From the IMG/VR virus record IMGVR_UViG_3300025061_000001, positions 1 to 57,516 of that record: a stretch of 57,516 nt of DNA, one strand, 5' to 3'. Position numbers and translations under genes: made by a program. Positions 1 to 57,516 of the stretch are shown piece after piece. The DNA comes from a virus. Each line of letters begins with the position of its first letter. Position 1 is the stretch's first letter. Below the pieces are notes generated by a model. The model was given only the letters and a program-made list of their open reading frames with translations, ran no database searches and was not told where the DNA came from.

Positions 1-127
1 AGCTCATTCGCCACTCCAATAACCAAGACGCCTTTTGAACATACGTACACGCTTTAAACTTTGACGTTTAGTATCACGTATTTTCAACTCCTCCTTATAA
101 CGCTTTACGAACTTAGTTTGCCAGGCG
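1..127. repeat. Terminal overlap, left copy
   Basis: These 127 bases are identical to 57390-57516. The length equals a k-mer size commonly used by short-read assemblers, so this is best read as the closing overlap of a circular assembly and not a biological terminal repeat. No gene is cut: the first leftward gene stops at 4-6 and the next one downstream starts at 57213. Confidence 0.9.
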
Positions 128-453
128 CTAAGCAAGCCAGGCTTATAATCATACATAGCCTTAAGCAATCGATAAGTTTGTATATCATGCTCTAAAGCTT
201 CATAACCCTCTAGCGCGTTGAAGAAGTCTTTCTTGCTGCACAGGTAAGCTTTGCCATTAGTTTCAAACCAGCATACCCCAGTTCTACGGTTATAGTATAT
301 ACCGTCACGGTCGAATATAGGCGACCACTCGCGGTAATAATGCTTCAATTCATAATCGTACCTTTCGTTCATGTGCTTAGCAAAGAACCCCTCACCTTTC
401 TGGTACTTGTAGAACAGTAAAGGCAACACTTTAATAGATGGTCGTTTAGCCAT
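4..453 (-). CDS. Hypothetical protein, 149 aa
   Basis: I do not recognise this protein. It is basic and rich in Tyr, Lys and Arg, with a C-terminal Arg/Lys-rich segment (about residues 120-145), which would fit nucleic-acid contact. It is the last gene of a leftward run of six small genes starting at 2140. Its start overlaps the upstream stop by one base (TAATG), so the two are probably translationally coupled. Confidence 0.7.
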   Translation of the reverse strand: MAKRPSIKVLPLLFYKYQKGEGFFAKHMNERYDYELKHYYREWSPIFDRDGIYYNRRTGVCWFETNGKAYLCSKKDFFNALEGYEALEHDIQTYRLLKAMYDYKPGLLSAWQTKFVKRYKEELKIRDTKRQSLKRVRMFKRRLGYWSGE

Positions 454-695
454 TAGTCATCCCATACTTCATTTGTTACTATTTCAACAGACCGCTTCTC
501 AACAGCTACCAAGCGAACACAATTTTTAAGCTTTGCTCGCATATTACGCGTTACACGCTTTATAACGCTAGCTTGATTAATGTCTGTTACAAACTGCACA
601 TTCAGCTTAGGCTCGGGGCCTAAGCTTTCGCAGGTGCTAAGAACAGCAAACTCACCTTTACTGTTCATAAAGATACTACCTTTGACTTCACACAT
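453..695 (-). CDS. Hypothetical protein, 80 aa
   Basis: No family is recognised. The protein is a short alpha/beta-like sequence with no membrane segment or cysteine cluster. An AGGAG Shine-Dalgarno lies six bases ahead of the ATG. The start lies inside the end of the upstream gene (8-base overlap) and the stop overlaps the next start, so it belongs to the same leftward operon. Confidence 0.65.
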   Translation of the reverse strand: MCEVKGSIFMNSKGEFAVLSTCESLGPEPKLNVQFVTDINQASVIKRVTRNMRAKLKNCVRLVAVEKRSVEIVTNEVWDD

Positions 696-1092
696 CTTGT
701 ACTCCTAAGAAATTATCCATCATATTTTTAGGCACAGGTTCCCCATAAGTGATGCAATAATGAACGTAAGCTTGTTCCATCGTGCGGAAAGAAAAAGCCC
801 ATTTACCACCCTCGGGCATACATACCCATAAACCGCCTTTGACAGGTTTCATACGTGGCTTCACAATAGTAAACATTTTATGCTCACCCTGAAAGGCGGA
901 TAGGTCGTACCAACAATGCTTAAAAAAAAGTCCAAAAGACTGGTTAGGTAAAAACTCAACTTTAAGTAAAGCGTTTTCATGGTCTATTTCGGTAATACGA
1001 CCTTCAACACCCTGCTCACTTCTAACACGCTTGCCTAAATTCCTAACACGCCTGCCTAAATAGCGCTTAGTTAATTGATCTTGAATTGACAT
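688..1092 (-). CDS. Hypothetical protein, 134 aa, possible small beta-barrel
   Basis: No firm family. Residues about 10-65 alternate short hydrophobic strands with glycines and the phrase GRITEIDHENALLKVEF, a pattern seen in small KOW/SH3-like barrels; this is only a resemblance. GGAGAA precedes the ATG at good spacing. It lies in the leftward accessory operon. Confidence 0.65.
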   Translation of the reverse strand: MSIQDQLTKRYLGRRVRNLGKRVRSEQGVEGRITEIDHENALLKVEFLPNQSFGLFFKHCWYDLSAFQGEHKMFTIVKPRMKPVKGGLWVCMPEGGKWAFSFRTMEQAYVHYCITYGEPVPKNMMDNFLGVQDV

Positions 1093-1434
1093 TTATTCTT
1101 CTCCTAATATGGTAGCAGCAGGACGTCCAAATTCACGTCTTATAGCTGCACAACGTTTTGAACAACTCAACCCCCAATTACGCAAGATATCCGCCTTACG
1201 TGCTTGGTAATGCTTGCCGCAATGGCAGCGCATATTGACTTTTACACCCCTTGCAGGCGCTGTGGTCGCTTTTCGCTTAACCCGCTTACGCACACTTCGC
1301 ATATAGCGCTCTTTTGCCATACGCTCCGTACAGCTTAACCCCTGATTACGCTCATTGCTAGATAGGAAGTCGTCCTGTTCTACTGATTCCTTACCATCCA
1401 ACCAATCGATTAACGCTTGTGCTTCGCTACACAT
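1093..1434 (-). CDS. Small Cys-rich protein, possible zinc-binding, 113 aa
   Basis: The C-terminal half has a C-x-C pair (CHCGKHY) and a C-x3-C pair (CSKRC) about 22 residues later, preceded by a very basic stretch. This fits a zinc-stabilised nucleic-acid-binding fold. The ATG at 1434 overlaps the upstream TGA (TGATG) with GAGGTGG in front, so I prefer it to the GTG one codon earlier. Function unknown. Confidence 0.65.
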   Translation of the reverse strand: MCSEAQALIDWLDGKESVEQDDFLSSNERNQGLSCTERMAKERYMRSVRKRVKRKATTAPARGVKVNMRCHCGKHYQARKADILRNWGLSCSKRCAAIRREFGRPAATILGEE

Positions 1435-1622
1435 CACACCACCTCAGCTTTTGACCATTCGTTTGCATTAAGCGCCAGCTCGCTTTTACGCGAATTAAAA
1501 TGACGCACAGTTAACACGCCACCAGTGCTGACAACAAGTTCGAACACGCTGGCGTTATATTCCTTGATGGTGACTAGCTTACCGTACCATTTACGCTTCT
1601 GAATTACTATACGCTGTGACAT
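1434..1622 (-). CDS. Hypothetical protein, 62 aa
   Basis: A short basic protein of unknown function. I chose the ATG at 1622 because a TGGAGAG Shine-Dalgarno sits five bases ahead. Longer in-frame starts upstream (to 1661) have no ribosome site and would run into the neighbouring gene. Its stop overlaps the next start. Confidence 0.6.
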   Translation of the reverse strand: MSQRIVIQKRKWYGKLVTIKEYNASVFELVVSTGGVLTVRHFNSRKSELALNANEWSKAEVV

Positions 1623-1645
1623 TAGTTCTCTCCATTTATTACGAG

Positions 1646-2140
1646 TCATATACATAACCATTTAATTAGTCGACCCACCAGCCAGTGACCACATAAGTCG
1701 TCGATTCGCATTTTGCGGCCGAGTGCTGTCTTTTCCCAATAGCCCGTGAGCCTGGCTTGCTCTTTCAGCTGTTCGCTATATTGTTGCTTCAATATGCGCG
1801 ATTGCATTTTTAACACTTCAGCTACTTCGGGTGCAAGCATAAAATCGAAGCTAGCTATTACACCATCACGGTCATGCTGGTGGTAATTAACAGTATTCGC
1901 GTGCTCAGCTAATGTAGGAAAGTCACGAGCAATAGCTTCAGCATTAGTGTACATCATATTATAGCTGAACTGAGCATAGCTGACGGTTTTTGTTTGCGGT
2001 ATATTGACTGGCGAGCCAGGCGTGAAAAACGAACTTTCATACTCCCTATCGTCTACCAGTATTTGACGGTTAAGCGAGTCCATATGGCGCGAAACCATAG
2101 TGTTGACGTGCGCATCAAGCACAATTGTATTATCTGACAT
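1646..2140 (-). CDS. Hypothetical protein, 164 aa
   Basis: First gene of the leftward accessory operon, reading away from the control region at 2141-2898. No domain is recognised. The middle looks helical and the C-terminus is hydrophobic/aromatic. The ATG at 2140 follows AAGGTG at normal spacing; an in-frame TTG at 2167 is a weaker alternative. A TGACCACA word of the dispersed family lies inside the gene at 1686. Confidence 0.65.
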   Translation of the reverse strand: MSDNTIVLDAHVNTMVSRHMDSLNRQILVDDREYESSFFTPGSPVNIPQTKTVSYAQFSYNMMYTNAEAIARDFPTLAEHANTVNYHQHDRDGVIASFDFMLAPEVAEVLKMQSRILKQQYSEQLKEQARLTGYWEKTALGRKMRIDDLCGHWLVGRLIKWLCI

Positions 2141-2243
2141 GTGTATCACCTTGTTTTGGTTGTTCAACTGCGACTAGTAAAGCACACATCATAGCATAAG
2201 TAAAGATTATTTACTTGACGGTGTTATCAGCGTAACACAGCGC

Positions 2244-2615
2244 GTAACCATAAAAAGCCGGAAAGTAACCTCAAAGGTTACGAGCTTTAAAGTATCTTTT
2301 GATAACAAATTAATTTTTGATGTTAAATTTAAAAATATTTATTAATAAAAAAATATATATAAAAAACAATAATATATATAAATATAAATAAATAGTAATA
2401 TTAATAGATGTATAGTCATAAACTGACACAAATATAAATAAAGCTATTTGCACTCACAAAAGCACATGACCTCGTAACCATATACACATAGGTACATATA
2501 TAAAATCAGGGAGGGGGTGTGTTTTTAGGTTACGAAGGTTACGAGCCCCTTTTTTCCTTAAAAATCAATAACTTACGCGGTTACGAGCAGGTTACTTTGA
2601 GGTTACGAAGGTTAC
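2244..2615. repeat. GGTTAC(GAG) repeat array around an AT-rich core (array A)
   Basis: Ten GGTTAC/GTAACC units lie at 2244, 2265, 2276, 2474, 2528, 2537, 2579, 2590, 2601 and 2610. Several extend to GGTTACGAG, and 2265-2281 is a perfect inverted pair (GTAACC, 5 bases, GGTTAC). A very AT-rich stretch fills about 2300-2460. A diverged copy with the same order of parts lies at 49794-50095. The array lies between divergent transcription blocks, as expected of a replication origin with iterons or a master operator region. The function is inferred. Confidence 0.75.
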
Positions 2616-2762
2616 GAGCTGGAAAAAGTCATATAAAAGAATACTGAATTAGTTAAAAATACTTAACCAAACACACAATAAACTTAATGAACCATCTAGC
2701 GCATAAATAAAGTTTTTCAACAGCTTTTGCCAAACACTGTAAAAACTCACACAGGAGCAACT

Positions 2763-2820
2763 CAACAGTTTAATTTACTCGCCCAACAGTTTAATTTAGT
2801 AGGTCAACGCTAAAGTTTAA
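2763..2820. promoter_or_regulatory. Three 21-bp-spaced direct repeats upstream of the early gene
   Basis: CAACAGTTTAATTTA occurs at 2763-2777 and 2784-2798. A degenerate copy (CAACGCTAAAGTTTAA) starts at 2805. The 21-bp period equals two helical turns, so bound proteins would sit on one DNA face. The repeats end about 80 bases before the first rightward gene, which encodes a small HTH protein. An operator or iteron role is inferred. Confidence 0.5.
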
Positions 2821-2839
2821 CACCTGATCAGCAAAATGC

Positions 2840-2868
2840 TTGCAATTGCACCCGTGAAGCTATAACGT
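2840..2868 (+). promoter_or_regulatory. Candidate early rightward promoter
   Basis: TTGCAA at 2840-2845 is followed by TATAAC at 2861-2866 (15-base spacer) or TAACGT at 2863-2868 (17-base spacer). Two other promoters in this genome (12846 and 14297) also use TTGCAA as -35. It would drive the HTH and PrimPol genes starting at 2899. Confidence 0.4.
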
Positions 2869-2898
2869 GGTCAACCCTAGCTAACTCAGAGGTGTAAA

Positions 2899-3162
2899 AT
2901 GGCTACCTTAAACACAGAAGTCTTGTCGACTTTTATCGACCAAGGGGTTCGAACAGAAACCCCACAACAGCGCTTTGACGCGCACTATATAACAACGCAA
3001 GAGATCATGGAACTGGTGAACGTAACTCGCCCGACGGTCATCAGTAAACTTAAACATCGTTTCCCGACTATTAAAATAGGTAACACATACTTTTGGGAAC
3101 GCACGCCAGAAATCACGAACTTTCTGCAAGCATGGGATCTAATGCGCCAACAAGGTGAGTAA
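2899..3162 (+). CDS. Small helix-turn-helix DNA-binding protein, 87 aa
   Basis: Residues about 30-70 (YITTQEIMELVNVTRPTVISK, then a wing-like strand) look like a MerR/excisionase-type winged helix-turn-helix. It is the first rightward gene beside repeat array A and the 21-bp repeats, so it is a candidate regulator of that region or an origin-binding protein. The stop is directly followed by the ATG of the PrimPol gene, so the two are cotranscribed. The partner DNA site is not known. Confidence 0.75.
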   Translation: MATLNTEVLSTFIDQGVRTETPQQRFDAHYITTQEIMELVNVTRPTVISKLKHRFPTIKIGNTYFWERTPEITNFLQAWDLMRQQGE

Positions 3163-5538
3163 ATGTATCACAACATACCTCTTGAACTTAGGCTCAGGCC
3201 TCGTTGGTGTTTCACAGGGCGCGAAGTAGATGGCGGTGCAGCTAAAGCTCCGTTTTACTGGTGCGAACTTGAAAACAAATTTAAACCCCTGAGCCCACAC
3301 GATTATCATTTATGTCTGACGTTCGACGAACTTGAACCAATGCTCGCGGCTAACCCTGATCGCGGATTTGGCTTCGTAATGGTCGACGGTGACGGTTTAA
3401 CATGTATTGACCTTGATGTAAAAGACGACGCACCTATAAGCGCGACGGAAAGACAAATAGCGTTAGTTGATGGTATGACCACATATACCGAAGTTTCGCA
3501 AAGTGGTACAGGTTTGCACTTGTGGCTCAAAGGTGAAGTTAAGGGTGCTATTAAAACTAACGAAATGGAAGTGTATTCGCGCGAGCGTTTTATTATATGC
3601 ACAGGTAACGTTTATAAAGACCTACCTATCGCTGACGACCCTACCGTTATTGAGTTCTTTAATGCACGCGTACAGGAACGGGCTGAGTCGCTTAACTTTG
3701 TTGATGCACCGCAAACCAAAAGCGACGAAGAAATTGTGAAAGCTGCTTTCGAGGGCGATCACAGTGGTAAGTTCGCTTGCTTAATGGCTGGTGAGTGGCA
3801 AAAGTACGAAGAAATTATGCGTCGTCAAGGGTCTTACGAATTTACGTTCGACGCAAGCCAGGCTGACAGTGCGTTTATGACAATTATTACGTACTACACG
3901 CGAAACGTTGAACAGTGCAAGCGCCTGTGGCGTATGAGTGCTCTAGCAGACGTGACCAAGCGTTATCCGGGCAACGTAACAGAGCAGCGTAAAAAGGCCA
4001 AAAACCTTGGCACCGATTACAAGCTGTTACGCGCGATCAAATACGGTGTACACAAGAACGACACTGACGCTAAGCTTAAGAAGCAAATGGCAGACGATGC
4101 ACGCGAGGCAAGTCAAGCTCTAATTGCTAAAGCGAAAGCAGTAGCTCAAGGTAATGTTGAAGAACTTATTGGTACTGTGCCGCCTGTGGCTGGTGAGCTT
4201 GCATACCCGCCTGGCATGATGGGTGAACTTGCACGTTACTTCCAGTCGCAGTCAATTAAACCAATTAAGGATTTCGCTATTGCCGAAGCGTTAGCTGTGG
4301 CCAGTGGCTTATTCGGGCGCACGTACAATATAAGCGGAACAGGTCTTAACACATATCTAATGATGCTCGCACCATCGGGTTCGGGTAAATCAGCGTTAAG
4401 TAAGAACCCTGAAAACCTTATGACAATGCTTGAGCGTTCGCATGGTGTTATAGGTGCGCGGCAATTTATCATGTCTAAGCGCTTTACCCACGAGAACTCG
4501 ATGTTCCAAGAATTCAAAGACCGCTCGCAGTTCTGCCAGTGCTTAAGTGAATTCGGTAAGGTGTTCAAAAACATGGTGAGCGAGAACAACAGTGGTGGCG
4601 CGTTAGCTACTGTTCGCGAATGTATGACAGACATGTATTCTAAGTCGGGAATGTTTGACGTTGCTGGTGGTATGCGTTACGCAACAGCAGAACGATCGGT
4701 TGACTTAGGTTATCCGGTAGGGTACAGCTTCTTAGGCGAATCGGTTCCTGAACCATTCTTTGAAAGTATAACGCCTGATATGTTTACTGATGGTTTTATG
4801 TCGCGCTTTCTTATCATGCACTATCAAGGTGAAGTGCCTTATGACACTGTATACCAAGCGAAAGAACCACCACAGCACTTGTTACAGCATTTGGTACAAG
4901 CTGCGACGGGTGCAGTTCGTGCGCTCATGGACATTAACAGCGTGAACGTCACACAAGTTGGTCTTGACGCTTGGTCTGGTAAATGGTTCGCGGACTTTTC
5001 GCGTGAATGTACAGACAAGGTTAACGAGCACAAAAGCGCCCCTGTTATAGCGTCTCTGTGGACGCGTGCTAACCTTAAGGTATTAAAACTGGCTGCACTA
5101 TTGGCCACAATGGACTGTCCTAGCAGGCCTGTTATAGAGCAAGCGCACGTTGAATGGGCTTATGACTTTGTAATGCGTCACAATTACCTTGTATATAGTT
5201 CAATGCGTGACGGTTTACTTGCTAACTCAAGTGAGTCAGAAGCGCTTACGGCTTTACGTGAAATTATGATGTCTTTTTACACCTATTCAGGTGATCTTAA
5301 AGCTTATCATAAAAAGGGTAACGAAATGCAAGCTAACGGGCATGTTCCGTGGGGTTACATTCAACGCATCGCTAGTCGACGCGCAGCCTTTAAAGCTACG
5401 CAATGGAAAAAGTCAGCGCAAATTATACGTGAAGCAGTCGATGAGCTTAAACGCTCAGGAACTATCATACAACTAAGCCAGCAAGAAACGCTTGAAAAAT
5501 ACAGCACAACCGCTCTAATTTATCAGGTTGTGCATTAA
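3163..5538 (+). CDS. Primase-polymerase/helicase (PrimPol with DUF3987-type ATPase), 791 aa
   Basis: The N-terminal domain has the archaeo-eukaryotic primase signatures: CIDLDV with acidic residues D83 and D85, SGTGLH with H119, and EVYSRERFIICTGN near 136-149. The C-terminal half has a Walker A motif PSGSGKS at 404-410 in the style of the DUF3987 helicase-like phage and plasmid replication proteins. It should prime and unwind at the origin. This is the main replication initiation enzyme visible here, and no DnaB- or DnaG-like protein is seen elsewhere. It follows the HTH gene without a gap. Confidence 0.85.
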   Translation: MYHNIPLELRLRPRWCFTGREVDGGAAKAPFYWCELENKFKPLSPHDYHLCLTFDELEPMLAANPDRGFGFVMVDGDGLTCIDLDVKDDAPISATERQIALVDGMTTYTEVSQSGTGLHLWLKGEVKGAIKTNEMEVYSRERFIICTGNVYKDLPIADDPTVIEFFNARVQERAESLNFVDAPQTKSDEEIVKAAFEGDHSGKFACLMAGEWQKYEEIMRRQGSYEFTFDASQADSAFMTIITYYTRNVEQCKRLWRMSALADVTKRYPGNVTEQRKKAKNLGTDYKLLRAIKYGVHKNDTDAKLKKQMADDAREASQALIAKAKAVAQGNVEELIGTVPPVAGELAYPPGMMGELARYFQSQSIKPIKDFAIAEALAVASGLFGRTYNISGTGLNTYLMMLAPSGSGKSALSKNPENLMTMLERSHGVIGARQFIMSKRFTHENSMFQEFKDRSQFCQCLSEFGKVFKNMVSENNSGGALATVRECMTDMYSKSGMFDVAGGMRYATAERSVDLGYPVGYSFLGESVPEPFFESITPDMFTDGFMSRFLIMHYQGEVPYDTVYQAKEPPQHLLQHLVQAATGAVRALMDINSVNVTQVGLDAWSGKWFADFSRECTDKVNEHKSAPVIASLWTRANLKVLKLAALLATMDCPSRPVIEQAHVEWAYDFVMRHNYLVYSSMRDGLLANSSESEALTALREIMMSFYTYSGDLKAYHKKGNEMQANGHVPWGYIQRIASRRAAFKATQWKKSAQIIREAVDELKRSGTIIQLSQQETLEKYSTTALIYQVVH

Positions 5539-5545
5539 TGTAATC

Positions 5546-5574
5546 TTTTATTGACATGTGAACGGTGCTATGGT
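5546..5574 (+). promoter_or_regulatory. Candidate promoter before the MazG-like gene
   Basis: TGC-TATGGT (extended -10, 5566-5574) has TTTTAT 17 bases upstream. A TTGACA at 5551 with TAGTGC at 5574-5579 is an alternative 17-base pairing. GAACGG and CCGTTC arms flank the -10 and could form a short hairpin. Confidence 0.4.
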
Positions 5575-5607
5575 AGTGCCGTTCGTAACTAAACGGAGAA
5601 AACGAAA

Positions 5608-6126
5608 ATGAGTACAGTTTTTAATACTCGATTAGTCCAGCAATGGGCACACGATAGAAACCTTATTAACGGTTCTAACCCTAAACAACAATTCCTTAAG
5701 CTTGCTGAGGAAGGTGGTGAGGTTGCAGAAGCTATTCTGGAATTTGACAAGGATAAGCTGGTAGATGCAATTGGCGATACCACTGTGGTCATTATTATTA
5801 TCGCTTCACAGCTTAACGTTGAACCAACAAATTTCACGTCTTGTACTTATAAGATGGATAAGCAGCCTAAAGATTTTGAAACGGGTGTTAAGACAAAAGA
5901 AGCGCTTGCGATTGGCTTACACGTGTTTAATCATCTTAAAGACGTAGCTGGTGATATTGCACGTGACCGCGATCCTCAAGAAAGTATGCACAGGGTTATG
6001 GCGGCTTTGTTTTTGCTGTGTGAACAGTGCTGTCTTGATTTTAGCGAATGCTTACGTAAAGCATACATGGAAATCAAAGACCGTACAGGTACAATGATTG
6101 ATGGTGTATTTGTAAAGGACGAATAA
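5608..6126 (+). CDS. MazG-like nucleotide pyrophosphohydrolase, 172 aa
   Basis: Residues about 31-60 carry the metal-binding pattern of MazG-type all-alpha NTP pyrophosphohydrolases: EEGGEVAEAI followed by DAIGDTTVV (ExxE ... ExxD-like). Such enzymes cut NTPs or dNTPs to the monophosphate and pyrophosphate. In phages they may tune nucleotide pools or host alarmone levels. A CGGAG site precedes the ATG. It begins a run of closely spaced replication-support genes. Confidence 0.8.
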   Translation: MSTVFNTRLVQQWAHDRNLINGSNPKQQFLKLAEEGGEVAEAILEFDKDKLVDAIGDTTVVIIIIASQLNVEPTNFTSCTYKMDKQPKDFETGVKTKEALAIGLHVFNHLKDVAGDIARDRDPQESMHRVMAALFLLCEQCCLDFSECLRKAYMEIKDRTGTMIDGVFVKDE

Positions 6127-6127
6127 C

Positions 6128-6556
6128 ATGAGTGCGTTTAATAAAGAACTTACCCTTGACCAAAAAATACTCGAATGGGCTGGCAATGCTGAAGCGTTAG
6201 CACGCATTAAGAAAATTGAAATGGAACAACGTAAGGAGCTTGTAAGTGAGCTGTTTCCTGAGCCTAAGTACGGCACACAGCACCACAACCTTGGTGGCGG
6301 ATACAAAGTTACGTTTGTCCATAAGCAAGACACCAAGCTTGACGAAGAAGCGTTCGCTCTTATCCAGCCTGAGCTTGAGAAGCTTGGTGATGATGCTAAA
6401 GCTGAGCTAACGAACGCGGTTAAATACAAAGCTAGTCTTGTGATGGCTGGTTACAAAGCCATGTCCGATCAAGTTAAAGAATTGTTTGATGAAGCGATTA
6501 TCACTAAAGACGCTTCTCCTAGCTTAAAGCTTGTTGTGCCAAAAGCTGATAAGTAA
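6128..6556 (+). CDS. Conserved-type phage protein of unknown function, 142 aa
   Basis: A predicted mostly helical, acidic protein with a short glycine-rich strand region in the middle (about residues 50-65). The position next to the MazG-like gene and upstream of the Sak4/SSB pair is typical of small phage recombination-support proteins, but no activity can be assigned. It begins two bases after the preceding stop. Confidence 0.7.
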   Translation: MSAFNKELTLDQKILEWAGNAEALARIKKIEMEQRKELVSELFPEPKYGTQHHNLGGGYKVTFVHKQDTKLDEEAFALIQPELEKLGDDAKAELTNAVKYKASLVMAGYKAMSDQVKELFDEAIITKDASPSLKLVVPKADK

Positions 6557-6612
6557 GTTAGTTGTTATCTAGCTTTTAGATCTTAGAGTGTTATTATAAA
6601 CACAACTTAAAC

Positions 6613-6630
6613 GGGGTCACGTTAGACCCC
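6613..6630 (+). other. Intergenic hairpin
   Basis: GGGGTC and GACCCC arms with a 6-base loop lie 25 bases before the next gene. No T-run follows, so it is not a clear terminator and may act in RNA stability or translation. An AT-rich TTATTATAA upstream (about 6588-6596) could be a -10 element. Confidence 0.35.
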
Positions 6631-6654
6631 CTCAAATGTAAACAAGGATATACC

Positions 6655-7092
6655 ATGCGTATTAAAAATCTTATCGCTACACTTTCAACTTCTTTGACCA
6701 CAATTGGTGTTCAGTTTAAAGACCACTCTGGCGAAGGCTTCGGCAAGGTTTACACGTACAAAACAGACCTTCAGCTTGAAGTAGGTGACGAAGTTATCGT
6801 TGATGCGCCTTCTACGGGTTTGACCGTTGTTAAGGTTGCACGCGTTGATACACTTGCAGATATTAACATGAACGCACCTTTCACTTATAAGTGGGTCGTT
6901 GGTAAAGTTGACGTTGAAGCACACGCTAAGCGTTTGGAAAAAGAAGCAGAACTTGAAAAAGAGTTCGCAGCTATCCAAGCTAAGGTTCGTAAAATGCGTC
7001 AAATCGCTGAGCTTAAAGCTGCACTTGGTTTCTCTGAAGACGAAAAGTGCGAAGAGCTGGACAAGTTGATGGCTAAAATCAACGAGCAATAA
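6655..7092 (+). CDS. Hypothetical protein with C-terminal coiled coil, 145 aa
   Basis: The N-terminal half is beta-rich (YTYKTDLQLEVGDEVIVD), resembling a small barrel. Residues about 90-125 are charged and heptad-like, so a coiled coil is likely. Function unknown. A GGATAT site lies before the ATG. The gene is separated from its neighbours by hairpin-containing gaps. Confidence 0.7.
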   Translation: MRIKNLIATLSTSLTTIGVQFKDHSGEGFGKVYTYKTDLQLEVGDEVIVDAPSTGLTVVKVARVDTLADINMNAPFTYKWVVGKVDVEAHAKRLEKEAELEKEFAAIQAKVRKMRQIAELKAALGFSEDEKCEELDKLMAKINEQ

Positions 7093-7102
7093 TTAACTTG
7101 AT

Positions 7103-7122
7103 GGGGTAGTATTTTCTACCCC
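7103..7122 (+). other. Intergenic hairpin
   Basis: GGGGTAG and CTACCCC arms with a TATTTT loop precede the small membrane protein gene. Only TACTTT follows, so termination would be weak; a partial attenuator is possible. Confidence 0.4.
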
Positions 7123-7138
7123 TACTTTAGGAGTTAGT

Positions 7139-7324
7139 ATGTTTGAATATTTCTCACAAGCTTATCTTACAGTTGCTATCATACTTTATGTCGCAGCTAG
7201 CCTGACAACTAAAGAGAAGCATCCTAGCCTTCATCAAGCAGGTCTTAGTGCTTTCACAATCGGTGTTCTTACCGTACCAGTAGCGCTAGTATTTCTTTTA
7301 ATTCGTGAACTAATCGGAGCTTAA
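7139..7324 (+). CDS. Small membrane protein, 61 aa
   Basis: Two hydrophobic segments (about residues 8-22 and 38-56) are separated by a short charged loop, so the protein likely sits in the inner membrane. TAGGAG precedes the ATG. It is the first gene in a short unit with the Sak4-like ATPase gene, three bases downstream. Function unknown. Confidence 0.65.
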   Translation: MFEYFSQAYLTVAIILYVAASLTTKEKHPSLHQAGLSAFTIGVLTVPVALVFLLIRELIGA

Positions 7325-7327
7325 TAA

Positions 7328-8071
7328 ATGGCTATACAGTTAGTAAGCGCGGACAGTCTAGCAGCTAGCAACGGTGTTAAGATTGTGATTTACGGTCGTT
7401 CTGGTATGGGTAAAACCATGCTTTCAGCGACAATGCCGAATCCAATTGTACTTAGCGCGGAAGCTGGTCTGTTATCACTAAAACGTGAAAATATTGAGCG
7501 TGTATGGGGTGTGAATAACCCTGCTATCACGTACGAAATCCCCGTAATTCAGATTCGCAACGTTAACGACCTTGTCGAAGCTGAGAACTATTTACGTACC
7601 GACCCGCAAGGCCAGCGTTTTAACCCTGTACTTGACTCAGCGACGGAAATTGCTGAACAAGTGCTTGCAAATGCTAAGAAGCAAGTAAAAGACCCCCGAC
7701 AAGCTTATGGTGAGCTCATTGAACAAATGACCAAAACCATTAAAGCTTTTCGTGACTTGCCTGGGCGACACGTTCAGCTTAACTTTAAAGAAGAACGTAG
7801 CAAAGACGAAGGTACTGGCATGACACTTGCCGGGCCAAGTATGCCAGGCCAGAAAATGGGCCCCGCTACACCTTATTTGACCGACGAGGTTTTCCAGTTA
7901 TTTGCTGGTAAGAACCCTGACGGTTCTATGTTCCGAGCTTTACGTACACAGCCTGACTTCAGCGCTGATGCTAAAGATCGGTCTGGTGCGCTCGATGAAT
8001 TAGAATACCCACACATCGGGAACATCATTAACAAAATACTGGGTACAACCAATCAAACTCAAACCGCTTAG
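7328..8071 (+). CDS. Sak4-like RecA-fold ATPase (AAA_24 type), 247 aa
   Basis: Walker A GRSGMGKT lies at about residues 23-30, a Walker B-like VLDSATEI follows near 98-106, and the length suits the phage Sak4/AAA_24 family. These proteins bind single-stranded DNA and promote annealing or strand exchange together with a phage SSB. The next gene encodes just such a DUF669 SSB-like protein, which strengthens the call. It likely acts in recombination-dependent replication. Confidence 0.8.
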   Translation: MAIQLVSADSLAASNGVKIVIYGRSGMGKTMLSATMPNPIVLSAEAGLLSLKRENIERVWGVNNPAITYEIPVIQIRNVNDLVEAENYLRTDPQGQRFNPVLDSATEIAEQVLANAKKQVKDPRQAYGELIEQMTKTIKAFRDLPGRHVQLNFKEERSKDEGTGMTLAGPSMPGQKMGPATPYLTDEVFQLFAGKNPDGSMFRALRTQPDFSADAKDRSGALDELEYPHIGNIINKILGTTNQTQTA

Positions 8072-8086
8072 ACGAGGATTTATATA

Positions 8087-8857
8087 ATGGCTGGATTAAA
8101 TTTTAACGCCGAAACAGTAGCACCGAACCAAGCTTTCGAAAACCTTGCGCCAGCATGGTACACTGCAATGATCACCGAGTCGGAAATGAAACCGACAAAA
8201 GGTGGTGACGGGTCTTATCTTGAAATTACGCTCGAAGTGATTGCACCACAGCAGTTCGCTGGCCGTAAGCTTTGGGATCGTTTGAACTTGAATAACCCTA
8301 ACGAAAAAGCGGTTGAAATTGCATACCAGACGCTTTCTGCTATCTGTCACGCAACTGGTGTGATTCAGGTACAAGACTCGCAGCAGCTTCACAACATTCC
8401 TATGGATGTGAAAGTTGGCTTGTCTAAAGTCACTGAGCAATACCCTGAGCCACGTAACGAAGTAAAAGGCTATCGTCCGGTTCAAGGTGGTACAGGTGCA
8501 GCAGCTCCACAAGGTATGTCAGCACCACAGGGCGCACCACAAGCTCCGCAGGGCATGGCAGCACCGCAAGCAATGCAGACGCAAGCTCCACAGCAAGCAC
8601 AAGCACCACAGCAAGGACAGTGGCAGCAGCCTAACCAAGCTCCGCAGCAAGCACCACAGAACGCTGCACCGCAAGAGCAAGCGCCTCAACAAGGTGGATG
8701 GCAGAACGCTGCACCACAGCAGGGAGCACCACAGCAAGCTCAAGCACCACAGCAGCAAGCTGACTTACCACCAGCAGAGCAGCACCCACAGACCAACCAA
8801 GGCGGTCAAGCAGCAGCTCAAGCAGGTACACCACCTTGGCTAGCTAATCAAGGTTAA
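8087..8857 (+). CDS. DUF669-type single-stranded DNA-binding protein with Gln/Pro-rich tail, 256 aa
   Basis: Residues 1-135 match the DUF669 phage pattern (FNAETVAP at the start, then a conserved WYTAMITESEMKPTKGG strand region), a family that works as the SSB partner of Sak4. Residues about 140-245 are low complexity built on Ala-Pro-Gln-Gln repeats, which is unusually long. The protein ends with a short TPPWLANQG tip in place of the acidic SSB tail. A terminator follows. Confidence 0.8.
   Translation: MAGLNFNAETVAPNQAFENLAPAWYTAMITESEMKPTKGGDGSYLEITLEVIAPQQFAGRKLWDRLNLNNPNEKAVEIAYQTLSAICHATGVIQVQDSQQLHNIPMDVKVGLSKVTEQYPEPRNEVKGYRPVQGGTGAAAPQGMSAPQGAPQAPQGMAAPQAMQTQAPQQAQAPQQGQWQQPNQAPQQAPQNAAPQEQAPQQGGWQNAAPQQGAPQQAQAPQQQADLPPAEQHPQTNQGGQAAAQAGTPPWLANQG
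8500..8830 (+). repeat. GCA-CCA-CAG-CAR low-complexity tract
   Basis: This stretch of the SSB-like gene is built from short repeats encoding Ala-Pro-Gln-Gln, which also opens long antisense and shifted frames. It is probably a flexible linker in the protein and could expand or contract by slippage. Confidence 0.8.
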
Positions 8858-8875
8858 TCTTTAAGTTAACTATTT

Positions 8876-8901
8876 AAAAGGGGTCGTTTGACCCCTTTTT
8901 T
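8876..8901 (+). terminator. Rho-independent terminator
   Basis: AAAAGGGGTC and GACCCCTTTT form a 10-bp stem with a GTTT loop, followed by further T. It closes the SSB transcription unit. Confidence 0.85.
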
Positions 8902-8920
8902 ATCAGTAGGAAAAATTATC

Positions 8921-9409
8921 ATGCTTGCACTACTAATCTACATTTTGACTATTATTTTGGTGAACATTGGGTTCACCTTAATACCTCCGATTGATATTGG
9001 CTTTGGTTTGTTTGCACCTATGTCGATCGTGGCGGGCGCTGTCTTTGTTGCGCGTGACTACGCACAGCGAGCAGTCGGTGACGTTGTCCTTGTTGCTATG
9101 ATTGTGGGATGCTTCGTTAGCTATGAACTAGCTGACCCTAATGTGGCCATAGCTAGCGCCGTTTCTTTTGCCTTTAGCGAGTTTATCGACTGGCTTATCT
9201 TTAGTCTTACCAAAAAACCTTTCAATGAACGTGTACTGATAAGCTCCCTTATAGCAGCACCAATTGATACAGCGGTCTTCCTGCTATACATAGACATTCT
9301 ATCAATACCCACATTTGTTCTTATGGTATTATCAAAGTTATTAGTAGCAATTGGAGTATGGCATTATGGAAAACGTCAGAAAGCGTGCGGAGTGGTTGAA
9401 TCCGCCTGA
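8921..9409 (+). CDS. VUT/YhhQ-family membrane protein, probable queuosine-precursor transporter, 162 aa
   Basis: The protein has four to five hydrophobic segments and the family-like phrase AIASAVSFAFSEFIDWLIFSL near the centre, as in VUT/YhhQ transporters that take up preQ0 or preQ1. The phage also encodes a preQ0 pathway and DpdA, so import of a 7-deazaguanine precursor is a sensible role, though this is inference. The ATG at 8921 follows TAGGAAA. A TTG at 8888 lies in the terminator and is rejected. It overlaps the next gene by 44 bases. Confidence 0.7.
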   Translation: MLALLIYILTIILVNIGFTLIPPIDIGFGLFAPMSIVAGAVFVARDYAQRAVGDVVLVAMIVGCFVSYELADPNVAIASAVSFAFSEFIDWLIFSLTKKPFNERVLISSLIAAPIDTAVFLLYIDILSIPTFVLMVLSKLLVAIGVWHYGKRQKACGVVESA

Positions 9410-9851
9410 GCGTTGTGACGAGTGTAGCTCACAACGAATTAGATATGCAAACAACCGAATCTTATACAAAAAGCCCGTTGGCGATTGGCCTTATATTTGG
9501 CACTGTGATTGCTGCAAAGCCGCAGTCGGTTGCCACCACGGCACGTTCTACCCGCTTGGTAAAATGGGCAATTACCAGACACGCCAAGCTCGCGCTAGAG
9601 CTCATAAATGGTTTGATCGCATACACAAACAATATAGGCTTATGAGTCGTACAGGTGCTTATACTTGGCTTGCTGAAAAGATGAGCCTTAAAAGGCACCA
9701 GTGCCATATAGCGCATTTTAATAGTGAGCAATGTGAGCAGGTAATACAGTTGTCCAAAAAGCGTATCAAGCAAGGTCAACCAAAAAAGGGTAAACTAACC
9801 CACATACGAGGCCGGAAGGTCGTCAATCCAGGCGAAAGGAGAAAATATTGA
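9366..9851 (+). CDS. DUF3268-type zinc-finger protein, 161 aa
   Basis: The pattern CDECSS, then WPYIWHCDCCKAAVGCHHGT and LGKMGN, later MSRTGAYTWLAEKM and CHIAHF, is that of DUF3268 zinc-finger proteins common in phages. It likely binds nucleic acid through its Cys/His cluster; no activity is known. GGAG lies nine bases before the ATG at 9366. A TTG at 9351 is less likely. The stop overlaps the next ATG (TGATG). Confidence 0.75.
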   Translation: MENVRKRAEWLNPPERCDECSSQRIRYANNRILYKKPVGDWPYIWHCDCCKAAVGCHHGTFYPLGKMGNYQTRQARARAHKWFDRIHKQYRLMSRTGAYTWLAEKMSLKRHQCHIAHFNSEQCEQVIQLSKKRIKQGQPKKGKLTHIRGRKVVNPGERRKY

Positions 9852-10894
9852 TGGGTGTACAACTTGCAGAAAAAACATTAAAAGCAATCAGCGACGCGCT
9901 TAACGCTGATAAGTGCGGACAGTTCAGACAGAACTTAAAAGTGCTTTTACCTAAAATGGAAGACGCTTATCGCGGTACGGAAAGTAAGTTTCGCAGCCAC
10001 CAAGGTGCTTCGGGTATTGGGGTTGATTGCCCTAGACAAGTCCAGCTTCGTTGGAAGTGGGTAGCACAAGCAAGCTTTGACGAACGTATGTTACGGCTCT
10101 TTAACCGCGGCCACCTTGAAGAAGCGCGTTTCCTTGCCATGCTAATGTGCATACCTAACGTTCAGCTATGGTACGAAACAGACGAAGGCGGGCAGTTTAA
10201 GTTCAACGACTTTGGCGGTCACTATGGTAGCGCTCTTGATGGTATTATGGTTAACTGTCCTGACCTTGAGCCTGGCGTACCTTGTTACACCGAATTTAAA
10301 ACAGCCGGAAGCAAAGCGTTCGCTAAGATAAAGACGGGCGGATGCCAAGCTGAAAAGCATGAACATTATGTGCAGATGAATCAATGTATGGAGTATTACC
10401 AGTTACCATATTCGCTGTATATGGTAGTCAACAAGGACACTGATGAGCTTTACGCTGAAATTATTGCTTACGACGCGGACAACGCTAAGACGTACAAGCA
10501 GCGAGCTGAGCAAGTTATTTTCACAACAGACGCGCTGACCCGTATTAGCAACCAATCAACCTTTTGGAAGTGTAAGTTCTGCGACGTTAAGTCTGTGTGC
10601 CATGGTAAAGAAGCACCTGAAATAAATTGTCGTACTTGTATACATTGGACAGCTAAGCGCGAAGGCGGTTATTCGTGTAATCGTGGTCACAATGAAATAG
10701 TAAGTGATAAAACAGCTTGCTTTGATGGGTGTGGTGAACACGTTTACGACCCGACGCTACTGCCACGCTTTAGCTTTATGGGTGGAAACCACGAAAGCAA
10801 CTATGCCGTATATCGTACGCGTGATGGTAAGGAGTTCAAGCAAGGCCCTGACCACATTACGTCACAACAAATACAAACGAAGGAAGTTTGGTAA
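9851..10894 (+). CDS. Cas4/RecB-like PD-(D/E)XK nuclease, 347 aa
   Basis: The motifs run in the expected order: FNRGHLEEARF, GSALDGIM (first acidic), TEFKTAG (E-x-K catalytic core) and a later YVQMNQCMEYY. C-terminal cysteines (CKFCDVKSVC and a further cluster) may hold an iron-sulfur group, as in Cas4 and AddB. This suggests an exonuclease working in DNA degradation or recombination with the adjacent helicase. The ATG at 9851 follows AAAGGAG by eight bases. The stop overlaps the helicase start (TAATG). Confidence 0.8.
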   Translation: MGVQLAEKTLKAISDALNADKCGQFRQNLKVLLPKMEDAYRGTESKFRSHQGASGIGVDCPRQVQLRWKWVAQASFDERMLRLFNRGHLEEARFLAMLMCIPNVQLWYETDEGGQFKFNDFGGHYGSALDGIMVNCPDLEPGVPCYTEFKTAGSKAFAKIKTGGCQAEKHEHYVQMNQCMEYYQLPYSLYMVVNKDTDELYAEIIAYDADNAKTYKQRAEQVIFTTDALTRISNQSTFWKCKFCDVKSVCHGKEAPEINCRTCIHWTAKREGGYSCNRGHNEIVSDKTACFDGCGEHVYDPTLLPRFSFMGGNHESNYAVYRTRDGKEFKQGPDHITSQQIQTKEVW

Positions 10895-12618
10895 TGAAGC
10901 CACGCGATTACCAAGAATATGCAATCAACAGCATATTCAAATACTTTGAAGACGGTAAAGTCGGCAATCCTGTCGTATGTATGCCAACAGGTACAGGTAA
11001 ATCGCTAGTCAGCGCTGAGTTCATACGTCGTGTATGTACTCAGTGGCCTGGCCAACGAATTATCCTACTAACGCACGTCAAGGAGTTAATTGAGCAGAAC
11101 TATGACAAACTAATGCAAATTTGGAGCACCGCTCCGGCTGGTATTTATTCGGCTGGTATTGGTCGAAAAGAAACTATGTTCAACATAACATACGCAGGCA
11201 TACAATCAATTCACCGCGTAGCACATGAGTTCGGACATGTTGACCTTATTATAGTCGACGAGTGCCACCTCATACCTACCAAGTCGAACACGATGTACCG
11301 TAAGTTTATTGAACTTCTAAAACGTGTGAACCCCCACTTAAAAGTGATAGGTTTGACAGCTACCGCCTGGCGTGTTGGTACTGGTATGATCACGGACGAA
11401 AATGGTTTCTTCGACGACATTTGCTGTGATATGTGTTCGTTCGACGCGTTCAACTGGTTTTTTGATCAAGGTTACTTATGTGAGCTTGAACCGCGTGCTA
11501 CCGAAACCGAACTTGACCTTACTGGTGTTGGTACTAGTCAAGGTGACTACAAGCAAGGTGAGCTTCAGCGTGCAACGGATAAGGAAGAAATTACCCGAGC
11601 CGCTGTTGCTGAAACCGTACAGGTAGCACGTGAAGAAAACCGAAACCATTGGCTTATATTTGGTACGGGTGTTGATCACGTTGAGCACATTGTAACCGAA
11701 CTACAAGCGCAAGGTATAACAGCCGCAGCCGTACACAGTAAAATGAGTACAGCACAGCGTAACGCTAATATTGCAGCATTTATGAACGGGGAAGTAACGG
11801 CGCTTGTTAATAATGGTGTACTAACCACAGGGTTCGACGCGCCATTTATAGACCTGCTCGTGATACTGCGTGCAACCAAGTCGCCTGGCTTATGGGTGCA
11901 AATATTAGGCCGCGGCACACGTCCTTTCTATGCTCCAGGCTACGACCTTTCAACACAACAGGGTAGACTTGACGCTATTGCGTACAGCGAAAAACCTAAT
12001 TGCTTGGTCATGGACTTTGCTGGTAACACGTTACGACTTGGCCCTATTAATGACCCAGTATTACCCAAGAAAAAGGGTAAAGGTGGCGGCCAGGCGCCTG
12101 TACGTGAGTGTGACCATTGCCCTATGATATTTCACGCTAGCTTGCGTAAGTGTCCGAAGTGCGGCCATGAGTACCCACCGGAAATCAAGTTCAGCGCTAA
12201 GTCGAGCGGTGAAGAGCTTATAGCTAAAAAGAAAAAGGATGACACACCTTTAGTACAGACTTTTAAAGTAGATATGTTAACATACAAGCTTCGCAAGGGG
12301 CGTATGAATAAGCCTGATTATATTGAAATGACGTACCAGTGCGGCTTACGACGCTTTAAGCAGCCTTTATGTCTTGAACATGAAGGTTACGCTCGTAAAG
12401 CTGCACGTGATTGGTGGCGCGAAGCAGCAGATACTGAGCCGCCTGAAACGCTAGGTGAAGCAACCGAACGCTGGCATGAGTGTTCTACACCACAGTTCAT
12501 ACGCGTATGGACAAATCGTAAACCTTATCCAGAAATTAAAAAGATAGATTACAAGGGGGAAATAGGACATGAAGTCGGAATGGGAAATATGGCAGCACCA
12601 GCAACGCGAAGCGCGTAA
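10894..12618 (+). CDS. Superfamily 2 DNA/RNA helicase, 574 aa
   Basis: Walker A PTGTGKS at 31-37, DECH at 122-125, TAT at 155-157 and the later QILGRGTRPF (motif VI) give a complete DEAD/DEAH-like helicase related to the UvsW/type III restriction helicase group. A CDHC ... CPKC zinc-ribbon-like pair follows the core. It probably remodels branched DNA during replication or recombination and pairs with the Cas4-like nuclease encoded just upstream. It starts at the ATG overlapping the previous stop. Confidence 0.85.
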   Translation: MKPRDYQEYAINSIFKYFEDGKVGNPVVCMPTGTGKSLVSAEFIRRVCTQWPGQRIILLTHVKELIEQNYDKLMQIWSTAPAGIYSAGIGRKETMFNITYAGIQSIHRVAHEFGHVDLIIVDECHLIPTKSNTMYRKFIELLKRVNPHLKVIGLTATAWRVGTGMITDENGFFDDICCDMCSFDAFNWFFDQGYLCELEPRATETELDLTGVGTSQGDYKQGELQRATDKEEITRAAVAETVQVAREENRNHWLIFGTGVDHVEHIVTELQAQGITAAAVHSKMSTAQRNANIAAFMNGEVTALVNNGVLTTGFDAPFIDLLVILRATKSPGLWVQILGRGTRPFYAPGYDLSTQQGRLDAIAYSEKPNCLVMDFAGNTLRLGPINDPVLPKKKGKGGGQAPVRECDHCPMIFHASLRKCPKCGHEYPPEIKFSAKSSGEELIAKKKKDDTPLVQTFKVDMLTYKLRKGRMNKPDYIEMTYQCGLRRFKQPLCLEHEGYARKAARDWWREAADTEPPETLGEATERWHECSTPQFIRVWTNRKPYPEIKKIDYKGEIGHEVGMGNMAAPATRSA

Positions 12619-12781
12619 GCTTGCACAACGGGAAATGAGCGATGCTGGTATTATTATGACTTGTGCTAATTGCGATCACTGTATAGTAGCTGATAACAAG
12701 TGCGGTAAGTACGGAGCTACTCCGCCGATTAGTGTGGTCAGTACGGGTTGTGACGAATGGGAAATAAAAGTCCCTTTCTAA
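12569..12781 (+). CDS. Small Cys-rich protein, 70 aa
   Basis: CANCDHC, a later C-GKYG and TGCDEWE suggest one zinc site in a very small protein. It overlaps the end of the helicase gene by 50 bases in another frame. An AAGGGGG stretch lies upstream. Function unknown; the coupling suggests a helicase accessory or a small independent regulator. Confidence 0.6.
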   Translation: MKSEWEIWQHQQREARKLAQREMSDAGIIMTCANCDHCIVADNKCGKYGATPPISVVSTGCDEWEIKVPF

Positions 12782-12793
12782 GTGATTGATATA

Positions 12794-12824
12794 ATATGGG
12801 TTTTCAAAAAACCCATATCTTTTT
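12794..12824 (+). terminator. Rho-independent terminator
   Basis: ATATGGGTTTT and AAAACCCATAT arms with a short loop are followed by CTTTTT. It ends the nuclease-helicase unit. Confidence 0.85.
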
Positions 12825-12845
12825 AGAAAAAGATGAAAAAAGTAG

Positions 12846-12874
12846 TTGCAATGGATCTCAGTTTGAATGAATAT
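12846..12874 (+). promoter_or_regulatory. Candidate promoter of the first paralogue
   Basis: TTGCAA (12846-12851), a 17-base spacer and GAATAT (12869-12874) lie 60 bases before the gene at 12935 and just after a terminator. The same -35 word is used at 14297. Confidence 0.5.
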
Positions 12875-12934
12875 ACACACATCGCTTAAGCAAAGCGGTA
12901 AACAAAAGCAGATTAAATCAACGGAGATTCAAAT

Positions 12935-13588
12935 ATGAAAACTTACTCAAATAAATCAAACGCTGTACGTGCAATGAACACTTACACTCAGAAAGTTCAG
13001 CAATACCTTAAAGGCGCTGAAGTTGTAGAGTACGACAACGCGTTCGCAGTTAGCTTCAGCATGGACAGCGAAACACCTGATGAAATGATTGCAATGCTTG
13101 GTGAGAAGTTTATCGTTTCAACTGTTAAACCTGAGCCAGTAGTTGGTGAGTTTGTTAACTGCCCTGATTGCGGTATCCACCTTAGCAACGGTGTAAGCTG
13201 CTACGAAACACAGCGTCAAATCGCAGCACAGGAAAACGCACCTGAAGCACGTATTAAAAAAGAATATGTGTGCTTAGCTTGCGACCACGAATTCGGTGAA
13301 GTTGTTAAAACTGCAAAAGCTAATTCATCTAACACAGCGAGTAACGCGACAGGTAACGGGCTTAAAATTCAGAAAAATCGTGAAGAGCGTAATGGTGTTA
13401 AGCGTCCTTCAAATGGCGGTAAGTGTGCGCAACTTTGGGATCTGTTTGACGCAATGTACGCTGAAAAAGGTATTGTGCCAACACCTAAACCAGCAAAACA
13501 ACGTTCAGCTGAGCTAGGGTTAGACCCAGTGACCACACAGGTTCAACTTTACCGCTGGCGTGAGTTCATGGGCTTTAAAGGTAAATAA
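12935..13588 (+). CDS. Putative DNA-binding protein, paralogue 1 of 3, 217 aa
   Basis: It shares a C-terminal domain (about residues 160-217) with the next two proteins: an opening C-x-x-L/IW-D-L/K, a proline-rich centre, then a GLDPVTTQVQLYRWREF-type helix that looks like a helix-turn-helix recognition segment. Paralogue 1 also has CPDC and CLAC pairs at about 70-110, so a zinc ribbon is likely. The three genes form a tandem family with their own promoters. A role in DNA compaction or regulation is inferred. Confidence 0.7.
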   Translation: MKTYSNKSNAVRAMNTYTQKVQQYLKGAEVVEYDNAFAVSFSMDSETPDEMIAMLGEKFIVSTVKPEPVVGEFVNCPDCGIHLSNGVSCYETQRQIAAQENAPEARIKKEYVCLACDHEFGEVVKTAKANSSNTASNATGNGLKIQKNREERNGVKRPSNGGKCAQLWDLFDAMYAEKGIVPTPKPAKQRSAELGLDPVTTQVQLYRWREFMGFKGK

Positions 13589-13664
13589 GGTTCAAAGGGC
13601 TTGCTATCAAGCGAGCCCTATTATAAGCTACGCGACCATGAACTAGACGTTAGGAACTACCATC

Positions 13665-14267
13665 ATGTTATTTTTATTTGTTGATTGTAAAATTTTGAAA
13701 ATCGTCGAAAGCGAAGCACAGGCGTTTTATTGGGCTGATCTGCTTGCTCCAAAAAGCGATTACTATGTTAATGAAGTAAGCGTTGCTGGCTTACAGGGTT
13801 TCACTGATGTAGAACTTCGCAAAATTCACGATAATCATAGTGATGGTATTAAAGCGTCTAGTTCATGGTCGCGTGAAGCTTTAATTGGTTCAGTCCTTAA
13901 AGTAATGAACAACATAGAAGCTGATCAAACTGCTGAGTATTTGCTAAACGGCAAACTAGGCGGCAAGTATAGCAACCCTAAAATCGAGCCTGTAAGCGCC
14001 ACACAGCAGCTTAAAAACTGCGGCGACGTAACACAAGCAGGTAAAGGCGTTGTAAGCACCACAACGCGCACAGCTAGCACAACAGCGAAACGTCCTAAGC
14101 CAGGCACAGCTTCGGCGCGTATTTGGGATAAATGTGACGAAATACGTGAAGTAAAAGGTTTTGAGTTCGTTAAAACCGGAGTTGCTGAGTGGGGTGATAC
14201 ACAAGGAATTAACCCGTCAACAGTACGTACACAGTTTGGCCATTGGCGTCGTTTTAACGGTCTTTGA
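13665..14267 (+). CDS. Putative DNA-binding protein, paralogue 2 of 3, 200 aa
   Basis: Residues about 145-200 repeat the domain of paralogue 1 (ARIWDKCDEIRE, then GINPSTVRTQFGHWRRFNG). The N-terminal part is different and has no cysteine pairs. A basic Thr/Ala/Ser-rich linker joins the two. A GGGCTTGC ... GCGAGCCC hairpin in the gap before it (13597-13618) may partly terminate or process the upstream message. Function unknown; probable DNA binding. Confidence 0.7.
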   Translation: MLFLFVDCKILKIVESEAQAFYWADLLAPKSDYYVNEVSVAGLQGFTDVELRKIHDNHSDGIKASSSWSREALIGSVLKVMNNIEADQTAEYLLNGKLGGKYSNPKIEPVSATQQLKNCGDVTQAGKGVVSTTTRTASTTAKRPKPGTASARIWDKCDEIREVKGFEFVKTGVAEWGDTQGINPSTVRTQFGHWRRFNGL

Positions 14268-14296
14268 TAAGCTTTAAAAATAATTTCAAAAAGGGC

Positions 14297-14325
14297 TTGC
14301 AATCACATTTGTGATAACTTAGTAT
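14297..14325 (+). promoter_or_regulatory. Promoter with a palindrome between -35 and -10
   Basis: TTGCAA (14297-14302), a 17-base spacer and TAGTAT (14320-14325) make a good sigma-70-type promoter for paralogue 3. The spacer carries a perfect inverted repeat ATCACA-TT-TGTGAT (14302-14315), which would place a dimeric regulator directly on the promoter. Confidence 0.6.
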
Positions 14326-14378
14326 TAGCACCATCGCAAAGCGAATTAACTTTTAAACCCCGTTATTGGAGAAATATA

Positions 14379-14924
14379 ATGTCAAACGAAAATAAAGCCC
14401 CTGAAGCAGCAACCGAAACCGCGAAGCCTGCCGTAGTTCAAATGCCTGAACAGAACGGAGTTCGTCAACCTCGTCCGAACACTAACTGTGACGTAATTTG
14501 GCAACGTGCTAATGCTATGTCTCAAGAGCGTAACGCACCTGTGGCAGTTGCTGATTTACTTGAAGTGCTAGTAGCTGACGGTTTTAACCCTGCAACAGTA
14601 AAAACTCAGTACGCTCGCTGGCGTAAGTTCCACGGTATCGAAGGTGTAGTGGTATCTGACAAAGCCCGTCAAAAGCGCGAAGAAGCTGAAGCGAAAAAAG
14701 CTGCTAAAGAAGCAGAACGCGAAGCTAAGAAGAAAGCGCGTGAAGAAGAAAAAGCACGTAAAGCAGCGGAACGTGCTGAAGCGAAAGCAGCAAAGGAAGC
14801 TGAGCGTAAAGCTAAAGCTGAAGAGCGTGCAGCAGCAAAAGCAGCAAAAGAAGCTGAAAAAGCTGCAAAAGCAGAAGCAGCAAAAGCGAAAGACGCCGCA
14901 AAAGCTGACAAAGAAGCTGAATAA
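14379..14924 (+). CDS. Putative histone-H1-like DNA-binding protein, paralogue 3 of 3, 181 aa
   Basis: Residues about 28-85 carry the shared domain (CDVIWQRANAMSQ, then GFNPATVKTQYARWRKFHG). Residues about 92-181 are almost only Ala, Lys, Glu and Arg, forming a long charged helix like the tails of bacterial H1-like proteins or TolA. Domain plus tail suggests an abundant DNA-coating or bridging protein. It has its own promoter, a GGAG site and a downstream terminator, which fits strong separate expression. The function is inferred. Confidence 0.7.
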   Translation: MSNENKAPEAATETAKPAVVQMPEQNGVRQPRPNTNCDVIWQRANAMSQERNAPVAVADLLEVLVADGFNPATVKTQYARWRKFHGIEGVVVSDKARQKREEAEAKKAAKEAEREAKKKAREEEKARKAAERAEAKAAKEAERKAKAEERAAAKAAKEAEKAAKAEAAKAKDAAKADKEAE

Positions 14925-14943
14925 TAAATAAAACACAGCCCTG

Positions 14944-14971
14944 AGCCCTAGTTTTACGCTAGGGCTTTTTA
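14944..14971 (+). terminator. Rho-independent terminator
   Basis: AGCCCTAG and CTAGGGCT with a 7-base loop are followed by TTTTT. It separates the paralogue genes from the deazaguanine operon. Confidence 0.85.
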
Positions 14972-15015
14972 TTCAATCCGGTGTACCCTGCCACCATCAC
15001 AAACAAGGGATTCAA

Positions 15016-15699
15016 ATGAATACTCAAAAACCCCTTCGCTTACAAAAGAACCAACCTAGCGAAGTTCTACTCCACTCTATTTTTCCAACTATTCAAGGTG
15101 AAGGTATATATGCCGGGCAACCTGCAACGTTCATTCGTTTAGCTGGATGCAACCTTAGATGCCCTGTATGCGATACCGAGTATACTAAAGGTGCGCGTAT
15201 GCGCAGCGTTGACCACATTGTAAAAGCTGTGGAACACGTTACAGCGCCGAATAAGCTTGTGGTCATTACAGGCGGTGAGCCATTTAGACAAAACCTTAGT
15301 GAGCTTGTTGCACAGCTAATGAAGCACGAGTACACAGTTCAAATTGAAACTAACGGTACGCTTGCGCCTACATACAATACAAACTATCCTGTTCGTATTA
15401 TGTGCTCGCCTAAAATCGGGCGTATACATAAAGACCTTGCACCACACGTATCAGCTTATAAGTACGTAGTTGATTACAAGCACGTTGACGTTGTGGACGG
15501 TTTACCGACACGCGTGCTAGGTTTGAAGGTGAAGCCAGCGCGTCCACCAATTGAACACGAACGACCTATTTTCATCCAGCCTGTGGACTGTAAAAACCCA
15601 AAGGAAAATGAAAAACATCTGCTAGCAGCGGTAAGCTCAGCAATGGCGCATGGCTACACGCTATGTCTTCAGATTCATAAAATAATTGACGTGGAGTAA
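15016..15699 (+). CDS. queE: 7-carboxy-7-deazaguanine synthase, 227 aa
   Basis: A radical SAM enzyme that converts 6-carboxytetrahydropterin to 7-carboxy-7-deazaguanine. The cluster-binding cysteines are C45, C49 and C52 in GCNLRCPVCDT. IQGEG near 26-30 and ITGGEP near 83-88 are family signatures. It is first in a deazaguanine operon reading queE, small gene, queC, small gene, queD, folE, followed by dpdA. The length is normal for QueE. Confidence 0.93.
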   Translation: MNTQKPLRLQKNQPSEVLLHSIFPTIQGEGIYAGQPATFIRLAGCNLRCPVCDTEYTKGARMRSVDHIVKAVEHVTAPNKLVVITGGEPFRQNLSELVAQLMKHEYTVQIETNGTLAPTYNTNYPVRIMCSPKIGRIHKDLAPHVSAYKYVVDYKHVDVVDGLPTRVLGLKVKPARPPIEHERPIFIQPVDCKNPKENEKHLLAAVSSAMAHGYTLCLQIHKIIDVE

Positions 15700-15703
15700 T
15701 ACA

Positions 15704-15838
15704 ATGGAAGAACGTGATTTTTACGGCGAAGTCCGTGACCTGCTTAACGAGTGGGCTGATAATTTGGGTGGCTATGACGATAGCATTCGCACAGACGTAG
15801 AAGAGATTTTAGTCGACGTGGAGGCGGGATATGAATAA
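15704..15838 (+). CDS. Small acidic protein between queE and queC, 44 aa
   Basis: ATG at 15704, stop TAA at 15836-15838. The product is short and rich in Asp and Glu (starts MEERDFYGEV). It begins five bases after queE and overlaps the queC start by eight bases, which argues for real translation. A weak GTGGAG lies ahead. Function unknown. Confidence 0.6.
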   Translation: MEERDFYGEVRDLLNEWADNLGGYDDSIRTDVEEILVDVEAGYE

Positions 15839-16556
15839 GTTAATTCAGGAAAAAGATTACAAAAACGAAACTTGTGTTGTCGTAATGAGTGGGGGTCAAG
15901 ACTCAACGACGTGTTTAGGTATGGCGGTCGAACTTTTCAAAAAGGTTATAACTGTTAGCTTTACTTATGGTCAGAAGCACGGTGTGGAAATTTTTTGCGC
16001 TAACGAAATCGTAAAGGAAATGCAAGAAAAGTTCGGTGTTGAAATTGAGCAGCATGTAATTAATGTTGACGCTTTACGAAACATTGGAAATAGCGCTTTA
16101 ATAGCTGGTGACGAACAGGACGACGTAACTAAAGAGCACGCACAGAAGCCTGGCTTGCCAGCGTCTTACGTACCGAACCGTAACGCCACGTTCCTAACCC
16201 TTGCTCACGCGCTAGCACAAAAGGTAGGCGCTAAAGCGGTTATGACTGGTGTGTGCCAAACCGATTACAGCGGATACCCCGACTGCCGACGCAACTTCAT
16301 TGAGCAGCTACGTGACGCGCTTAACATAGGTTCGGACAGTTTTATCGAATTTATAACCCCTTTAATGTACGTTGATAAAGCGTTCACATTTAAGCTTGCT
16401 GAAGAGTACGACGTGCTTGACATCGTTTTACAGAAAAGCCATACTTGCTATCAAGGTGATCACAACACAGAAAACGAATGGGGTTTTGGCTGTGGTGAAT
16501 GTCCTTCGTGCGAACTACGTGAGAAAGGCTGGGCTGAGTTTCTGGAGCGCTACTAA
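15831..16556 (+). CDS. queC: 7-cyano-7-deazaguanine (preQ0) synthase, 241 aa
   Basis: QueC uses ATP and ammonia to turn 7-carboxy-7-deazaguanine into preQ0. The PP-loop SGGQDST is at 20-26, and the zinc cysteines C206, C221, C224 and C227 are present. It is a stand-alone QueC without the amidotransferase fusion (Gat-QueC) that archaeosine-type phages carry, which bears on the final modified base. GGAGGCGGG precedes the ATG. Confidence 0.93.
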   Translation: MNKLIQEKDYKNETCVVVMSGGQDSTTCLGMAVELFKKVITVSFTYGQKHGVEIFCANEIVKEMQEKFGVEIEQHVINVDALRNIGNSALIAGDEQDDVTKEHAQKPGLPASYVPNRNATFLTLAHALAQKVGAKAVMTGVCQTDYSGYPDCRRNFIEQLRDALNIGSDSFIEFITPLMYVDKAFTFKLAEEYDVLDIVLQKSHTCYQGDHNTENEWGFGCGECPSCELREKGWAEFLERY

Positions 16557-16741
16557 TGGAGCGCGTTAGACTTGAGGGCGGCCCGTTAGCGGGTCGTCTT
16601 ATTGACCTAGCTTGTGCAGCTAGCGGAACTCTAACGTTTAGCTTGCACGGTCAAACGGGTCGTTATTTAAAGATAGAAGGTCTTTACGGACGTGTATCAA
16701 ATAAACTTAAATGGGAACATAAAATTGAAAAAGCTGTATAA
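16556..16741 (+). CDS. Small hypothetical protein between queC and queD, 61 aa
   Basis: A short glycine-rich protein (starts MERVRLEGGPLAGRL). The start overlaps the queC stop (TAATG) and the end overlaps the queD start, so it is likely translated as part of the operon. No family is recognised. Confidence 0.6.
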   Translation: MERVRLEGGPLAGRLIDLACAASGTLTFSLHGQTGRYLKIEGLYGRVSNKLKWEHKIEKAV

Positions 16742-17210
16742 ATCAACTAAAACTTTCGGGCACGACTTAGGTCTGAGCTGTGCGTTTCGTCAATGGCGTG
16801 CTGAGTCGCATTGCCGTTTTATTCATGGCTACGCGCTATCTATTCATTTAGAGTTTACGTCAAGTGCATTAGACGACCGTAATTGGGTTGTTGACTTTGG
16901 CGGTTTCGGTGACATTAAAGAGTGGATTAAAGAAACATTTGATCACACTACTATTGTCGCTAAAGACGATCCTGAAGTGGAAACGTTTGAAAAGCTTTGT
17001 GACGCTGGCTTAATTGACCTTATTAAAATTGATAATGTTGGTTGCGAAGCGTTTGCTGATTACATCTATAAAACCGTCTCTGGATGGTTGCGTCGCAAGT
17101 GTGAGAACGCTGACGTTCTTGAAGGTGTGCAGCTAACCAAAGTTGAAGTAAGAGAACACGGTGCTAACAGCGCCATTGTAGAAGTAGCGTACAACGAGGA
17201 AACACGCTAA
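16725..17210 (+). CDS. queD: QueD-family 6-carboxytetrahydropterin synthase, variant zinc site, 161 aa
   Basis: The fold signature is clear: SCAFRQWRAESHCRFIHGYAL, WVVDFGGFGDIK and FDHTT. The catalytic Cys of the E. coli enzyme is kept (SHC). Of the three zinc histidines, the first aligns with Phe and the third with Tyr (HGY in place of HGH), so metal binding may differ. Place in the operon supports conversion of dihydroneopterin triphosphate to carboxytetrahydropterin. I chose the TTG at 16725, eight bases after GGGA; other starts are possible. Confidence 0.85.
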   Translation: MKKLYKSTKTFGHDLGLSCAFRQWRAESHCRFIHGYALSIHLEFTSSALDDRNWVVDFGGFGDIKEWIKETFDHTTIVAKDDPEVETFEKLCDAGLIDLIKIDNVGCEAFADYIYKTVSGWLRRKCENADVLEGVQLTKVEVREHGANSAIVEVAYNEETR

Positions 17211-17800
17211 TGACTAACGAACAATTAGAGCTAATTCAATTAGCAATTAAAGATACTCTTTTCGCAATTGAAAAACAAAAGGACGGTAAACTTCGCGAAG
17301 GGTTACAGGAAACACCGAAACGCTATGCTAAAGCCATGGCTCATTGGTTCGGCGGTTACGCTGTTGATATTGCGGATATCCTTAAGGTGTTCGAAGATGG
17401 TGCAGACAACTATGACGAAATGGTTGTGGTCAAAGACATTCCAATCTATAGCCATTGTGAACACCACATTGCACCAATCATTGGCACAGCAACTATCGCT
17501 TACATTCCAAACGGTAAAATTGTCGGTCTGTCAAAGCTGTCCCGTCTAGCTGACGCTTTCGCACGTCGTTTGCAAGTACAAGAGCGTTTGACTACACAAA
17601 TTGCTGACGCACTTGAAGAGCATTTGCAACCGCTTGGCGTTGGTGTGTTGATTCGTGCGCGTCATATGTGCATGGAATCACGCGGTATTTCGCAGCAAGG
17701 ACACCACACTATCACAACCGCGTTACGTGGCGTCATCAAAGAACAAACCGAAACACGTTCTGAGTTCTTAAGCTTAGCTAACAGTGATGTGAAAGTCTAA
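17210..17800 (+). CDS. folE: GTP cyclohydrolase I, 196 aa
   Basis: This enzyme makes dihydroneopterin triphosphate from GTP, the first step toward preQ0. The zinc ligands are C83, a His of SHCEHH (85-86) and C154 in RHMCME. GLSKLSRL and QERLTTQIAD follow the family closely and the protein is full length. The start overlaps the queD stop (TAATG). A strong terminator follows the gene. Confidence 0.95.
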   Translation: MTNEQLELIQLAIKDTLFAIEKQKDGKLREGLQETPKRYAKAMAHWFGGYAVDIADILKVFEDGADNYDEMVVVKDIPIYSHCEHHIAPIIGTATIAYIPNGKIVGLSKLSRLADAFARRLQVQERLTTQIADALEEHLQPLGVGVLIRARHMCMESRGISQQGHHTITTALRGVIKEQTETRSEFLSLANSDVKV

Positions 17801-17817
17801 CAACTACTAGCTAATTG

Positions 17818-17853
17818 AAAGCCGTTCGGTTATTATAACCCTACGGCTTTTTT
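17818..17853 (+). terminator. Rho-independent terminator after folE
   Basis: AAAGCCGT and ACGGCTTT arms with T residues behind lie between folE and dpdA. Some readthrough or another promoter is needed for dpdA. Confidence 0.8.
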
Positions 17854-17872
17854 ATTCTTTGGAGGAAGCACA

Positions 17873-18811
17873 TTGGACGGTAAATTACAGATTTATTTAG
17901 CCGCGGTATTCACAAACAGTTATATGCCAGGCGGAAACCGATACCCAAAATTAAACGAGCGCGAAATTGAAGTAATGGAGCGCGTTTCAAACCATAACAT
18001 ACTTGAATCATACCACTATGTTTTGAAACAGTCGTTTGTAAATAACATGCGCGAAAATAACGCTAAGGTGTTTCTTGACTCGGGTGCGTTCTCTGCTTGG
18101 TCTTTAGGTGCAACAATCAAAATTGAAGACTACTGCAATTATATTCGACGTAACGCGGACATTATACGCGTTGAAGACGGAGACCTAATGGCGTCCGTAC
18201 TCGATTCGATCGGTAGCGCACAAGGTACGTTTGAAAACCAAATGCACATGGAACGCCTAGGTGTGCGTCCGTTACCCTGCTTTCACTACGGTGAAGACGA
18301 ACGCTATTTGGAGTGGTATATTAAAAATTATACTTATATCACGATTGGGGGTATGGTAGGTAAATCGAAAGTCCACCTTGAAAAGTGGCTTGACCACATT
18401 TGGTCGAAGTACCTTTGTGACGGTAGCGGTAACGCTAAGATTAAAGTTCACGGTTTCGGTCTTACGTCTGTTAGCTTGATGGAACGTTACCCTTGGTATT
18501 CGTGTGACTCCTCGTCCTGGATACAAGCAGCCGCATTCGGTTCAATCTTTACAGCTAAGCATGGCCCGATAGCTGTGTCAGCTGAGTCGCCTAGCCGTCA
18601 TACGCAAGGGCAGCACATTACAACGTTATCATCAATTGAACGTGAATATATGGAAGATATGTTGTTTGAACATGGATTTAGTGTTGATCGCTTATCCACC
18701 ATTTATGAATCACGTGCTGTGTATAACATGCTTGGCTATATGCAAGTAAATGATATGATCAATAAAGAAAAAACTAATCAAAACCTAAACATGATACAGG
18801 GGCTTTTCTAA
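17873..18811 (+). CDS. dpdA: DpdA-like DNA guanine transglycosylase, 312 aa
   Basis: Phage DpdA proteins resemble tRNA-guanine transglycosylase and exchange guanine in DNA for a 7-deazaguanine. The signature FLDSGAFSAW holds the likely nucleophilic or general-acid Asp D69, with CDSSSW giving D212 and KVHGFGLT giving H193. It lies right after the preQ0 genes. The start is TTG at 17873 with GGAGGA six bases ahead. No second DpdA or restriction partner is seen, so this looks like protection of the phage's own DNA. Confidence 0.85.
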   Translation: MDGKLQIYLAAVFTNSYMPGGNRYPKLNEREIEVMERVSNHNILESYHYVLKQSFVNNMRENNAKVFLDSGAFSAWSLGATIKIEDYCNYIRRNADIIRVEDGDLMASVLDSIGSAQGTFENQMHMERLGVRPLPCFHYGEDERYLEWYIKNYTYITIGGMVGKSKVHLEKWLDHIWSKYLCDGSGNAKIKVHGFGLTSVSLMERYPWYSCDSSSWIQAAAFGSIFTAKHGPIAVSAESPSRHTQGQHITTLSSIEREYMEDMLFEHGFSVDRLSTIYESRAVYNMLGYMQVNDMINKEKTNQNLNMIQGLF

Positions 18812-19797
18812 TGTCCAAAGAACTACTTGACAAAATGAAATTCGTTCAAGGTTGTGTGGCACGTAAAGAGCTTGTACCAACATTAACCCATTTTAAAATT
18901 GAAGCTGGCCGTATACAAGGTTTTAACGGTCGCATGGCTTTGTCCGTACCTATAGACTTCGATGTTGACTGCAAACCGAAAGCTGTGCCACTTGTAAACG
19001 CTATTGGCAAATGTAAAGACACAATTCAGCTAGGTATGACAAAAACAGGTCGCTTGTCGGTTAAATCAGGCAAGTTTCGAACATACATTGAATGCGTCGA
19101 CGGGCACAGCGCTCACCTAGAACCTGAAGGTCAATTTGTTGACATTAACGGTGAAGTTATGTTAGCAGCATTACGAGCTGTACAGCCTTTTATCGCCGAC
19201 GACGCTGCACGCCCTTGGTCTAACGGTGTTTACTTTTGTGGTCACAGCGTGTATGCAACAAACAATGTGATCATAGCTGAACATTGGCTAGGTGAACCGT
19301 TCCCTGTCGACGTAATCGTACCACGCGACGCGGTCAAAGAACTGTTACGAATTAAAGACATTCCTACGCGTTTTCAAATGAACGACAACTCATTGACAAT
19401 TCATTATGCTGATGGTAAGTGGCTTCGTACTAACCTTATCGACGATAAATGGCCAGCTAAAGTTACTGAACTATTGTCCGCGCAAGGAAAGCCCGTTACT
19501 ATACCGCCTGAGTTTTTTGAAGGCATAGATGCAATGAAACCTTTTATTGATAAGTTTAACCGTATTGTATTCGAGCCTGGCTTAATGCGAACGCACCAAA
19601 AGGACAGCGGTGAAGGGTCAAGTTATGAAATTGACTGGCTTACCAGCAAAAGCACCTTCTCACTACCTATGCTGCAAAAGCTTGAGGGTATTGCGCACAA
19701 AATAGATTTGACAATGTACCCGAAGCCATGCTTATGGTACGGTGAAAACGTCAGAGGTTTGATTGTTGGTATGCACTGGCTTGAGGGTGAACTATGA
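18811..19797 (+). CDS. Sliding-clamp (DnaN-like) protein, 328 aa
   Basis: The opening (VQGCVARKELVPTLTHFKIE, then a glycine-containing strand pattern) and the length resemble DNA polymerase III beta-type clamps in phages. It is encoded two genes ahead of the DNA polymerase and overlaps dpdA by one base. A processivity clamp for the phage polymerase is the natural reading, but the similarity is read by eye. Confidence 0.65.
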   Translation: MSKELLDKMKFVQGCVARKELVPTLTHFKIEAGRIQGFNGRMALSVPIDFDVDCKPKAVPLVNAIGKCKDTIQLGMTKTGRLSVKSGKFRTYIECVDGHSAHLEPEGQFVDINGEVMLAALRAVQPFIADDAARPWSNGVYFCGHSVYATNNVIIAEHWLGEPFPVDVIVPRDAVKELLRIKDIPTRFQMNDNSLTIHYADGKWLRTNLIDDKWPAKVTELLSAQGKPVTIPPEFFEGIDAMKPFIDKFNRIVFEPGLMRTHQKDSGEGSSYEIDWLTSKSTFSLPMLQKLEGIAHKIDLTMYPKPCLWYGENVRGLIVGMHWLEGEL

Positions 19798-20147
19798 AGC
19801 CTAAGGTGATTTTGGTTTGTGGTAGTCATAAACGGGGCGACAAGGAACACGTTTTTCGCGTTCTTGACTCTATAGTTCAATACCTAGACACTGACTTCGC
19901 AATTGTTCACGGTGGCGCTAACTTTATTGATAATTTCGCCGACCAGTGGGCGAAGCAAAATGGTTACTGTTCAATATGCGTGAACGCTAATTGGAATTTT
20001 TTCGAAAATAAAGCGGGCCCTGTCCGTAACGGTTGGATGTTAAAATTTATTAACATTGATTTGGTCGTTGCGTTTGACGGCGACAACGGGACTAAAGATA
20101 TGATCAAGAAAGCTAAAGCTTCGGGGGTAGCTGTATATGAGAGCTGA
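19794..20147 (+). CDS. YspA-like SLOG-family protein, 117 aa
   Basis: VHGGANFIDNFADQWAK, then AGPVRNGWML and FDGDNGTKDM follow the SLOG/DUF2493 pattern (Rossmann-like nucleotide-ligand binding, related to TIR-effector and DprA-like folds). Whether it is an enzyme or a ligand sensor is unknown. It is overlapped at both ends by clamp and polymerase genes, so it is coexpressed with the replisome. Confidence 0.75.
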   Translation: MKPKVILVCGSHKRGDKEHVFRVLDSIVQYLDTDFAIVHGGANFIDNFADQWAKQNGYCSICVNANWNFFENKAGPVRNGWMLKFINIDLVVAFDGDNGTKDMIKKAKASGVAVYES

Positions 20148-22398
20148 TGCGCTTGGCTTATTTTGGCAAGACATGCCAAAAATCAAAAAAGAAAAAGAAG
20201 ATGAAAAGTATTTACCGCCCGAACCGACTTGGCGGCTTAATACGTTTTTACCTTACCTTAAGGAAGCTAGGCTTATGGCGCTGCCCATGCTTAGTGACCA
20301 AGAGCTTATCACAGCAGTTAACAACAAACACCCATTTGTATTCGATATTGAGTGTTATATAAATTATTTCTTAATTGCTTTTAAAGATACCGTTAGCGGC
20401 AAATACATCTACTTTGAACGTATTGGCACTGATTACGGCGACAGCGATTGGAACGACGACCCGCGAAAATTAATGTGGCTTATGCACTGTGGTCTTGTTG
20501 TAGGTTTTAACTCAATAGGGTACGATATGCCAATAGCAATCATGGCTATGGCTGGTAAAAGCATTGAGCAAATGAAAGCAGCTACCAATATGATCATCGG
20601 TGAAGGCTATAAACCTTGGCAAGTATTGCGCAAGCTTAAGCTTAAAAATATAAACAATGACCACATTGATATAATGGAAGTTGCTCCGCTTGCTGGTTCG
20701 CTTAAGATTTACGGTGGTCGCGCTGGTACTGCTAAAATGCAAGACTTACCAATCCACCCCGAAGTAGAGTTGACACCTGATCAAATTAGTGTTACGCGCT
20801 TTTACTGCTTCAATGACTTAGACACTACGCATGACCTTTACAGGGAATTAAAAAAGGACATTAAGCTTCGCGAAGATATGTCGCATGAATATGGTGTCGA
20901 CTTGCGTAGTAAATCGGATGCGCAGATCGCAGAAGCTGTAATTGCGCACGAGCTTGAAAAAATGCTCGGGCACAAACCAAGCAAGCCTGTAATTGAGCCT
21001 GGCACAGCGTATCGCTACCGTATACCGGATTGGATGAACTTTCAAACACCATTAATGAACAGTGTGCTTGACATACTACGTGAAACGATATTTGTGGTCA
21101 GCGAAAAAGGTTCTGTTGGTATGCCTCCGCAGCTAGCAAATCTTAAGATTAATATCAACGAATCAACTTACACGATGGGCATTGGTGGCTTGCACAGTAC
21201 AGAAAAGAAAACAACGCATTTTAGCGACGATCTGTACCAGCTGAGCGACCACGACGTAACGTCATACTACCCGTTCATAATACTGAATAACGATCTGTTT
21301 CCGCAACATTTAGGCTCAGCTTTCTTGCATGTGTTCCGCACCATTGTTGAACGCCGTTTGGCTGCCAAAAGTGCTGCTAAGGAATACGGTGATAAAGCTA
21401 AAGATGAAAGCGACCAGCAAAAGAAAGCAGAGTATGAACGTCTAGCTAAGGACAACAAGCGTACAGCGGACAGCCTTAAAATCGTTATCAACGGGACGTT
21501 TGGTAAATTGGGCTCAAAGTGGTCGTTGTTTTATTCACCCGACCTGTTAATTCAAACTACCATTACAGGTCAGCTTGCTTTGCTTATGATGATTGAAATG
21601 TTTGAGCTTAACGGAATACAGGTTGTAAGTGCGAACACCGACGGTATTGTTATTAAATGTCCTCGTACTAAAACCACCACACGCGACGCAATACTTGACG
21701 CATGGCAAAAGCAAACTAACTTTGAGCTTGAAGCTAGTTATTACCGAGCGCTGTGTAGCAGGGACGTAAACAACTATTTTGCTGTGAAGGAAGGTGGTGG
21801 CGTTAAGGGTAAAGGCGCGTACAGTGATCCGGGCTTACGAAAGAACCCTGCGACCACTGTCTGTACAAAAGCGGTTTCTAAGTTCCTTGAGGACGGTACA
21901 CCAGTTGAACGGTATATACGTGAGTGTAAAAACCTACTTGATTTCCTTACTGTTCGGAATGTGTCAGGCGGAGCGGTTGCGGTGACTTATCATGATCCAG
22001 GCGCTGAAGGTAAAGCTAAGCTTAAAGATATGGAGGTGCAGCTTGAAGCTGCGGGCTGGCGACGATACGAAGGTAATACATGGATCAAGCAAAGCTGGAT
22101 TGACAATAACGAACCTTACGACCGAATGGCTACATCCATGCGTGTCGCTTACGGTCAGGCACGTTGGACACCAGTTCAGCAAGATTACTTGGGCAAGGCA
22201 ATTCGTTGGTATTACGCCAAGCAACCTGAGAACACCCACTACCGAATAGTCTACGCTAAGAACGGTAACAAAGTTCCAAAAAGCGACGGTGCAAGACCGC
22301 TCATGGAACTCGCTGATAGTTTACCTGAAGACCTTGATTATGAGTGGTATACTAACGAAGCTCATTCAATACTTAAAGACATTGGATACCCAATTTAA
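20137..22398 (+). CDS. Family B-like DNA polymerase, 753 aa
   Basis: The proofreading domain shows D70 and E72 in FDIEC, NSIGYD near 125-130 and FNDLDTT with D227/D229. The polymerase motifs are A (DVTSYYP, 373-379), B (K448 to G456, KIVINGTFG) and C (NTDG, 500-503). Motif C normally reads DTD; here the first Asp is Asn500, with Asp502 kept. All other elements look intact. It should be the replicative polymerase of the phage. The start lies inside the SLOG gene. Confidence 0.85.
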   Translation: MRADALGLFWQDMPKIKKEKEDEKYLPPEPTWRLNTFLPYLKEARLMALPMLSDQELITAVNNKHPFVFDIECYINYFLIAFKDTVSGKYIYFERIGTDYGDSDWNDDPRKLMWLMHCGLVVGFNSIGYDMPIAIMAMAGKSIEQMKAATNMIIGEGYKPWQVLRKLKLKNINNDHIDIMEVAPLAGSLKIYGGRAGTAKMQDLPIHPEVELTPDQISVTRFYCFNDLDTTHDLYRELKKDIKLREDMSHEYGVDLRSKSDAQIAEAVIAHELEKMLGHKPSKPVIEPGTAYRYRIPDWMNFQTPLMNSVLDILRETIFVVSEKGSVGMPPQLANLKININESTYTMGIGGLHSTEKKTTHFSDDLYQLSDHDVTSYYPFIILNNDLFPQHLGSAFLHVFRTIVERRLAAKSAAKEYGDKAKDESDQQKKAEYERLAKDNKRTADSLKIVINGTFGKLGSKWSLFYSPDLLIQTTITGQLALLMMIEMFELNGIQVVSANTDGIVIKCPRTKTTTRDAILDAWQKQTNFELEASYYRALCSRDVNNYFAVKEGGGVKGKGAYSDPGLRKNPATTVCTKAVSKFLEDGTPVERYIRECKNLLDFLTVRNVSGGAVAVTYHDPGAEGKAKLKDMEVQLEAAGWRRYEGNTWIKQSWIDNNEPYDRMATSMRVAYGQARWTPVQQDYLGKAIRWYYAKQPENTHYRIVYAKNGNKVPKSDGARPLMELADSLPEDLDYEWYTNEAHSILKDIGYPI

Positions 22399-22416
22399 AA
22401 TATTTTATAAAAGGTG

Positions 22417-22445
22417 TTGACACATATCTAAATGTCATTAATAAT
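22417..22445 (+). promoter_or_regulatory. Sigma-70-type promoter
   Basis: TTGACA (22417-22422), 17 bases, then AATAAT (22440-22445) precede the gene at 22485. The -35 box is perfect and the -10 has the right A/T richness. Confidence 0.7.
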
Positions 22446-22484
22446 ACCCCTACATTAACAAGACACATCACGTAGGGGTATTTT

Positions 22485-23288
22485 ATGACCACACTAGTAC
22501 AAGTTATCCGCGCTCACGTTGTTCAAGCGAACGAAAACTACGCAAAGCTACGCGCTCGAGTAGCTGAGAAAGCTGCAACCGCTAACAACGGTAAAGAGCC
22601 TACAATTGATTGCTACGGTAGGCTTCACGCACCTTGCGACGGTTACTTCTGGGAAGACACAACTTACCAAGGTGGCGCATATTTACCATTCAGCGAAGAG
22701 TTCTACGAGCAACTTGAGCTAATGACAGGGCGTGTTCGTACTGCTAATTCCCGTAGATTTGCGTATAGTGTGCGTCTTAAATCTACCACTAAGGAAATTG
22801 AAGAACTTAGCGCTTGCATTGGGAACTATGGTGTTGTTGAACGTGGTCGAATTTGGGACGATGGTGAAAGCAGTTACGCCTACATTAAAACCAACCAGAA
22901 GTCGCTTTCTGACCTAATCCACACTTACGAGCAAGAACGGGCCGCTGCACGTGAAGCTGCTAGGGAAGCTGAACTTGCCAAACTTAAAGCGCTTAAGGGT
23001 ACAGCGCCTGAAGGTCGCGTTGCTGTTAAAGGTAAGATTGTTATGATAAAGGACGTACAGGGACAGTCTTTTAGCTATTACGACAGCGGCATTACGACAA
23101 AGATGCTTGTCGAGCTTGGAAATAAGTCGACAGTGTGGGGTACATTACCTTCAAAAATCTATGACGCGGAAAAGGGTGATACCGTTGAATTCACAGCTAC
23201 ATTTGAACACGCTGAAGGCGACCATACTCACGCATTTTTCAAGCGCCCTAGTAAAACAAGCATTTTAGAGCGTGCTGAAACCGCGTAG
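22485..23288 (+). CDS. Hypothetical protein with OB-like C-terminal domain, 267 aa
   Basis: The N-terminal 140 residues have no recognised fold. A helical linker rich in Ala, Arg and Glu follows (about 145-170). Residues 175-260 read like a beta-barrel domain (VKGKIVMIKDVQGQ ... KSTVWGTLPSKI ... GDTVEFTATFE) found in many phage and plasmid proteins and suggestive of an OB fold. Single-stranded nucleic-acid binding is possible but not shown. It has its own promoter at 22417. Confidence 0.65.
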   Translation: MTTLVQVIRAHVVQANENYAKLRARVAEKAATANNGKEPTIDCYGRLHAPCDGYFWEDTTYQGGAYLPFSEEFYEQLELMTGRVRTANSRRFAYSVRLKSTTKEIEELSACIGNYGVVERGRIWDDGESSYAYIKTNQKSLSDLIHTYEQERAAAREAAREAELAKLKALKGTAPEGRVAVKGKIVMIKDVQGQSFSYYDSGITTKMLVELGNKSTVWGTLPSKIYDAEKGDTVEFTATFEHAEGDHTHAFFKRPSKTSILERAETA

Positions 23289-23302
23289 TGCCAATTGTAC
23301 GG

Positions 23303-23327
23303 TACGCTGTGCGCTTTTTACAGCGTA
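23303..23327 (+). terminator. Candidate hairpin terminator
   Basis: TACGCTGT and ACAGCGTA form a perfect 8-bp stem with a loop containing TTTTT. The T-run is inside the loop and not behind it, so termination is uncertain. Confidence 0.4.
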
Positions 23328-23338
23328 GCCCGTATAAG

Positions 23339-23347
23339 TGCTATACT
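23339..23347 (+). promoter_or_regulatory. Extended -10 promoter candidate
   Basis: TGC-TATACT at 23339-23347 is a good extended -10 with no clear -35. It would serve the short gene at 23450. Confidence 0.45.
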
Positions 23348-23449
23348 TTAGGTTAAAACGCGCTGCATGTGCTGTTTACACAACCTTTTAAAGTGTAAAA
23401 TTAACCTATATACTTGTATTAAAATTAACCACATTACTTAGGTGAAATT

Positions 23450-23686
23450 ATGGCTCATTGTTACAATCGCAGAAGCGGCGACAAGCATCCTAATAGAGTT
23501 CTTATTATAGCTATGGCTCTCATTATGTGCATGACAGTCTTATTTAGCATGGAAACAGAAAGGGATTTTGAAGCTGAGTTAGCTTATTATTGTGATATGG
23601 TAGATACGTTTAAAGATTCGAAAGGTGAATATGGTTGGCCTGATTACAAGGGTACTTACGAAAGAGATTGCAAAAAGGGGCATTAA
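23450..23686 (+). CDS. Small membrane-anchored protein, 78 aa
   Basis: One hydrophobic segment (about residues 17-33) is followed by an acidic soluble part ending with a YCDMV ... GWPDYKGTY ... C pattern that recurs in short phage proteins of unknown role. AGGTG precedes the ATG. It is the last rightward gene and ends in the bidirectional terminator. Confidence 0.65.
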   Translation: MAHCYNRRSGDKHPNRVLIIAMALIMCMTVLFSMETERDFEAELAYYCDMVDTFKDSKGEYGWPDYKGTYERDCKKGH

Positions 23687-23695
23687 GCCCCTTTT
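23673..23695. terminator. Bidirectional terminator between convergent blocks
   Basis: AAAAGGGGC-ATTAA-GCCCCTTTT works in both directions. It separates the rightward early block from the end of the leftward late operon. Confidence 0.9.
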
Positions 23696-23701
23696 AGCTA
23701 G

Positions 23702-24337
23702 TTACACTTCCCAAATACTTTCCATGTTTTCAACAGCTAATGTGTGCGCTTCCTGCAAGTCCTGAAGCGTAATATCTGTCATTACCCCCGTAGCGGTATC
23801 AGCAAGCGACCAACGAACGTCAGTACGACCTGCACGCTCAGCTGCACTAATAGCGTTAGACATTCTTGTAATACTTTGTTCGTCTGCGTCAAACTTAAAA
23901 CCGTTAGTTGTGGTCACAACGGCTGTATCTAGTTTGTATTGACGTTCGCCTTTAAAGCTCGCGCGTTGCTGTTCCTGTGCAATAGCGTCATGGTCTTCTT
24001 TTTTCATCCACTTAACACTAATTAAGCTTTTCTCGTCCAACTCTAAAAGTTTTTCCCAAATGTCAATCTCTACCGTTTCCATTTTCGGTAGGTCTTCAAA
24101 TACTGGTACGGTTTCAAATTTAGGATCTTTGTCAGTACCCAAGTTTACATCCTGTTCCCCGACTTGTACTTGCTCAGTTCCGCTTTGGACTTGGGCTGTA
24201 CGTTTAAAACCCTCAAAAATGATGCCGTTATGGATTTTTTCACCTTCGGTGTATTGCCATTTGACCACACCTAAAGCAATCTGCTCAAATGTAATTCCTT
24301 CTTCTAAGAAGTCACTTTCATCTATAAATTTTAGCAT
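23702..24337 (-). CDS. Tail-fibre-associated DUF4376 protein, 211 aa
   Basis: The C-terminal part (about 140-211) reads FKFDADEQSITRMSNAI ... WSLADTATGVMTDITLQDL ... EAHTLAVENMESIW, a close fit to the DUF4376 domain that follows phage tail-fibre genes and probably assists fibre assembly. It is the last gene of the late operon, downstream of the tail fibre gene. Confidence 0.75.
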   Translation of the reverse strand: MLKFIDESDFLEEGITFEQIALGVVKWQYTEGEKIHNGIIFEGFKRTAQVQSGTEQVQVGEQDVNLGTDKDPKFETVPVFEDLPKMETVEIDIWEKLLELDEKSLISVKWMKKEDHDAIAQEQQRASFKGERQYKLDTAVVTTTNGFKFDADEQSITRMSNAISAAERAGRTDVRWSLADTATGVMTDITLQDLQEAHTLAVENMESIWEV

Positions 24338-24349
24338 TGCTGTTTCCTA

Positions 24350-25699
24350 TTAGAAGTTAAATGATAAGGTGACGTTGTTCTCTGCTTCAACTCTGTAATT
24401 CCTCCCTGCCACGTATTGCCCTACCGCGACAAGTTTTATTATTCCATTCTTATTGGTACAGTCTGCGCCTACTATTGTAGGAGTGATGCCCGTTGCTATT
24501 GCCGTTCCATTGGTTAGGTCTATAACTTTAAAAGTGCCAGTGACACTTAACCCTGTCGGAGCTGTATAACTTTGAAGTGGGAATTCAACATGAACTTCAC
24601 CCGCATAACGAGCCACTCCTAACCTGCTTTTCCCCTGAGGAATGTTAAACTCATTGAAGTTAGTGTTGCCGCTGTGAAACACCTCTCCTTCATAAATCCA
24701 AGTTGTTTGATTAGACCTACGCAGACGGTGAACACTACCTCCTCCGTTATTGAATGCTAATATTTGGTCGTTAGCCCTACCTAAGTAAAGAAGGGTATAA
24801 AAAGTCCCTGAGGGTAAACCTGTTGGTAAATTAGAGGCGGTTGCGGTTACTGCGCAAAATCCCCCAAAAGTTAAAGGAATTTCATTCCAGTCCTCAAACT
24901 GAGGGGCGTTTCCTCCGATTCCATAATCCAAAGGATTGACAGAGTTTCCGCTATTATAGTCGTACACCCATTGACCAGCATCACTCTCAGAAAAAGTTCT
25001 ATGAGCCTTTTTACCAGTGACATCGACAACAGTTTGAAGTTTTGACCTTATGTCATAGGTTTGTACTTGGCAATAAGCAAAGGAAGAAAATCCTTCAGGT
25101 CTTGTACCTGAAGATGGCATGTTATTAATGAGTCTGTAAAACCCACAAGGTACAGTGACATCATCAAGGTCGTTGCTAGGGTATTCAGTTGCAACTTTAT
25201 CTCCCAAACCAAAGTCACGGACTTTCATTATGTGGTTTTGGTCGGTATCTAAGCGAGAAGTTGTTACATCCATAGCAGCAGCGGTTCCCAACTGACTTTG
25301 TACTACAACATCATTAGGATCTACACCAGCAGAAGCTTTAATACGGCCATTATTATCACGTCGGGGTACGCTGTTGGCGCTTGGTGCAACGCTAACATCA
25401 GAAGCAAGCGCTTCATATGTTTGACGCAATGCGCGTAATTCCTCAACAGCTTCTTTAATAGCTGCTCGGTTAGGTGCTGCAATAGCAGGCTGAGCGCTTA
25501 CGTTACCTTTGTCCCAATCAAAGAACAACTCGATTGTCTGGTTAACGGTATTAACAGTTTTTACTTCTACGTATTGGAAATTGCTAATTTGCAACATCGA
25601 ATTCGTGATTATATTTGCAACGTCGTCGCCTGTATTAACGGTGACAATTTTGCTCCCGTTATTGACAGTTACGCTTGACGCTTTCCAAAATTGTGCCAT
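24350..25699 (-). CDS. Tail fibre protein, 449 aa
   Basis: The N-terminal half has a short helical region and the PSANSVPRRDNNGRI motif common in phage fibre proteins near the particle-attachment part. The C-terminal half is rich in Gly, Asn, Ser and Thr with beta-strand patterns. It lies after the J-like tip gene and before a DUF4376 gene. It probably binds the host receptor. The C-terminus is likely the variable, specificity-determining part. Confidence 0.7.
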   Translation of the reverse strand: MAQFWKASSVTVNNGSKIVTVNTGDDVANIITNSMLQISNFQYVEVKTVNTVNQTIELFFDWDKGNVSAQPAIAAPNRAAIKEAVEELRALRQTYEALASDVSVAPSANSVPRRDNNGRIKASAGVDPNDVVVQSQLGTAAAMDVTTSRLDTDQNHIMKVRDFGLGDKVATEYPSNDLDDVTVPCGFYRLINNMPSSGTRPEGFSSFAYCQVQTYDIRSKLQTVVDVTGKKAHRTFSESDAGQWVYDYNSGNSVNPLDYGIGGNAPQFEDWNEIPLTFGGFCAVTATASNLPTGLPSGTFYTLLYLGRANDQILAFNNGGGSVHRLRRSNQTTWIYEGEVFHSGNTNFNEFNIPQGKSRLGVARYAGEVHVEFPLQSYTAPTGLSVTGTFKVIDLTNGTAIATGITPTIVGADCTNKNGIIKLVAVGQYVAGRNYRVEAENNVTLSFNF

Positions 25700-25783
25700 A
25701 ATTTAGCTCCACGTGTAATGAACACGTTAAGTTTACGACAACACATAAAGGATAGACAAGTTGTTATTTATATGGTAATCCAA

Positions 25784-26119
25784 TTAAAAGTGCTGGTGAT
25801 AGTCACCATACAGACAGTGCATAAGCTCGTGGCCTAAGTTTTTAGCGTAATCATCGTCAAGCTTAAGCTCACCAGACTTTTTAACGTGTAGGTCACAGCG
25901 GTTATCTTGATGTGAATAGACAGCTTGACCGTTTAAACCCTTTGCAGGGTTTGGAACGGCCTTGTTAAGCTTGTATTCATTTTTGTACGTATGCACATAA
26001 AGTTCTAGTTGCTGACCTTCACGGTTAAATTCCTCTGTGACGGACAAGCTGGATTGCATACCCGTACTTTGGCAACCCATAGTTAATAGTGTTGTGACCA
26101 CAATAAACAATTTCTTCAT
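25784..26119 (-). CDS. Putative lipoprotein with an HExxH metallopeptidase motif, 111 aa
   Basis: A signal peptide with a lipobox (LLTMGC, Cys16) indicates a lipid-anchored envelope protein. GHELMHCLYGDYH near the C-terminus carries HExxH with a further His, the zinc signature of gluzincin-type peptidases. In a phage such a lipoprotein could block superinfection, cut an envelope protein or help lysis; none is shown. It lies between the tip and tail-fibre genes in the late operon. Confidence 0.65.
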   Translation of the reverse strand: MKKLFIVVTTLLTMGCQSTGMQSSLSVTEEFNREGQQLELYVHTYKNEYKLNKAVPNPAKGLNGQAVYSHQDNRCDLHVKKSGELKLDDDYAKNLGHELMHCLYGDYHQHF

Positions 26120-26121
26120 AA

Positions 26122-29100
26122 TTAACCCAATATATTTTCAAAAGTCTTAAGCGTGATTGATTGATTAGCACCGCTTAGAGGCATTGCGCCTATTGTGGCT
26201 GTATATGTATAACTGGTATTTGCAGTTCCCGTATCAACCAAGTCAGTGCTGAAGTTGTAAAAATCGCGCGTTGTGTACTCCCGTTCCGCCGGTTCGTACT
26301 CGATAACACGCGTAATATTTACCGCTTCAGTTCTGAGTGTAGTTGATCCCCTTTTAATTGTCAACGTCCTTGTGTAAACAGATGTTCCAACTGGGCCTGG
26401 CGCGTTTTGAGCTATTGTCGTACTTGAGCCGCTTGAGAAAACTGTGACTTGAACGTCCTTACCTGCGCTTTTATGGGTCAAGCTTGTGCTAGTTGTACCA
26501 GACGCAACCTTACTTTCAATGAAGCCGCCTTGGAAGAAGCTGTTCTTAATGTAACCAGTACCGTCTTTTTTAATAAAGAACAAAGCGTTTTCAGCTGTTA
26601 CAGACCCTCTTCCTATCCAAACTGAATAAGGACTTGTGCTGGCAGGGCCATATAAAAATACTCGCGCGTTGCTTGAATTTGCCGGGCCAGTTTTAATGTA
26701 ACCGTCACCTGTAAGTTCTATAGTGTCCAACGTGCCGTTAGCTGCGGTTAAGTTACCTTCAAATGTCCCCGTAGCAGCGCGTAGCTCACCTGTAAACGTA
26801 CCACCAGCAGCAAGAAGCGTCCCTTTAAATGTGCCACCGGCGGCTGTTAGGTTGCCTGTAAATGTGCCACTAGCGCCATTAAGGTGGCCATCAAATGTTA
26901 GCTCTTTTAGAGTATTGCTCCATTGTAAGCCCACTTGCCCATTATCCGGATTAATAAAGCGAACCTTGCTAGCCAGGAGGTCGATTGTTGATGTAGCAGA
27001 ACCTCCATTAATACTAATACCAGTAACGCGACCGTTACTATCCACACCCAAGAACGCACGCCCTATCAGTTCATCAAGTTCAGAGTTATATTGTGCGTTA
27101 AGTGTTAACTGTGCGCTTGCGAACTGTTCATTATCTTCAACACGTGAAGTAAGCGAGCTTATTGAGCTAGTGTTACCGTTAGCTTGGTTTTTAGCTTGCT
27201 GAGCGAGCGTGTTAGTTGCACTTAAACCTGTCGTGCTATTATTGACCTTAGCGGTTAACTGGTTAACAGAAGAAGTGTTACCACTTGCTTCGCTCTTAGC
27301 TTGCTGCGCAAGTGTTGCGGTCGCGCTTAGACCTGTATCAGGGTCATTAATTTCACTTTGTATGTTAGTGATTGCCGTGTGGTTATTATTTGAGTTTGTC
27401 TTCGCTTGCTGTGCTATGGTTGCAGTCGCGCTCAAACCCGTTGAAGGATTGTCTACTTTCGCTTGTAATTCGTTTACAGCTGATGTATTACCGCTCGCTT
27501 CATTTTTGGCGCTTTGCGCTAAGCTGTTAGCCGCTGTGACACCTTGTTCAGTATTTGTAACCCTGTTAGTTAAACTATTTAAAGCTGATGTATTACCACT
27601 TGCTTCAGTCTTAGCGCTTTGCGCCAGTTGACTTGCAGCAGTAACGTCCCCGCTTAAACTGCTAACATCGTTTTCAATTGTTGTTATGGAACTACTGTTA
27701 CCATCAGACTGACTCTTGGCTTGCTGAGCTAACGTGAAAGCAGCGCTTAAACCTGTATTCGCATTATCCACTTTGGCTGTAACACTGGACACAGCTTGTG
27801 CGTTATTTTCTGCGTCAAGCTCAACTTTGTCCAGCCTTGTAAGTGAAGCAGCAAGTTCATCTTCAAGCTTGCTAACATCTAAAGCGGTTTGGCTTATTGC
27901 TGCCGTGTTACCTTCAATATCACTTTTGACTTGTATAATCTGCTGGGCATTAGAAACAATGCTTTGCCCGTTACGTATAACAACAGCTTCCAGCTCGGTT
28001 ATGCTTTGCGCCAACGCACCTTGCGGCGACACATCGGTTTTAAGTTGTGAAATAGCGTCAGCAAAGTTAGCATTACGAAGTAACTCTTTAGCTTTTTCGC
28101 TGGTGAAATCAATTTCACCAAACAAGGTACTGAAGTCCGTTTCTTCACGCTCGTCCCACTCCGTAAGCAAATCAAAAGTTCTGCTTGTAACTGTACCTTC
28201 TATTGTGTCTATTTCGCTCTTAACAGCCGTAAACTCAGCTTCGTTATCTTGTTGGTTCTGCGAAACGGTAGACGCTAATGTGGTCACTCTTCCATCTAGT
28301 GCGTTAATTTCAACACCAGCTTGATTCGCTTTGGCCACAGTACCGTTACTGATTATTTCGTTCCGCGTAGCTTCCAAATCTATAATGCTGTCTAGGCCAT
28401 TTACAGTAGTTTCAACATTACTAAATGTTACAGTGTTAGCTTCATAATCAGTAACGTTTACCTTTTGAGTTATAGATGCGCTGTTAGCGTTAATATCTAA
28501 CTCAGCTTTAGTAACACGAGCAGTGATATTTTCAAGCTCTAGTGTTGCTGCGTCGGGTTTACCTATTACAATAGATTTAACTGTGAATGTGTCATCGGTC
28601 GTTTCACCAAGAACTATGCGAACACCTGTTATAGTGCCGTTGTAGCGACTAATACCTCTGAAATCGACAGTTCGGACAATTTCTCCGCCTTGGGGTATGT
28701 CCTCAATAATACCCGCAAAAGTTTCGGTTGTATTATCTGAACGGGTAATAATAGCGTCACCCTTCCAACCTGTACCACCAGTACGCTCTATTGTAATTCT
28801 GAAAGCGTTGTTATCGCTTGCTTCATAATTTAAAGATGTATTTTCAATATCCCCTGTAAGCAAAGATATTTGATTAGGTGTTGCAGTTAGTGTTCCGTTA
28901 ACTGCAACCCAACCCTGAGCGTTATCAAAAAAGTTAAACGAGTAAGCAGGCTCTAGTGCTGCAATGGATTCGGAAACAATGCTTGTCGCTATTGCGTTAA
29001 TTTGTCCAGGCACAAGTGCTAGTTCTGCGCTCAATACTTTAAGTTCGTCATCAAGTAAACCAATGCTTTCAACATTAGCAGTTATACGTGCATTTGCACC

Positions 29101-31578
29101 GTCTACCTGTAACTGAGCTTGGTTAAACAATTCATCTGCGTACTTGTAGGCGCGTACAGTAACAACACCATTACTAGGATCTACTTCAACAGCCGCATCT
29201 ATTAAACGTCTATCCTCTTCAACACGCTGCCTTAGAACCTCACGGCTTGCTGTGGTTTGCGCCAAAGCGGTAAGAAGCTCAAGCTCGCTTTGTTCAGAGT
29301 CATAGTCGTTCATGTTAACGCGGAAGGTAAAATCATCTAGATCAGTTTCTATACGGTCGACATTAAGTTTAATTTCATCCGCGTCTAGCTCAATATTGTC
29401 AATTTTTTCACTTAACACAACATCTTGAGCTAATAAGTCGCTAGTGACCACACCTAAATTATCAATAGCGTCTTGCGCGTTGTCGATACGCTGCTTTACA
29501 GGGTCTAGGAACGGGTCTAGCAGGCCAGACTCTTGGGTTGTTTTAGTAACCTTAGCAAACCAGCCGGACTCACCGTATGCGTTAACAGTACGAGCGTACA
29601 AGCGATAGTCGGTGTCAGGTAATAACCCTGTCGCTGTGTAGTTTGTGCCCCTAGCACGAGCCTGTGGTGTGTGCTCAGTGTCGCTAGCTAAAGCAATGTC
29701 GAATTCAAACTGCGTACCCAAAGGGATAAACCCGCTGTTAAATGTAGGCTCAGCTTCAATTGACCAGTTGCTCGGGGTTAAAATAATGTCGCTAGGTATA
29801 ACCGGAGCGTCTAAGTACATATCATATACAGCAGGAGGTGACAACGTGTTAAGCGTACTCTTAGCGAAAACGCTAACAAGGTAATTCCCAGCGTCTAATA
29901 GTGGGATTACAAAGCTAGCTGACAGCGTATTAGCGTCTAGAACAGTATCTTCACCGCTAGTAATAAGCACACGGAAACCACGCACAAAAGCATCAGCTTC
30001 ATGATTCCATGTGAGCGTACCCGTATTAGCTAAAGTTGGGTCAGGTTTAAAGACAAGGTTTTCGGGCGCGTCTATATTGGTAGGATCGCCTAAATAAGTT
30101 CCACCAATGCGCTCCTGATAGGTTTTACTTTGCCATGGGTAAATTGTATTGTTATGAAGTATACCCGTAATATCTATTAAGCCGTCTTCGCGATAACCAA
30201 CCTTTGAAATTCTGTACTCGCGTGCAGTCCAGCCGCGTATTTCGTCCTCAATGCTAAATACGTCACCTACGTCAAGCTCAGCAGCTTCCAACGTACCTGT
30301 AAACTGAATCTGCTCACCGTTGCGGCTAGCTTTTACCGCTACTTCAGCAAGCTGTAACGCTTCGGCAGTATATACACAATGCTCAACGGTAATTGTATGT
30401 TCCAGCTTAAGGAAGTTGTCAGCTTCAAGCCATTCTTGGTATAACGGGTCGTCATTAGCGGGGTAAAACACCTCATCAAATTCGTACTTATTGAGCTTGT
30501 TAGGAAAGCGCACTATAACTCGGTTATAAAAATCGGAAGTGTCAGGTTGAGTGCGTGTAATATTAGTAACCGTGTTATTCCTGTTAAAATGGAATATAGG
30601 TTGTGCAACGTCCTCACTTGCAATTGCCAAGCGACCGTCAGGCTCAGGAAAATACCCACGGAACGATTCTGCCATTTCCTTAAGGTTAGCGAAAACCTCT
30701 TCGTCCGTGTCTATGATGGTATTGTTGGTAAACAGCTTAAACTTCTGAACAGTCGTAACAGTGCCAAGCTCAACCCATTGTTTAGTTTCTTCGTCAAAAT
30801 ACCCGCGACTTGTGGTCACAGTATTGCCGTCTTTCTCCGTGTCACAAAGGTTAGCGACTTGGGTAAAATACTCGTAATTGATATCTTCGTCTTTAAGTCC
30901 TACGGAGTAGATTTCGCTTTTAGCATAATCAACCATATGAACAGCAGGGTTTTCCGAATAGCCCACTGTGTCTGTACGCCAGTCGTAACAACGCTTACCG
31001 CGAATACGAGCAGTGATTTCAGGCTCACCCCGCCAAACACTTTGGTTCTTATCCTGTTCAAAACTAATAATTGCACAGCACAAGCCTTCGTATTTACTGG
31101 TATCTACGTTAAACTTGTTGAACAGGTCTGTACCTTCCATGGCCACATTATTATCTTCGCCGCCTAACCTGTAATCGATAGCAAACCATTTTTCACCGTT
31201 ATCTTTCGCGTAGCGTTTGTCCGTACTAGGTATATCGTTGAAGTAAAATTCTTCAATTGCATCTACCTCACCATGGCAGAATACAACCAAATAGCTAAGA
31301 ATGCCGTTCTTATTTCCGTTTTTAAGATTAATTGGTATACCTAGTATGTCGAACTTAAGAGCACCGTCTACGACATTTTTGTCTACTACTATGCCACCGA
31401 CGATGCGCGTGCCGTATACAACGGGTATGGACTTGTTACTCCCAATACGCTGAAGTTTTAAGCCCTGCTTTTTAGGCATGTCGGGCTGCATCCAGCTCTT
31501 AAGAAGCTTACTTATCGGCTTTACTATTACCCCTAATAAGGATGTAAAAGGCTTTGTTATCTTACTAAGGAATCCCAT
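26122..31578 (-). CDS. J-like tail tip / host-specificity protein, 1818 aa
   Basis: The N-terminus (about 1-500) follows the tip attachment J pattern with GTRIVGGIVV and RGYFPEPDG. Fibronectin III-like domains lie around 510-700. Long coiled-coil segments and a string of about 38-residue repeats built on LAQQAKxxxxGNTSS lie at about 1290-1470. A beta-helix-like series (GTFTGNL, GTFKGTL, GTFTGEL, GTFEGNL) precedes the C-terminal domain. It likely forms the central tip fibre that contacts the receptor. Confidence 0.85.
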   Translation of the reverse strand: MGFLSKITKPFTSLLGVIVKPISKLLKSWMQPDMPKKQGLKLQRIGSNKSIPVVYGTRIVGGIVVDKNVVDGALKFDILGIPINLKNGNKNGILSYLVVFCHGEVDAIEEFYFNDIPSTDKRYAKDNGEKWFAIDYRLGGEDNNVAMEGTDLFNKFNVDTSKYEGLCCAIISFEQDKNQSVWRGEPEITARIRGKRCYDWRTDTVGYSENPAVHMVDYAKSEIYSVGLKDEDINYEYFTQVANLCDTEKDGNTVTTSRGYFDEETKQWVELGTVTTVQKFKLFTNNTIIDTDEEVFANLKEMAESFRGYFPEPDGRLAIASEDVAQPIFHFNRNNTVTNITRTQPDTSDFYNRVIVRFPNKLNKYEFDEVFYPANDDPLYQEWLEADNFLKLEHTITVEHCVYTAEALQLAEVAVKASRNGEQIQFTGTLEAAELDVGDVFSIEDEIRGWTAREYRISKVGYREDGLIDITGILHNNTIYPWQSKTYQERIGGTYLGDPTNIDAPENLVFKPDPTLANTGTLTWNHEADAFVRGFRVLITSGEDTVLDANTLSASFVIPLLDAGNYLVSVFAKSTLNTLSPPAVYDMYLDAPVIPSDIILTPSNWSIEAEPTFNSGFIPLGTQFEFDIALASDTEHTPQARARGTNYTATGLLPDTDYRLYARTVNAYGESGWFAKVTKTTQESGLLDPFLDPVKQRIDNAQDAIDNLGVVTSDLLAQDVVLSEKIDNIELDADEIKLNVDRIETDLDDFTFRVNMNDYDSEQSELELLTALAQTTASREVLRQRVEEDRRLIDAAVEVDPSNGVVTVRAYKYADELFNQAQLQVDGANARITANVESIGLLDDELKVLSAELALVPGQINAIATSIVSESIAALEPAYSFNFFDNAQGWVAVNGTLTATPNQISLLTGDIENTSLNYEASDNNAFRITIERTGGTGWKGDAIITRSDNTTETFAGIIEDIPQGGEIVRTVDFRGISRYNGTITGVRIVLGETTDDTFTVKSIVIGKPDAATLELENITARVTKAELDINANSASITQKVNVTDYEANTVTFSNVETTVNGLDSIIDLEATRNEIISNGTVAKANQAGVEINALDGRVTTLASTVSQNQQDNEAEFTAVKSEIDTIEGTVTSRTFDLLTEWDEREETDFSTLFGEIDFTSEKAKELLRNANFADAISQLKTDVSPQGALAQSITELEAVVIRNGQSIVSNAQQIIQVKSDIEGNTAAISQTALDVSKLEDELAASLTRLDKVELDAENNAQAVSSVTAKVDNANTGLSAAFTLAQQAKSQSDGNSSSITTIENDVSSLSGDVTAASQLAQSAKTEASGNTSALNSLTNRVTNTEQGVTAANSLAQSAKNEASGNTSAVNELQAKVDNPSTGLSATATIAQQAKTNSNNNHTAITNIQSEINDPDTGLSATATLAQQAKSEASGNTSSVNQLTAKVNNSTTGLSATNTLAQQAKNQANGNTSSISSLTSRVEDNEQFASAQLTLNAQYNSELDELIGRAFLGVDSNGRVTGISINGGSATSTIDLLASKVRFINPDNGQVGLQWSNTLKELTFDGHLNGASGTFTGNLTAAGGTFKGTLLAAGGTFTGELRAATGTFEGNLTAANGTLDTIELTGDGYIKTGPANSSNARVFLYGPASTSPYSVWIGRGSVTAENALFFIKKDGTGYIKNSFFQGGFIESKVASGTTSTSLTHKSAGKDVQVTVFSSGSSTTIAQNAPGPVGTSVYTRTLTIKRGSTTLRTEAVNITRVIEYEPAEREYTTRDFYNFSTDLVDTGTANTSYTYTATIGAMPLSGANQSITLKTFENILG
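27150..27790 (-). repeat. Coiled-coil repeat region inside the tip protein gene
   Basis: About seven tandem protein repeats (TGLSAT-x-LAQQAK ... GNTSS type, roughly 38 residues each) are encoded here. The DNA has diverged, so the repeats are protein-level and not a CRISPR-like array. Their number may set the length of a fibre. Confidence 0.75.
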
Positions 31579-32126
31579 TACTCACCGCCCCATACTTTAT
31601 CTAATTCTAAGTCTTTCGCATTAATGAAGCTTGTCGTATTTGGGTAAAAACGAGCGAAGCTGTTTTGTGTGGTGCGTATGCCACGTATTGTTTTCAGATA
31701 GCTTATCCAGTTTGTAAGCTCAACAGATATGGAAGCATCCTTATTGCCGTCCGAGTCAGACCAAGAAGTAATGATGAAGCTCTTAGAAACTAGCTCGCCA
31801 ATTACTTTATGTTCGTCGTCCAGAATTACCTCTTTAACTGTCACCTTGCGGTTCATTTGGTTTGCGTTACTAAAGAACGCCAACATTGTTGGGTCAGCGG
31901 CGGAAATTTCTATGGTGAAGCTGTCAATCTCTAGCTGTCTGCTATCAGTTTTAGACGGGATGTCAAGTAGTAACCCACTTGCAAGATAAGTGTTATGGTT
32001 ATATACAATGTCGTGCGCAGCACTGGTAAGACGTGTTGTGCCTTGCACTAAATTAAAACTAAGCAAAGAGACGATAGGCATACCGTCTGCTATTGCTTGC
32101 TTTATTTCAGGTGTGTAATTTTTCAT
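31578..32126 (-). CDS. Minor tail / tip assembly protein (DUF2163-like), 182 aa
   Basis: The length, the position between tape measure and tip genes, and an N-terminal pattern (LLSFNLVQGTTRLTSAAHDIVYNHNTYLASG) fit the DUF2163/baseplate-hub group of siphovirus tip proteins. The start overlaps the previous stop (ATGA), and its own stop overlaps the J-like start (TAATG). Confidence 0.65.
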   Translation of the reverse strand: MKNYTPEIKQAIADGMPIVSLLSFNLVQGTTRLTSAAHDIVYNHNTYLASGLLLDIPSKTDSRQLEIDSFTIEISAADPTMLAFFSNANQMNRKVTVKEVILDDEHKVIGELVSKSFIITSWSDSDGNKDASISVELTNWISYLKTIRGIRTTQNSFARFYPNTTSFINAKDLELDKVWGGE

Positions 32127-32686
32127 ATCCAGCGTTCTACAAGGTCAAGTTCAATTTCCATTAAGTTATCACCACCTGCAACTGAATACCGTTGGGGTCT
32201 GCCCTGCAAATAAAAGCTGAATTTCATACCGTTAAAAATTAAAACTTCCGAGTTTGTTACGTTTGCAACTAAGTTCGGAGCAAACTCAATTTTATTTTCA
32301 ACAATATCAGTCACTTGGTAAGCTTTATTATGCCCCATAAAAGTAAAAAAGTCACCTATCGTAATGTTTTCCGTTGACCCTAGAGCGACTTTGTATTGAC
32401 CCGTCGTAGCTGCTTCTGATGTAAACTTGTTACCCGATTCACTTTCGCTGTAAATAGGCAACGACATTTGTATCGTGTCGTTACTGCGCTGTATCGCGCT
32501 TAAACGCGCTATAACGGGTTTAAACTCCATAGCGTCCATTAGGGTTGACCGTACCCTAAAGTCGTAAGCTTGCCCCGTTAGCTTGCGTTGTAGCGGTATT
32601 AACGAGCGCGTCCTACTGGTAACATAAGCTTGGCGGTCAACAAGCTCCGCTTCTGCTATATGAAATTGCTCAGGTAATGTGGCCAT
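32123..32686 (-). CDS. Minor tail / distal tail-like protein, 187 aa
   Basis: A beta-rich protein (repeated strand patterns, e.g. IFNGMKFSFYLQGRPQRYSVAG) encoded directly after the tape measure, where distal tail or hub-forming proteins usually lie. No single family is certain. The start overlaps the tape measure stop (TAATG), so it is coupled with tail assembly. Confidence 0.6.
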   Translation of the reverse strand: MATLPEQFHIAEAELVDRQAYVTSRTRSLIPLQRKLTGQAYDFRVRSTLMDAMEFKPVIARLSAIQRSNDTIQMSLPIYSESESGNKFTSEAATTGQYKVALGSTENITIGDFFTFMGHNKAYQVTDIVENKIEFAPNLVANVTNSEVLIFNGMKFSFYLQGRPQRYSVAGGDNLMEIELDLVERWI

Positions 32687-35046
32687 TAAAATGATTCTCC
32701 CATTCTACGCTTCGCATCCGATACAACCCTAACAATAAGATCCCTGTTAGCTAGTATCAGTTGCTCAGGTGATTCGTACAAACCCTGAACAGTTAAGTTA
32801 AGGTCAGTTTTTTCATATACAGTCTTTGTTCCACCGTCATTAGCAGCGTCTTGACCACGTATAGCGTCCATTGTTTGCTTGCGACCCATAACCTGTGCGG
32901 GCCCGCTCACCAGTTCAGGGCCAAACTCACCAACCAAGCCCACAGAGCCCGCTGGTATTTGTCCGCCTTGGTCATATGCACCACTAAAATTCGTACTCTG
33001 TATGGTACTTAAAACCCCCGCTGTGGCTGTTATTACCGAGCCTATGGCTGGTATATTAGCTGGGAACGGGAGCGCGGCTGCGTTAGCTATACCCGTTTGT
33101 ATAGCCATTATAGATTCAGCAATTGAGAAAGCCTTGCTTACCGCGAACATTGCTTTGTATGTGTCGCTTTGTTCGTCACCGAATGTCTTAGCTAAACCAG
33201 CAAGACTACCAAATAAATCTGACGTAGCCCCTAGCGTATTTTGCATCTTAGCGTCTTCTAACGCCTTAATTCGCTCGTTACGTTCAGCAGTAAGCTTTTC
33301 TTCAAGTTCTGTACGCTGCTCTTCGGTGAGCTGCGTATTATTTAGAATAAGCTCTCTACGTGCTTCCCATTCTTCGTTAATACGCTCAAGCTCGTCTTCA
33401 AAGCTATCGCTTTCACCAAACTCACCAAGAGCTTCCTCCGCAAACTTTTCGTCCAAGCGCTGCTTAAGCTCTTGTTGCTGTTTGGAGCCTTCTTCCGTGT
33501 TGTCAAGAATTATTTTTAAGCGACGATCGTAACTTTCTTGGATTGCTTCTTCTTCAGTGCGCAAAGACTTAATTACACTTTCCAAGTCTTTATTAACCGC
33601 TACGGGTTCTTCTTCTCCGCTGTCACCGCTACCGCTAGACTTAAACCCCGCTGTTTTGTCACCCTCAGCGTTACGACGAGCTTCACGTTCCTTCTCGTAA
33701 GTTTCGCGTAATTTGTCAGCCGCGTTAATCTTTTCTTCGGTTGTTTTAATAACCGCGTCACGCTCTTTAAATAGATTGGTAAGTGCGTCACGTCTTTGCT
33801 GTGTTTGCTCATCAGCAGCAGCCTTGGCAGCTTTTAAACGACCCTCAGTGCTGTCCTTGAACTTCTGGTCGATACGTGCTAACTCTGCGTCTAGGTCAAA
33901 GGCGCTGTCGCTAAACGGGTCAATTGCTTCACCGATAGCTTTGCCGTATGCTTTAGCTTTGGTTACAAGCTTGTCAAACGATGCAATGAAGTATTCGACC
34001 GCGTATTCACCGTATATTTTACCGTACTGAGCAATAGAGCTTAACTCTACACCAATCAGCTTAACATACGTCTTAATATTGAGCGGGAGGTACTTGAACA
34101 CATCGATAATATAATCAATAGCATCACTCCCATACTGCTTCCATTCGTCCGGCACTTGTGACCACAAATCAGTAATAAAACTAAGCGTGTCCGCTACACC
34201 CGCGCCCATAGACTCAAACTGCGTAGTCCATGCGTCAAAATAAGCGCCTAACTGTTCGCTTTTAATAAGGTCAGTTATTTCCTGTATAGCATCTGTGGCG
34301 AGACGCACACCGCTTTCAATTGTTGAACCAATTCCAGTGTTTGAAATGGTAAGGAACATTGCGTCCCAGCTATCACCGAGGTTTGATATTGCACCGTCGA
34401 GCGTTTTCATACGCTCAGACATTGCGCCAGCGAAGTTGTTTTCCCCTAACTTGATAAGGTACTCTTCAATTTCAGCAGCGTTCATTTTAACGGTTTCGGT
34501 TACACCTTTAAAAGTGAACTTAACCTCATCACCCTGTCTGCTTGAACGAATACCAAACTCTTTAAGACGCTCGAACTCACCCGTTGCAGCATCTGCAACA
34601 GCTTCAACCATTTGGTTCAGGTCTTTACCCATCGCAGACGCTGTATCACCATAACTTATCATGGCGCGTTGGCTAGGGGTTAAACCTAAGTTAACAAGCT
34701 TTGTGAATCCTTCAGTAGCTTGCTGAAGGTCGTAAGGGGTTTGAGTTGCGAAGTCTTGGATTGCTTCAAAAGCAATTGCCGCGTTTTCTGCACTACCTGT
34801 CGCTGTGATAAGCTGTGCATTAAGAACGTCAAATTCGCGTGTAACGTTAATGACCTTACTTAACGTACCAACAGCAGCAGCAGCCGCGGCAGCAGGGCCA
34901 GCGAAACGAGCGAACGTAGATATTAACCCGTTAGTGGCCTTTTCTGTTTTTACACCTTGATCGCCTAAGCCTTTAAGTCTTTTCTCGGCTAACGAAGCTT
35001 CTATGCTATTGACTCTAATACTTAAACGTGCTATGTCTTCAGCCAT
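32686..35046 (-). CDS. Tape measure protein, 786 aa
   Basis: A long helical protein with an N-terminal coiled region, hydrophobic alanine stretches (about 45-65 and 660-720), and long charged coiled coils (about 400-640), typical of a tape measure that sets tail length. By the usual rule of about 1.5 angstrom per residue, the tail would be near 120 nm; this is an estimate. It follows the frameshifted chaperone genes, as usual. Confidence 0.88.
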   Translation of the reverse strand: MAEDIARLSIRVNSIEASLAEKRLKGLGDQGVKTEKATNGLISTFARFAGPAAAAAAAVGTLSKVINVTREFDVLNAQLITATGSAENAAIAFEAIQDFATQTPYDLQQATEGFTKLVNLGLTPSQRAMISYGDTASAMGKDLNQMVEAVADAATGEFERLKEFGIRSSRQGDEVKFTFKGVTETVKMNAAEIEEYLIKLGENNFAGAMSERMKTLDGAISNLGDSWDAMFLTISNTGIGSTIESGVRLATDAIQEITDLIKSEQLGAYFDAWTTQFESMGAGVADTLSFITDLWSQVPDEWKQYGSDAIDYIIDVFKYLPLNIKTYVKLIGVELSSIAQYGKIYGEYAVEYFIASFDKLVTKAKAYGKAIGEAIDPFSDSAFDLDAELARIDQKFKDSTEGRLKAAKAAADEQTQQRRDALTNLFKERDAVIKTTEEKINAADKLRETYEKEREARRNAEGDKTAGFKSSGSGDSGEEEPVAVNKDLESVIKSLRTEEEAIQESYDRRLKIILDNTEEGSKQQQELKQRLDEKFAEEALGEFGESDSFEDELERINEEWEARRELILNNTQLTEEQRTELEEKLTAERNERIKALEDAKMQNTLGATSDLFGSLAGLAKTFGDEQSDTYKAMFAVSKAFSIAESIMAIQTGIANAAALPFPANIPAIGSVITATAGVLSTIQSTNFSGAYDQGGQIPAGSVGLVGEFGPELVSGPAQVMGRKQTMDAIRGQDAANDGGTKTVYEKTDLNLTVQGLYESPEQLILANRDLIVRVVSDAKRRMGESF

Positions 35047-35727
35047 TGTCGTACACCTGTTTCCAGTAAATTCTATCTAATGTCTTTATTATGTTCACTT
35101 CCCAGTGAGCCAAGTTGACGCAAGCTAATTCAGACCAATTTTTTATTTCGGTAAATGTAAGCTGTTCAGAACCTCGAACTTCTACGTACCAGTCGACCAA
35201 ATAACGCCAATCGGGGTCTAACTTCGGTTGATCTTTTAGCATTTGTGGCATCTTGCCAGTCTGCTTTTTTACCTGTAATAAGTGATCACGTAAAGGTGTT
35301 TTAGAGCCTTTCGGCGGAAGCGAAAGTTTAATTTCAGACTTCCACCATTCATAAAGCTGCGTAGCCTTTAGCTGAAAAAAGCTTTACGGTTCGCTGCAAA
35401 TTTGTTAATTTCATCAGCAATCTGTGGCGCTTCACGTAGGAAGTTGACCACATTAGTTTCCGTACATTCTTGATCGAAAGTCCAATCTACGACCAAACTG
35501 GCAATCAGTTTGTATTGTAGGTCTTCAATTGCTTTGCGTCTTTCCTCATCGTCTTCCAAAGCAGCTAGCTCAACAGCTATCTTCTTAGACTCATTTTCCT
35601 TGGTTTTGAACTTGTCGCTGTCTACCCCAAGGACGCGAATCTTGTGTTCGCTTTCCTCGCCGTTGGGTAGAAATAACGGAAGTTCTTTACCTTCGTTAGC
35701 AAGCTGACGGGTGAAAAATTCTTGCAT
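35039..35727 (-). CDS. Tail assembly chaperone GT (-1 frameshift product), 229 aa
   Basis: A -1 slip at 35374-35380 lets translation pass the stop of the shorter chaperone and continue in the frame that reaches 35039, adding about 112 residues. The downstream frame is open without a break and includes a Trp-rich segment (PDWRYLVDWY). The total length of 689 bases plus one repeated base gives an exact 229 codons plus stop. Like lambda gpGT, it should bind the tape measure and tail tube. Confidence 0.8.
35368..35727 (-). CDS. Tail assembly chaperone G, 119 aa
   Basis: An acidic helical protein between the tail tube and tape measure genes, the classical place of the lambda G-like chaperone. It ends in ANRKAFFS right at the slippery sequence, so most ribosomes stop here and a few make GT. 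AAGGAAT precedes the ATG. Confidence 0.8.
   Translation of the reverse strand: MQEFFTRQLANEGKELPLFLPNGEESEHKIRVLGVDSDKFKTKENESKKIAVELAALEDDEERRKAIEDLQYKLIASLVVDWTFDQECTETNVVNFLREAPQIADEINKFAANRKAFFS
35374..35380 (-). other. Slippery heptamer for -1 frameshift
   Basis: On the minus strand the heptamer T-TTT-TTC (X XXY YYZ type) is in frame with the shorter chaperone (codons TTT, TTC, then AGC and the TAA stop). The -1 frame continues to 35039. I did not identify a clear downstream stem-loop. Confidence 0.8.
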
Positions 35728-35738
35728 TATCTTATTCC

Positions 35739-36680
35739 TTATGGTGTGTTAGGTGTACGTTGAATTACAATGTTTGTTTTAGTTGAGCTAGCGTCAAGCA
35801 TAGCTTGGAAAGGCATAGCTAACGTAATCGGGCCTTCACCTGTTACATCAGGTTGACCGCCCGTATATATGATACGCGGTATATTGTAAGTCTGCTGATT
35901 ACCCTCAGTGTCGAACAAGTTAAGCACAAGCGAGCTTTCTTCTTCGTTAACAAACTTTTCAACAAGCGAACTATCTTCGAAAAACGCTGTCATGTTACCA
36001 GTTAGGTTTGAACGACCAATTGAAGGTGCAATTGAGTTTTTAGAACCAACTACGAAACGAGCTGCCACACTGTTTTGAAGCGTAAGCGTAATCTCGGTTA
36101 CAACAGCCAGTGGATTTCCACCTTCTTCAAGTGAACCTGTAAAGGTGTCTAAAGGCTTAGTTGTGGTCGGCTCGACAGGTGTTATCGTACCAAGCGCACT
36201 AAGATCACTTGCTAATTCCTGCGACTGACCGAAAACCGTAAGCGTTCCCGTAATCATAGCGTTAGCGGTAATTGTAAGCTGAAGCTGAGTAAATTCACAT
36301 CCGCGATAAATATAGTAAGGTTTTTGACTCGGGCTTAAGTCTTCAAACTTACGAATTAATGTAAAGGAATGACGTTCCACGCCTCCTTTGATTTCTTCAG
36401 GGTTGCCTGTCCAATCTGGTGAACAAAGAACTCCCTTAAACCATTCATCAAAAGTATCGTAACTAAGTTCGAAGTTTACGTCTCCGCCAACTTGGTTTGC
36501 ACCTAAGCGAAAGTCAGCGATTTGACGATCAGAACGAATTTCGTTAGACTGTAAAGAATCCTTAGCCAATCCCAATGTTGTCCCCGTAATACGCATAGTT
36601 TGAAGCGTAGGGTTAGAAGGGGTATTACCTCGGACGGACTCTTCAACTGAATAGAGTGTATGTCTGCTACCGTCAGCCAT
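35739..36680 (-). CDS. Major tail (tube) protein, 313 aa
   Basis: The opening (HTLYSVEESVRGNTPSNP, then TGTTLGL and EIRSDRQIADFRLG) is characteristic of one family of siphovirus tail tube proteins. Strand-rich patterns follow through about 300, possibly with an added C-terminal domain. The gene lies between the tail terminator and the chaperones. AGGAG precedes the ATG, and expression is expected to be high. Confidence 0.85.
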   Translation of the reverse strand: MADGSRHTLYSVEESVRGNTPSNPTLQTMRITGTTLGLAKDSLQSNEIRSDRQIADFRLGANQVGGDVNFELSYDTFDEWFKGVLCSPDWTGNPEEIKGGVERHSFTLIRKFEDLSPSQKPYYIYRGCEFTQLQLTITANAMITGTLTVFGQSQELASDLSALGTITPVEPTTTKPLDTFTGSLEEGGNPLAVVTEITLTLQNSVAARFVVGSKNSIAPSIGRSNLTGNMTAFFEDSSLVEKFVNEEESSLVLNLFDTEGNQQTYNIPRIIYTGGQPDVTGEGPITLAMPFQAMLDASSTKTNIVIQRTPNTP

Positions 36681-36682
36681 GT

Positions 36683-37099
36683 TTAGCTCCTAAAAGTTCT
36701 TGAGTAATAATTAATTGATACGGATCGCCTAGCATACCCGTCAACATAGCGCAAAGGGCTCACAGAGGCGCTTGTAACTTTAGCACTTTCGCCCCCGAAC
36801 TGCAAAGCTTTTCCTGCTGTGTAAAACGTGCATATTGTGTCGATTAAATCCAGCATATTTTTAGTGCCGTTGCCTCGTATTTCATTAACATCAATTTGCA
36901 ATATGCCCGGATTGTTGTCTTCACCTTTCGAACCTAATGTGGCCACAGTAGTTTGCGCCGTTAGCACGCTTACCTTAACCCACAAATCGCCCTTCAAGTC
37001 AGAATCAAGTTCTGTGTTTGGAAATTCCACTTGAACAGGTAAAGCGAGCGCCCTTACGCTATCAAGCAATGCACGTTCAATTTTATAAAAAGCACTCAT
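36683..37099 (-). CDS. Tail terminator / completion protein, 138 aa
   Basis: The size and the place just before the major tail gene match the gpU/DUF4128-type proteins that cap the growing tail. The central strand pattern (QIDVNEIRGNGTKNMLDLID) is consistent. The start overlaps the preceding stop (ATGA). Confidence 0.7.
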   Translation of the reverse strand: MSAFYKIERALLDSVRALALPVQVEFPNTELDSDLKGDLWVKVSVLTAQTTVATLGSKGEDNNPGILQIDVNEIRGNGTKNMLDLIDTICTFYTAGKALQFGGESAKVTSASVSPLRYVDGYARRSVSINYYSRTFRS

Positions 37100-37503
37100 T
37101 TATTGAATTTCCTTACGTTATTAGCGACAATAGTTTCCCATCGTACGGTATTTACTCGCACCATGCCGTTCGGGGCTTTACCCGAATGCCCGTCATATTC
37201 AATTGGTATCGCGTAAGCTAAGTTATTAGAAAGGTATATAATGTCGTCTAGCTTTACACGCTTAAGAACTTCGTTAATACTGTTGTTTGTAGCTGCGCCC
37301 GTAGGCGCCCCTCTTTTTGTTGTTTCGGTGCTGTGCGATCCAATTGTTGCGAACCAGTTATTACGAAGGACACCCTTATCAACAGGTGTTTCAAGTACAA
37401 TAGCAGAGAATAGGTCATAAGCACTCATACGAATAACCTTATTCATTTTATCTACCGTCTTAGCGGTAAAGAAAGCAACGTCCCAACCGAACCCCCGACT
37501 CAT
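37096..37503 (-). CDS. HK97 gp10-like head-tail connector protein, 135 aa
   Basis: The phrase VLETPVDKGVLRNNWFATIG followed by LSNNLAYAIPIEYDGHSGKAPNGMV matches the HK97 gp10-like group, whose members complete the neck or tail. The start and stop overlap those of its neighbours by four bases, so all three are coupled. Confidence 0.75.
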   Translation of the reverse strand: MSRGFGWDVAFFTAKTVDKMNKVIRMSAYDLFSAIVLETPVDKGVLRNNWFATIGSHSTETTKRGAPTGAATNNSINEVLKRVKLDDIIYLSNNLAYAIPIEYDGHSGKAPNGMVRVNTVRWETIVANNVRKFNK

Positions 37504-37859
37504 CGTGTTACATCCAAAATATAAAGTAAGACAACATTAGCGGGCTTGATGGTTTGCGCTTTACTTAAGGGATATTCGTTACCCTCAAAGACAAGTCGCT
37601 CCCCTTCTTTTATATTAGCTTCAGCTTTTAAGATCACTTGCTTGCGATTACCCCAACTAGCTTCTTGGCCCACCGAGGGAATAGGTAGTTGAAAGCTTTG
37701 GTCAGCTACTAAACCTTGAACAGGTCGTTCGGTAGCAGGTGAAACGCTCATGTCTTCGTTATATCCGCCAGGCGTTTTGACCACATAAGTCGTTCCAAAT
37801 TCGTCAATGGTTTCGTTTATTTCTGGTAATAGTTCGTTATAGAAAGCATCGCTCGACAT
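37500..37859 (-). CDS. Head closure / stopper-like protein, 119 aa
   Basis: A small beta-rich protein encoded between the adaptor and the gp10-like gene, where head-closure proteins lie. The assignment rests on order and length more than on sequence. An AGGAAC site precedes the ATG. Confidence 0.6.
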   Translation of the reverse strand: MSSDAFYNELLPEINETIDEFGTTYVVKTPGGYNEDMSVSPATERPVQGLVADQSFQLPIPSVGQEASWGNRKQVILKAEANIKEGERLVFEGNEYPLSKAQTIKPANVVLLYILDVTR

Positions 37860-37861
37860 GA

Positions 37862-38380
37862 TTAGTTCCTTATGACACGTGAACCAGAACTGCCTGTTAA
37901 GTACCCCTTAACAAAAGCGTCTGCTTTAGGATAAGAAGGGAACGAACCTTTTGCAGTAGGGTTAGCAAATTCTTTTTCAGTTGTGATAGGCCCTACCGTT
38001 ACCTTTTTCTTTGTAAGTGCTGCCTCGCTGCTAGGGGTATCGCTCATTAAAGGGGATTTAGTGCTTTGCATTGCGTATTCGCAAATTGCCTTTTTCCAGT
38101 TTAAAGGAATACCGCGTTGCAACCGATAATATCGATCATATAATCTTGAACGTGGGAATTGCAAAGCTTGCGTAGGGTTCAGCAAAGTGCCGCTTAAGCG
38201 ATTGCCCCACCGAACATCCGCATATTCGGTCGCATTCATTAACGCATTTTCTTTTGCTGTATCGTCCATTGCAGCCCAAGCGGTAAAGCCAGTTCTTACA
38301 AAGTAGCTGTCAGCAAAAGCAACGTCTATATAACTAGTGGCATCTGGAAGCCCTGTGCCGTCTTCTACTTTAAAAGTCAT
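37862..38380 (-). CDS. Head-tail adaptor with DnaT-like domain, 172 aa
   Basis: The start (VEDGTGLPDATSYIDVAFADSYF) and the helical middle (ALMNATEYADVRWG ... KKAICEYA) match the putative DnaT-like/gp6-type adaptor proteins of siphoviruses. It probably sits under the portal. It is the first gene after a strong terminator, so it needs its own promoter or readthrough. Confidence 0.7.
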   Translation of the reverse strand: MTFKVEDGTGLPDATSYIDVAFADSYFVRTGFTAWAAMDDTAKENALMNATEYADVRWGNRLSGTLLNPTQALQFPRSRLYDRYYRLQRGIPLNWKKAICEYAMQSTKSPLMSDTPSSEAALTKKKVTVGPITTEKEFANPTAKGSFPSYPKADAFVKGYLTGSSGSRVIRN

Positions 38381-38397
38381 TGCTTTACTCTCTTATC

Positions 38398-38417
38398 AAA
38401 CCTGTGTTACAGGTTAA
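38398..38417. promoter_or_regulatory. Inverted repeat before the head-tail adaptor gene
   Basis: AACCTGT-GTT-ACAGGTT is a perfect 7-bp inverted repeat. On the minus strand a TTGACT lies just upstream (about 38425-38430), so the repeat would overlap the spacer and -10 of a leftward promoter. An operator is a reasonable guess; a short RNA hairpin is the alternative. Confidence 0.4.
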
Positions 38418-38447
38418 CATAAAAGTCAACCAAAAGCTTGAGAACAT

Positions 38448-38480
38448 AAAAACCCCCTGTACGCAAGCGTAAGGGGGTTT
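38448..38480 (-). terminator. Strong leftward terminator inside the late operon
   Basis: On the minus strand AAACCCCC and GGGGGTTT arms with an inner ACGC/GCGT stem are followed by TTTTTAT. It separates the head genes from the connector and tail genes. Confidence 0.85.
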
Positions 38481-38524
38481 ATGACTTTAAAGCGGGTTAT
38501 ATGTTACAAAAACGCTTTTTGCGC

Positions 38525-39325
38525 TTAGGCTGTACCGTAAGCAGCGTAAACCGTATTATCCCCACTAACCCATTCCCCGCTACCGTTCCCTTCTTGGTAA
38601 ACAGAGGATTTTGCAAATTGTACGTTTTTTATTTCGGCGTTGTTACCGTTACCACTCCGATCAATAACAATATTATTTTCGGCGGAGTAAATATCATTAA
38701 GTTGCAAATCTATTTTCGCAACACCATCAACCTCAATGTACAAAGATTCAAAAATTCCGTTTAAGTGCGGAACACCTGTTTCACCATTGTACTGACGACC
38801 AGCGCTGTTTATTAACGGCGATGAATTCCCAACAGCTACCTCGTGCAACAAAGACCCGTTACAAGTCTGAACTATACGTGACCCGTCGGAAACTGCAACA
38901 TATTCCCTGATCGTGTTCCCGCCGATAAAACCACTATTGTCCCCATCAATATTTGAACTCACATCAGAAAGTCCAAACATACGTCCGTCAGCTAGCAAAC
39001 CCCAACGACTGTGGCTAGTGTTGGTAAATTTATCAGCTATTAAATAAGAACCAGCTAAAGGGACTTGAGCTCTAACTTTCACCACCCACGGTTTTCCCTT
39101 AGTAAGAGAAATATTGCCAAACTCAAGGTGAGCAGGCCCTTCGGAACTGAACTCAGTAAATGTTCTTGTCGCAGGTGAGGGAACATGCTCTAATCCTGGA
39201 AAATCACCACTAAGGTTCTCCAAAATTCTTTCCCTGTTTAAACGTTGCGCTTTGTTATACAAAAAGGCACGCATATTAGCAGGCCAGCCTTTTGGGTATA
39301 AAGCCTTTCTTTTTATACGTGCCAT
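38525..39325 (-). CDS. Probable lectin-like (LamG/concanavalin-type) virion protein, 266 aa
   Basis: From about residue 55 the protein is all strands, with the pattern FGNISLTKGKPWVVKVRAQV ... IADKFTNTSHSRWGLLADGRMFGL ... LNGIFESLYIEVDG that resembles LamG/concanavalin-like folds. It lies between the accessory head gene and the connector genes, next to its own terminator. A capsid decoration or carbohydrate-binding protein is a fair guess. Confidence 0.5.
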   Translation of the reverse strand: MARIKRKALYPKGWPANMRAFLYNKAQRLNRERILENLSGDFPGLEHVPSPATRTFTEFSSEGPAHLEFGNISLTKGKPWVVKVRAQVPLAGSYLIADKFTNTSHSRWGLLADGRMFGLSDVSSNIDGDNSGFIGGNTIREYVAVSDGSRIVQTCNGSLLHEVAVGNSSPLINSAGRQYNGETGVPHLNGIFESLYIEVDGVAKIDLQLNDIYSAENNIVIDRSGNGNNAEIKNVQFAKSSVYQEGNGSGEWVSGDNTVYAAYGTA

Positions 39326-39336
39326 TTTACGTCACC

Positions 39337-39942
39337 TTATAGGATGTCGTTAAGACTTTGTTTCATTAAAGCAGCTTCTTCGGGTGTAGCACCTTCGGTC
39401 AGCTTTTTGAACGCTTGCAATGTACCAACTTCCTTGGCGCGTTGTGCTTGCTGTGAACGCTGGAAAGCTTTAATCGCCAAGTGTGGCGGTATTTTCTGTT
39501 GTTCACGGGCAGCAACACGACGGAAGCCGTCTGCTTTTTCCTGCGCAACTTTGAAGCGTTGCTGTGCATCAGCAAGCGCCTGGCGTGCTTCAGCAAGTTC
39601 GACTTCAGCTTGTGCAGCTTCGCTCAAATGCTGTTCAACGTCGTCCTTTACTTCGTCATTGACCACATGTGGTTCCGTTGAAGTTTGCGCTGCCTCTTCC
39701 GTTGCTTCACGCGTTTCTGCTTCTGACGTTTCGCTCGCGGTTTCATCTGCTTCGCCTTGTTCGCTTTCGATAACAGGGTTAAAACGGTTGAACGTTTTAG
39801 ACACTTTCGAAATATCAGCGCGGGTGACAGTTTCACCAGTAGTAGCTTTTAACACGTCCAAACGCGGTAAGCCGTCCTGTGTCCAATGTTCGTCGTTATC
39901 TTTGTCCAACGACGTAAGGGCATCAATAAGCTTTTGTGACAT
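39337..39942 (-). CDS. Head-region accessory protein, acidic and coiled, 201 aa
   Basis: The N-terminus (HWTQDGLPRLDVLKATTGETVTRADI) is a short motif repeatedly found in proteins encoded beside phage capsid genes. Residues 60-110 are very acidic, and a long coiled coil follows (about 105-155). A scaffold-like or capsid-associated role is possible. AGGAG precedes the ATG. Confidence 0.6.
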   Translation of the reverse strand: MSQKLIDALTSLDKDNDEHWTQDGLPRLDVLKATTGETVTRADISKVSKTFNRFNPVIESEQGEADETASETSEAETREATEEAAQTSTEPHVVNDEVKDDVEQHLSEAAQAEVELAEARQALADAQQRFKVAQEKADGFRRVAAREQQKIPPHLAIKAFQRSQQAQRAKEVGTLQAFKKLTEGATPEEAALMKQSLNDIL

Positions 39943-39963
39943 GATAATGTCTCCTAAATACTT

Positions 39964-39987
39964 GTAAGGGAGCCGAAGCCCCCTTAC
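39964..39987 (-). other. TTCG-loop hairpin behind the capsid gene
   Basis: On the minus strand GTAAGGG ... GC-TTCG-GC ... CCCTTAC forms a stable hairpin right after the major capsid stop. No T-run follows, so it may protect the capsid mRNA from 3' decay or act as a partial terminator. Confidence 0.55.
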
Positions 39988-39995
39988 CAGTTTAA

Positions 39996-41105
39996 TTAAA
40001 ATTCACGAGTAATTAGACGCGCCATCTTAATTTGCTTACGCTCAGGATACACACGTAACCATGAGTCTTCGTTGGCAAGGTTGCCAGCGGTTGCAGCATT
40101 CGACGGGCCACCTTCATTAGGCGTGACAGCGAACTTGTAACCAGTAGGATGGATAGACCATTCAACACGGTTGTAAAGCACTTCTGAACCGCCACCGTTA
40201 CCCGAATCAGGGAAACGCTTCGTTTCAGTTGGTACTTTAGGCGAACCAGAGCCAAAGCGGAACGCACCACGACCGAATAACCAAGTGTGGAACACACCAG
40301 CGTTATCAGTAGTAACACCGTCATCAACAATTACTTGGCGACCTAGGAAAGTCGGAATGTTAACTTCACCGCGTGCATCAGGAATGAACTCGATAAGGTT
40401 GTTTTTCTGCGCTCTTGCGTATACAATAGAGTGCATCATAACCATGCCAAGGTCTTCCATGCTGTCGCCCATAGTAACAGCAGCATCAATGAATGCTGGC
40501 GCACTAAAGTCGGTAACGCCTTTACTGTACGCTGTACTTGAAATGTCGTTAGTCATGTCGCCTTGGTGCGCGTTCCCAACTTTATCGTTCGCTGCATAAA
40601 TACCATTAACGGTTGCAACAAAAGCAGCTTGCAAACGTCGAGTCCAGTAACCACCAACACGATTGGCAATAGAGTTCATCGGGTCAGCACCAGCAAGGTC
40701 AGACGCTAGGTCAGTTGAAGACCATGATTGGTTACGTGACAAGCGGGTTGCCACTTCTTTACCAGTCTTGGTTTTCTTCGGACGGCTGTTACTTGAACCG
40801 CCTGTGTAGCTATCGTCTTCGTCGTCACTTGAAATATTCTCTTCTTCATTCTGAAGATCTTGGAATGAAGGAATATTAAAAGTTAGACCGCCGCCAGCTA
40901 GCTTTTCGCTAAGCATTGGGTCAGCTACCATTGCACCAGACTGAATCAAGCGCGACTTTTCTTCCGTGATTTGTTGCACGTAACCAGTGAAAATTTCTGG
41001 CACAATTACGTCAGCGACTTGTGTAGTACCGTCGTCACCAGCAACCAGTGAACGAAGCGCTACTGAAAGAGCAGGCATAGCACCTGCGATTAATACCTTA
41101 GCCAT
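39996..41105 (-). CDS. Major capsid protein, 369 aa
   Basis: The opening (VADVIVPEIFTGYVQQITEEKSRLIQSG), the central RVGGYWTRRLQAAFVATVNGIYA and the late YNRVEWSIHPTGYKF mark the HK97-fold capsid group found in many siphoviruses. An acidic and Ser-rich loop (about 85-110) may be surface-exposed. AGGAGG precedes the ATG at ideal spacing, in line with high expression. Confidence 0.88.
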   Translation of the reverse strand: MAKVLIAGAMPALSVALRSLVAGDDGTTQVADVIVPEIFTGYVQQITEEKSRLIQSGAMVADPMLSEKLAGGGLTFNIPSFQDLQNEEENISSDDEDDSYTGGSSNSRPKKTKTGKEVATRLSRNQSWSSTDLASDLAGADPMNSIANRVGGYWTRRLQAAFVATVNGIYAANDKVGNAHQGDMTNDISSTAYSKGVTDFSAPAFIDAAVTMGDSMEDLGMVMMHSIVYARAQKNNLIEFIPDARGEVNIPTFLGRQVIVDDGVTTDNAGVFHTWLFGRGAFRFGSGSPKVPTETKRFPDSGNGGGSEVLYNRVEWSIHPTGYKFAVTPNEGGPSNAATAGNLANEDSWLRVYPERKQIKMARLITREF

Positions 41106-41187
41106 TGTGTCCTCCTAAGGGATTGGCGTTTAAAAAATGAATATGGTTCATAATTTGCAGCAGCGAATCCCATGACCGCGGCTAAAA

Positions 41188-41227
41188 CAAAAAAAGCAAC
41201 TTCCACCATCACGGCTTCAGTTGCTTT
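41188..41227 (-). terminator. Terminator between scaffold and capsid genes
   Basis: On the minus strand AAAGCAACT and AGTTGCTTT pair and are followed by a long T-run. It would cut leftward transcription just before the capsid gene, so readthrough or a promoter within 41106-41187 should supply capsid mRNA. I see no convincing promoter boxes there. Confidence 0.75.
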
Positions 41228-41269
41228 AATATATAAAATGTGCTAAATGATTGGCAAATTTTATTTTAA

Positions 41270-42142
41270 TTAATTTGGTCGTGCGCCACCGATACGCGTA
41301 CCAGCCTGAGCCGCTAACTGTTCGGCTTTCTGGCGGTTTTCGCGAAGGATTTTACCTTGCTCGGTCATATTCCATGAGTCTTTAGCCCAAGGGTTATTAC
41401 CGCCAATCACTTTGCCGCTTTTACCCATATTAGGAAGGTTCGATTGTGGCCACAAATAAGGTTTGTTTTGTTGCAGCTCCACAAGCCAAACTTCAGGAGT
41501 AATGCCTGGCGTTACGCCTGGAATTCCAGCTTTAGCAACCACATCGCCATTTTCGTTCTTTTCGAAAATGCTACGTGCCATAAATTGAATGTCTTCGATA
41601 GCTTCTGGAATAGCTTTAGATTTGTTTGCAAACTTACCAACAACATCGTTGATATCCCGATGGATTTCACGTGTCTTATATTCTTGCAATGACGTACTAA
41701 GCTCTTCAATCTTACCTTCGTACTCGTTAAGCTTACGGTTAAGCGGAGCTGTTTCTTGTTGCAAGCGCCCAGCAATTTGTTCATCAAGGTTGTCCGCACC
41801 TTTTGCCGCAGCTTCAAGTGCCGGTAAACGGTCTAGGTCTGCAAGTACATCGTCAATACTACGATCGCCAAGCTTACCAAGCATTGATTTCACTTGTCGA
41901 TGATCGTTACGTTCTTTTTCAAGAGCACCTTGTAAGCGATTAATATCGTCTTGTGTCTTAAGACCCACGACACCCGTTAACATAGCTTTACCATCACGCT
42001 CACTATACAGAGAACGGAAACTTTCCGGTACAGAGTCAAGACTGTCATAACTGACGTTTAGCTGTACATCGTCATTACCAGCTACAACAGGAAGCGCTGC
42101 AAATATCGATGCTACGCGTAGTGATAAAAGTTGCTTTTTCAT
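41270..42142 (-). CDS. Scaffold-like protein, 290 aa
   Basis: The long central coiled coil (about 60-165: DDINRLQGALEKERNDHRQV and following) and the position immediately before the capsid gene fit a capsid scaffold. The first 22 residues look like a weak signal peptide (basic, hydrophobic, ending VAG), which would be strange for a scaffold and is probably accidental. AGGAG precedes the ATG. Confidence 0.7.
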   Translation of the reverse strand: MKKQLLSLRVASIFAALPVVAGNDDVQLNVSYDSLDSVPESFRSLYSERDGKAMLTGVVGLKTQDDINRLQGALEKERNDHRQVKSMLGKLGDRSIDDVLADLDRLPALEAAAKGADNLDEQIAGRLQQETAPLNRKLNEYEGKIEELSTSLQEYKTREIHRDINDVVGKFANKSKAIPEAIEDIQFMARSIFEKNENGDVVAKAGIPGVTPGITPEVWLVELQQNKPYLWPQSNLPNMGKSGKVIGGNNPWAKDSWNMTEQGKILRENRQKAEQLAAQAGTRIGGARPN

Positions 42143-42179
42143 TTTTACTCCTATGAACCCATGTTCATGTTGATTGTAA

Positions 42180-44069
42180 TTAAGCTTTTTCTGAAAGCTT
42201 TTTAAGTTCTTCGATTGTTAGTTCGTACCCATCACGAGTCACGAACTTATCAAGCGAAAGTTTACCTTGACGGAAAATTTCTGCTTTACCTACGCCTAAG
42301 TATTCATTCTGAAACTCAACAGGCTGGTTTCGCAACCACGTATCGAAATTCTGAGTAGCGGGTACTTGCCCGACCAACTCACGCTTTCTTTTACGAGCCC
42401 ACGCATTGTACTTGGTTTTATACCCCCTAGGCAACTGGTCATATTCGGTGACTTTTCCAAGGTCGTTTTCGCTAGCGTACTCGTCTAGCAAACCTTTGTC
42501 AGTGCTACTATCAAAACCGCGCTTATTTAAGTTGTCAGGATTAATGTAAGGCACTAACAACGAACGACATCTAAAGTGTAAAGGTGGTTGTGGTGCTTCG
42601 CCCTGTTTAAATACCTTTCCGTCATTACCAGCGCATTCAAGCGTAGTACGCACGTCTAACGTGGCCACAAATAACACTTGATCAATTATATCGTCGTTTT
42701 CTGCGTACAAGTCAGCTTTGATTTGGTTGTTAATACCATTCGTCACAGTAAGGTATACTGACTCAGCGTCGCGGAACGCTTTACGAGCTTGACCATCCTT
42801 ATAATTAAGGTCTTTTGTACCCATTACAGCGCGTGCCACTTCTGTTGGCGTTTGCCCAGCTACAATCGCAGCTTTAGCAGCGCGTGTAATGCGCTGAGCG
42901 TCGATATTTTGGTTGTAGCTTAACCATTCGCTAAGGGTACGCCCTTCAAACGGCTGTGCGCGTACTATGCGCTTTATATGGTCGACGCTTAAAGGCTGCA
43001 ACCCTAACGCAACAGGAAAAGCACCCTCAATAATTGCCAAGGTTGCACCAGCCTCATAAGTACCCATAGCGATAAGTTCTTCAGGTACGTCCGCTTTAAT
43101 CTCATCCCATGCTTCAGCACGTAAAGCATAAATATCCTTTTCAAGACGTTTAAATTCCTTCTGAGCTTCTTTGCTTGTAGGACTAAGCCCTTCCATGCCG
43201 TCTGCAAAATACATAAGGTATTTTCGCAATTCAGCTTCTGTTTCCGTCAAGGCGTTTATTGTACCGTTACGCAACGAAGCAGCATATCGCATCAAATAGG
43301 TCTGGTGACGTACCAAACCATCGAGAACTTTTTCGTTTGCTGTCGTAGGCGCACCAATACCACGCGCGAACATTTCATAAGCACTTTTAGCAGACTTGGT
43401 GAAAGCAGTTTCGGAAACTGGGTCGTTTAAGTCCGTCTCCCCGTTCCACATAGCGCCCAAGAACAGTTCTTTGTACTTTCTAAAGTCGTCGCTCAAAAAG
43501 TAACCCCGAAGTTCTTTTTTCGACATTTTTGTAGCTAAAGCTTCAAATTCATCGTATAATGGTTTAATTTGAGCCTTTCTAGCTACACTTCGCGCTTCAG
43601 CTAAAAGATCGTCAAGCCCGTCACTAGGAAAGAAACCTTTTCTAAGCCATGCATAGCCACCTACGTCAATATTCGCGTTTAAGGTGACTTTTGATATACC
43701 TGTGCGGTTTTTAAGTTTTACGGTACTTTCTAGAACGTGCGCGGCAATACCTTTACCTTGAAGTTCGGGCTCAAGCTCAAAATAAGCATGATATATAAAA
43801 CCCATGTCTTTTTTAATTTGCCTACGTATGGTGACGCCCGGCCCTTCAATGTTTACAGCAGCGCCACGACTGTTAGCTTGTACAGTAACAGTCCATTCAA
43901 CGTCGTCTATATACCCTTGACGCATAGCTTCTTGAATTTCAACTGGCGCCTTTGCATCAACACCATATTGGTCAGCTAATACAGCAGATATTTTTTCTAT
44001 CATTGGTACGTAAACATCGTCAAGTACACCATCAAACCAATCAGGCAAAGCTGGTGTTCTCATATTCAT
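42180..44069 (-). CDS. Head morphogenesis (SPP1 gp7-like) protein with inserted GNAT-like domain, 629 aa
   Basis: The C-terminal part has the minor-head pattern (RTTLECAGNDGKVFKQ ... PPLHFRCRSLLVPY). Near residues 60-155 a stretch with FELEPELQGKGIAAHVLES and GYAWLRKGF resembles an acetyltransferase (GNAT) core, including the QGKGIA acetyl-CoA loop. The start at 44069 lies seven bases after the upstream small gene. The longer frame to 44129 would overlap that gene. It probably enters the head with the portal. Confidence 0.75.
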   Translation of the reverse strand: MNMRTPALPDWFDGVLDDVYVPMIEKISAVLADQYGVDAKAPVEIQEAMRQGYIDDVEWTVTVQANSRGAAVNIEGPGVTIRRQIKKDMGFIYHAYFELEPELQGKGIAAHVLESTVKLKNRTGISKVTLNANIDVGGYAWLRKGFFPSDGLDDLLAEARSVARKAQIKPLYDEFEALATKMSKKELRGYFLSDDFRKYKELFLGAMWNGETDLNDPVSETAFTKSAKSAYEMFARGIGAPTTANEKVLDGLVRHQTYLMRYAASLRNGTINALTETEAELRKYLMYFADGMEGLSPTSKEAQKEFKRLEKDIYALRAEAWDEIKADVPEELIAMGTYEAGATLAIIEGAFPVALGLQPLSVDHIKRIVRAQPFEGRTLSEWLSYNQNIDAQRITRAAKAAIVAGQTPTEVARAVMGTKDLNYKDGQARKAFRDAESVYLTVTNGINNQIKADLYAENDDIIDQVLFVATLDVRTTLECAGNDGKVFKQGEAPQPPLHFRCRSLLVPYINPDNLNKRGFDSSTDKGLLDEYASENDLGKVTEYDQLPRGYKTKYNAWARKRKRELVGQVPATQNFDTWLRNQPVEFQNEYLGVGKAEIFRQGKLSLDKFVTRDGYELTIEELKKLSEKA

Positions 44070-44076
44070 GTTTATC

Positions 44077-44244
44077 TTAGGCACGAACAATGCTCCTAGG
44101 CTTACCACCTTCAACGTAAACAGCCTCAAAGCTTCTTGCGCCCATAGCGCGAAGTTCTTTAATTCTGCTGTCTATTTTAGCGTCCAACTTAGCTGTCGCT
44201 TGACGGGCTTTATCACCCGTCACTGTTTTAATCGTTGTTGTCAT
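44077..44244 (-). CDS. Small basic protein between portal and head morphogenesis genes, 55 aa
   Basis: ATG at 44244 overlaps the portal stop (TAATG) and the TAA is at 44077-44079. The product is lysine- and alanine-rich (starts MTTTIKTVTGDKARQ). Tight coupling on both sides supports real translation. A small virion or assembly protein is possible. Confidence 0.6.
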   Translation of the reverse strand: MTTTIKTVTGDKARQATAKLDAKIDSRIKELRAMGARSFEAVYVEGGKPRSIVRA

Positions 44245-45704
44245 TATACTCTAGGCTCCTCACCTTGAATAAGCAGCATCTCTTCTTCATAGGTTTTATT
44301 AGTGAACCCTTGCTCAGCCATCCAAGCATGAATAGATTCTTCACTAATCGGTGCGCCCTGAACCTTAGCAGCAACAATTTGAGTAAGCGTTTGACCGTCA
44401 CCGCTAGTACCAGCAAACTCAAGGTTTGGTTTGACCACAACCTTATTCGGGTCTTCGCCGATCCATACAGCTAAGTCACGCAAGACCTTTTCTAAACCAG
44501 CCGCGCCAGTTTCAGCTATTTGCGGCAAAGTAGCGGTTTGAGCTGCTACTCGTACCTTTAAAGCTTCGCCGCTTTCATTACCACCAGAAGCCATAAGTTT
44601 AGCAGTTTTCTTTTCAGCTTTTTCATAATCACTTTTAAGTGCTTCGCGTTGCTCACTTAATCCGCTACCATCCACGCCGATATACTTAGCGTCACCATTA
44701 GCTGGCACATCAATAGCAGCGCCAGCACCAGTACGAATCTCGTTCCCATCCTCATCTGTATCACCAACAAAGCCAATTCGAACTAACGTGTCCTGACCTT
44801 GCATAAACAAGTTCTGTCTGTAATCTGCTTCACCACGATAGATAGCTAACGCTAAACGCGCCAGACCGTCCAAAGGCGGCTTGTCAGGTGTACAAGACAA
44901 GTCTTTAGAATTAATAAATGTAAAAGGTATTGTCTCACTCGTTTGACCCTTTTGCGAAATAGGTTCAAACACAGCAGTCGAAAGCTCGCTGTTCGTATCA
45001 TCCAGAATCGCATAACCATATACGCCAGGCTCAAGATTACCATCACCGTCAAAAGTTACAATACGACCTTCAGCGTTGATTTTAGCTAACACACGAACCT
45101 TATTCTTCCATTCCCACGAATAGGAATTTGTCATTACATAGTCGCTTTCATTGATCTCAATAAAACGAACGTCATGACTCTTATCTTCGTTTAAGGTGTC
45201 GTCCCAGTTAAATACAGAAAGCGCGTTATGCACAATAAGCTTAGGCAAAACCTGTCCGTTTCGCTCTTCTAAAGTACCGAGCAAACCTAAACGTCCTTCT
45301 GTTAATTGCATAGCATTAATACGACGTAAAAGCAATTGCAAATCTTCGCCGTCATTAGTGGCTACGTCCAGCAAACTTTCCATTCGCGGGGGCAGTTCAA
45401 TGACCGCTGGTTTTCGGTGCATAACACCAACAGCGCTTTCTACAGCTTCAGCGTAAATATCAGGATAATACGAACGAATAAGATAAGCTTGATATGATTT
45501 TTGTCCTAAGCTTTCAGATGACTTGCCAAACCCGTCATTTATCATACCCGACGTAGCTGGTAAATATGTTGTCGTTTTGTCCTTAATAGCAGCCTCGCCA
45601 TGAAAGCTATCTGCACCAAGTTCCCACATTTCGCTCATGGCTGTATAAAGTGGATGGGCGTTAGCCAAGAAAGTTTGATTCTTGTTTTGTGCTTCAATTG
45701 TCAT
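44244..45704 (-). CDS. Portal protein (DUF4055-like), 486 aa
   Basis: The phrases SYQAYLIRSYYPDIYAE, AVGVMHRKP, PPLDGLARLALAIYRGEADYR and ASGGNESGEALKVR are those of the portal group that follows the large terminase in many phages. The length is normal. It forms the dodecameric DNA channel of the head. It begins directly after the terminase stop. Confidence 0.85.
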   Translation of the reverse strand: MTIEAQNKNQTFLANAHPLYTAMSEMWELGADSFHGEAAIKDKTTTYLPATSGMINDGFGKSSESLGQKSYQAYLIRSYYPDIYAEAVESAVGVMHRKPAVIELPPRMESLLDVATNDGEDLQLLLRRINAMQLTEGRLGLLGTLEERNGQVLPKLIVHNALSVFNWDDTLNEDKSHDVRFIEINESDYVMTNSYSWEWKNKVRVLAKINAEGRIVTFDGDGNLEPGVYGYAILDDTNSELSTAVFEPISQKGQTSETIPFTFINSKDLSCTPDKPPLDGLARLALAIYRGEADYRQNLFMQGQDTLVRIGFVGDTDEDGNEIRTGAGAAIDVPANGDAKYIGVDGSGLSEQREALKSDYEKAEKKTAKLMASGGNESGEALKVRVAAQTATLPQIAETGAAGLEKVLRDLAVWIGEDPNKVVVKPNLEFAGTSGDGQTLTQIVAAKVQGAPISEESIHAWMAEQGFTNKTYEEEMLLIQGEEPRV

Positions 45705-45705
45705 T

Positions 45706-47274
45706 TTAAAAGTGTCCCGTAGTAGACGCGGCTTTAAACCTGTTACCGCAACTCAATATCACATAACGACTTTCGTCAGCTATATGATCTTCTGCGTCTG
45801 TATCAACGTCGTCCATATCAACTGTATCACGCGGCAAGCTCGGAACAGTTCGTATGAATTGGTCGCAATTCCTAAACACAAACAAGCCAGGCTCCTCACG
45901 TGGATAGCCATGCTCATTTGGGTGAGCGTTAGCGATAGCTATACGCATCATTTCCCATCCGCCTTTACGCGAGCCAGGCGACTTGTCCGCTCTGCTAAAT
46001 ACTACACCCTTACGAACCTTCCCGTCAACCCTGCGTTTCTTACCCATATCACGAGCAATACAAACACCGTTAACGTCGTCCCATATACTTCCATCAGCTG
46101 GGCCAGGCTTGCAACGACCATACAAACCCCACTGTAATTCCCGCCTTGTAATGCCTTCCGCTACTTTACCAGCAAGCATTCGTAAACCTTCGTTAGGGAC
46201 ACCGTTCCAACCGTACCACTCAGCAATTCTAAATAGGTCGCCTGGAACAGTTGAACGCCACTGACCTTTGTGGTCAAGGTAATCACTTCCGTCGCTTTCT
46301 GCCCACCAACCAACGCTGAAAGGTTTACTCGAGCCCCAGTCAAATGATCTAAATATACGCCACTCGTCCGGTATACGGAAACCTTCAAGCACATTAGTTT
46401 CCGATGACCACACATCGTCAAACATACCGCCAGAGGTAATGTCCCAATTACCCTCAAGCCATGCTTTGCGTTTGTTAGGGTCTGTAATTGATTCAAGCTC
46501 TAGTACATATTCAGGCGACAGGAATCTATTCTCCTTGTACGAACTAAATATGCGAACTTGGGTTTTGGTGATGTTTTCGCGTTTTTGTGTACGCGGGTTG
46601 AATACGTTTTTGGTATTGCGTACAACCACACCAGCGGGGGCAGGGTCAATGAAGCGCTGCTTTACCCAGTTATGGCCCACACCATAAGGGTTTGTCGTAG
46701 AAAAAACTACCAAAGGGAGTTCAGGTAATAACCCGTCAATAATATTACCTTCATTATCAAACGTGAGCAGCTCACGCGGAGTATGCTCCCTTGGTAGAAA
46801 GCTTGAACGGTTGCAGGACATAATCATATCGTACAAGTTCGAATTTGGTTGTTTGGTTAATTCGTTCCACCCAATATAAGGGAACTCTTGACCATGGTAT
46901 TTCCAGTAATCGTCTTCGGTTTTCATTTGACGGAAAAGCAGCTCCTCACCTGTAGGCCAGACCCACTTATAATCGCCGCCACCTTTTAAAAACTTAGCAC
47001 CGTCGTCGAACTGCTTAAACCAACGTTGTGATTTTACAATAAGGTCGTCTAAGTTTTTGTATTCTCGGTCAAATATAACTCCGCGCCAAAATGCACCGTA
47101 CCCAATACCAACAAACCTTCTGAAAAACATAATCTGATTATCAGTCTTACCGCCACCACGCGTACCTTCCATTAATATGTGATTACACGGACAGCTGATC
47201 GCAAGTGTTTGCGAACCTTCTTGCGGCTCCCAAATAACTTCGACGTTGTCTTCCTTGGTTAAGGCTTTTTGCAT
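45706..47274 (-). CDS. terL: Terminase large subunit, 522 aa
   Basis: Walker A GTRGGGKT at 37-44, a following Walker B-like region with PLVVFSTTNP (motif III), and the C-terminal RNase H-like nuclease half with FRSFDWGSSKPFSVGWW identify the packaging motor. Packaging mode cannot be read from sequence alone. The start lies inside the end of the preceding holin-like gene, coupling lysis and packaging genes. Confidence 0.92.
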   Translation of the reverse strand: MQKALTKEDNVEVIWEPQEGSQTLAISCPCNHILMEGTRGGGKTDNQIMFFRRFVGIGYGAFWRGVIFDREYKNLDDLIVKSQRWFKQFDDGAKFLKGGGDYKWVWPTGEELLFRQMKTEDDYWKYHGQEFPYIGWNELTKQPNSNLYDMIMSCNRSSFLPREHTPRELLTFDNEGNIIDGLLPELPLVVFSTTNPYGVGHNWVKQRFIDPAPAGVVVRNTKNVFNPRTQKRENITKTQVRIFSSYKENRFLSPEYVLELESITDPNKRKAWLEGNWDITSGGMFDDVWSSETNVLEGFRIPDEWRIFRSFDWGSSKPFSVGWWAESDGSDYLDHKGQWRSTVPGDLFRIAEWYGWNGVPNEGLRMLAGKVAEGITRRELQWGLYGRCKPGPADGSIWDDVNGVCIARDMGKKRRVDGKVRKGVVFSRADKSPGSRKGGWEMMRIAIANAHPNEHGYPREEPGLFVFRNCDQFIRTVPSLPRDTVDMDDVDTDAEDHIADESRYVILSCGNRFKAASTTGHF

Positions 47275-47585
47275 GAGTTGTTATTACCTACACCCAATTT
47301 ATTCTTAGCAATTCGTGTAAAAACGAGCATACTTGTTTCAGCGCCTATCCAGCCAAAAACACCAACAATAACACCACTCCAATAAACATCAATGTCCATT
47401 GCTTTACACGCAAGCATAGCAATTAGCCCCACAAACGCTGAAGACATAGCTTCAATGATTGCTCTTGTAACTTTTGGTTGTTCGTTTCTACTTATTGATT
47501 TAAGCAAATAGGATAACATGCCACCCGCCCCCGCGAAAATCGCGAAAAGTATAGTTTCAATTATTGTTATCTTGTTGTGCGGCAT
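47259..47585 (-). CDS. Holin-like membrane protein, 108 aa
   Basis: Three hydrophobic stretches (about 9-28, 46-64, 68-88) and a basic C-terminus fit a class I type holin. It is encoded directly after an amidase endolysin and a second membrane protein. GAGGAC precedes the ATG. Confidence 0.7.
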   Translation of the reverse strand: MPHNKITIIETILFAIFAGAGGMLSYLLKSISRNEQPKVTRAIIEAMSSAFVGLIAMLACKAMDIDVYWSGVIVGVFGWIGAETSMLVFTRIAKNKLGVGNNNSCKKP

Positions 47586-47608
47586 TACTGGTGTCCTCAG
47601 TTATAATT

Positions 47609-48067
47609 TTAATCGGTTTGGTTGTCTTTCCTGAAGTAGCGTGCTACACCGCCACCACAATACAAAGTAAAAACGCAAATAACAGGCCAGAAGACGTAAT
47701 CACTAAAAGCAAATTCTAAAAAGTCAGTACGCGCATCAATTGACGTAATAACTTCAACCCCGTCTACCACTGTTACTTTCTTTGTGATTGCATGTATCCA
47801 AATTGCAGCACATACGTTAAGCCCCACAAAAAGCCATAAAAAGAGCGTCGCGGCTGCAATAACCCTTTGAACAATCTTAAATGGTTCAAGCAGCTTAAGG
47901 CGCTCTAAAGCGAATTTAATAACGGTTTGATTATCGGTAGCTTTTTCAGCTTCACTATAATACAAATCGTTTACAAAGCCACCAAACTTTACAGCAAGCC
48001 CTTTGTCTTTGTCCAGTATATTGTCCGTAGCTTTCTCACCCCACGTTAGCGGATTCCACCAACTCAT
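47609..48067 (-). CDS. Membrane protein, possible second holin, 152 aa
   Basis: Starts MSWWNPLTWGEKATDNILDK and has two strong hydrophobic helices (about 67-90 and 118-142), as in the 3TM-type/GTA-like holins. It overlaps the endolysin gene by four bases (ATGA), so it probably works in lysis as a holin or antiholin. Confidence 0.65.
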   Translation of the reverse strand: MSWWNPLTWGEKATDNILDKDKGLAVKFGGFVNDLYYSEAEKATDNQTVIKFALERLKLLEPFKIVQRVIAAATLFLWLFVGLNVCAAIWIHAITKKVTVVDGVEVITSIDARTDFLEFAFSDYVFWPVICVFTLYCGGGVARYFRKDNQTD

Positions 48068-48540
48068 AACATCACCCCGTTTTCTTGAAGTTTACGAATA
48101 AGCCAGTCACGAACATCAAAGCACGGACACTCTTTTATATACTCATCAGGCGTGATTTTTCCGTCGTTGTTTATGTCAGGACTGAAATCTCTATGACCAC
48201 ATACATTCGCATAAGGTATTCCATATTCAGAGTGCAGTTCACAAATTAAAGCATAAAGAGCGTGTTTCTGTGCTCGTGAATAATTGTCCTCTGCTTTTCC
48301 GTTTTCATTTAAACCACCAACAAGGCAAATTCCGACGTTGTCTTTGTTGTGCCCGTATACGTGAGCGCCCTGAACATTTATGGGTCTGCCTTCTTCAACG
48401 CTACCATCCGTACGAATAACAAAGTGATAACCTATGTCAGACCAGCCACGCTTCAAGTGCATCTTACGAATGTCTTCTGCGGTTAGATAGGTCTTAGGTT
48501 GCGACGCGCTGGAATGTACGGTAATTCTTTTAGGGATCAT
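48064..48540 (-). CDS. Endolysin, N-acetylmuramoyl-L-alanine amidase, 158 aa
   Basis: A T7 lysozyme-like amidase_2 protein. ITVHSSAS gives the first zinc His, GYHFVI and GICLVGGLN the core, and VCGHRDFSPD with a later CPCFDV the remaining ligands. It has no signal peptide, so it depends on a holin. The start overlaps the small terminase stop (ATGA). Confidence 0.92.
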   Translation of the reverse strand: MIPKRITVHSSASQPKTYLTAEDIRKMHLKRGWSDIGYHFVIRTDGSVEEGRPINVQGAHVYGHNKDNVGICLVGGLNENGKAEDNYSRAQKHALYALICELHSEYGIPYANVCGHRDFSPDINNDGKITPDEYIKECPCFDVRDWLIRKLQENGVML

Positions 48541-49082
48541 TCTACTACTCGCTTCTTAAGTTCGGTTTGTTGTGCTGATGCTGCTTGCTCCCACTGTTCA
48601 ACAGTTCCAACAGCAGGGACAACCATAACACGATTTGAAACTTCAGAGTTTGTTTTCTCTTCTTTGTCAAGCTTGTAAATTTTAGCAAGTGCAGTAAGTG
48701 CAGCAACGCGTGAAGAATGTGCAGAGCCAGGCCCTTTGAAAAACGCTTCACGAAAAAGACCGGATACTATTCGTTGCTTGTCTGTTTCTTCGTCATGGGG
48801 TTTAAACCCATCAGGTAAATTTGAAAGGTCGTCTTTGTCGCGTGTGCTTAGGTGAACAGCGCGTGCAGCTTCTGCGTCTGCTATACCGCGCTTCACATAA
48901 GGTTCTTCCATCAGGATTTGTGCTTGCTCTAAAGCTATTTCATCCACATAACCTAAACGGACGCAAGCGGCGTATGAATTGTAATCGCGTAAGTATTCAG
49001 CGATAAATTTGTCGCGAAGCTCCTTATCGCTTTGACTATAAGAAACTTCGCCAGTGACAAACCTGTTAGGGTCGTAAGTCAT
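48537..49082 (-). CDS. terS: Terminase small subunit, 181 aa
   Basis: The N-terminal part (FIAEYLRDYNSYAACVRLGY ... ILMEEPYVKRGI) has the helix-turn-helix pattern of small terminases that bind the packaging start site. A coiled region and a basic C-terminus follow. AGGAG precedes the ATG. The pac or cos site, if nearby, is not evident. Confidence 0.8.
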   Translation of the reverse strand: MTYDPNRFVTGEVSYSQSDKELRDKFIAEYLRDYNSYAACVRLGYVDEIALEQAQILMEEPYVKRGIADAEAARAVHLSTRDKDDLSNLPDGFKPHDEETDKQRIVSGLFREAFFKGPGSAHSSRVAALTALAKIYKLDKEEKTNSEVSNRVMVVPAVGTVEQWEQAASAQQTELKKRVVE

Positions 49083-49184
49083 GTTGGCTCCTACTATTGA
49101 CGGGTAAACATAGGTAAATCTATATTATTTGTGAGCATACTAGCTCACACCCTACGAGATACGCAATAGAAAAGCCAAGTTTAA

Positions 49185-49694
49185 TTAAAATGACAGGTTA
49201 TTAATTGCACTTCTGCAATTAGGTGATACAGGTACTCCCACTCTAACCTCACGGCCAATAAGCTCGCTAGCATTACCCACACGCGCCATAGCTTCCCTTA
49301 GTTTTTCAGCGTCAAATTTGGTTCTCACACAGTCAGCACCTTGCAAAGTAAATGAGCCAGGCACAGTAGTAGCAACGCCTGTCAAGTTATCGAGTGGTGT
49401 TATTTCTAACCGTTCACGTAGTTTATCAATGTTTGCTTGCACCATTTCCATCTGACTTTCATTTAGAATTGTGCGCTTACCATCAATAAGCGAATTGAGG
49501 CGGATTCGTTTAAATTCAATTAAACCCATAAGCTTAAGCACACCAACAATACGCGCATCAATTTGAATGTCGGTGTTGTTATACACCCACACCAAATAGT
49601 CACGACCGCTCGGATCATCAAGTAGTTGTTTACCTGTCCAACCCTGTCGCTTACCAAAAGTCAACATTTCATCCATCTGTACAATATTACTCAT
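49185..49694 (-). CDS. Hypothetical protein with ExoX/DUF3820-like N-terminal motif, 169 aa
   Basis: The first 40 residues (MLTFGKRQGWTGKQLLDDPSGRDYLVWVY) resemble the short DUF3820/ExoX C-terminal motif. The rest is not recognised. The ATG at 49694 follows AGGAGA; an in-frame upstream extension lacks a site. It is the first leftward gene after repeat array B and thus may be the first gene of the late operon. Confidence 0.6.
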   Translation of the reverse strand: MSNIVQMDEMLTFGKRQGWTGKQLLDDPSGRDYLVWVYNNTDIQIDARIVGVLKLMGLIEFKRIRLNSLIDGKRTILNESQMEMVQANIDKLRERLEITPLDNLTGVATTVPGSFTLQGADCVRTKFDAEKLREAMARVGNASELIGREVRVGVPVSPNCRSAINNLSF

Positions 49695-49793
49695 TTCGTG
49701 TCTCCTATGTGACCACAATTAATGTTCGTTAAGTATACCGTATCCGCGCATTCAAACAAGATTACACGAACCGCGGCACAAATTACACATAAA

Positions 49794-50095
49794 GTAACCT
49801 TAAATGTTACTCGCTTTAAAGTATCATTTGATTTAACTTTTTAAAAATATTAACAAAAAAAATATAATAAAAACATATACTTATAATATATATATTTTTA
49901 TTTATTTATATTAATTAGTATTCAAATAGCTATTTAGGCTAATACTCGTAACCAAGTAACCATATACACATATATCAATCAAAATAGTGGGTATATGTGC
50001 TTTTTTAGGTTACGAGGTTACTTTCGTTAATTTTTCCTTATAAAACAAAGTGTTACGAGGTTACGAGCTTGTGTTTTCCGAGGTTACGAGGTTAC
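49794..50095. repeat. GGTTAC(GAG) repeat array around an AT-rich core (array B)
   Basis: GGTTAC/GTAACC units lie at 49794, 49948, 49956, 50008, 50016, 50059, 50082 and 50090, with two near-copies. The order of parts matches array A: an inverted pair followed by a CTTTAAAGTATC string, an AT-rich core, a CGTAACC-ATATACACATA block, then clustered GGTTACGAG. It lies between the ligase and the first late gene, so it could be an origin or a late control region. A gap of about 430 bases (49695-50124) holds nothing else that I can see. Confidence 0.75.
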
Positions 50096-50124
50096 GAGCT
50101 TTTTCCTGTATCACCTGTTTGACT

Positions 50125-51201
50125 TTATTTACTATGTGATAGCGACCAGTCTGCCCGATACAAGTCTATGAACATTTCACGAGTGATTTCTTCGCAGCCT
50201 TGCTCAATATAAACTTGAGCTTCATTCTGCCAATCAATTAAAATGCTGTCGCTAGGGTCGTGCCGTAAGTAAACAGCTTCTATGTCTAGTCTCCATTTAT
50301 CAAAACGTGGCGACCTTGGTACTTTTTGGCCAGGCACAGGTATGCCAACGTATTGCATCACTTTACCCTTGTAGAACTCGCTGTCTTCCCATATACGCAT
50401 ACGATCAACATCGGTTAACCCTTTGGTGAGCGATACCTTATGTATTTCCCCAATTTGCGGACAGTACACCACAGCGGTCTGAGCCATTCCTGAGCCTTGC
50501 TTCATATTTTTGTCTTGGCGCTTTTTGAGATAACCTAGTTCGTTAACTTCGCTTTCGCACAGGTTGTGCTGACGCTCAATAATATCTAGTACGACAGCAT
50601 CGTAAGTTTCTTCGGGTTTAATACGCGTAAACAGCTCTTGCTTAAGCGTGCTGCGTCCGTGCTTGTATGCACCGTCAGCACGCTTTAAACAGAAACCCTC
50701 GTAACCGTGCTCAATTGCCCATACGTAAGCGTCTGTAATGTCCTGAGCGCTTTGCATAAGCGTTTGCTCGCACGCTAGCACCATGTTTAACCCTAATCGC
50801 TGTAATTCACCCACAGCGAACTTATAGAACTGCACGCGCTGCGAAAATGGTGCGTCCGGTTGACTTGGTACGTAACAGTCAAAAACATAGAACTGAAGCT
50901 GGCGTGCGTCTATATTACCGTCACCCCGTATACAGCTATCAATACGATTAAATGTCCAGCCATGTACGTACAGCTCACCTTCAAGATAGATACCGTTTTC
51001 TAAGCAATATTGTTCGATACGTTGAAAGTCAAGGCGCTGATATAGCTCGGAATTGTTAAGTGCTTTTAAGCTGCGACCCACCAGCCCGTCTTCAGGTGTG
51101 AATATTGCACGCACACCTTCAAGCTTAAGTGAACCGAACTGCTCAGTTTTAAGGTCTTCAGGCTTGCTGTTAACCGCTAACATAGGTTTAAATGTGGTCA
51201 T
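50125..51201 (-). CDS. ATP-dependent DNA ligase, 358 aa
   Basis: Motif I is SLKLEGVRA (the lysine that takes AMP; usual K-x-D-G reads K-L-E-G here), motif III LEGELYVHG, the FDCY region, motif IV EGFCLKR and motif V LFTRIKPE are in order. It seals nicks in replication or repair. KLEG in place of KxDG is a minor variant. The ATG overlaps the stop of the upstream small gene (TAATG). Confidence 0.85.
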   Translation of the reverse strand: MTTFKPMLAVNSKPEDLKTEQFGSLKLEGVRAIFTPEDGLVGRSLKALNNSELYQRLDFQRIEQYCLENGIYLEGELYVHGWTFNRIDSCIRGDGNIDARQLQFYVFDCYVPSQPDAPFSQRVQFYKFAVGELQRLGLNMVLACEQTLMQSAQDITDAYVWAIEHGYEGFCLKRADGAYKHGRSTLKQELFTRIKPEETYDAVVLDIIERQHNLCESEVNELGYLKKRQDKNMKQGSGMAQTAVVYCPQIGEIHKVSLTKGLTDVDRMRIWEDSEFYKGKVMQYVGIPVPGQKVPRSPRFDKWRLDIEAVYLRHDPSDSILIDWQNEAQVYIEQGCEEITREMFIDLYRADWSLSHSK

Positions 51202-51377
51202 TATCGATCCTCATAATATATGACCCTTACTTCGCCACAAAATTTGCTGTGAGTACGGTAGAACTCAATCTCAGCAACTTTGTCTAAGTTGTCATCGTTC
51301 GGGTCTAGGTTGTTTAAAGCTCTGTTAAAAGTTATTTCATCTTTAATGGCTAATAACTCTTCAAGCGTGAATGGCAT
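51201..51377 (-). CDS. Small hypothetical protein upstream of the ligase, 58 aa
   Basis: Starts MPFTLEELLAIKDEI at the ATG 51377, which has GGAGGA at ideal spacing. A longer frame to 51434 would cross a terminator and is rejected. A small acidic protein, function unknown. Confidence 0.6.
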   Translation of the reverse strand: MPFTLEELLAIKDEITFNRALNNLDPNDDNLDKVAEIEFYRTHSKFCGEVRVIYYEDR

Positions 51378-51395
51378 TACTTTCCTCCAAAAACA

Positions 51396-51423
51396 AAAAA
51401 GGGCAGCCGAAGCCACCCCTTTA
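51396..51423 (-). terminator. Leftward terminator with TTCG loop
   Basis: On the minus strand AAAGGGG-TGGC-TTCG-GCTG-CCC is followed by TTTTTT. The stem contains two mismatched bases but is otherwise sound. It sits between the membrane protein gene and the ligase pair. Confidence 0.7.
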
Positions 51424-51446
51424 TTATAAGTCAATTACTGAACCAG

Positions 51447-51713
51447 TCAAGTATTGAGTCCTAACGGTTTTCGCGACCGCCTATTCTGCCATAAACCCTT
51501 AATGCTTATGCTTATCCAGAACACCTCAATTATAAACGAGCCAAGGTTGAAATGTACACATAAGCTTATGATAAGAAACACAGCCCCGCTTAAGTTGACC
51601 ACATTAAATATATCGCTTTGGCTGTCCCATTTACCATCAACCGTTTGATAGAACGCTAACACCACAAGTCCCATTCCAATTAACCCTATTAGATGCGCTA
51701 ACATACTAATCAT
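51447..51713 (-). CDS. Small membrane protein, CBU_0592-like, 88 aa
   Basis: Three hydrophobic stretches fill the protein (LIGLIGMGLVVLAFY; VVNLSGAVFLIISLCVHF; SFIIEVFWISISIKGLW), the layout of the CBU_0592-type small membrane proteins in many bacteria. AGGAGA precedes the ATG at 51713. The role in the phage is unknown. Confidence 0.7.
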   Translation of the reverse strand: MISMLAHLIGLIGMGLVVLAFYQTVDGKWDSQSDIFNVVNLSGAVFLIISLCVHFNLGSFIIEVFWISISIKGLWQNRRSRKPLGLNT

Positions 51714-52137
51714 TGCGTGTCTCCTCAATGTAATGCAATAATCTTTGTTCGAACCAGTTAATGAAGTCTTCTTTAGTCATTTCAACGCGTGCGTTTACGT
51801 AACCGCTGCCACCAGTGTGTATCCAACCCATTGTTAAGAACCGCCATTGCTTACGGTTCTGCCTAAACATAACAACAGGGACTTGATTGTCAGCGCAAGC
51901 TTTTGTTACTTGTGCCCACCATTTATTGAGCAGCAAGTTTTCTTGACGTTTAATCTCCAACGCTAACCAAGGCAAGCCGTCAATATCGTAACCGCCCAAA
52001 GCGCTTTGATTTTGATTTCGGAAAAGCTGTATCGGCTCAACACCAGCAAGTTCACAAACATTATCAATGATAGGTTGTAAAAACTTGATAGCTTCGCGCT
52101 CACCAGCTTTACCTTTGTTTAAGACGTGAATACCCAT
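51706..52137 (-). CDS. PD-(D/E)XK-type endonuclease, 143 aa
   Basis: GKAGEREAIKFL at the start, then RNQNQSALGGYDIDG, LALEIKRQE (E-x-K) and a later VVMFRQNRKQW form the core of a small Hjc/VRR-type nuclease. It may resolve branched DNA before packaging. The ATG at 52137 is five bases after GAGGAG; a GTG two codons earlier is possible. Confidence 0.75.
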   Translation of the reverse strand: MGIHVLNKGKAGEREAIKFLQPIIDNVCELAGVEPIQLFRNQNQSALGGYDIDGLPWLALEIKRQENLLLNKWWAQVTKACADNQVPVVMFRQNRKQWRFLTMGWIHTGGSGYVNARVEMTKEDFINWFEQRLLHYIEETRND

Positions 52138-52139
52138 AC

Positions 52140-52559
52140 TCACTCCTCAAGTTTGTAATCAAGAGCAGGAGCTTCAATTACTTCGTAGTCAATTACCCAT
52201 GATAATAACTGGTGCTCACCTTTCTCAGGTGACATGCTATAACGGTAATGACGTGAAGGGTCATAAATAGTAACCTTACCACCACGAGTGTCAGCTAGTA
52301 TTTGATGAAACATGCCTGGCGTGTTAAGTGAAGGCACAAGTAACATATAAATACGATTGAATAATAAGGTGTTTCGATCCTCAGTTCGTCGCACCTTAAC
52401 ACCATGCTGAGCTAAATATTCTTCAGGGGTTTTAAGGTAGTTGGTAAAGTCTTTATGAAATTCATCGACTACTTGTTCAGCGGGTAACGCTAACAGCATG
52501 GCGCAACATGTAGCGACACAAGCGTCATGACCTGTTTGGCTCAAATGTTTTATAGACAT
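52140..52559 (-). CDS. C39-like cysteine peptidase-fold protein, 139 aa
   Basis: The pattern QTGHDACVATCCAMLLALPAE gives a Cys in the usual catalytic place, GMFHQIL a His, and YDPSRH an Asp, as in C39-like papain-fold proteins. In phages these may be peptidases or inactive folds; the substrate is unknown. The stop is three bases before the nuclease start. Confidence 0.65.
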   Translation of the reverse strand: MSIKHLSQTGHDACVATCCAMLLALPAEQVVDEFHKDFTNYLKTPEEYLAQHGVKVRRTEDRNTLLFNRIYMLLVPSLNTPGMFHQILADTRGGKVTIYDPSRHYRYSMSPEKGEHQLLSWVIDYEVIEAPALDYKLEE

Positions 52560-52685
52560 TTTTGTTTCCTTTTATTGACGGGTTTGCAATGGTACAGCCG
52601 CCCGTTATAAAAATCAATCGGGTTGCTGTACGCAATTTTAAGGGGGTTTTGTGGTTTAGGGTAAACAAGTGCATTACCCCACCAG

Positions 52686-52716
52686 CAAAAACGCGCTGTG
52701 TGCTGCTAGCGCGTTA
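52686..52716 (-). terminator. Leftward terminator
   Basis: On the minus strand AACGCGC, a 13-base loop and GCGCGTT are followed by TTT. The stop codon of the small membrane protein at 52706 lies inside the stem. The rest of the gap to 52560 shows only a possible leftward promoter (TTGATT, 17 bases, TACCAT). Confidence 0.65.
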
Positions 52717-52819
52717 ATAAATACACGAACTCGCAAGCTAAAAGCAGCAGTAAGCAACCGCCACCAATAGCTAACGAATATGATATGTATGCTAACCAGA
52801 AGCGTACATTAGTTGACAT
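52706..52819 (-). CDS. Small single-span membrane protein, 37 aa
   Basis: ATG at 52819 with AGGAAA ahead; the product starts MSTNVRFWLAYISYSLAIGG and is largely one hydrophobic helix. It overlaps the end of the HTH gene upstream. Function unknown. Confidence 0.55.
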   Translation of the reverse strand: MSTNVRFWLAYISYSLAIGGGCLLLLLACEFVYLLTR

Positions 52820-53273
52820 ATTTAGTTTCCTTACACCACTTAACATAAGTCGAGCGTGATACTTTCGCTTTGCTGCACGCTTCGTGAAAGCCCATACCTT
52901 GAAGGCGGTAATGGTGCGCAAGCTCACAACGTATTACAGCGCGTGTACGTTTAGTTTTGACCACAATACCTAGCGCTTCGCCTGCGCGATAGTACGTGCT
53001 GGCAGCAATGCCAATTTTTTCACAGGCTGCGACCACTTCACCACCAGCATCGACAATGCTTTTGACCTGTTCAATTTTTGTACGCCACTTCTCTAAGCGC
53101 AATCGACCAAAGCCAATAACAATTCGGTGCAAACGTTCGTCATAATTTGCATAGCGGTCGACAGTATCAAGCGACAGGTTGCAAGCTTTTGCAAGCTGTC
53201 GTTTTGTGGTCACTTTACCCTCAAGCGCGTACATGCGCTCAAGCTTTTGCTGATCGAGTTGAGTTGTACGCAT
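52809..53273 (-). CDS. DNA-binding protein with three HTH-like motifs, 154 aa
   Basis: Three helix-turn-helix patterns appear in a row: KRQLAKACNLSLDTVDRY (about 24-41), VVAACEKIGIAASTYYRAGE (about 80-99) and FHEACSKAKVSRSTYVKWCK (about 129-148). The protein is basic. It may be a regulator of the accessory operon or a partner of a dispersed site. Confidence 0.7.
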   Translation of the reverse strand: MRTTQLDQQKLERMYALEGKVTTKRQLAKACNLSLDTVDRYANYDERLHRIVIGFGRLRLEKWRTKIEQVKSIVDAGGEVVAACEKIGIAASTYYRAGEALGIVVKTKRTRAVIRCELAHHYRLQGMGFHEACSKAKVSRSTYVKWCKETKYVN

Positions 53274-53484
53274 CTAGAAAACCCTTCTTAAGAACATCAC
53301 CAGTAAACACAAGGGTATATATCGCATCTTTACAATGAGCGAAAATTTGCCCGTGCTTGTTATCCAATTTCTCAATCGGCCCTGACATAATAAGTTTGCT
53401 TGAATTAGGTTTACCCCCACACATCGCACGCGTGCGCGTCGACAGTGTAGGGTCAACAATTGTCTTTTCAACTTTACTTTTCAT
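53239..53484 (-). CDS. Hypothetical protein, 81 aa
   Basis: Not recognised. A single Cys-Gly-Gly stretch and a mixed charged sequence. It overlaps both neighbours, with an AAGG site before the ATG. Confidence 0.55.
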   Translation of the reverse strand: MKSKVEKTIVDPTLSTRTRAMCGGKPNSSKLIMSGPIEKLDNKHGQIFAHCKDAIYTLVFTGDVLKKGFLDAYNSTRSAKA

Positions 53485-53995
53485 GAGTGATACCTTTGTT
53501 AACGGGTGTAGGGGTAATTCGTGCAGCTAACGCTTGCTGGCGTGCTAACGCATCCCAGTCTATATCGCTGCCGTTATGATCGCTTTCTTCAGCTTCGCCG
53601 TATAGGTCATTGGCTTGTATGAAAGCTTTTGTGGTGTCTTCAAGGTGCTGCTTAAAAGCCGCACGCATTACAGACCACCATAGTTCAATTTCGGCTGCCT
53701 GGCTTTTGGTGCATTCAACACCGACCTGACGCTGACGTGCGCCGCTGCGATACATTGTGCTGATATTGGTAGCTTTCCAAACGGTGTTAATTAGCACTGA
53801 CTTGGTTAGCTTGCAATCATAACGAAACCAGTATGTTGAAACCTTTTCGTCTTCGCTTATAAGGTCTTCAATGGCCACATTATGCTTAGCGCACAACGCC
53901 TCGATTCGGCGCTGTGCATTTGAAGCTTCATGCTTGTTGCTGCTTTCGCTTAAGGCTAATAGCTTCATCAAACGTAATTTTAGTTTTTCGTTCAT
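53474..53995 (-). CDS. DUF2786-domain protein, 173 aa
   Basis: LMKLLALSESSNKHEASNAQRRIEALCAKHNV near the start is the DUF2786 domain, followed by a basic helical region. The domain occurs in phages and plasmids without known function. I prefer the ATG at 53995 to the TTG just upstream. It overlaps the next gene's start. Confidence 0.75.
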   Translation of the reverse strand: MNEKLKLRLMKLLALSESSNKHEASNAQRRIEALCAKHNVAIEDLISEDEKVSTYWFRYDCKLTKSVLINTVWKATNISTMYRSGARQRQVGVECTKSQAAEIELWWSVMRAAFKQHLEDTTKAFIQANDLYGEAEESDHNGSDIDWDALARQQALAARITPTPVNKGITHEK

Positions 53996-54001
53996 CAATT
54001 T

Positions 54002-54226
54002 TTACCCGTTAATAACTAAGTCAAGTTCGTTGCGCATACTATACACTTCATGAAATGCGCGAACGGTGTCTATACTAACACCTTCGACAGCTTTTGCAAC
54101 TATTGGCGCCATTTCTTTTTCAAATTGTGACGTAAGGGTTTCCATAATACGTCTGTAACACTCTTTTTGAATGTTTTCTGATAGCATAAGCTCAAGTTGC
54201 TTTACTGTGTCTTGCATATTGTTCAT
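54002..54226 (-). CDS. Hypothetical helical protein, 74 aa
   Basis: A mostly helical small protein. The ATG at 54226 overlaps the previous stop (ATGA), which I prefer to the longer frame at 54253. Confidence 0.55.
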   Translation of the reverse strand: MNNMQDTVKQLELMLSENIQKECYRRIMETLTSQFEKEMAPIVAKAVEGVSIDTVRAFHEVYSMRNELDLVING

Positions 54227-54432
54227 GCGTCCGTACCTCGTGATTCTACCCACATAATGAACATGTCGTAACTGTCAAAATCAGTCCCTTCGCTTTCGTT
54301 AAATATATCGACTGCATTTTCCAAAATACCTTGCCAGGCGCCATCAGGCGCGTCGTCGTGGTTATGCGCGTCCATAAAGTTAAGACAGTCTTCAATTTGA
54401 CCGTCACGTATACGCCGCTTATTGTGTCTCAT
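54223..54432 (-). CDS. Hypothetical acidic protein, 69 aa
   Basis: A very acidic C-terminal half (ESEGTDFDSYDMF) suggests a nucleic-acid mimic or a partner of basic proteins, but there is no evidence beyond composition. The start overlaps the previous stop (ATGA). Confidence 0.55.
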   Translation of the reverse strand: MRHNKRRIRDGQIEDCLNFMDAHNHDDAPDGAWQGILENAVDIFNESEGTDFDSYDMFIMWVESRGTDA

Positions 54433-54962
54433 GCGTTCTCCCGTAAGTATTTTAACCATAAGTCAAAATAGAATGTTAACTGCTTTGAACGGTCATGTCT
54501 ACCCTGATGGTGACGCACAAAGTCTTTTTTATTTTGCAGCTTATCAGCCATAAGCAAAATGTATGTGTCGCGTGTAGGTAAATGTGGCTTTACCTTCATG
54601 TGTACGTCAGTCGTTGTACTTACCCAATCATTTTCAGGTGTACACAGATAAGCATTAGCACAACGCGAATAACTAACAGCCAGTTCAACTACACGTGGCG
54701 GTAAATGCTCAACCAAAGGTTTCCACATTTCAGGTCTGTGTACGTCAGGCTGTATGATTGGGTGAATGCAAAAAGCAGCTTTTAGAATATCGCATTCATG
54801 CTCACGACAAGTGAACCACGTATAGCACAGCGTGTCGATAATAGCACACCCTTCGTAAATGTGGTTGATAAGGGGTACACGCGAACGCTCAGCACGCTTT
54901 TTACCATAAAAGTGTTCGATAGCTGCTAACGCTTCGAAATAGCAATTTTTATTCTGTGACAT
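54429..54962 (-). CDS. HD-like domain protein, 177 aa
   Basis: RSRVPLINHIYEGCAII and AAFCIHPIIQPD resemble the H ... HP-type pattern of phage HD-related hydrolases, such as the N-terminal half of RelA/SpoT-like proteins. The classical HD pair is not plain. The ATG at 54962 has AGGTG ahead. Confidence 0.55.
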   Translation of the reverse strand: MSQNKNCYFEALAAIEHFYGKKRAERSRVPLINHIYEGCAIIDTLCYTWFTCREHECDILKAAFCIHPIIQPDVHRPEMWKPLVEHLPPRVVELAVSYSRCANAYLCTPENDWVSTTTDVHMKVKPHLPTRDTYILLMADKLQNKKDFVRHHQGRHDRSKQLTFYFDLWLKYLRENA

Positions 54963-55182
54963 ATTCAACACCTACTAGCTTGAAATAAGAAATACGTACG
55001 ACCGCGACTGGGTTATCGTGGTCAACAATAGTTGTGAGCATAGTACAAAGACCTGTATCACCCTTATGTAAGTTGCGATACTTACGCGCCAGGCGTTTAA
55101 CGGCTGCGTGCGGGTCTTTATTTGCAAGGTATGAAGCCAGGCACATTGTGACCAACATGTCGAGCGGGTTTGCGGTTTGCAT
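54949..55182 (-). CDS. Hypothetical protein, 77 aa
   Basis: Not recognised. A helical N-terminal half with a basic patch (KRLARKYRNLHKGD) and a strand-rich end. GAGGTAATT precedes the ATG. It overlaps the HD-like gene. Confidence 0.55.
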   Translation of the reverse strand: MQTANPLDMLVTMCLASYLANKDPHAAVKRLARKYRNLHKGDTGLCTMLTTIVDHDNPVAVVRISYFKLVGVEYVTE

Positions 55183-55196
55183 AATTACCTCAAGTC

Positions 55197-55219
55197 AAAA
55201 AGGGGCCGAAGCCCCTTGC
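55197..55219 (-). terminator. Leftward terminator with TTCG loop
   Basis: On the minus strand AAGGGGC-TTCG-GCCCC is followed by TTTTT. It is a strong stop within the accessory block. Confidence 0.85.
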
Positions 55220-55220
55220 G

Positions 55221-55418
55221 TTATTTAACCAGCTTTGAAAGCTCTACCTGTAACTGAGCGTTGAACTCGGCCCAAAACTTGTTGACCAAACTGACCTTTT
55301 CGCTTTCGCCTACTTCACCGAAAACATCTTCACGTGCGTTAGCCATTTCAACAATCGTGCGAGCTGCGTCTTCCGCGCGAAGTTGCATTTGAGCTTTTAA
55401 AGTTTGTACGTCTTTCAT
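55221..55418 (-). CDS. Hypothetical helical protein, 65 aa
   Basis: Small, mostly helical and acidic; not recognised. AAGGAAAT precedes the ATG, and a terminator follows immediately. Confidence 0.6.
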   Translation of the reverse strand: MKDVQTLKAQMQLRAEDAARTIVEMANAREDVFGEVGESEKVSLVNKFWAEFNAQLQVELSKLVK

Positions 55419-55482
55419 TTAATTTCCTTGTTAAGGGTTTGAGCCATTCCCAAACCACAAAGCAAATATCACAGACGATGCG

Positions 55483-55953
55483 TCAAAGGTCAACGCTATT
55501 TGCTAAAAAACCTAACATAAATGTCGAAGTCATATCAGTAGCTTTGTTGATATGTACTTCGGTTGGTTTATAAGTGGCGGTATTAGTACACACTTCAGCC
55601 GCTTTTAATAAGTTACGATACGAGTTACTAGTGACCACAAATATTTCAGATTTAAGGTCGCGCTCGCGGTCGTATGCTTCGCTAGCTAATACGTCATTTA
55701 GATTGTTAAAATCGTAACCGTTTTCATCACATATGATAACAGGTTTACCAAGTAGCGCAACGCCAGGCACAGGTTCGCAGTAAATGCGCTGTAAGGTTGC
55801 GTACGACGCTTTAAACTCAACAGGCATACTACCAGCGTCAACAGTAACGATGTAGTCGCTGTGTACCGTAGGTGGGTTATTAAGGGGTATTGCACTTAGC
55901 ACCTTACAAATACCAAGGTCACAGCGAATATACACACCATTAAAATTTTTCAT
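55483..55953 (-). CDS. Hypothetical protein, 156 aa
   Basis: Not recognised; the sequence reads as mixed alpha/beta. TAAGGTG precedes the ATG, and a terminator lies upstream at 55977-56004, so it needs its own promoter. Confidence 0.6.
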   Translation of the reverse strand: MKNFNGVYIRCDLGICKVLSAIPLNNPPTVHSDYIVTVDAGSMPVEFKASYATLQRIYCEPVPGVALLGKPVIICDENGYDFNNLNDVLASEAYDRERDLKSEIFVVTSNSYRNLLKAAEVCTNTATYKPTEVHINKATDMTSTFMLGFLANSVDL

Positions 55954-55976
55954 ATTATCACCTTATTGCAGATACA

Positions 55977-56004
55977 AAAAAGCCTGGCCGCTAAGCCAGG
56001 CTTT
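55977..56004. terminator. Bidirectional-looking terminator
   Basis: AAAAGCCTGGC and GCCAGGCTTTT flank a short loop, with A/T runs on both sides. The stem is made from two copies of the dispersed GCCAGGC word. Confidence 0.85.
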
Positions 56005-56012
56005 TGTTTAGT

Positions 56013-56276
56013 TTAAGAAATGATTAAGTAACCGTCGAAGTCTGCGTCACCTTTAGCAACTACCGTATGAACGAAGTTATGAGCTTCAGTTTCATCATAC
56101 TCAAACATAGGGGTGACAACTGCTAAACCACCAGTAAGCGCGAAGCTTTCGATAGTTAGCTGCTCTTGAGCTTCGATTGCCTTTTCAAGCATAGCTTCAG
56201 TGTTGTTAAAAGAAAAAACAATGTCACCTTTAGCTAAGTTTTCAACAATTTTAATTGATACGTTCATATTTATCAC
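56013..56276 (-). CDS. Hypothetical protein, 87 aa
   Basis: Not recognised. The sequence is acidic, mixed alpha/beta. AAAAGGTG precedes the ATG and a terminator follows the stop. Confidence 0.6.
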   Translation of the reverse strand: MINMNVSIKIVENLAKGDIVFSFNNTEAMLEKAIEAQEQLTIESFALTGGLAVVTPMFEYDETEAHNFVHTVVAKGDADFDGYLIIS

Positions 56277-56345
56277 CTTTTGGTTTTGTTAAGCACCATT
56301 GCCTAACTGATAAATACATTATACATCATACTTGACACACATCAA

Positions 56346-56567
56346 CTAAATTCTATTAAAAGATACAAATTCCACATCCGTACGTGAAATTCTTCTTGGT
56401 ACACGGTCTGCAAGCACTACCATGGCATCCCTACGAATAACTTCCATGGTTGCTTCTTGCTCAGGCATTAGCGATGTGCGCGTTATCATATCATGCCACC
56501 AGCTATAATCACCGCTATCATCGTTATGTGCTACTCTTACAGAAAAGAAGTATTTACGCTTAATCAT
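56346..56567 (-). CDS. Hypothetical protein, 73 aa
   Basis: A short basic/aromatic sequence with no recognised family. TAAGGATT precedes the ATG. It sits three bases after the upstream gene's stop. Confidence 0.6.
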   Translation of the reverse strand: MIKRKYFFSVRVAHNDDSGDYSWWHDMITRTSLMPEQEATMEVIRRDAMVVLADRVPRRISRTDVEFVSFNRI

Positions 56568-56569
56568 AA

Positions 56570-56770
56570 TTAATCCTTAGTTGTTAGTTCGCTTAATTGC
56601 GATTTAAGTTCTGCCACTATGTCTTCCGGCATGTCACCATAGTTAAGAAGCTGGTGGCACCCATCAATGACCCTTTGCATGTGGTCAATGTGCGCTTGCG
56701 CTTTGCGCTTTTCACACAGTGTACCACAGCAGAAGGTTTCACTCTTGGGGTCGGTTAGGTTAACCCTCAT
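56570..56770 (-). CDS. Hypothetical protein with Cys pairs, 66 aa
   Basis: FCCGTLCEKRK near the N-terminus and a later Cys, together with a helical C-terminal half, suggest a small zinc-binding protein. TAAGGAG precedes the ATG. Confidence 0.6.
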   Translation of the reverse strand: MRVNLTDPKSETFCCGTLCEKRKAQAHIDHMQRVIDGCHQLLNYGDMPEDIVAELKSQLSELTTKD

Positions 56771-56779
56771 TTATTCTCC

Positions 56780-56869
56780 TTACATGTTGCGCCAAAACTT
56801 ACTCGATTTCTTGTCAATAATTTTCGGTGCGAACTTCATAGTGTAGAATATGTAGCTGGCTCTGAACAT
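56780..56869 (-). CDS. Very small ORF, 29 aa
   Basis: ATG at 56869 overlaps the upstream TGA (TGATG) and follows AAGGAGC at eight bases; TAA at 56780-56782. The product starts MFRASYIFYTMKFAPK. Position and ribosome site support translation, but there is no homology evidence. Confidence 0.45.
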   Translation of the reverse strand: MFRASYIFYTMKFAPKIIDKKSSKFWRNM

Positions 56870-57213
56870 CACTCTTGCTCCTTGCGTAGTTGTTCGATGT
56901 AATCTTGCAGGTCTGATACATCCACGAAGTGCGACTTGCCTTCCGCGTACGCTATTGAGGACTCAATACCTTCAATCTTCTTCTCTATGGCGAATTTGTT
57001 TATAGCTACTTTTAAAGGAAACTTGCATCTTTCGTATACTTCATTGGCGCTTTCCATGTTCGATGCGTTAATAATAAATTCAGCCCTTTCCTCTGCCAAA
57101 GCCTCCAACTCCCTCACACGCTCATTAGCCTTTGCTAGTTGTGCTGTTAGCGAGTCGATAATTTGTTGCTGGCTCACTGATGCTGTGTTGCTTACTGTTA
57201 CGCCGTTACCCAT
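56869..57213 (-). CDS. Coiled-coil hypothetical protein, 114 aa
   Basis: Starts MGNGVTVSNTASVSQQQII followed by a heptad-rich coil (LTAQLAKANERVRELEALAEE), like early-region Ea22/Ead-type phage proteins. AAGGAG lies before the ATG at 57213. An in-frame start at 57396 overlaps the first gene's stop (ATGA) and would give 175 residues, but it lacks a good site. Confidence 0.6.
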   Translation of the reverse strand: MGNGVTVSNTASVSQQQIIDSLTAQLAKANERVRELEALAEERAEFIINASNMESANEVYERCKFPLKVAINKFAIEKKIEGIESSIAYAEGKSHFVDVSDLQDYIEQLRKEQE

Positions 57214-57389
57214 GCTCTTTCTCCTTACGTGTTGCGTTACGATAGGGTTCAAGTTAATTTGCAGAATACCACAACGCACGGCAAAAGCTAGATTGGTAAA
57301 GCGAAAGTGGCTTGGTTGCATGACCACACTATGTTCCTCGCTAAGTGTGCGCTGTGCGTCAGCCAGCGCTATGCTTTGTAAGAAAGATA

Positions 57390-57516
57390 AGCTCATTCGC
57401 CACTCCAATAACCAAGACGCCTTTTGAACATACGTACACGCTTTAAACTTTGACGTTTAGTATCACGTATTTTCAACTCCTCCTTATAACGCTTTACGAA
57501 CTTAGTTTGCCAGGCG
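57390..57516. repeat. Terminal overlap, right copy
   Basis: Identical to bases 1-127; see the left copy. Removing one copy gives a circle of 57,389 bp. Confidence 0.9.

Follow-up and report, generated by a model that had tools for sequence, protein, structure and literature searches.

Three small genes stand in tandem ahead of the 7-deazaguanine cassette of a viral genome whose genes are scattered with the 8-base word TGRCCACA. Do the products of these genes read the word and coat the phage DNA with their help, as the original prediction held, and if not, what do they do and what reads the word? The window, i.e., the whole stretch of DNA analysed here, comprises the 57,516 bases of one virus record, with a gene order like that of Queuovirinae phages of Vibrio, among them K251 g3, ALK and pVco-14. 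Genes for a primase, an ssDNA annealing protein, SSB, a Cas4-type exonuclease and a helicase are followed by the three small genes, here called P1, P2 and P3 or collectively the trio, and then by queE, queC, queD, folE, dpdA, clamp and polymerase B, with the structural arm on the opposite strand. The features discussed below are collected in Table 1.

Table 1. Position of the trio, its flanking signals and the associated modules in the window.
Feature	Position	Strand	Support or remark
NrS-1-like primase(-helicase)	3163..5538	+	PDB matches to NrS-1 primase (6a9w, 6k9a, 7rr3, 7rr4); PHROG 3022 DNA primase; proposed to read the complement of TGRCCACA
Terminator-like hairpin upstream of P1	12794..12818	+	
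P1 (217 aa); an N-terminal part and a zinc-ribbon-like segment precede the shared domain at the C-terminus	12935..13588	+	ORF; PHROG 21588 E 7e-22; BLASTP vs P3 E 4e-9
Zinc-ribbon-like segment of P1 (CPDC ... CLAC)	13160..13282	+	Sequence; weak Pfam Zn-ribbon matches under cut-off
Shared domain, P1 copy	13385..13585	+	
Sole TGRCCACA site inside the trio block, in the P1 coding sequence	13530..13537	+	
Inverted repeat AGGGCTTGCTATCAAGCGAGCCCT upstream of P2, overlapping promoter-like boxes	13596..13619	+	Counterpart in K251, ALK and pVco-14
P2 (200 aa); the C-terminal shared domain follows an unrelated N-terminal part	13665..14267	+	ORF; PHROG 18634 E 1e-7; BLASTP vs P3 E 2e-9
Shared domain, P2 copy	14085..14264	+	
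Promoter-like boxes upstream of P3 (TTGCAA, 17 nt, TAGTAT)	14297..14325	+	Sequence reading; GGGCTTGCA retained in three relatives
P3 (181 aa); the shared domain, here N-terminal, is followed by the Ala/Lys/Glu tail; gene directly upstream of queE	14379..14924	+	ORF; PHROG 18634 E 6e-26
Shared domain, P3 copy, modelled as three helices	14448..14642	+	AlphaFold2 pLDDT 94
Charge-balanced Ala/Lys/Glu tail of P3	14655..14921	+	
Terminator-like hairpin between P3 and queE	14943..14967	+	
7-deazaguanine cassette (queE, queC, queD, folE, dpdA)	15016..18811	+	Co-occurs with the trio

The three proteins are paralogues, as had been proposed: BLASTP relates P1 and P2 to P3 (E 4e-9 and 2e-9), and two independent PHROG profiles, 18634 and 11298, each match all of them. 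They share a domain of about 60 residues, which lies at the C-terminal end of P1 and P2 but at the N-terminal end of P3, in agreement with the original description, and ten of its columns (P-W-G-P-T-Q-W-R-F-G) are invariant. The profile search for homologues led to proteins of Queuovirinae phages (PHROG 18634, 11298, 21588 and 7864) which carry the same domain in the same place, between helicase and queE, with usually two to five and most often three copies per relative. The function of these proteins is unassigned in PHROGs, and some records label them 'transcriptional activator' or 'FtrA domain'; for the FtrA-type label, Pfam and NCBIfam searches of the domain gave no match above chance, a profile absence that does not exclude FtrA. 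In MT135025 (Vibrio phage V07, 349,331 bp), which is possibly a joined or mixed assembly, a CA8-like polymerase and a P3-type gene lie at ~275-285 kb. Bacterial copies of the domain (L255, 9578-10246; L273, 9509-10228) are joined to a different N-terminal part that by eye reads like a restriction-nuclease-type fold, and for which a Pfam search returned no match.

The zinc ribbon ascribed to P1 is visible in its cysteines, CPDC and CLAC within residues 76-116 by reading, but the Pfam matches are weak and below cut-off, and some P1 orthologues are without the segment. The tail of P3 is indeed a run of Ala, Lys and Glu, 89 residues long with 38% Ala, 34% Lys+Arg and 25% Glu+Asp (net +7), but being nearly charge-balanced it is not H1-like, as had been suggested; histone H1-like proteins have a lysine-rich tail with few acidic residues, which such a share of Glu+Asp does not fit. 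Its length and composition differ between clades, and its matches, all of them weak, bring it closer to TolA-type sequence than to H1.

The claim that each gene has its own expression signals is plausible. Terminator-like hairpins flank the block and promoter-like boxes lie within it, but matches in a generic promoter scan were not above chance (4 found vs 3.4 expected), and the consensus scan misses the boxes ahead of P3. Among the relatives, an inverted repeat with promoter-like boxes is seen before P2 and before P3, and in the window before P2, as judged by eye. From these sequence features, P1, P2 and P3 are probably each expressed from their own signals.

Whether the shared domain could bind DNA was approached through its predicted fold. 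AlphaFold2 on 30 related domains gave a confident model (pLDDT 94) of three helices (H16-31, H37-46 and H51-64), the last of which is basic with a net charge of +4; the model thus has the three-helix core and basic third helix of a winged-helix or helix-turn-helix domain. The top rows of a structure search were mostly winged helices at VIA Z 4.3-6.3, a range flagged by the tool as possibly only a common arrangement. Three helices so arranged are common to the trio domain and to archaeal Rpa2, the MCM C-terminus, BlaI/MecI and LexA, but unlike these winged helices the modelled domain is without a clear C-terminal wing, and there is no sequence relation to them. A Foldseek search with the domain model found no significant match (E above 1), and a Pfam search found no family that fits the domain. 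The model of P2 was poor (pLDDT 54), too poor for use or for structure search. Since the three-helix model is confident but is without a significant structural or Pfam match, DNA binding is no more than plausible; the fold predicted for the domain is winged-helix-like and compatible with it, as had been anticipated.

The word itself is far from a chance feature. TGRCCACA has 49 sites in the window (shuffle mean 3.24, max 8), and 48 of these lie inside genes, where synonymous-codon reshuffling gives 5.4. When 8-mers were ranked without bias in 25 phage records and four IMG/VR genomes, chosen only for having the domain, a CCACA word came top in most, so that word and domain co-occur among genomes collected in this way. 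Its prefix is TGR or TGA in the Vibrio phages, PaMx25, JenP1 and MMDA13, TAA in Seurat, CAjan (as TAACCACA), Iggy, PSTCR4, yong3 and Vid5, and TGT in M39 and, more weakly, Me-ZS1; the word is divergent in JY38 and RHEph05, and weak or unclear in S0112 and G016. A literature search for TGACCACA with phage returned unrelated papers only.

Several readings of the word were rejected: a DNA-modification target, since phages without dpdA have it; DnaA-box titration, for which TATCCACA fits TRNCCACA, since TAT is not the enriched prefix in most genomes; and a signal tied to transcription direction, since words occur on both strands in both gene arms. A second word, GCCWGGC, has 37 sites in the window (~3.5 expected), 42-54 in K251, ALK and pVco-14 and 14 in the IMG/VR genome G011, and is absent elsewhere among the genomes compared; as a site for the trio it was rejected, since the word is in only five related genomes and the trio in all. 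The 11 copies of CTCGTAACC in the window (0.36 expected) are tightly clustered and therefore probably a local repeat. In MH746817 (Achromobacter phage ART, 95,343 bp; loci L122-L126), 48 of the 50 primase words are in 46.5-95 kb; this word-rich half also holds the domain genes, and the record looks like two joined sequences.

The word is not confined to domain-bearing genomes. The isolated phages PaMx42, AH03, Lucius and RcTitan, members of other genera, all have primase, helicase, clamp, polB, SSB and Cas4 exonuclease, while que genes and dpdA are absent from them and the domain finds no match even at E 10; TGCCCACA is nevertheless their top 8-mer, with 15-19 sites where 0.2-0.6 are expected. 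None of 80 IMG/VR loci found by primase carries the domain, and among the 68 that are at least 9 kb long, all without deazaguanine genes, TGC is the most enriched CCACA prefix in 58. In JD001 the primase is only a distant relative and a CCACA-type word is absent, and single-protein scans with helicase, polB and queE found too few relatives. As judged from gene content, the word follows the replication module and the domain follows the deazaguanine cassette. The trio is almost certainly not needed for the word, and because domain-less phages with the same replication module carry such a word (TGCCCACA), with the same type of strand-specific spacing, the trio proteins are very unlikely to be its readers; the comparative evidence contradicts the proposed binding to TGRCCACA.

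Of the 25 phage records gathered by the domain, every one carries dpdA, folE and queD and 24 carry queE and queC; where relatives are annotated, queE is usually the gene that comes straight after the P3-type gene. Domain and cassette are both absent from the sister phages PaMx42, AH03, Lucius and RcTitan, with which the replication module is shared. The link to the cassette is strict only for the P2 and P3 types, because P1-type copies are also found in integrative elements that lack the cassette, next to integrase and primase genes; copies of this type are seen with other N-terminal parts as well. In a Zoogloea MAG (L264, 7592-14640) the integrative element that holds a P1-type gene also has genes for an integrase and a primase-helicase, and one that is excisionase-like. 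Two Anaerolinea MAG contigs (L253 and L254; DYKZ01000001.1 and DYKZ01000002.1) hold the same phage region with a full cassette, and are probably phage contigs binned with the bacterium.

Given that the block is bracketed by terminator-like hairpins and furnished with promoter-like boxes, we favour a regulatory role, though tentatively: the trio may be separately expressed, DNA-binding regulators of the cassette region, which we rate a little short of an even chance. P1, P2 and P3 would bind double-stranded DNA via the basic third helix and would regulate genes of the cassette and early region, and the zinc ribbon of P1 and the helical tail of P3 may set partners or oligomerisation. A minority possibility that retains some weight is that the trio are replication accessory factors, i.e., partners of the primosome, origin or helicase, with the apparent link to modification produced by loss in the cassette-less phages. 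Their place directly after the ResIII-type helicase, the primase genes that neighbour P1-type genes in integrative elements and the Rpa2 and MCM winged helices among the best structural matches all agree with this, but PaMx42-type phages, which have the same replication module, manage without the domain. It is unlikely that the trio helps DpdA, whether by targeting or regulating base exchange or by binding 7-deazaguanine-modified DNA: in E. coli, phage 9g DpdA and Gat-QueC bring plasmid DNA to a modification level of 9-18% of G in the absence of the trio (PMC6884629) and P1-type copies exist without the cassette, despite the near-perfect co-occurrence with dpdA and the position before queE that would speak for such help.

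How the word is read is suggested by its spacing, which is set separately on each strand. Across 23 genomes, only 10 same-strand word pairs are closer than 600 bp, against 250 expected, whereas opposite-strand pairs are nearly independent (215 vs 243 expected). Same-strand sites avoid one another within ~1 kb, and on each strand the word repeats about every 2-2.4 kb with a regular spacing (coefficient of variation mostly 0.25-0.5). Because the genomes are related, the pooled pair counts overstate independence, but single genomes still show the pattern: the window alone has 0 same-strand pairs under 800 bp, with 17.2 expected. Control 6-mers of similar count, compared in nine genomes, never matched the exclusion of the word (7-mers gave too few words for this control), and GCCWGGC has no strand-specific spacing. 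Close opposite-strand pairs are divergent more often than convergent, and in the domain-less primase loci the pattern is the same but weaker. Such spacing fits a signal that is read on each strand by itself, at intervals of roughly one Okazaki fragment. Exclusion on the same strand combined with independence of the opposite strand is not the expected trace of a double-strand coat.

It is very probable that the word is a site of lagging-strand priming and not of coating. The window primase matches NrS-1 structures (6a9w, 6k9a, 7rr3 and 7rr4) at E ~1e-6 and the DNA primase profile PHROG 3022 at E 7e-149, and has a conserved SQSEAD...RRLFR block; the Pfam profile for the NrS-1 helix-bundle domain (HBD), the part that binds the template site, matches it at E 0.0076, below its cut-off. 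NrS-1 uses the template sites 5'-TTTGGTTA-3' and, more efficiently, 5'-GTGG-3', and begins DNA synthesis at the base just 5' of the template site (PMC8718748). GTGG is contained in all of the word complements TGTGGYCA, TGTGGTTA and TGTGGGCA, and TGTGGTTA is one base off the NrS-1 site TTTGGTTA. The bases just outside TGRCCACA, where primers would begin, are A/T in 38, 39 and 37 of the 49 sites. The likeness to the NrS-1 primase-polymerase thus extends from the sequence of the primase to the complement of the word (PMC8718748), but unlike NrS-1 the window phage has a separate polymerase, and its word is dispersed, with a strand-specific spacing and a lineage-dependent spelling.

We infer that the NrS-1-like primase reads the word on the complement. 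It would start primers at the template site TGTGGYCA, and sites about every 2-2.4 kb per strand would let either strand be primed as the lagging template. Seven primase columns separate TAA from TG genomes, and relatedness explains these columns equally well; specificity residues drawn from them were set aside as inseparable from relatedness.

A different replication or recombination protein is an unlikely reader; the word would then serve either as a nick site or as a Chi-like signal to which the helicase and the Cas4-type exonuclease respond. The co-occurrence of helicase, SSB and Cas4 exonuclease with the word is as good as that of the primase, and a conserved, dispersed nick word, WACTRTGAC, is known in other Pseudomonas phages and resembles TGRCCACA in being short and in persisting throughout a phage group whose members show no overall similarity in DNA (PMC11780129). 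That nick word, however, has thirteen sites, unevenly placed on one strand, whereas the ~49 sites of TGRCCACA serve both strands and are even on each, with a same-strand spacing of ~2 kb (PMC11780129). Nothing in a Chi-like signal would call for same-strand avoidance within 1 kb, and both readings leave aside the closeness of the word to NrS-1 primase sites. Returning to priming, we consider it probable that phages of this large group write their primer start sites as an 8-base word, every ~2-2.4 kb on each strand independently, mostly in genes and with a lineage-specific spelling (TGR-, TAA-, TGT- or TGC-CCACA).

Structural proteomics of the relative R7M reported 14 virion proteins, made up of 13 predicted structural proteins and ORF28 (PMC8265664), a set with no room for the R7M domain copies ORF50-52. 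The earlier model, in which the trio binds the dispersed TGRCCACA sites and coats or condenses the phage DNA, is highly improbable: co-occurrence in domain-collected genomes and a fold compatible with DNA binding favour it, but the word is found in domain-less genomes (four phage isolates) and in 58 of the 68 domain-less primase loci, its spacing is strand-specific, the tail of P3 is not H1-like and no trio-type protein is among the R7M virion proteins. The best explanation as a whole, a regulatory trio together with a word that acts as primase site, is one that we hold with less than even confidence.

With this, a tempting but very probably mistaken pairing of protein and word gives way to a testable map of probable lagging-strand primer starts. 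The trio goes with the deazaguanine modification block, the accessory genes of which have yet to be studied, and the strand-resolved word is a more surprising result than the trio itself. The strand-specific spacing of a long word, inside genes and in ~30 genomes, bears on how phages lay out their Okazaki fragments. If the priming reading is true, the start points of the lagging strand would be readable from sequence alone, and the template site of an uncharacterised primase could be predicted from its genome.
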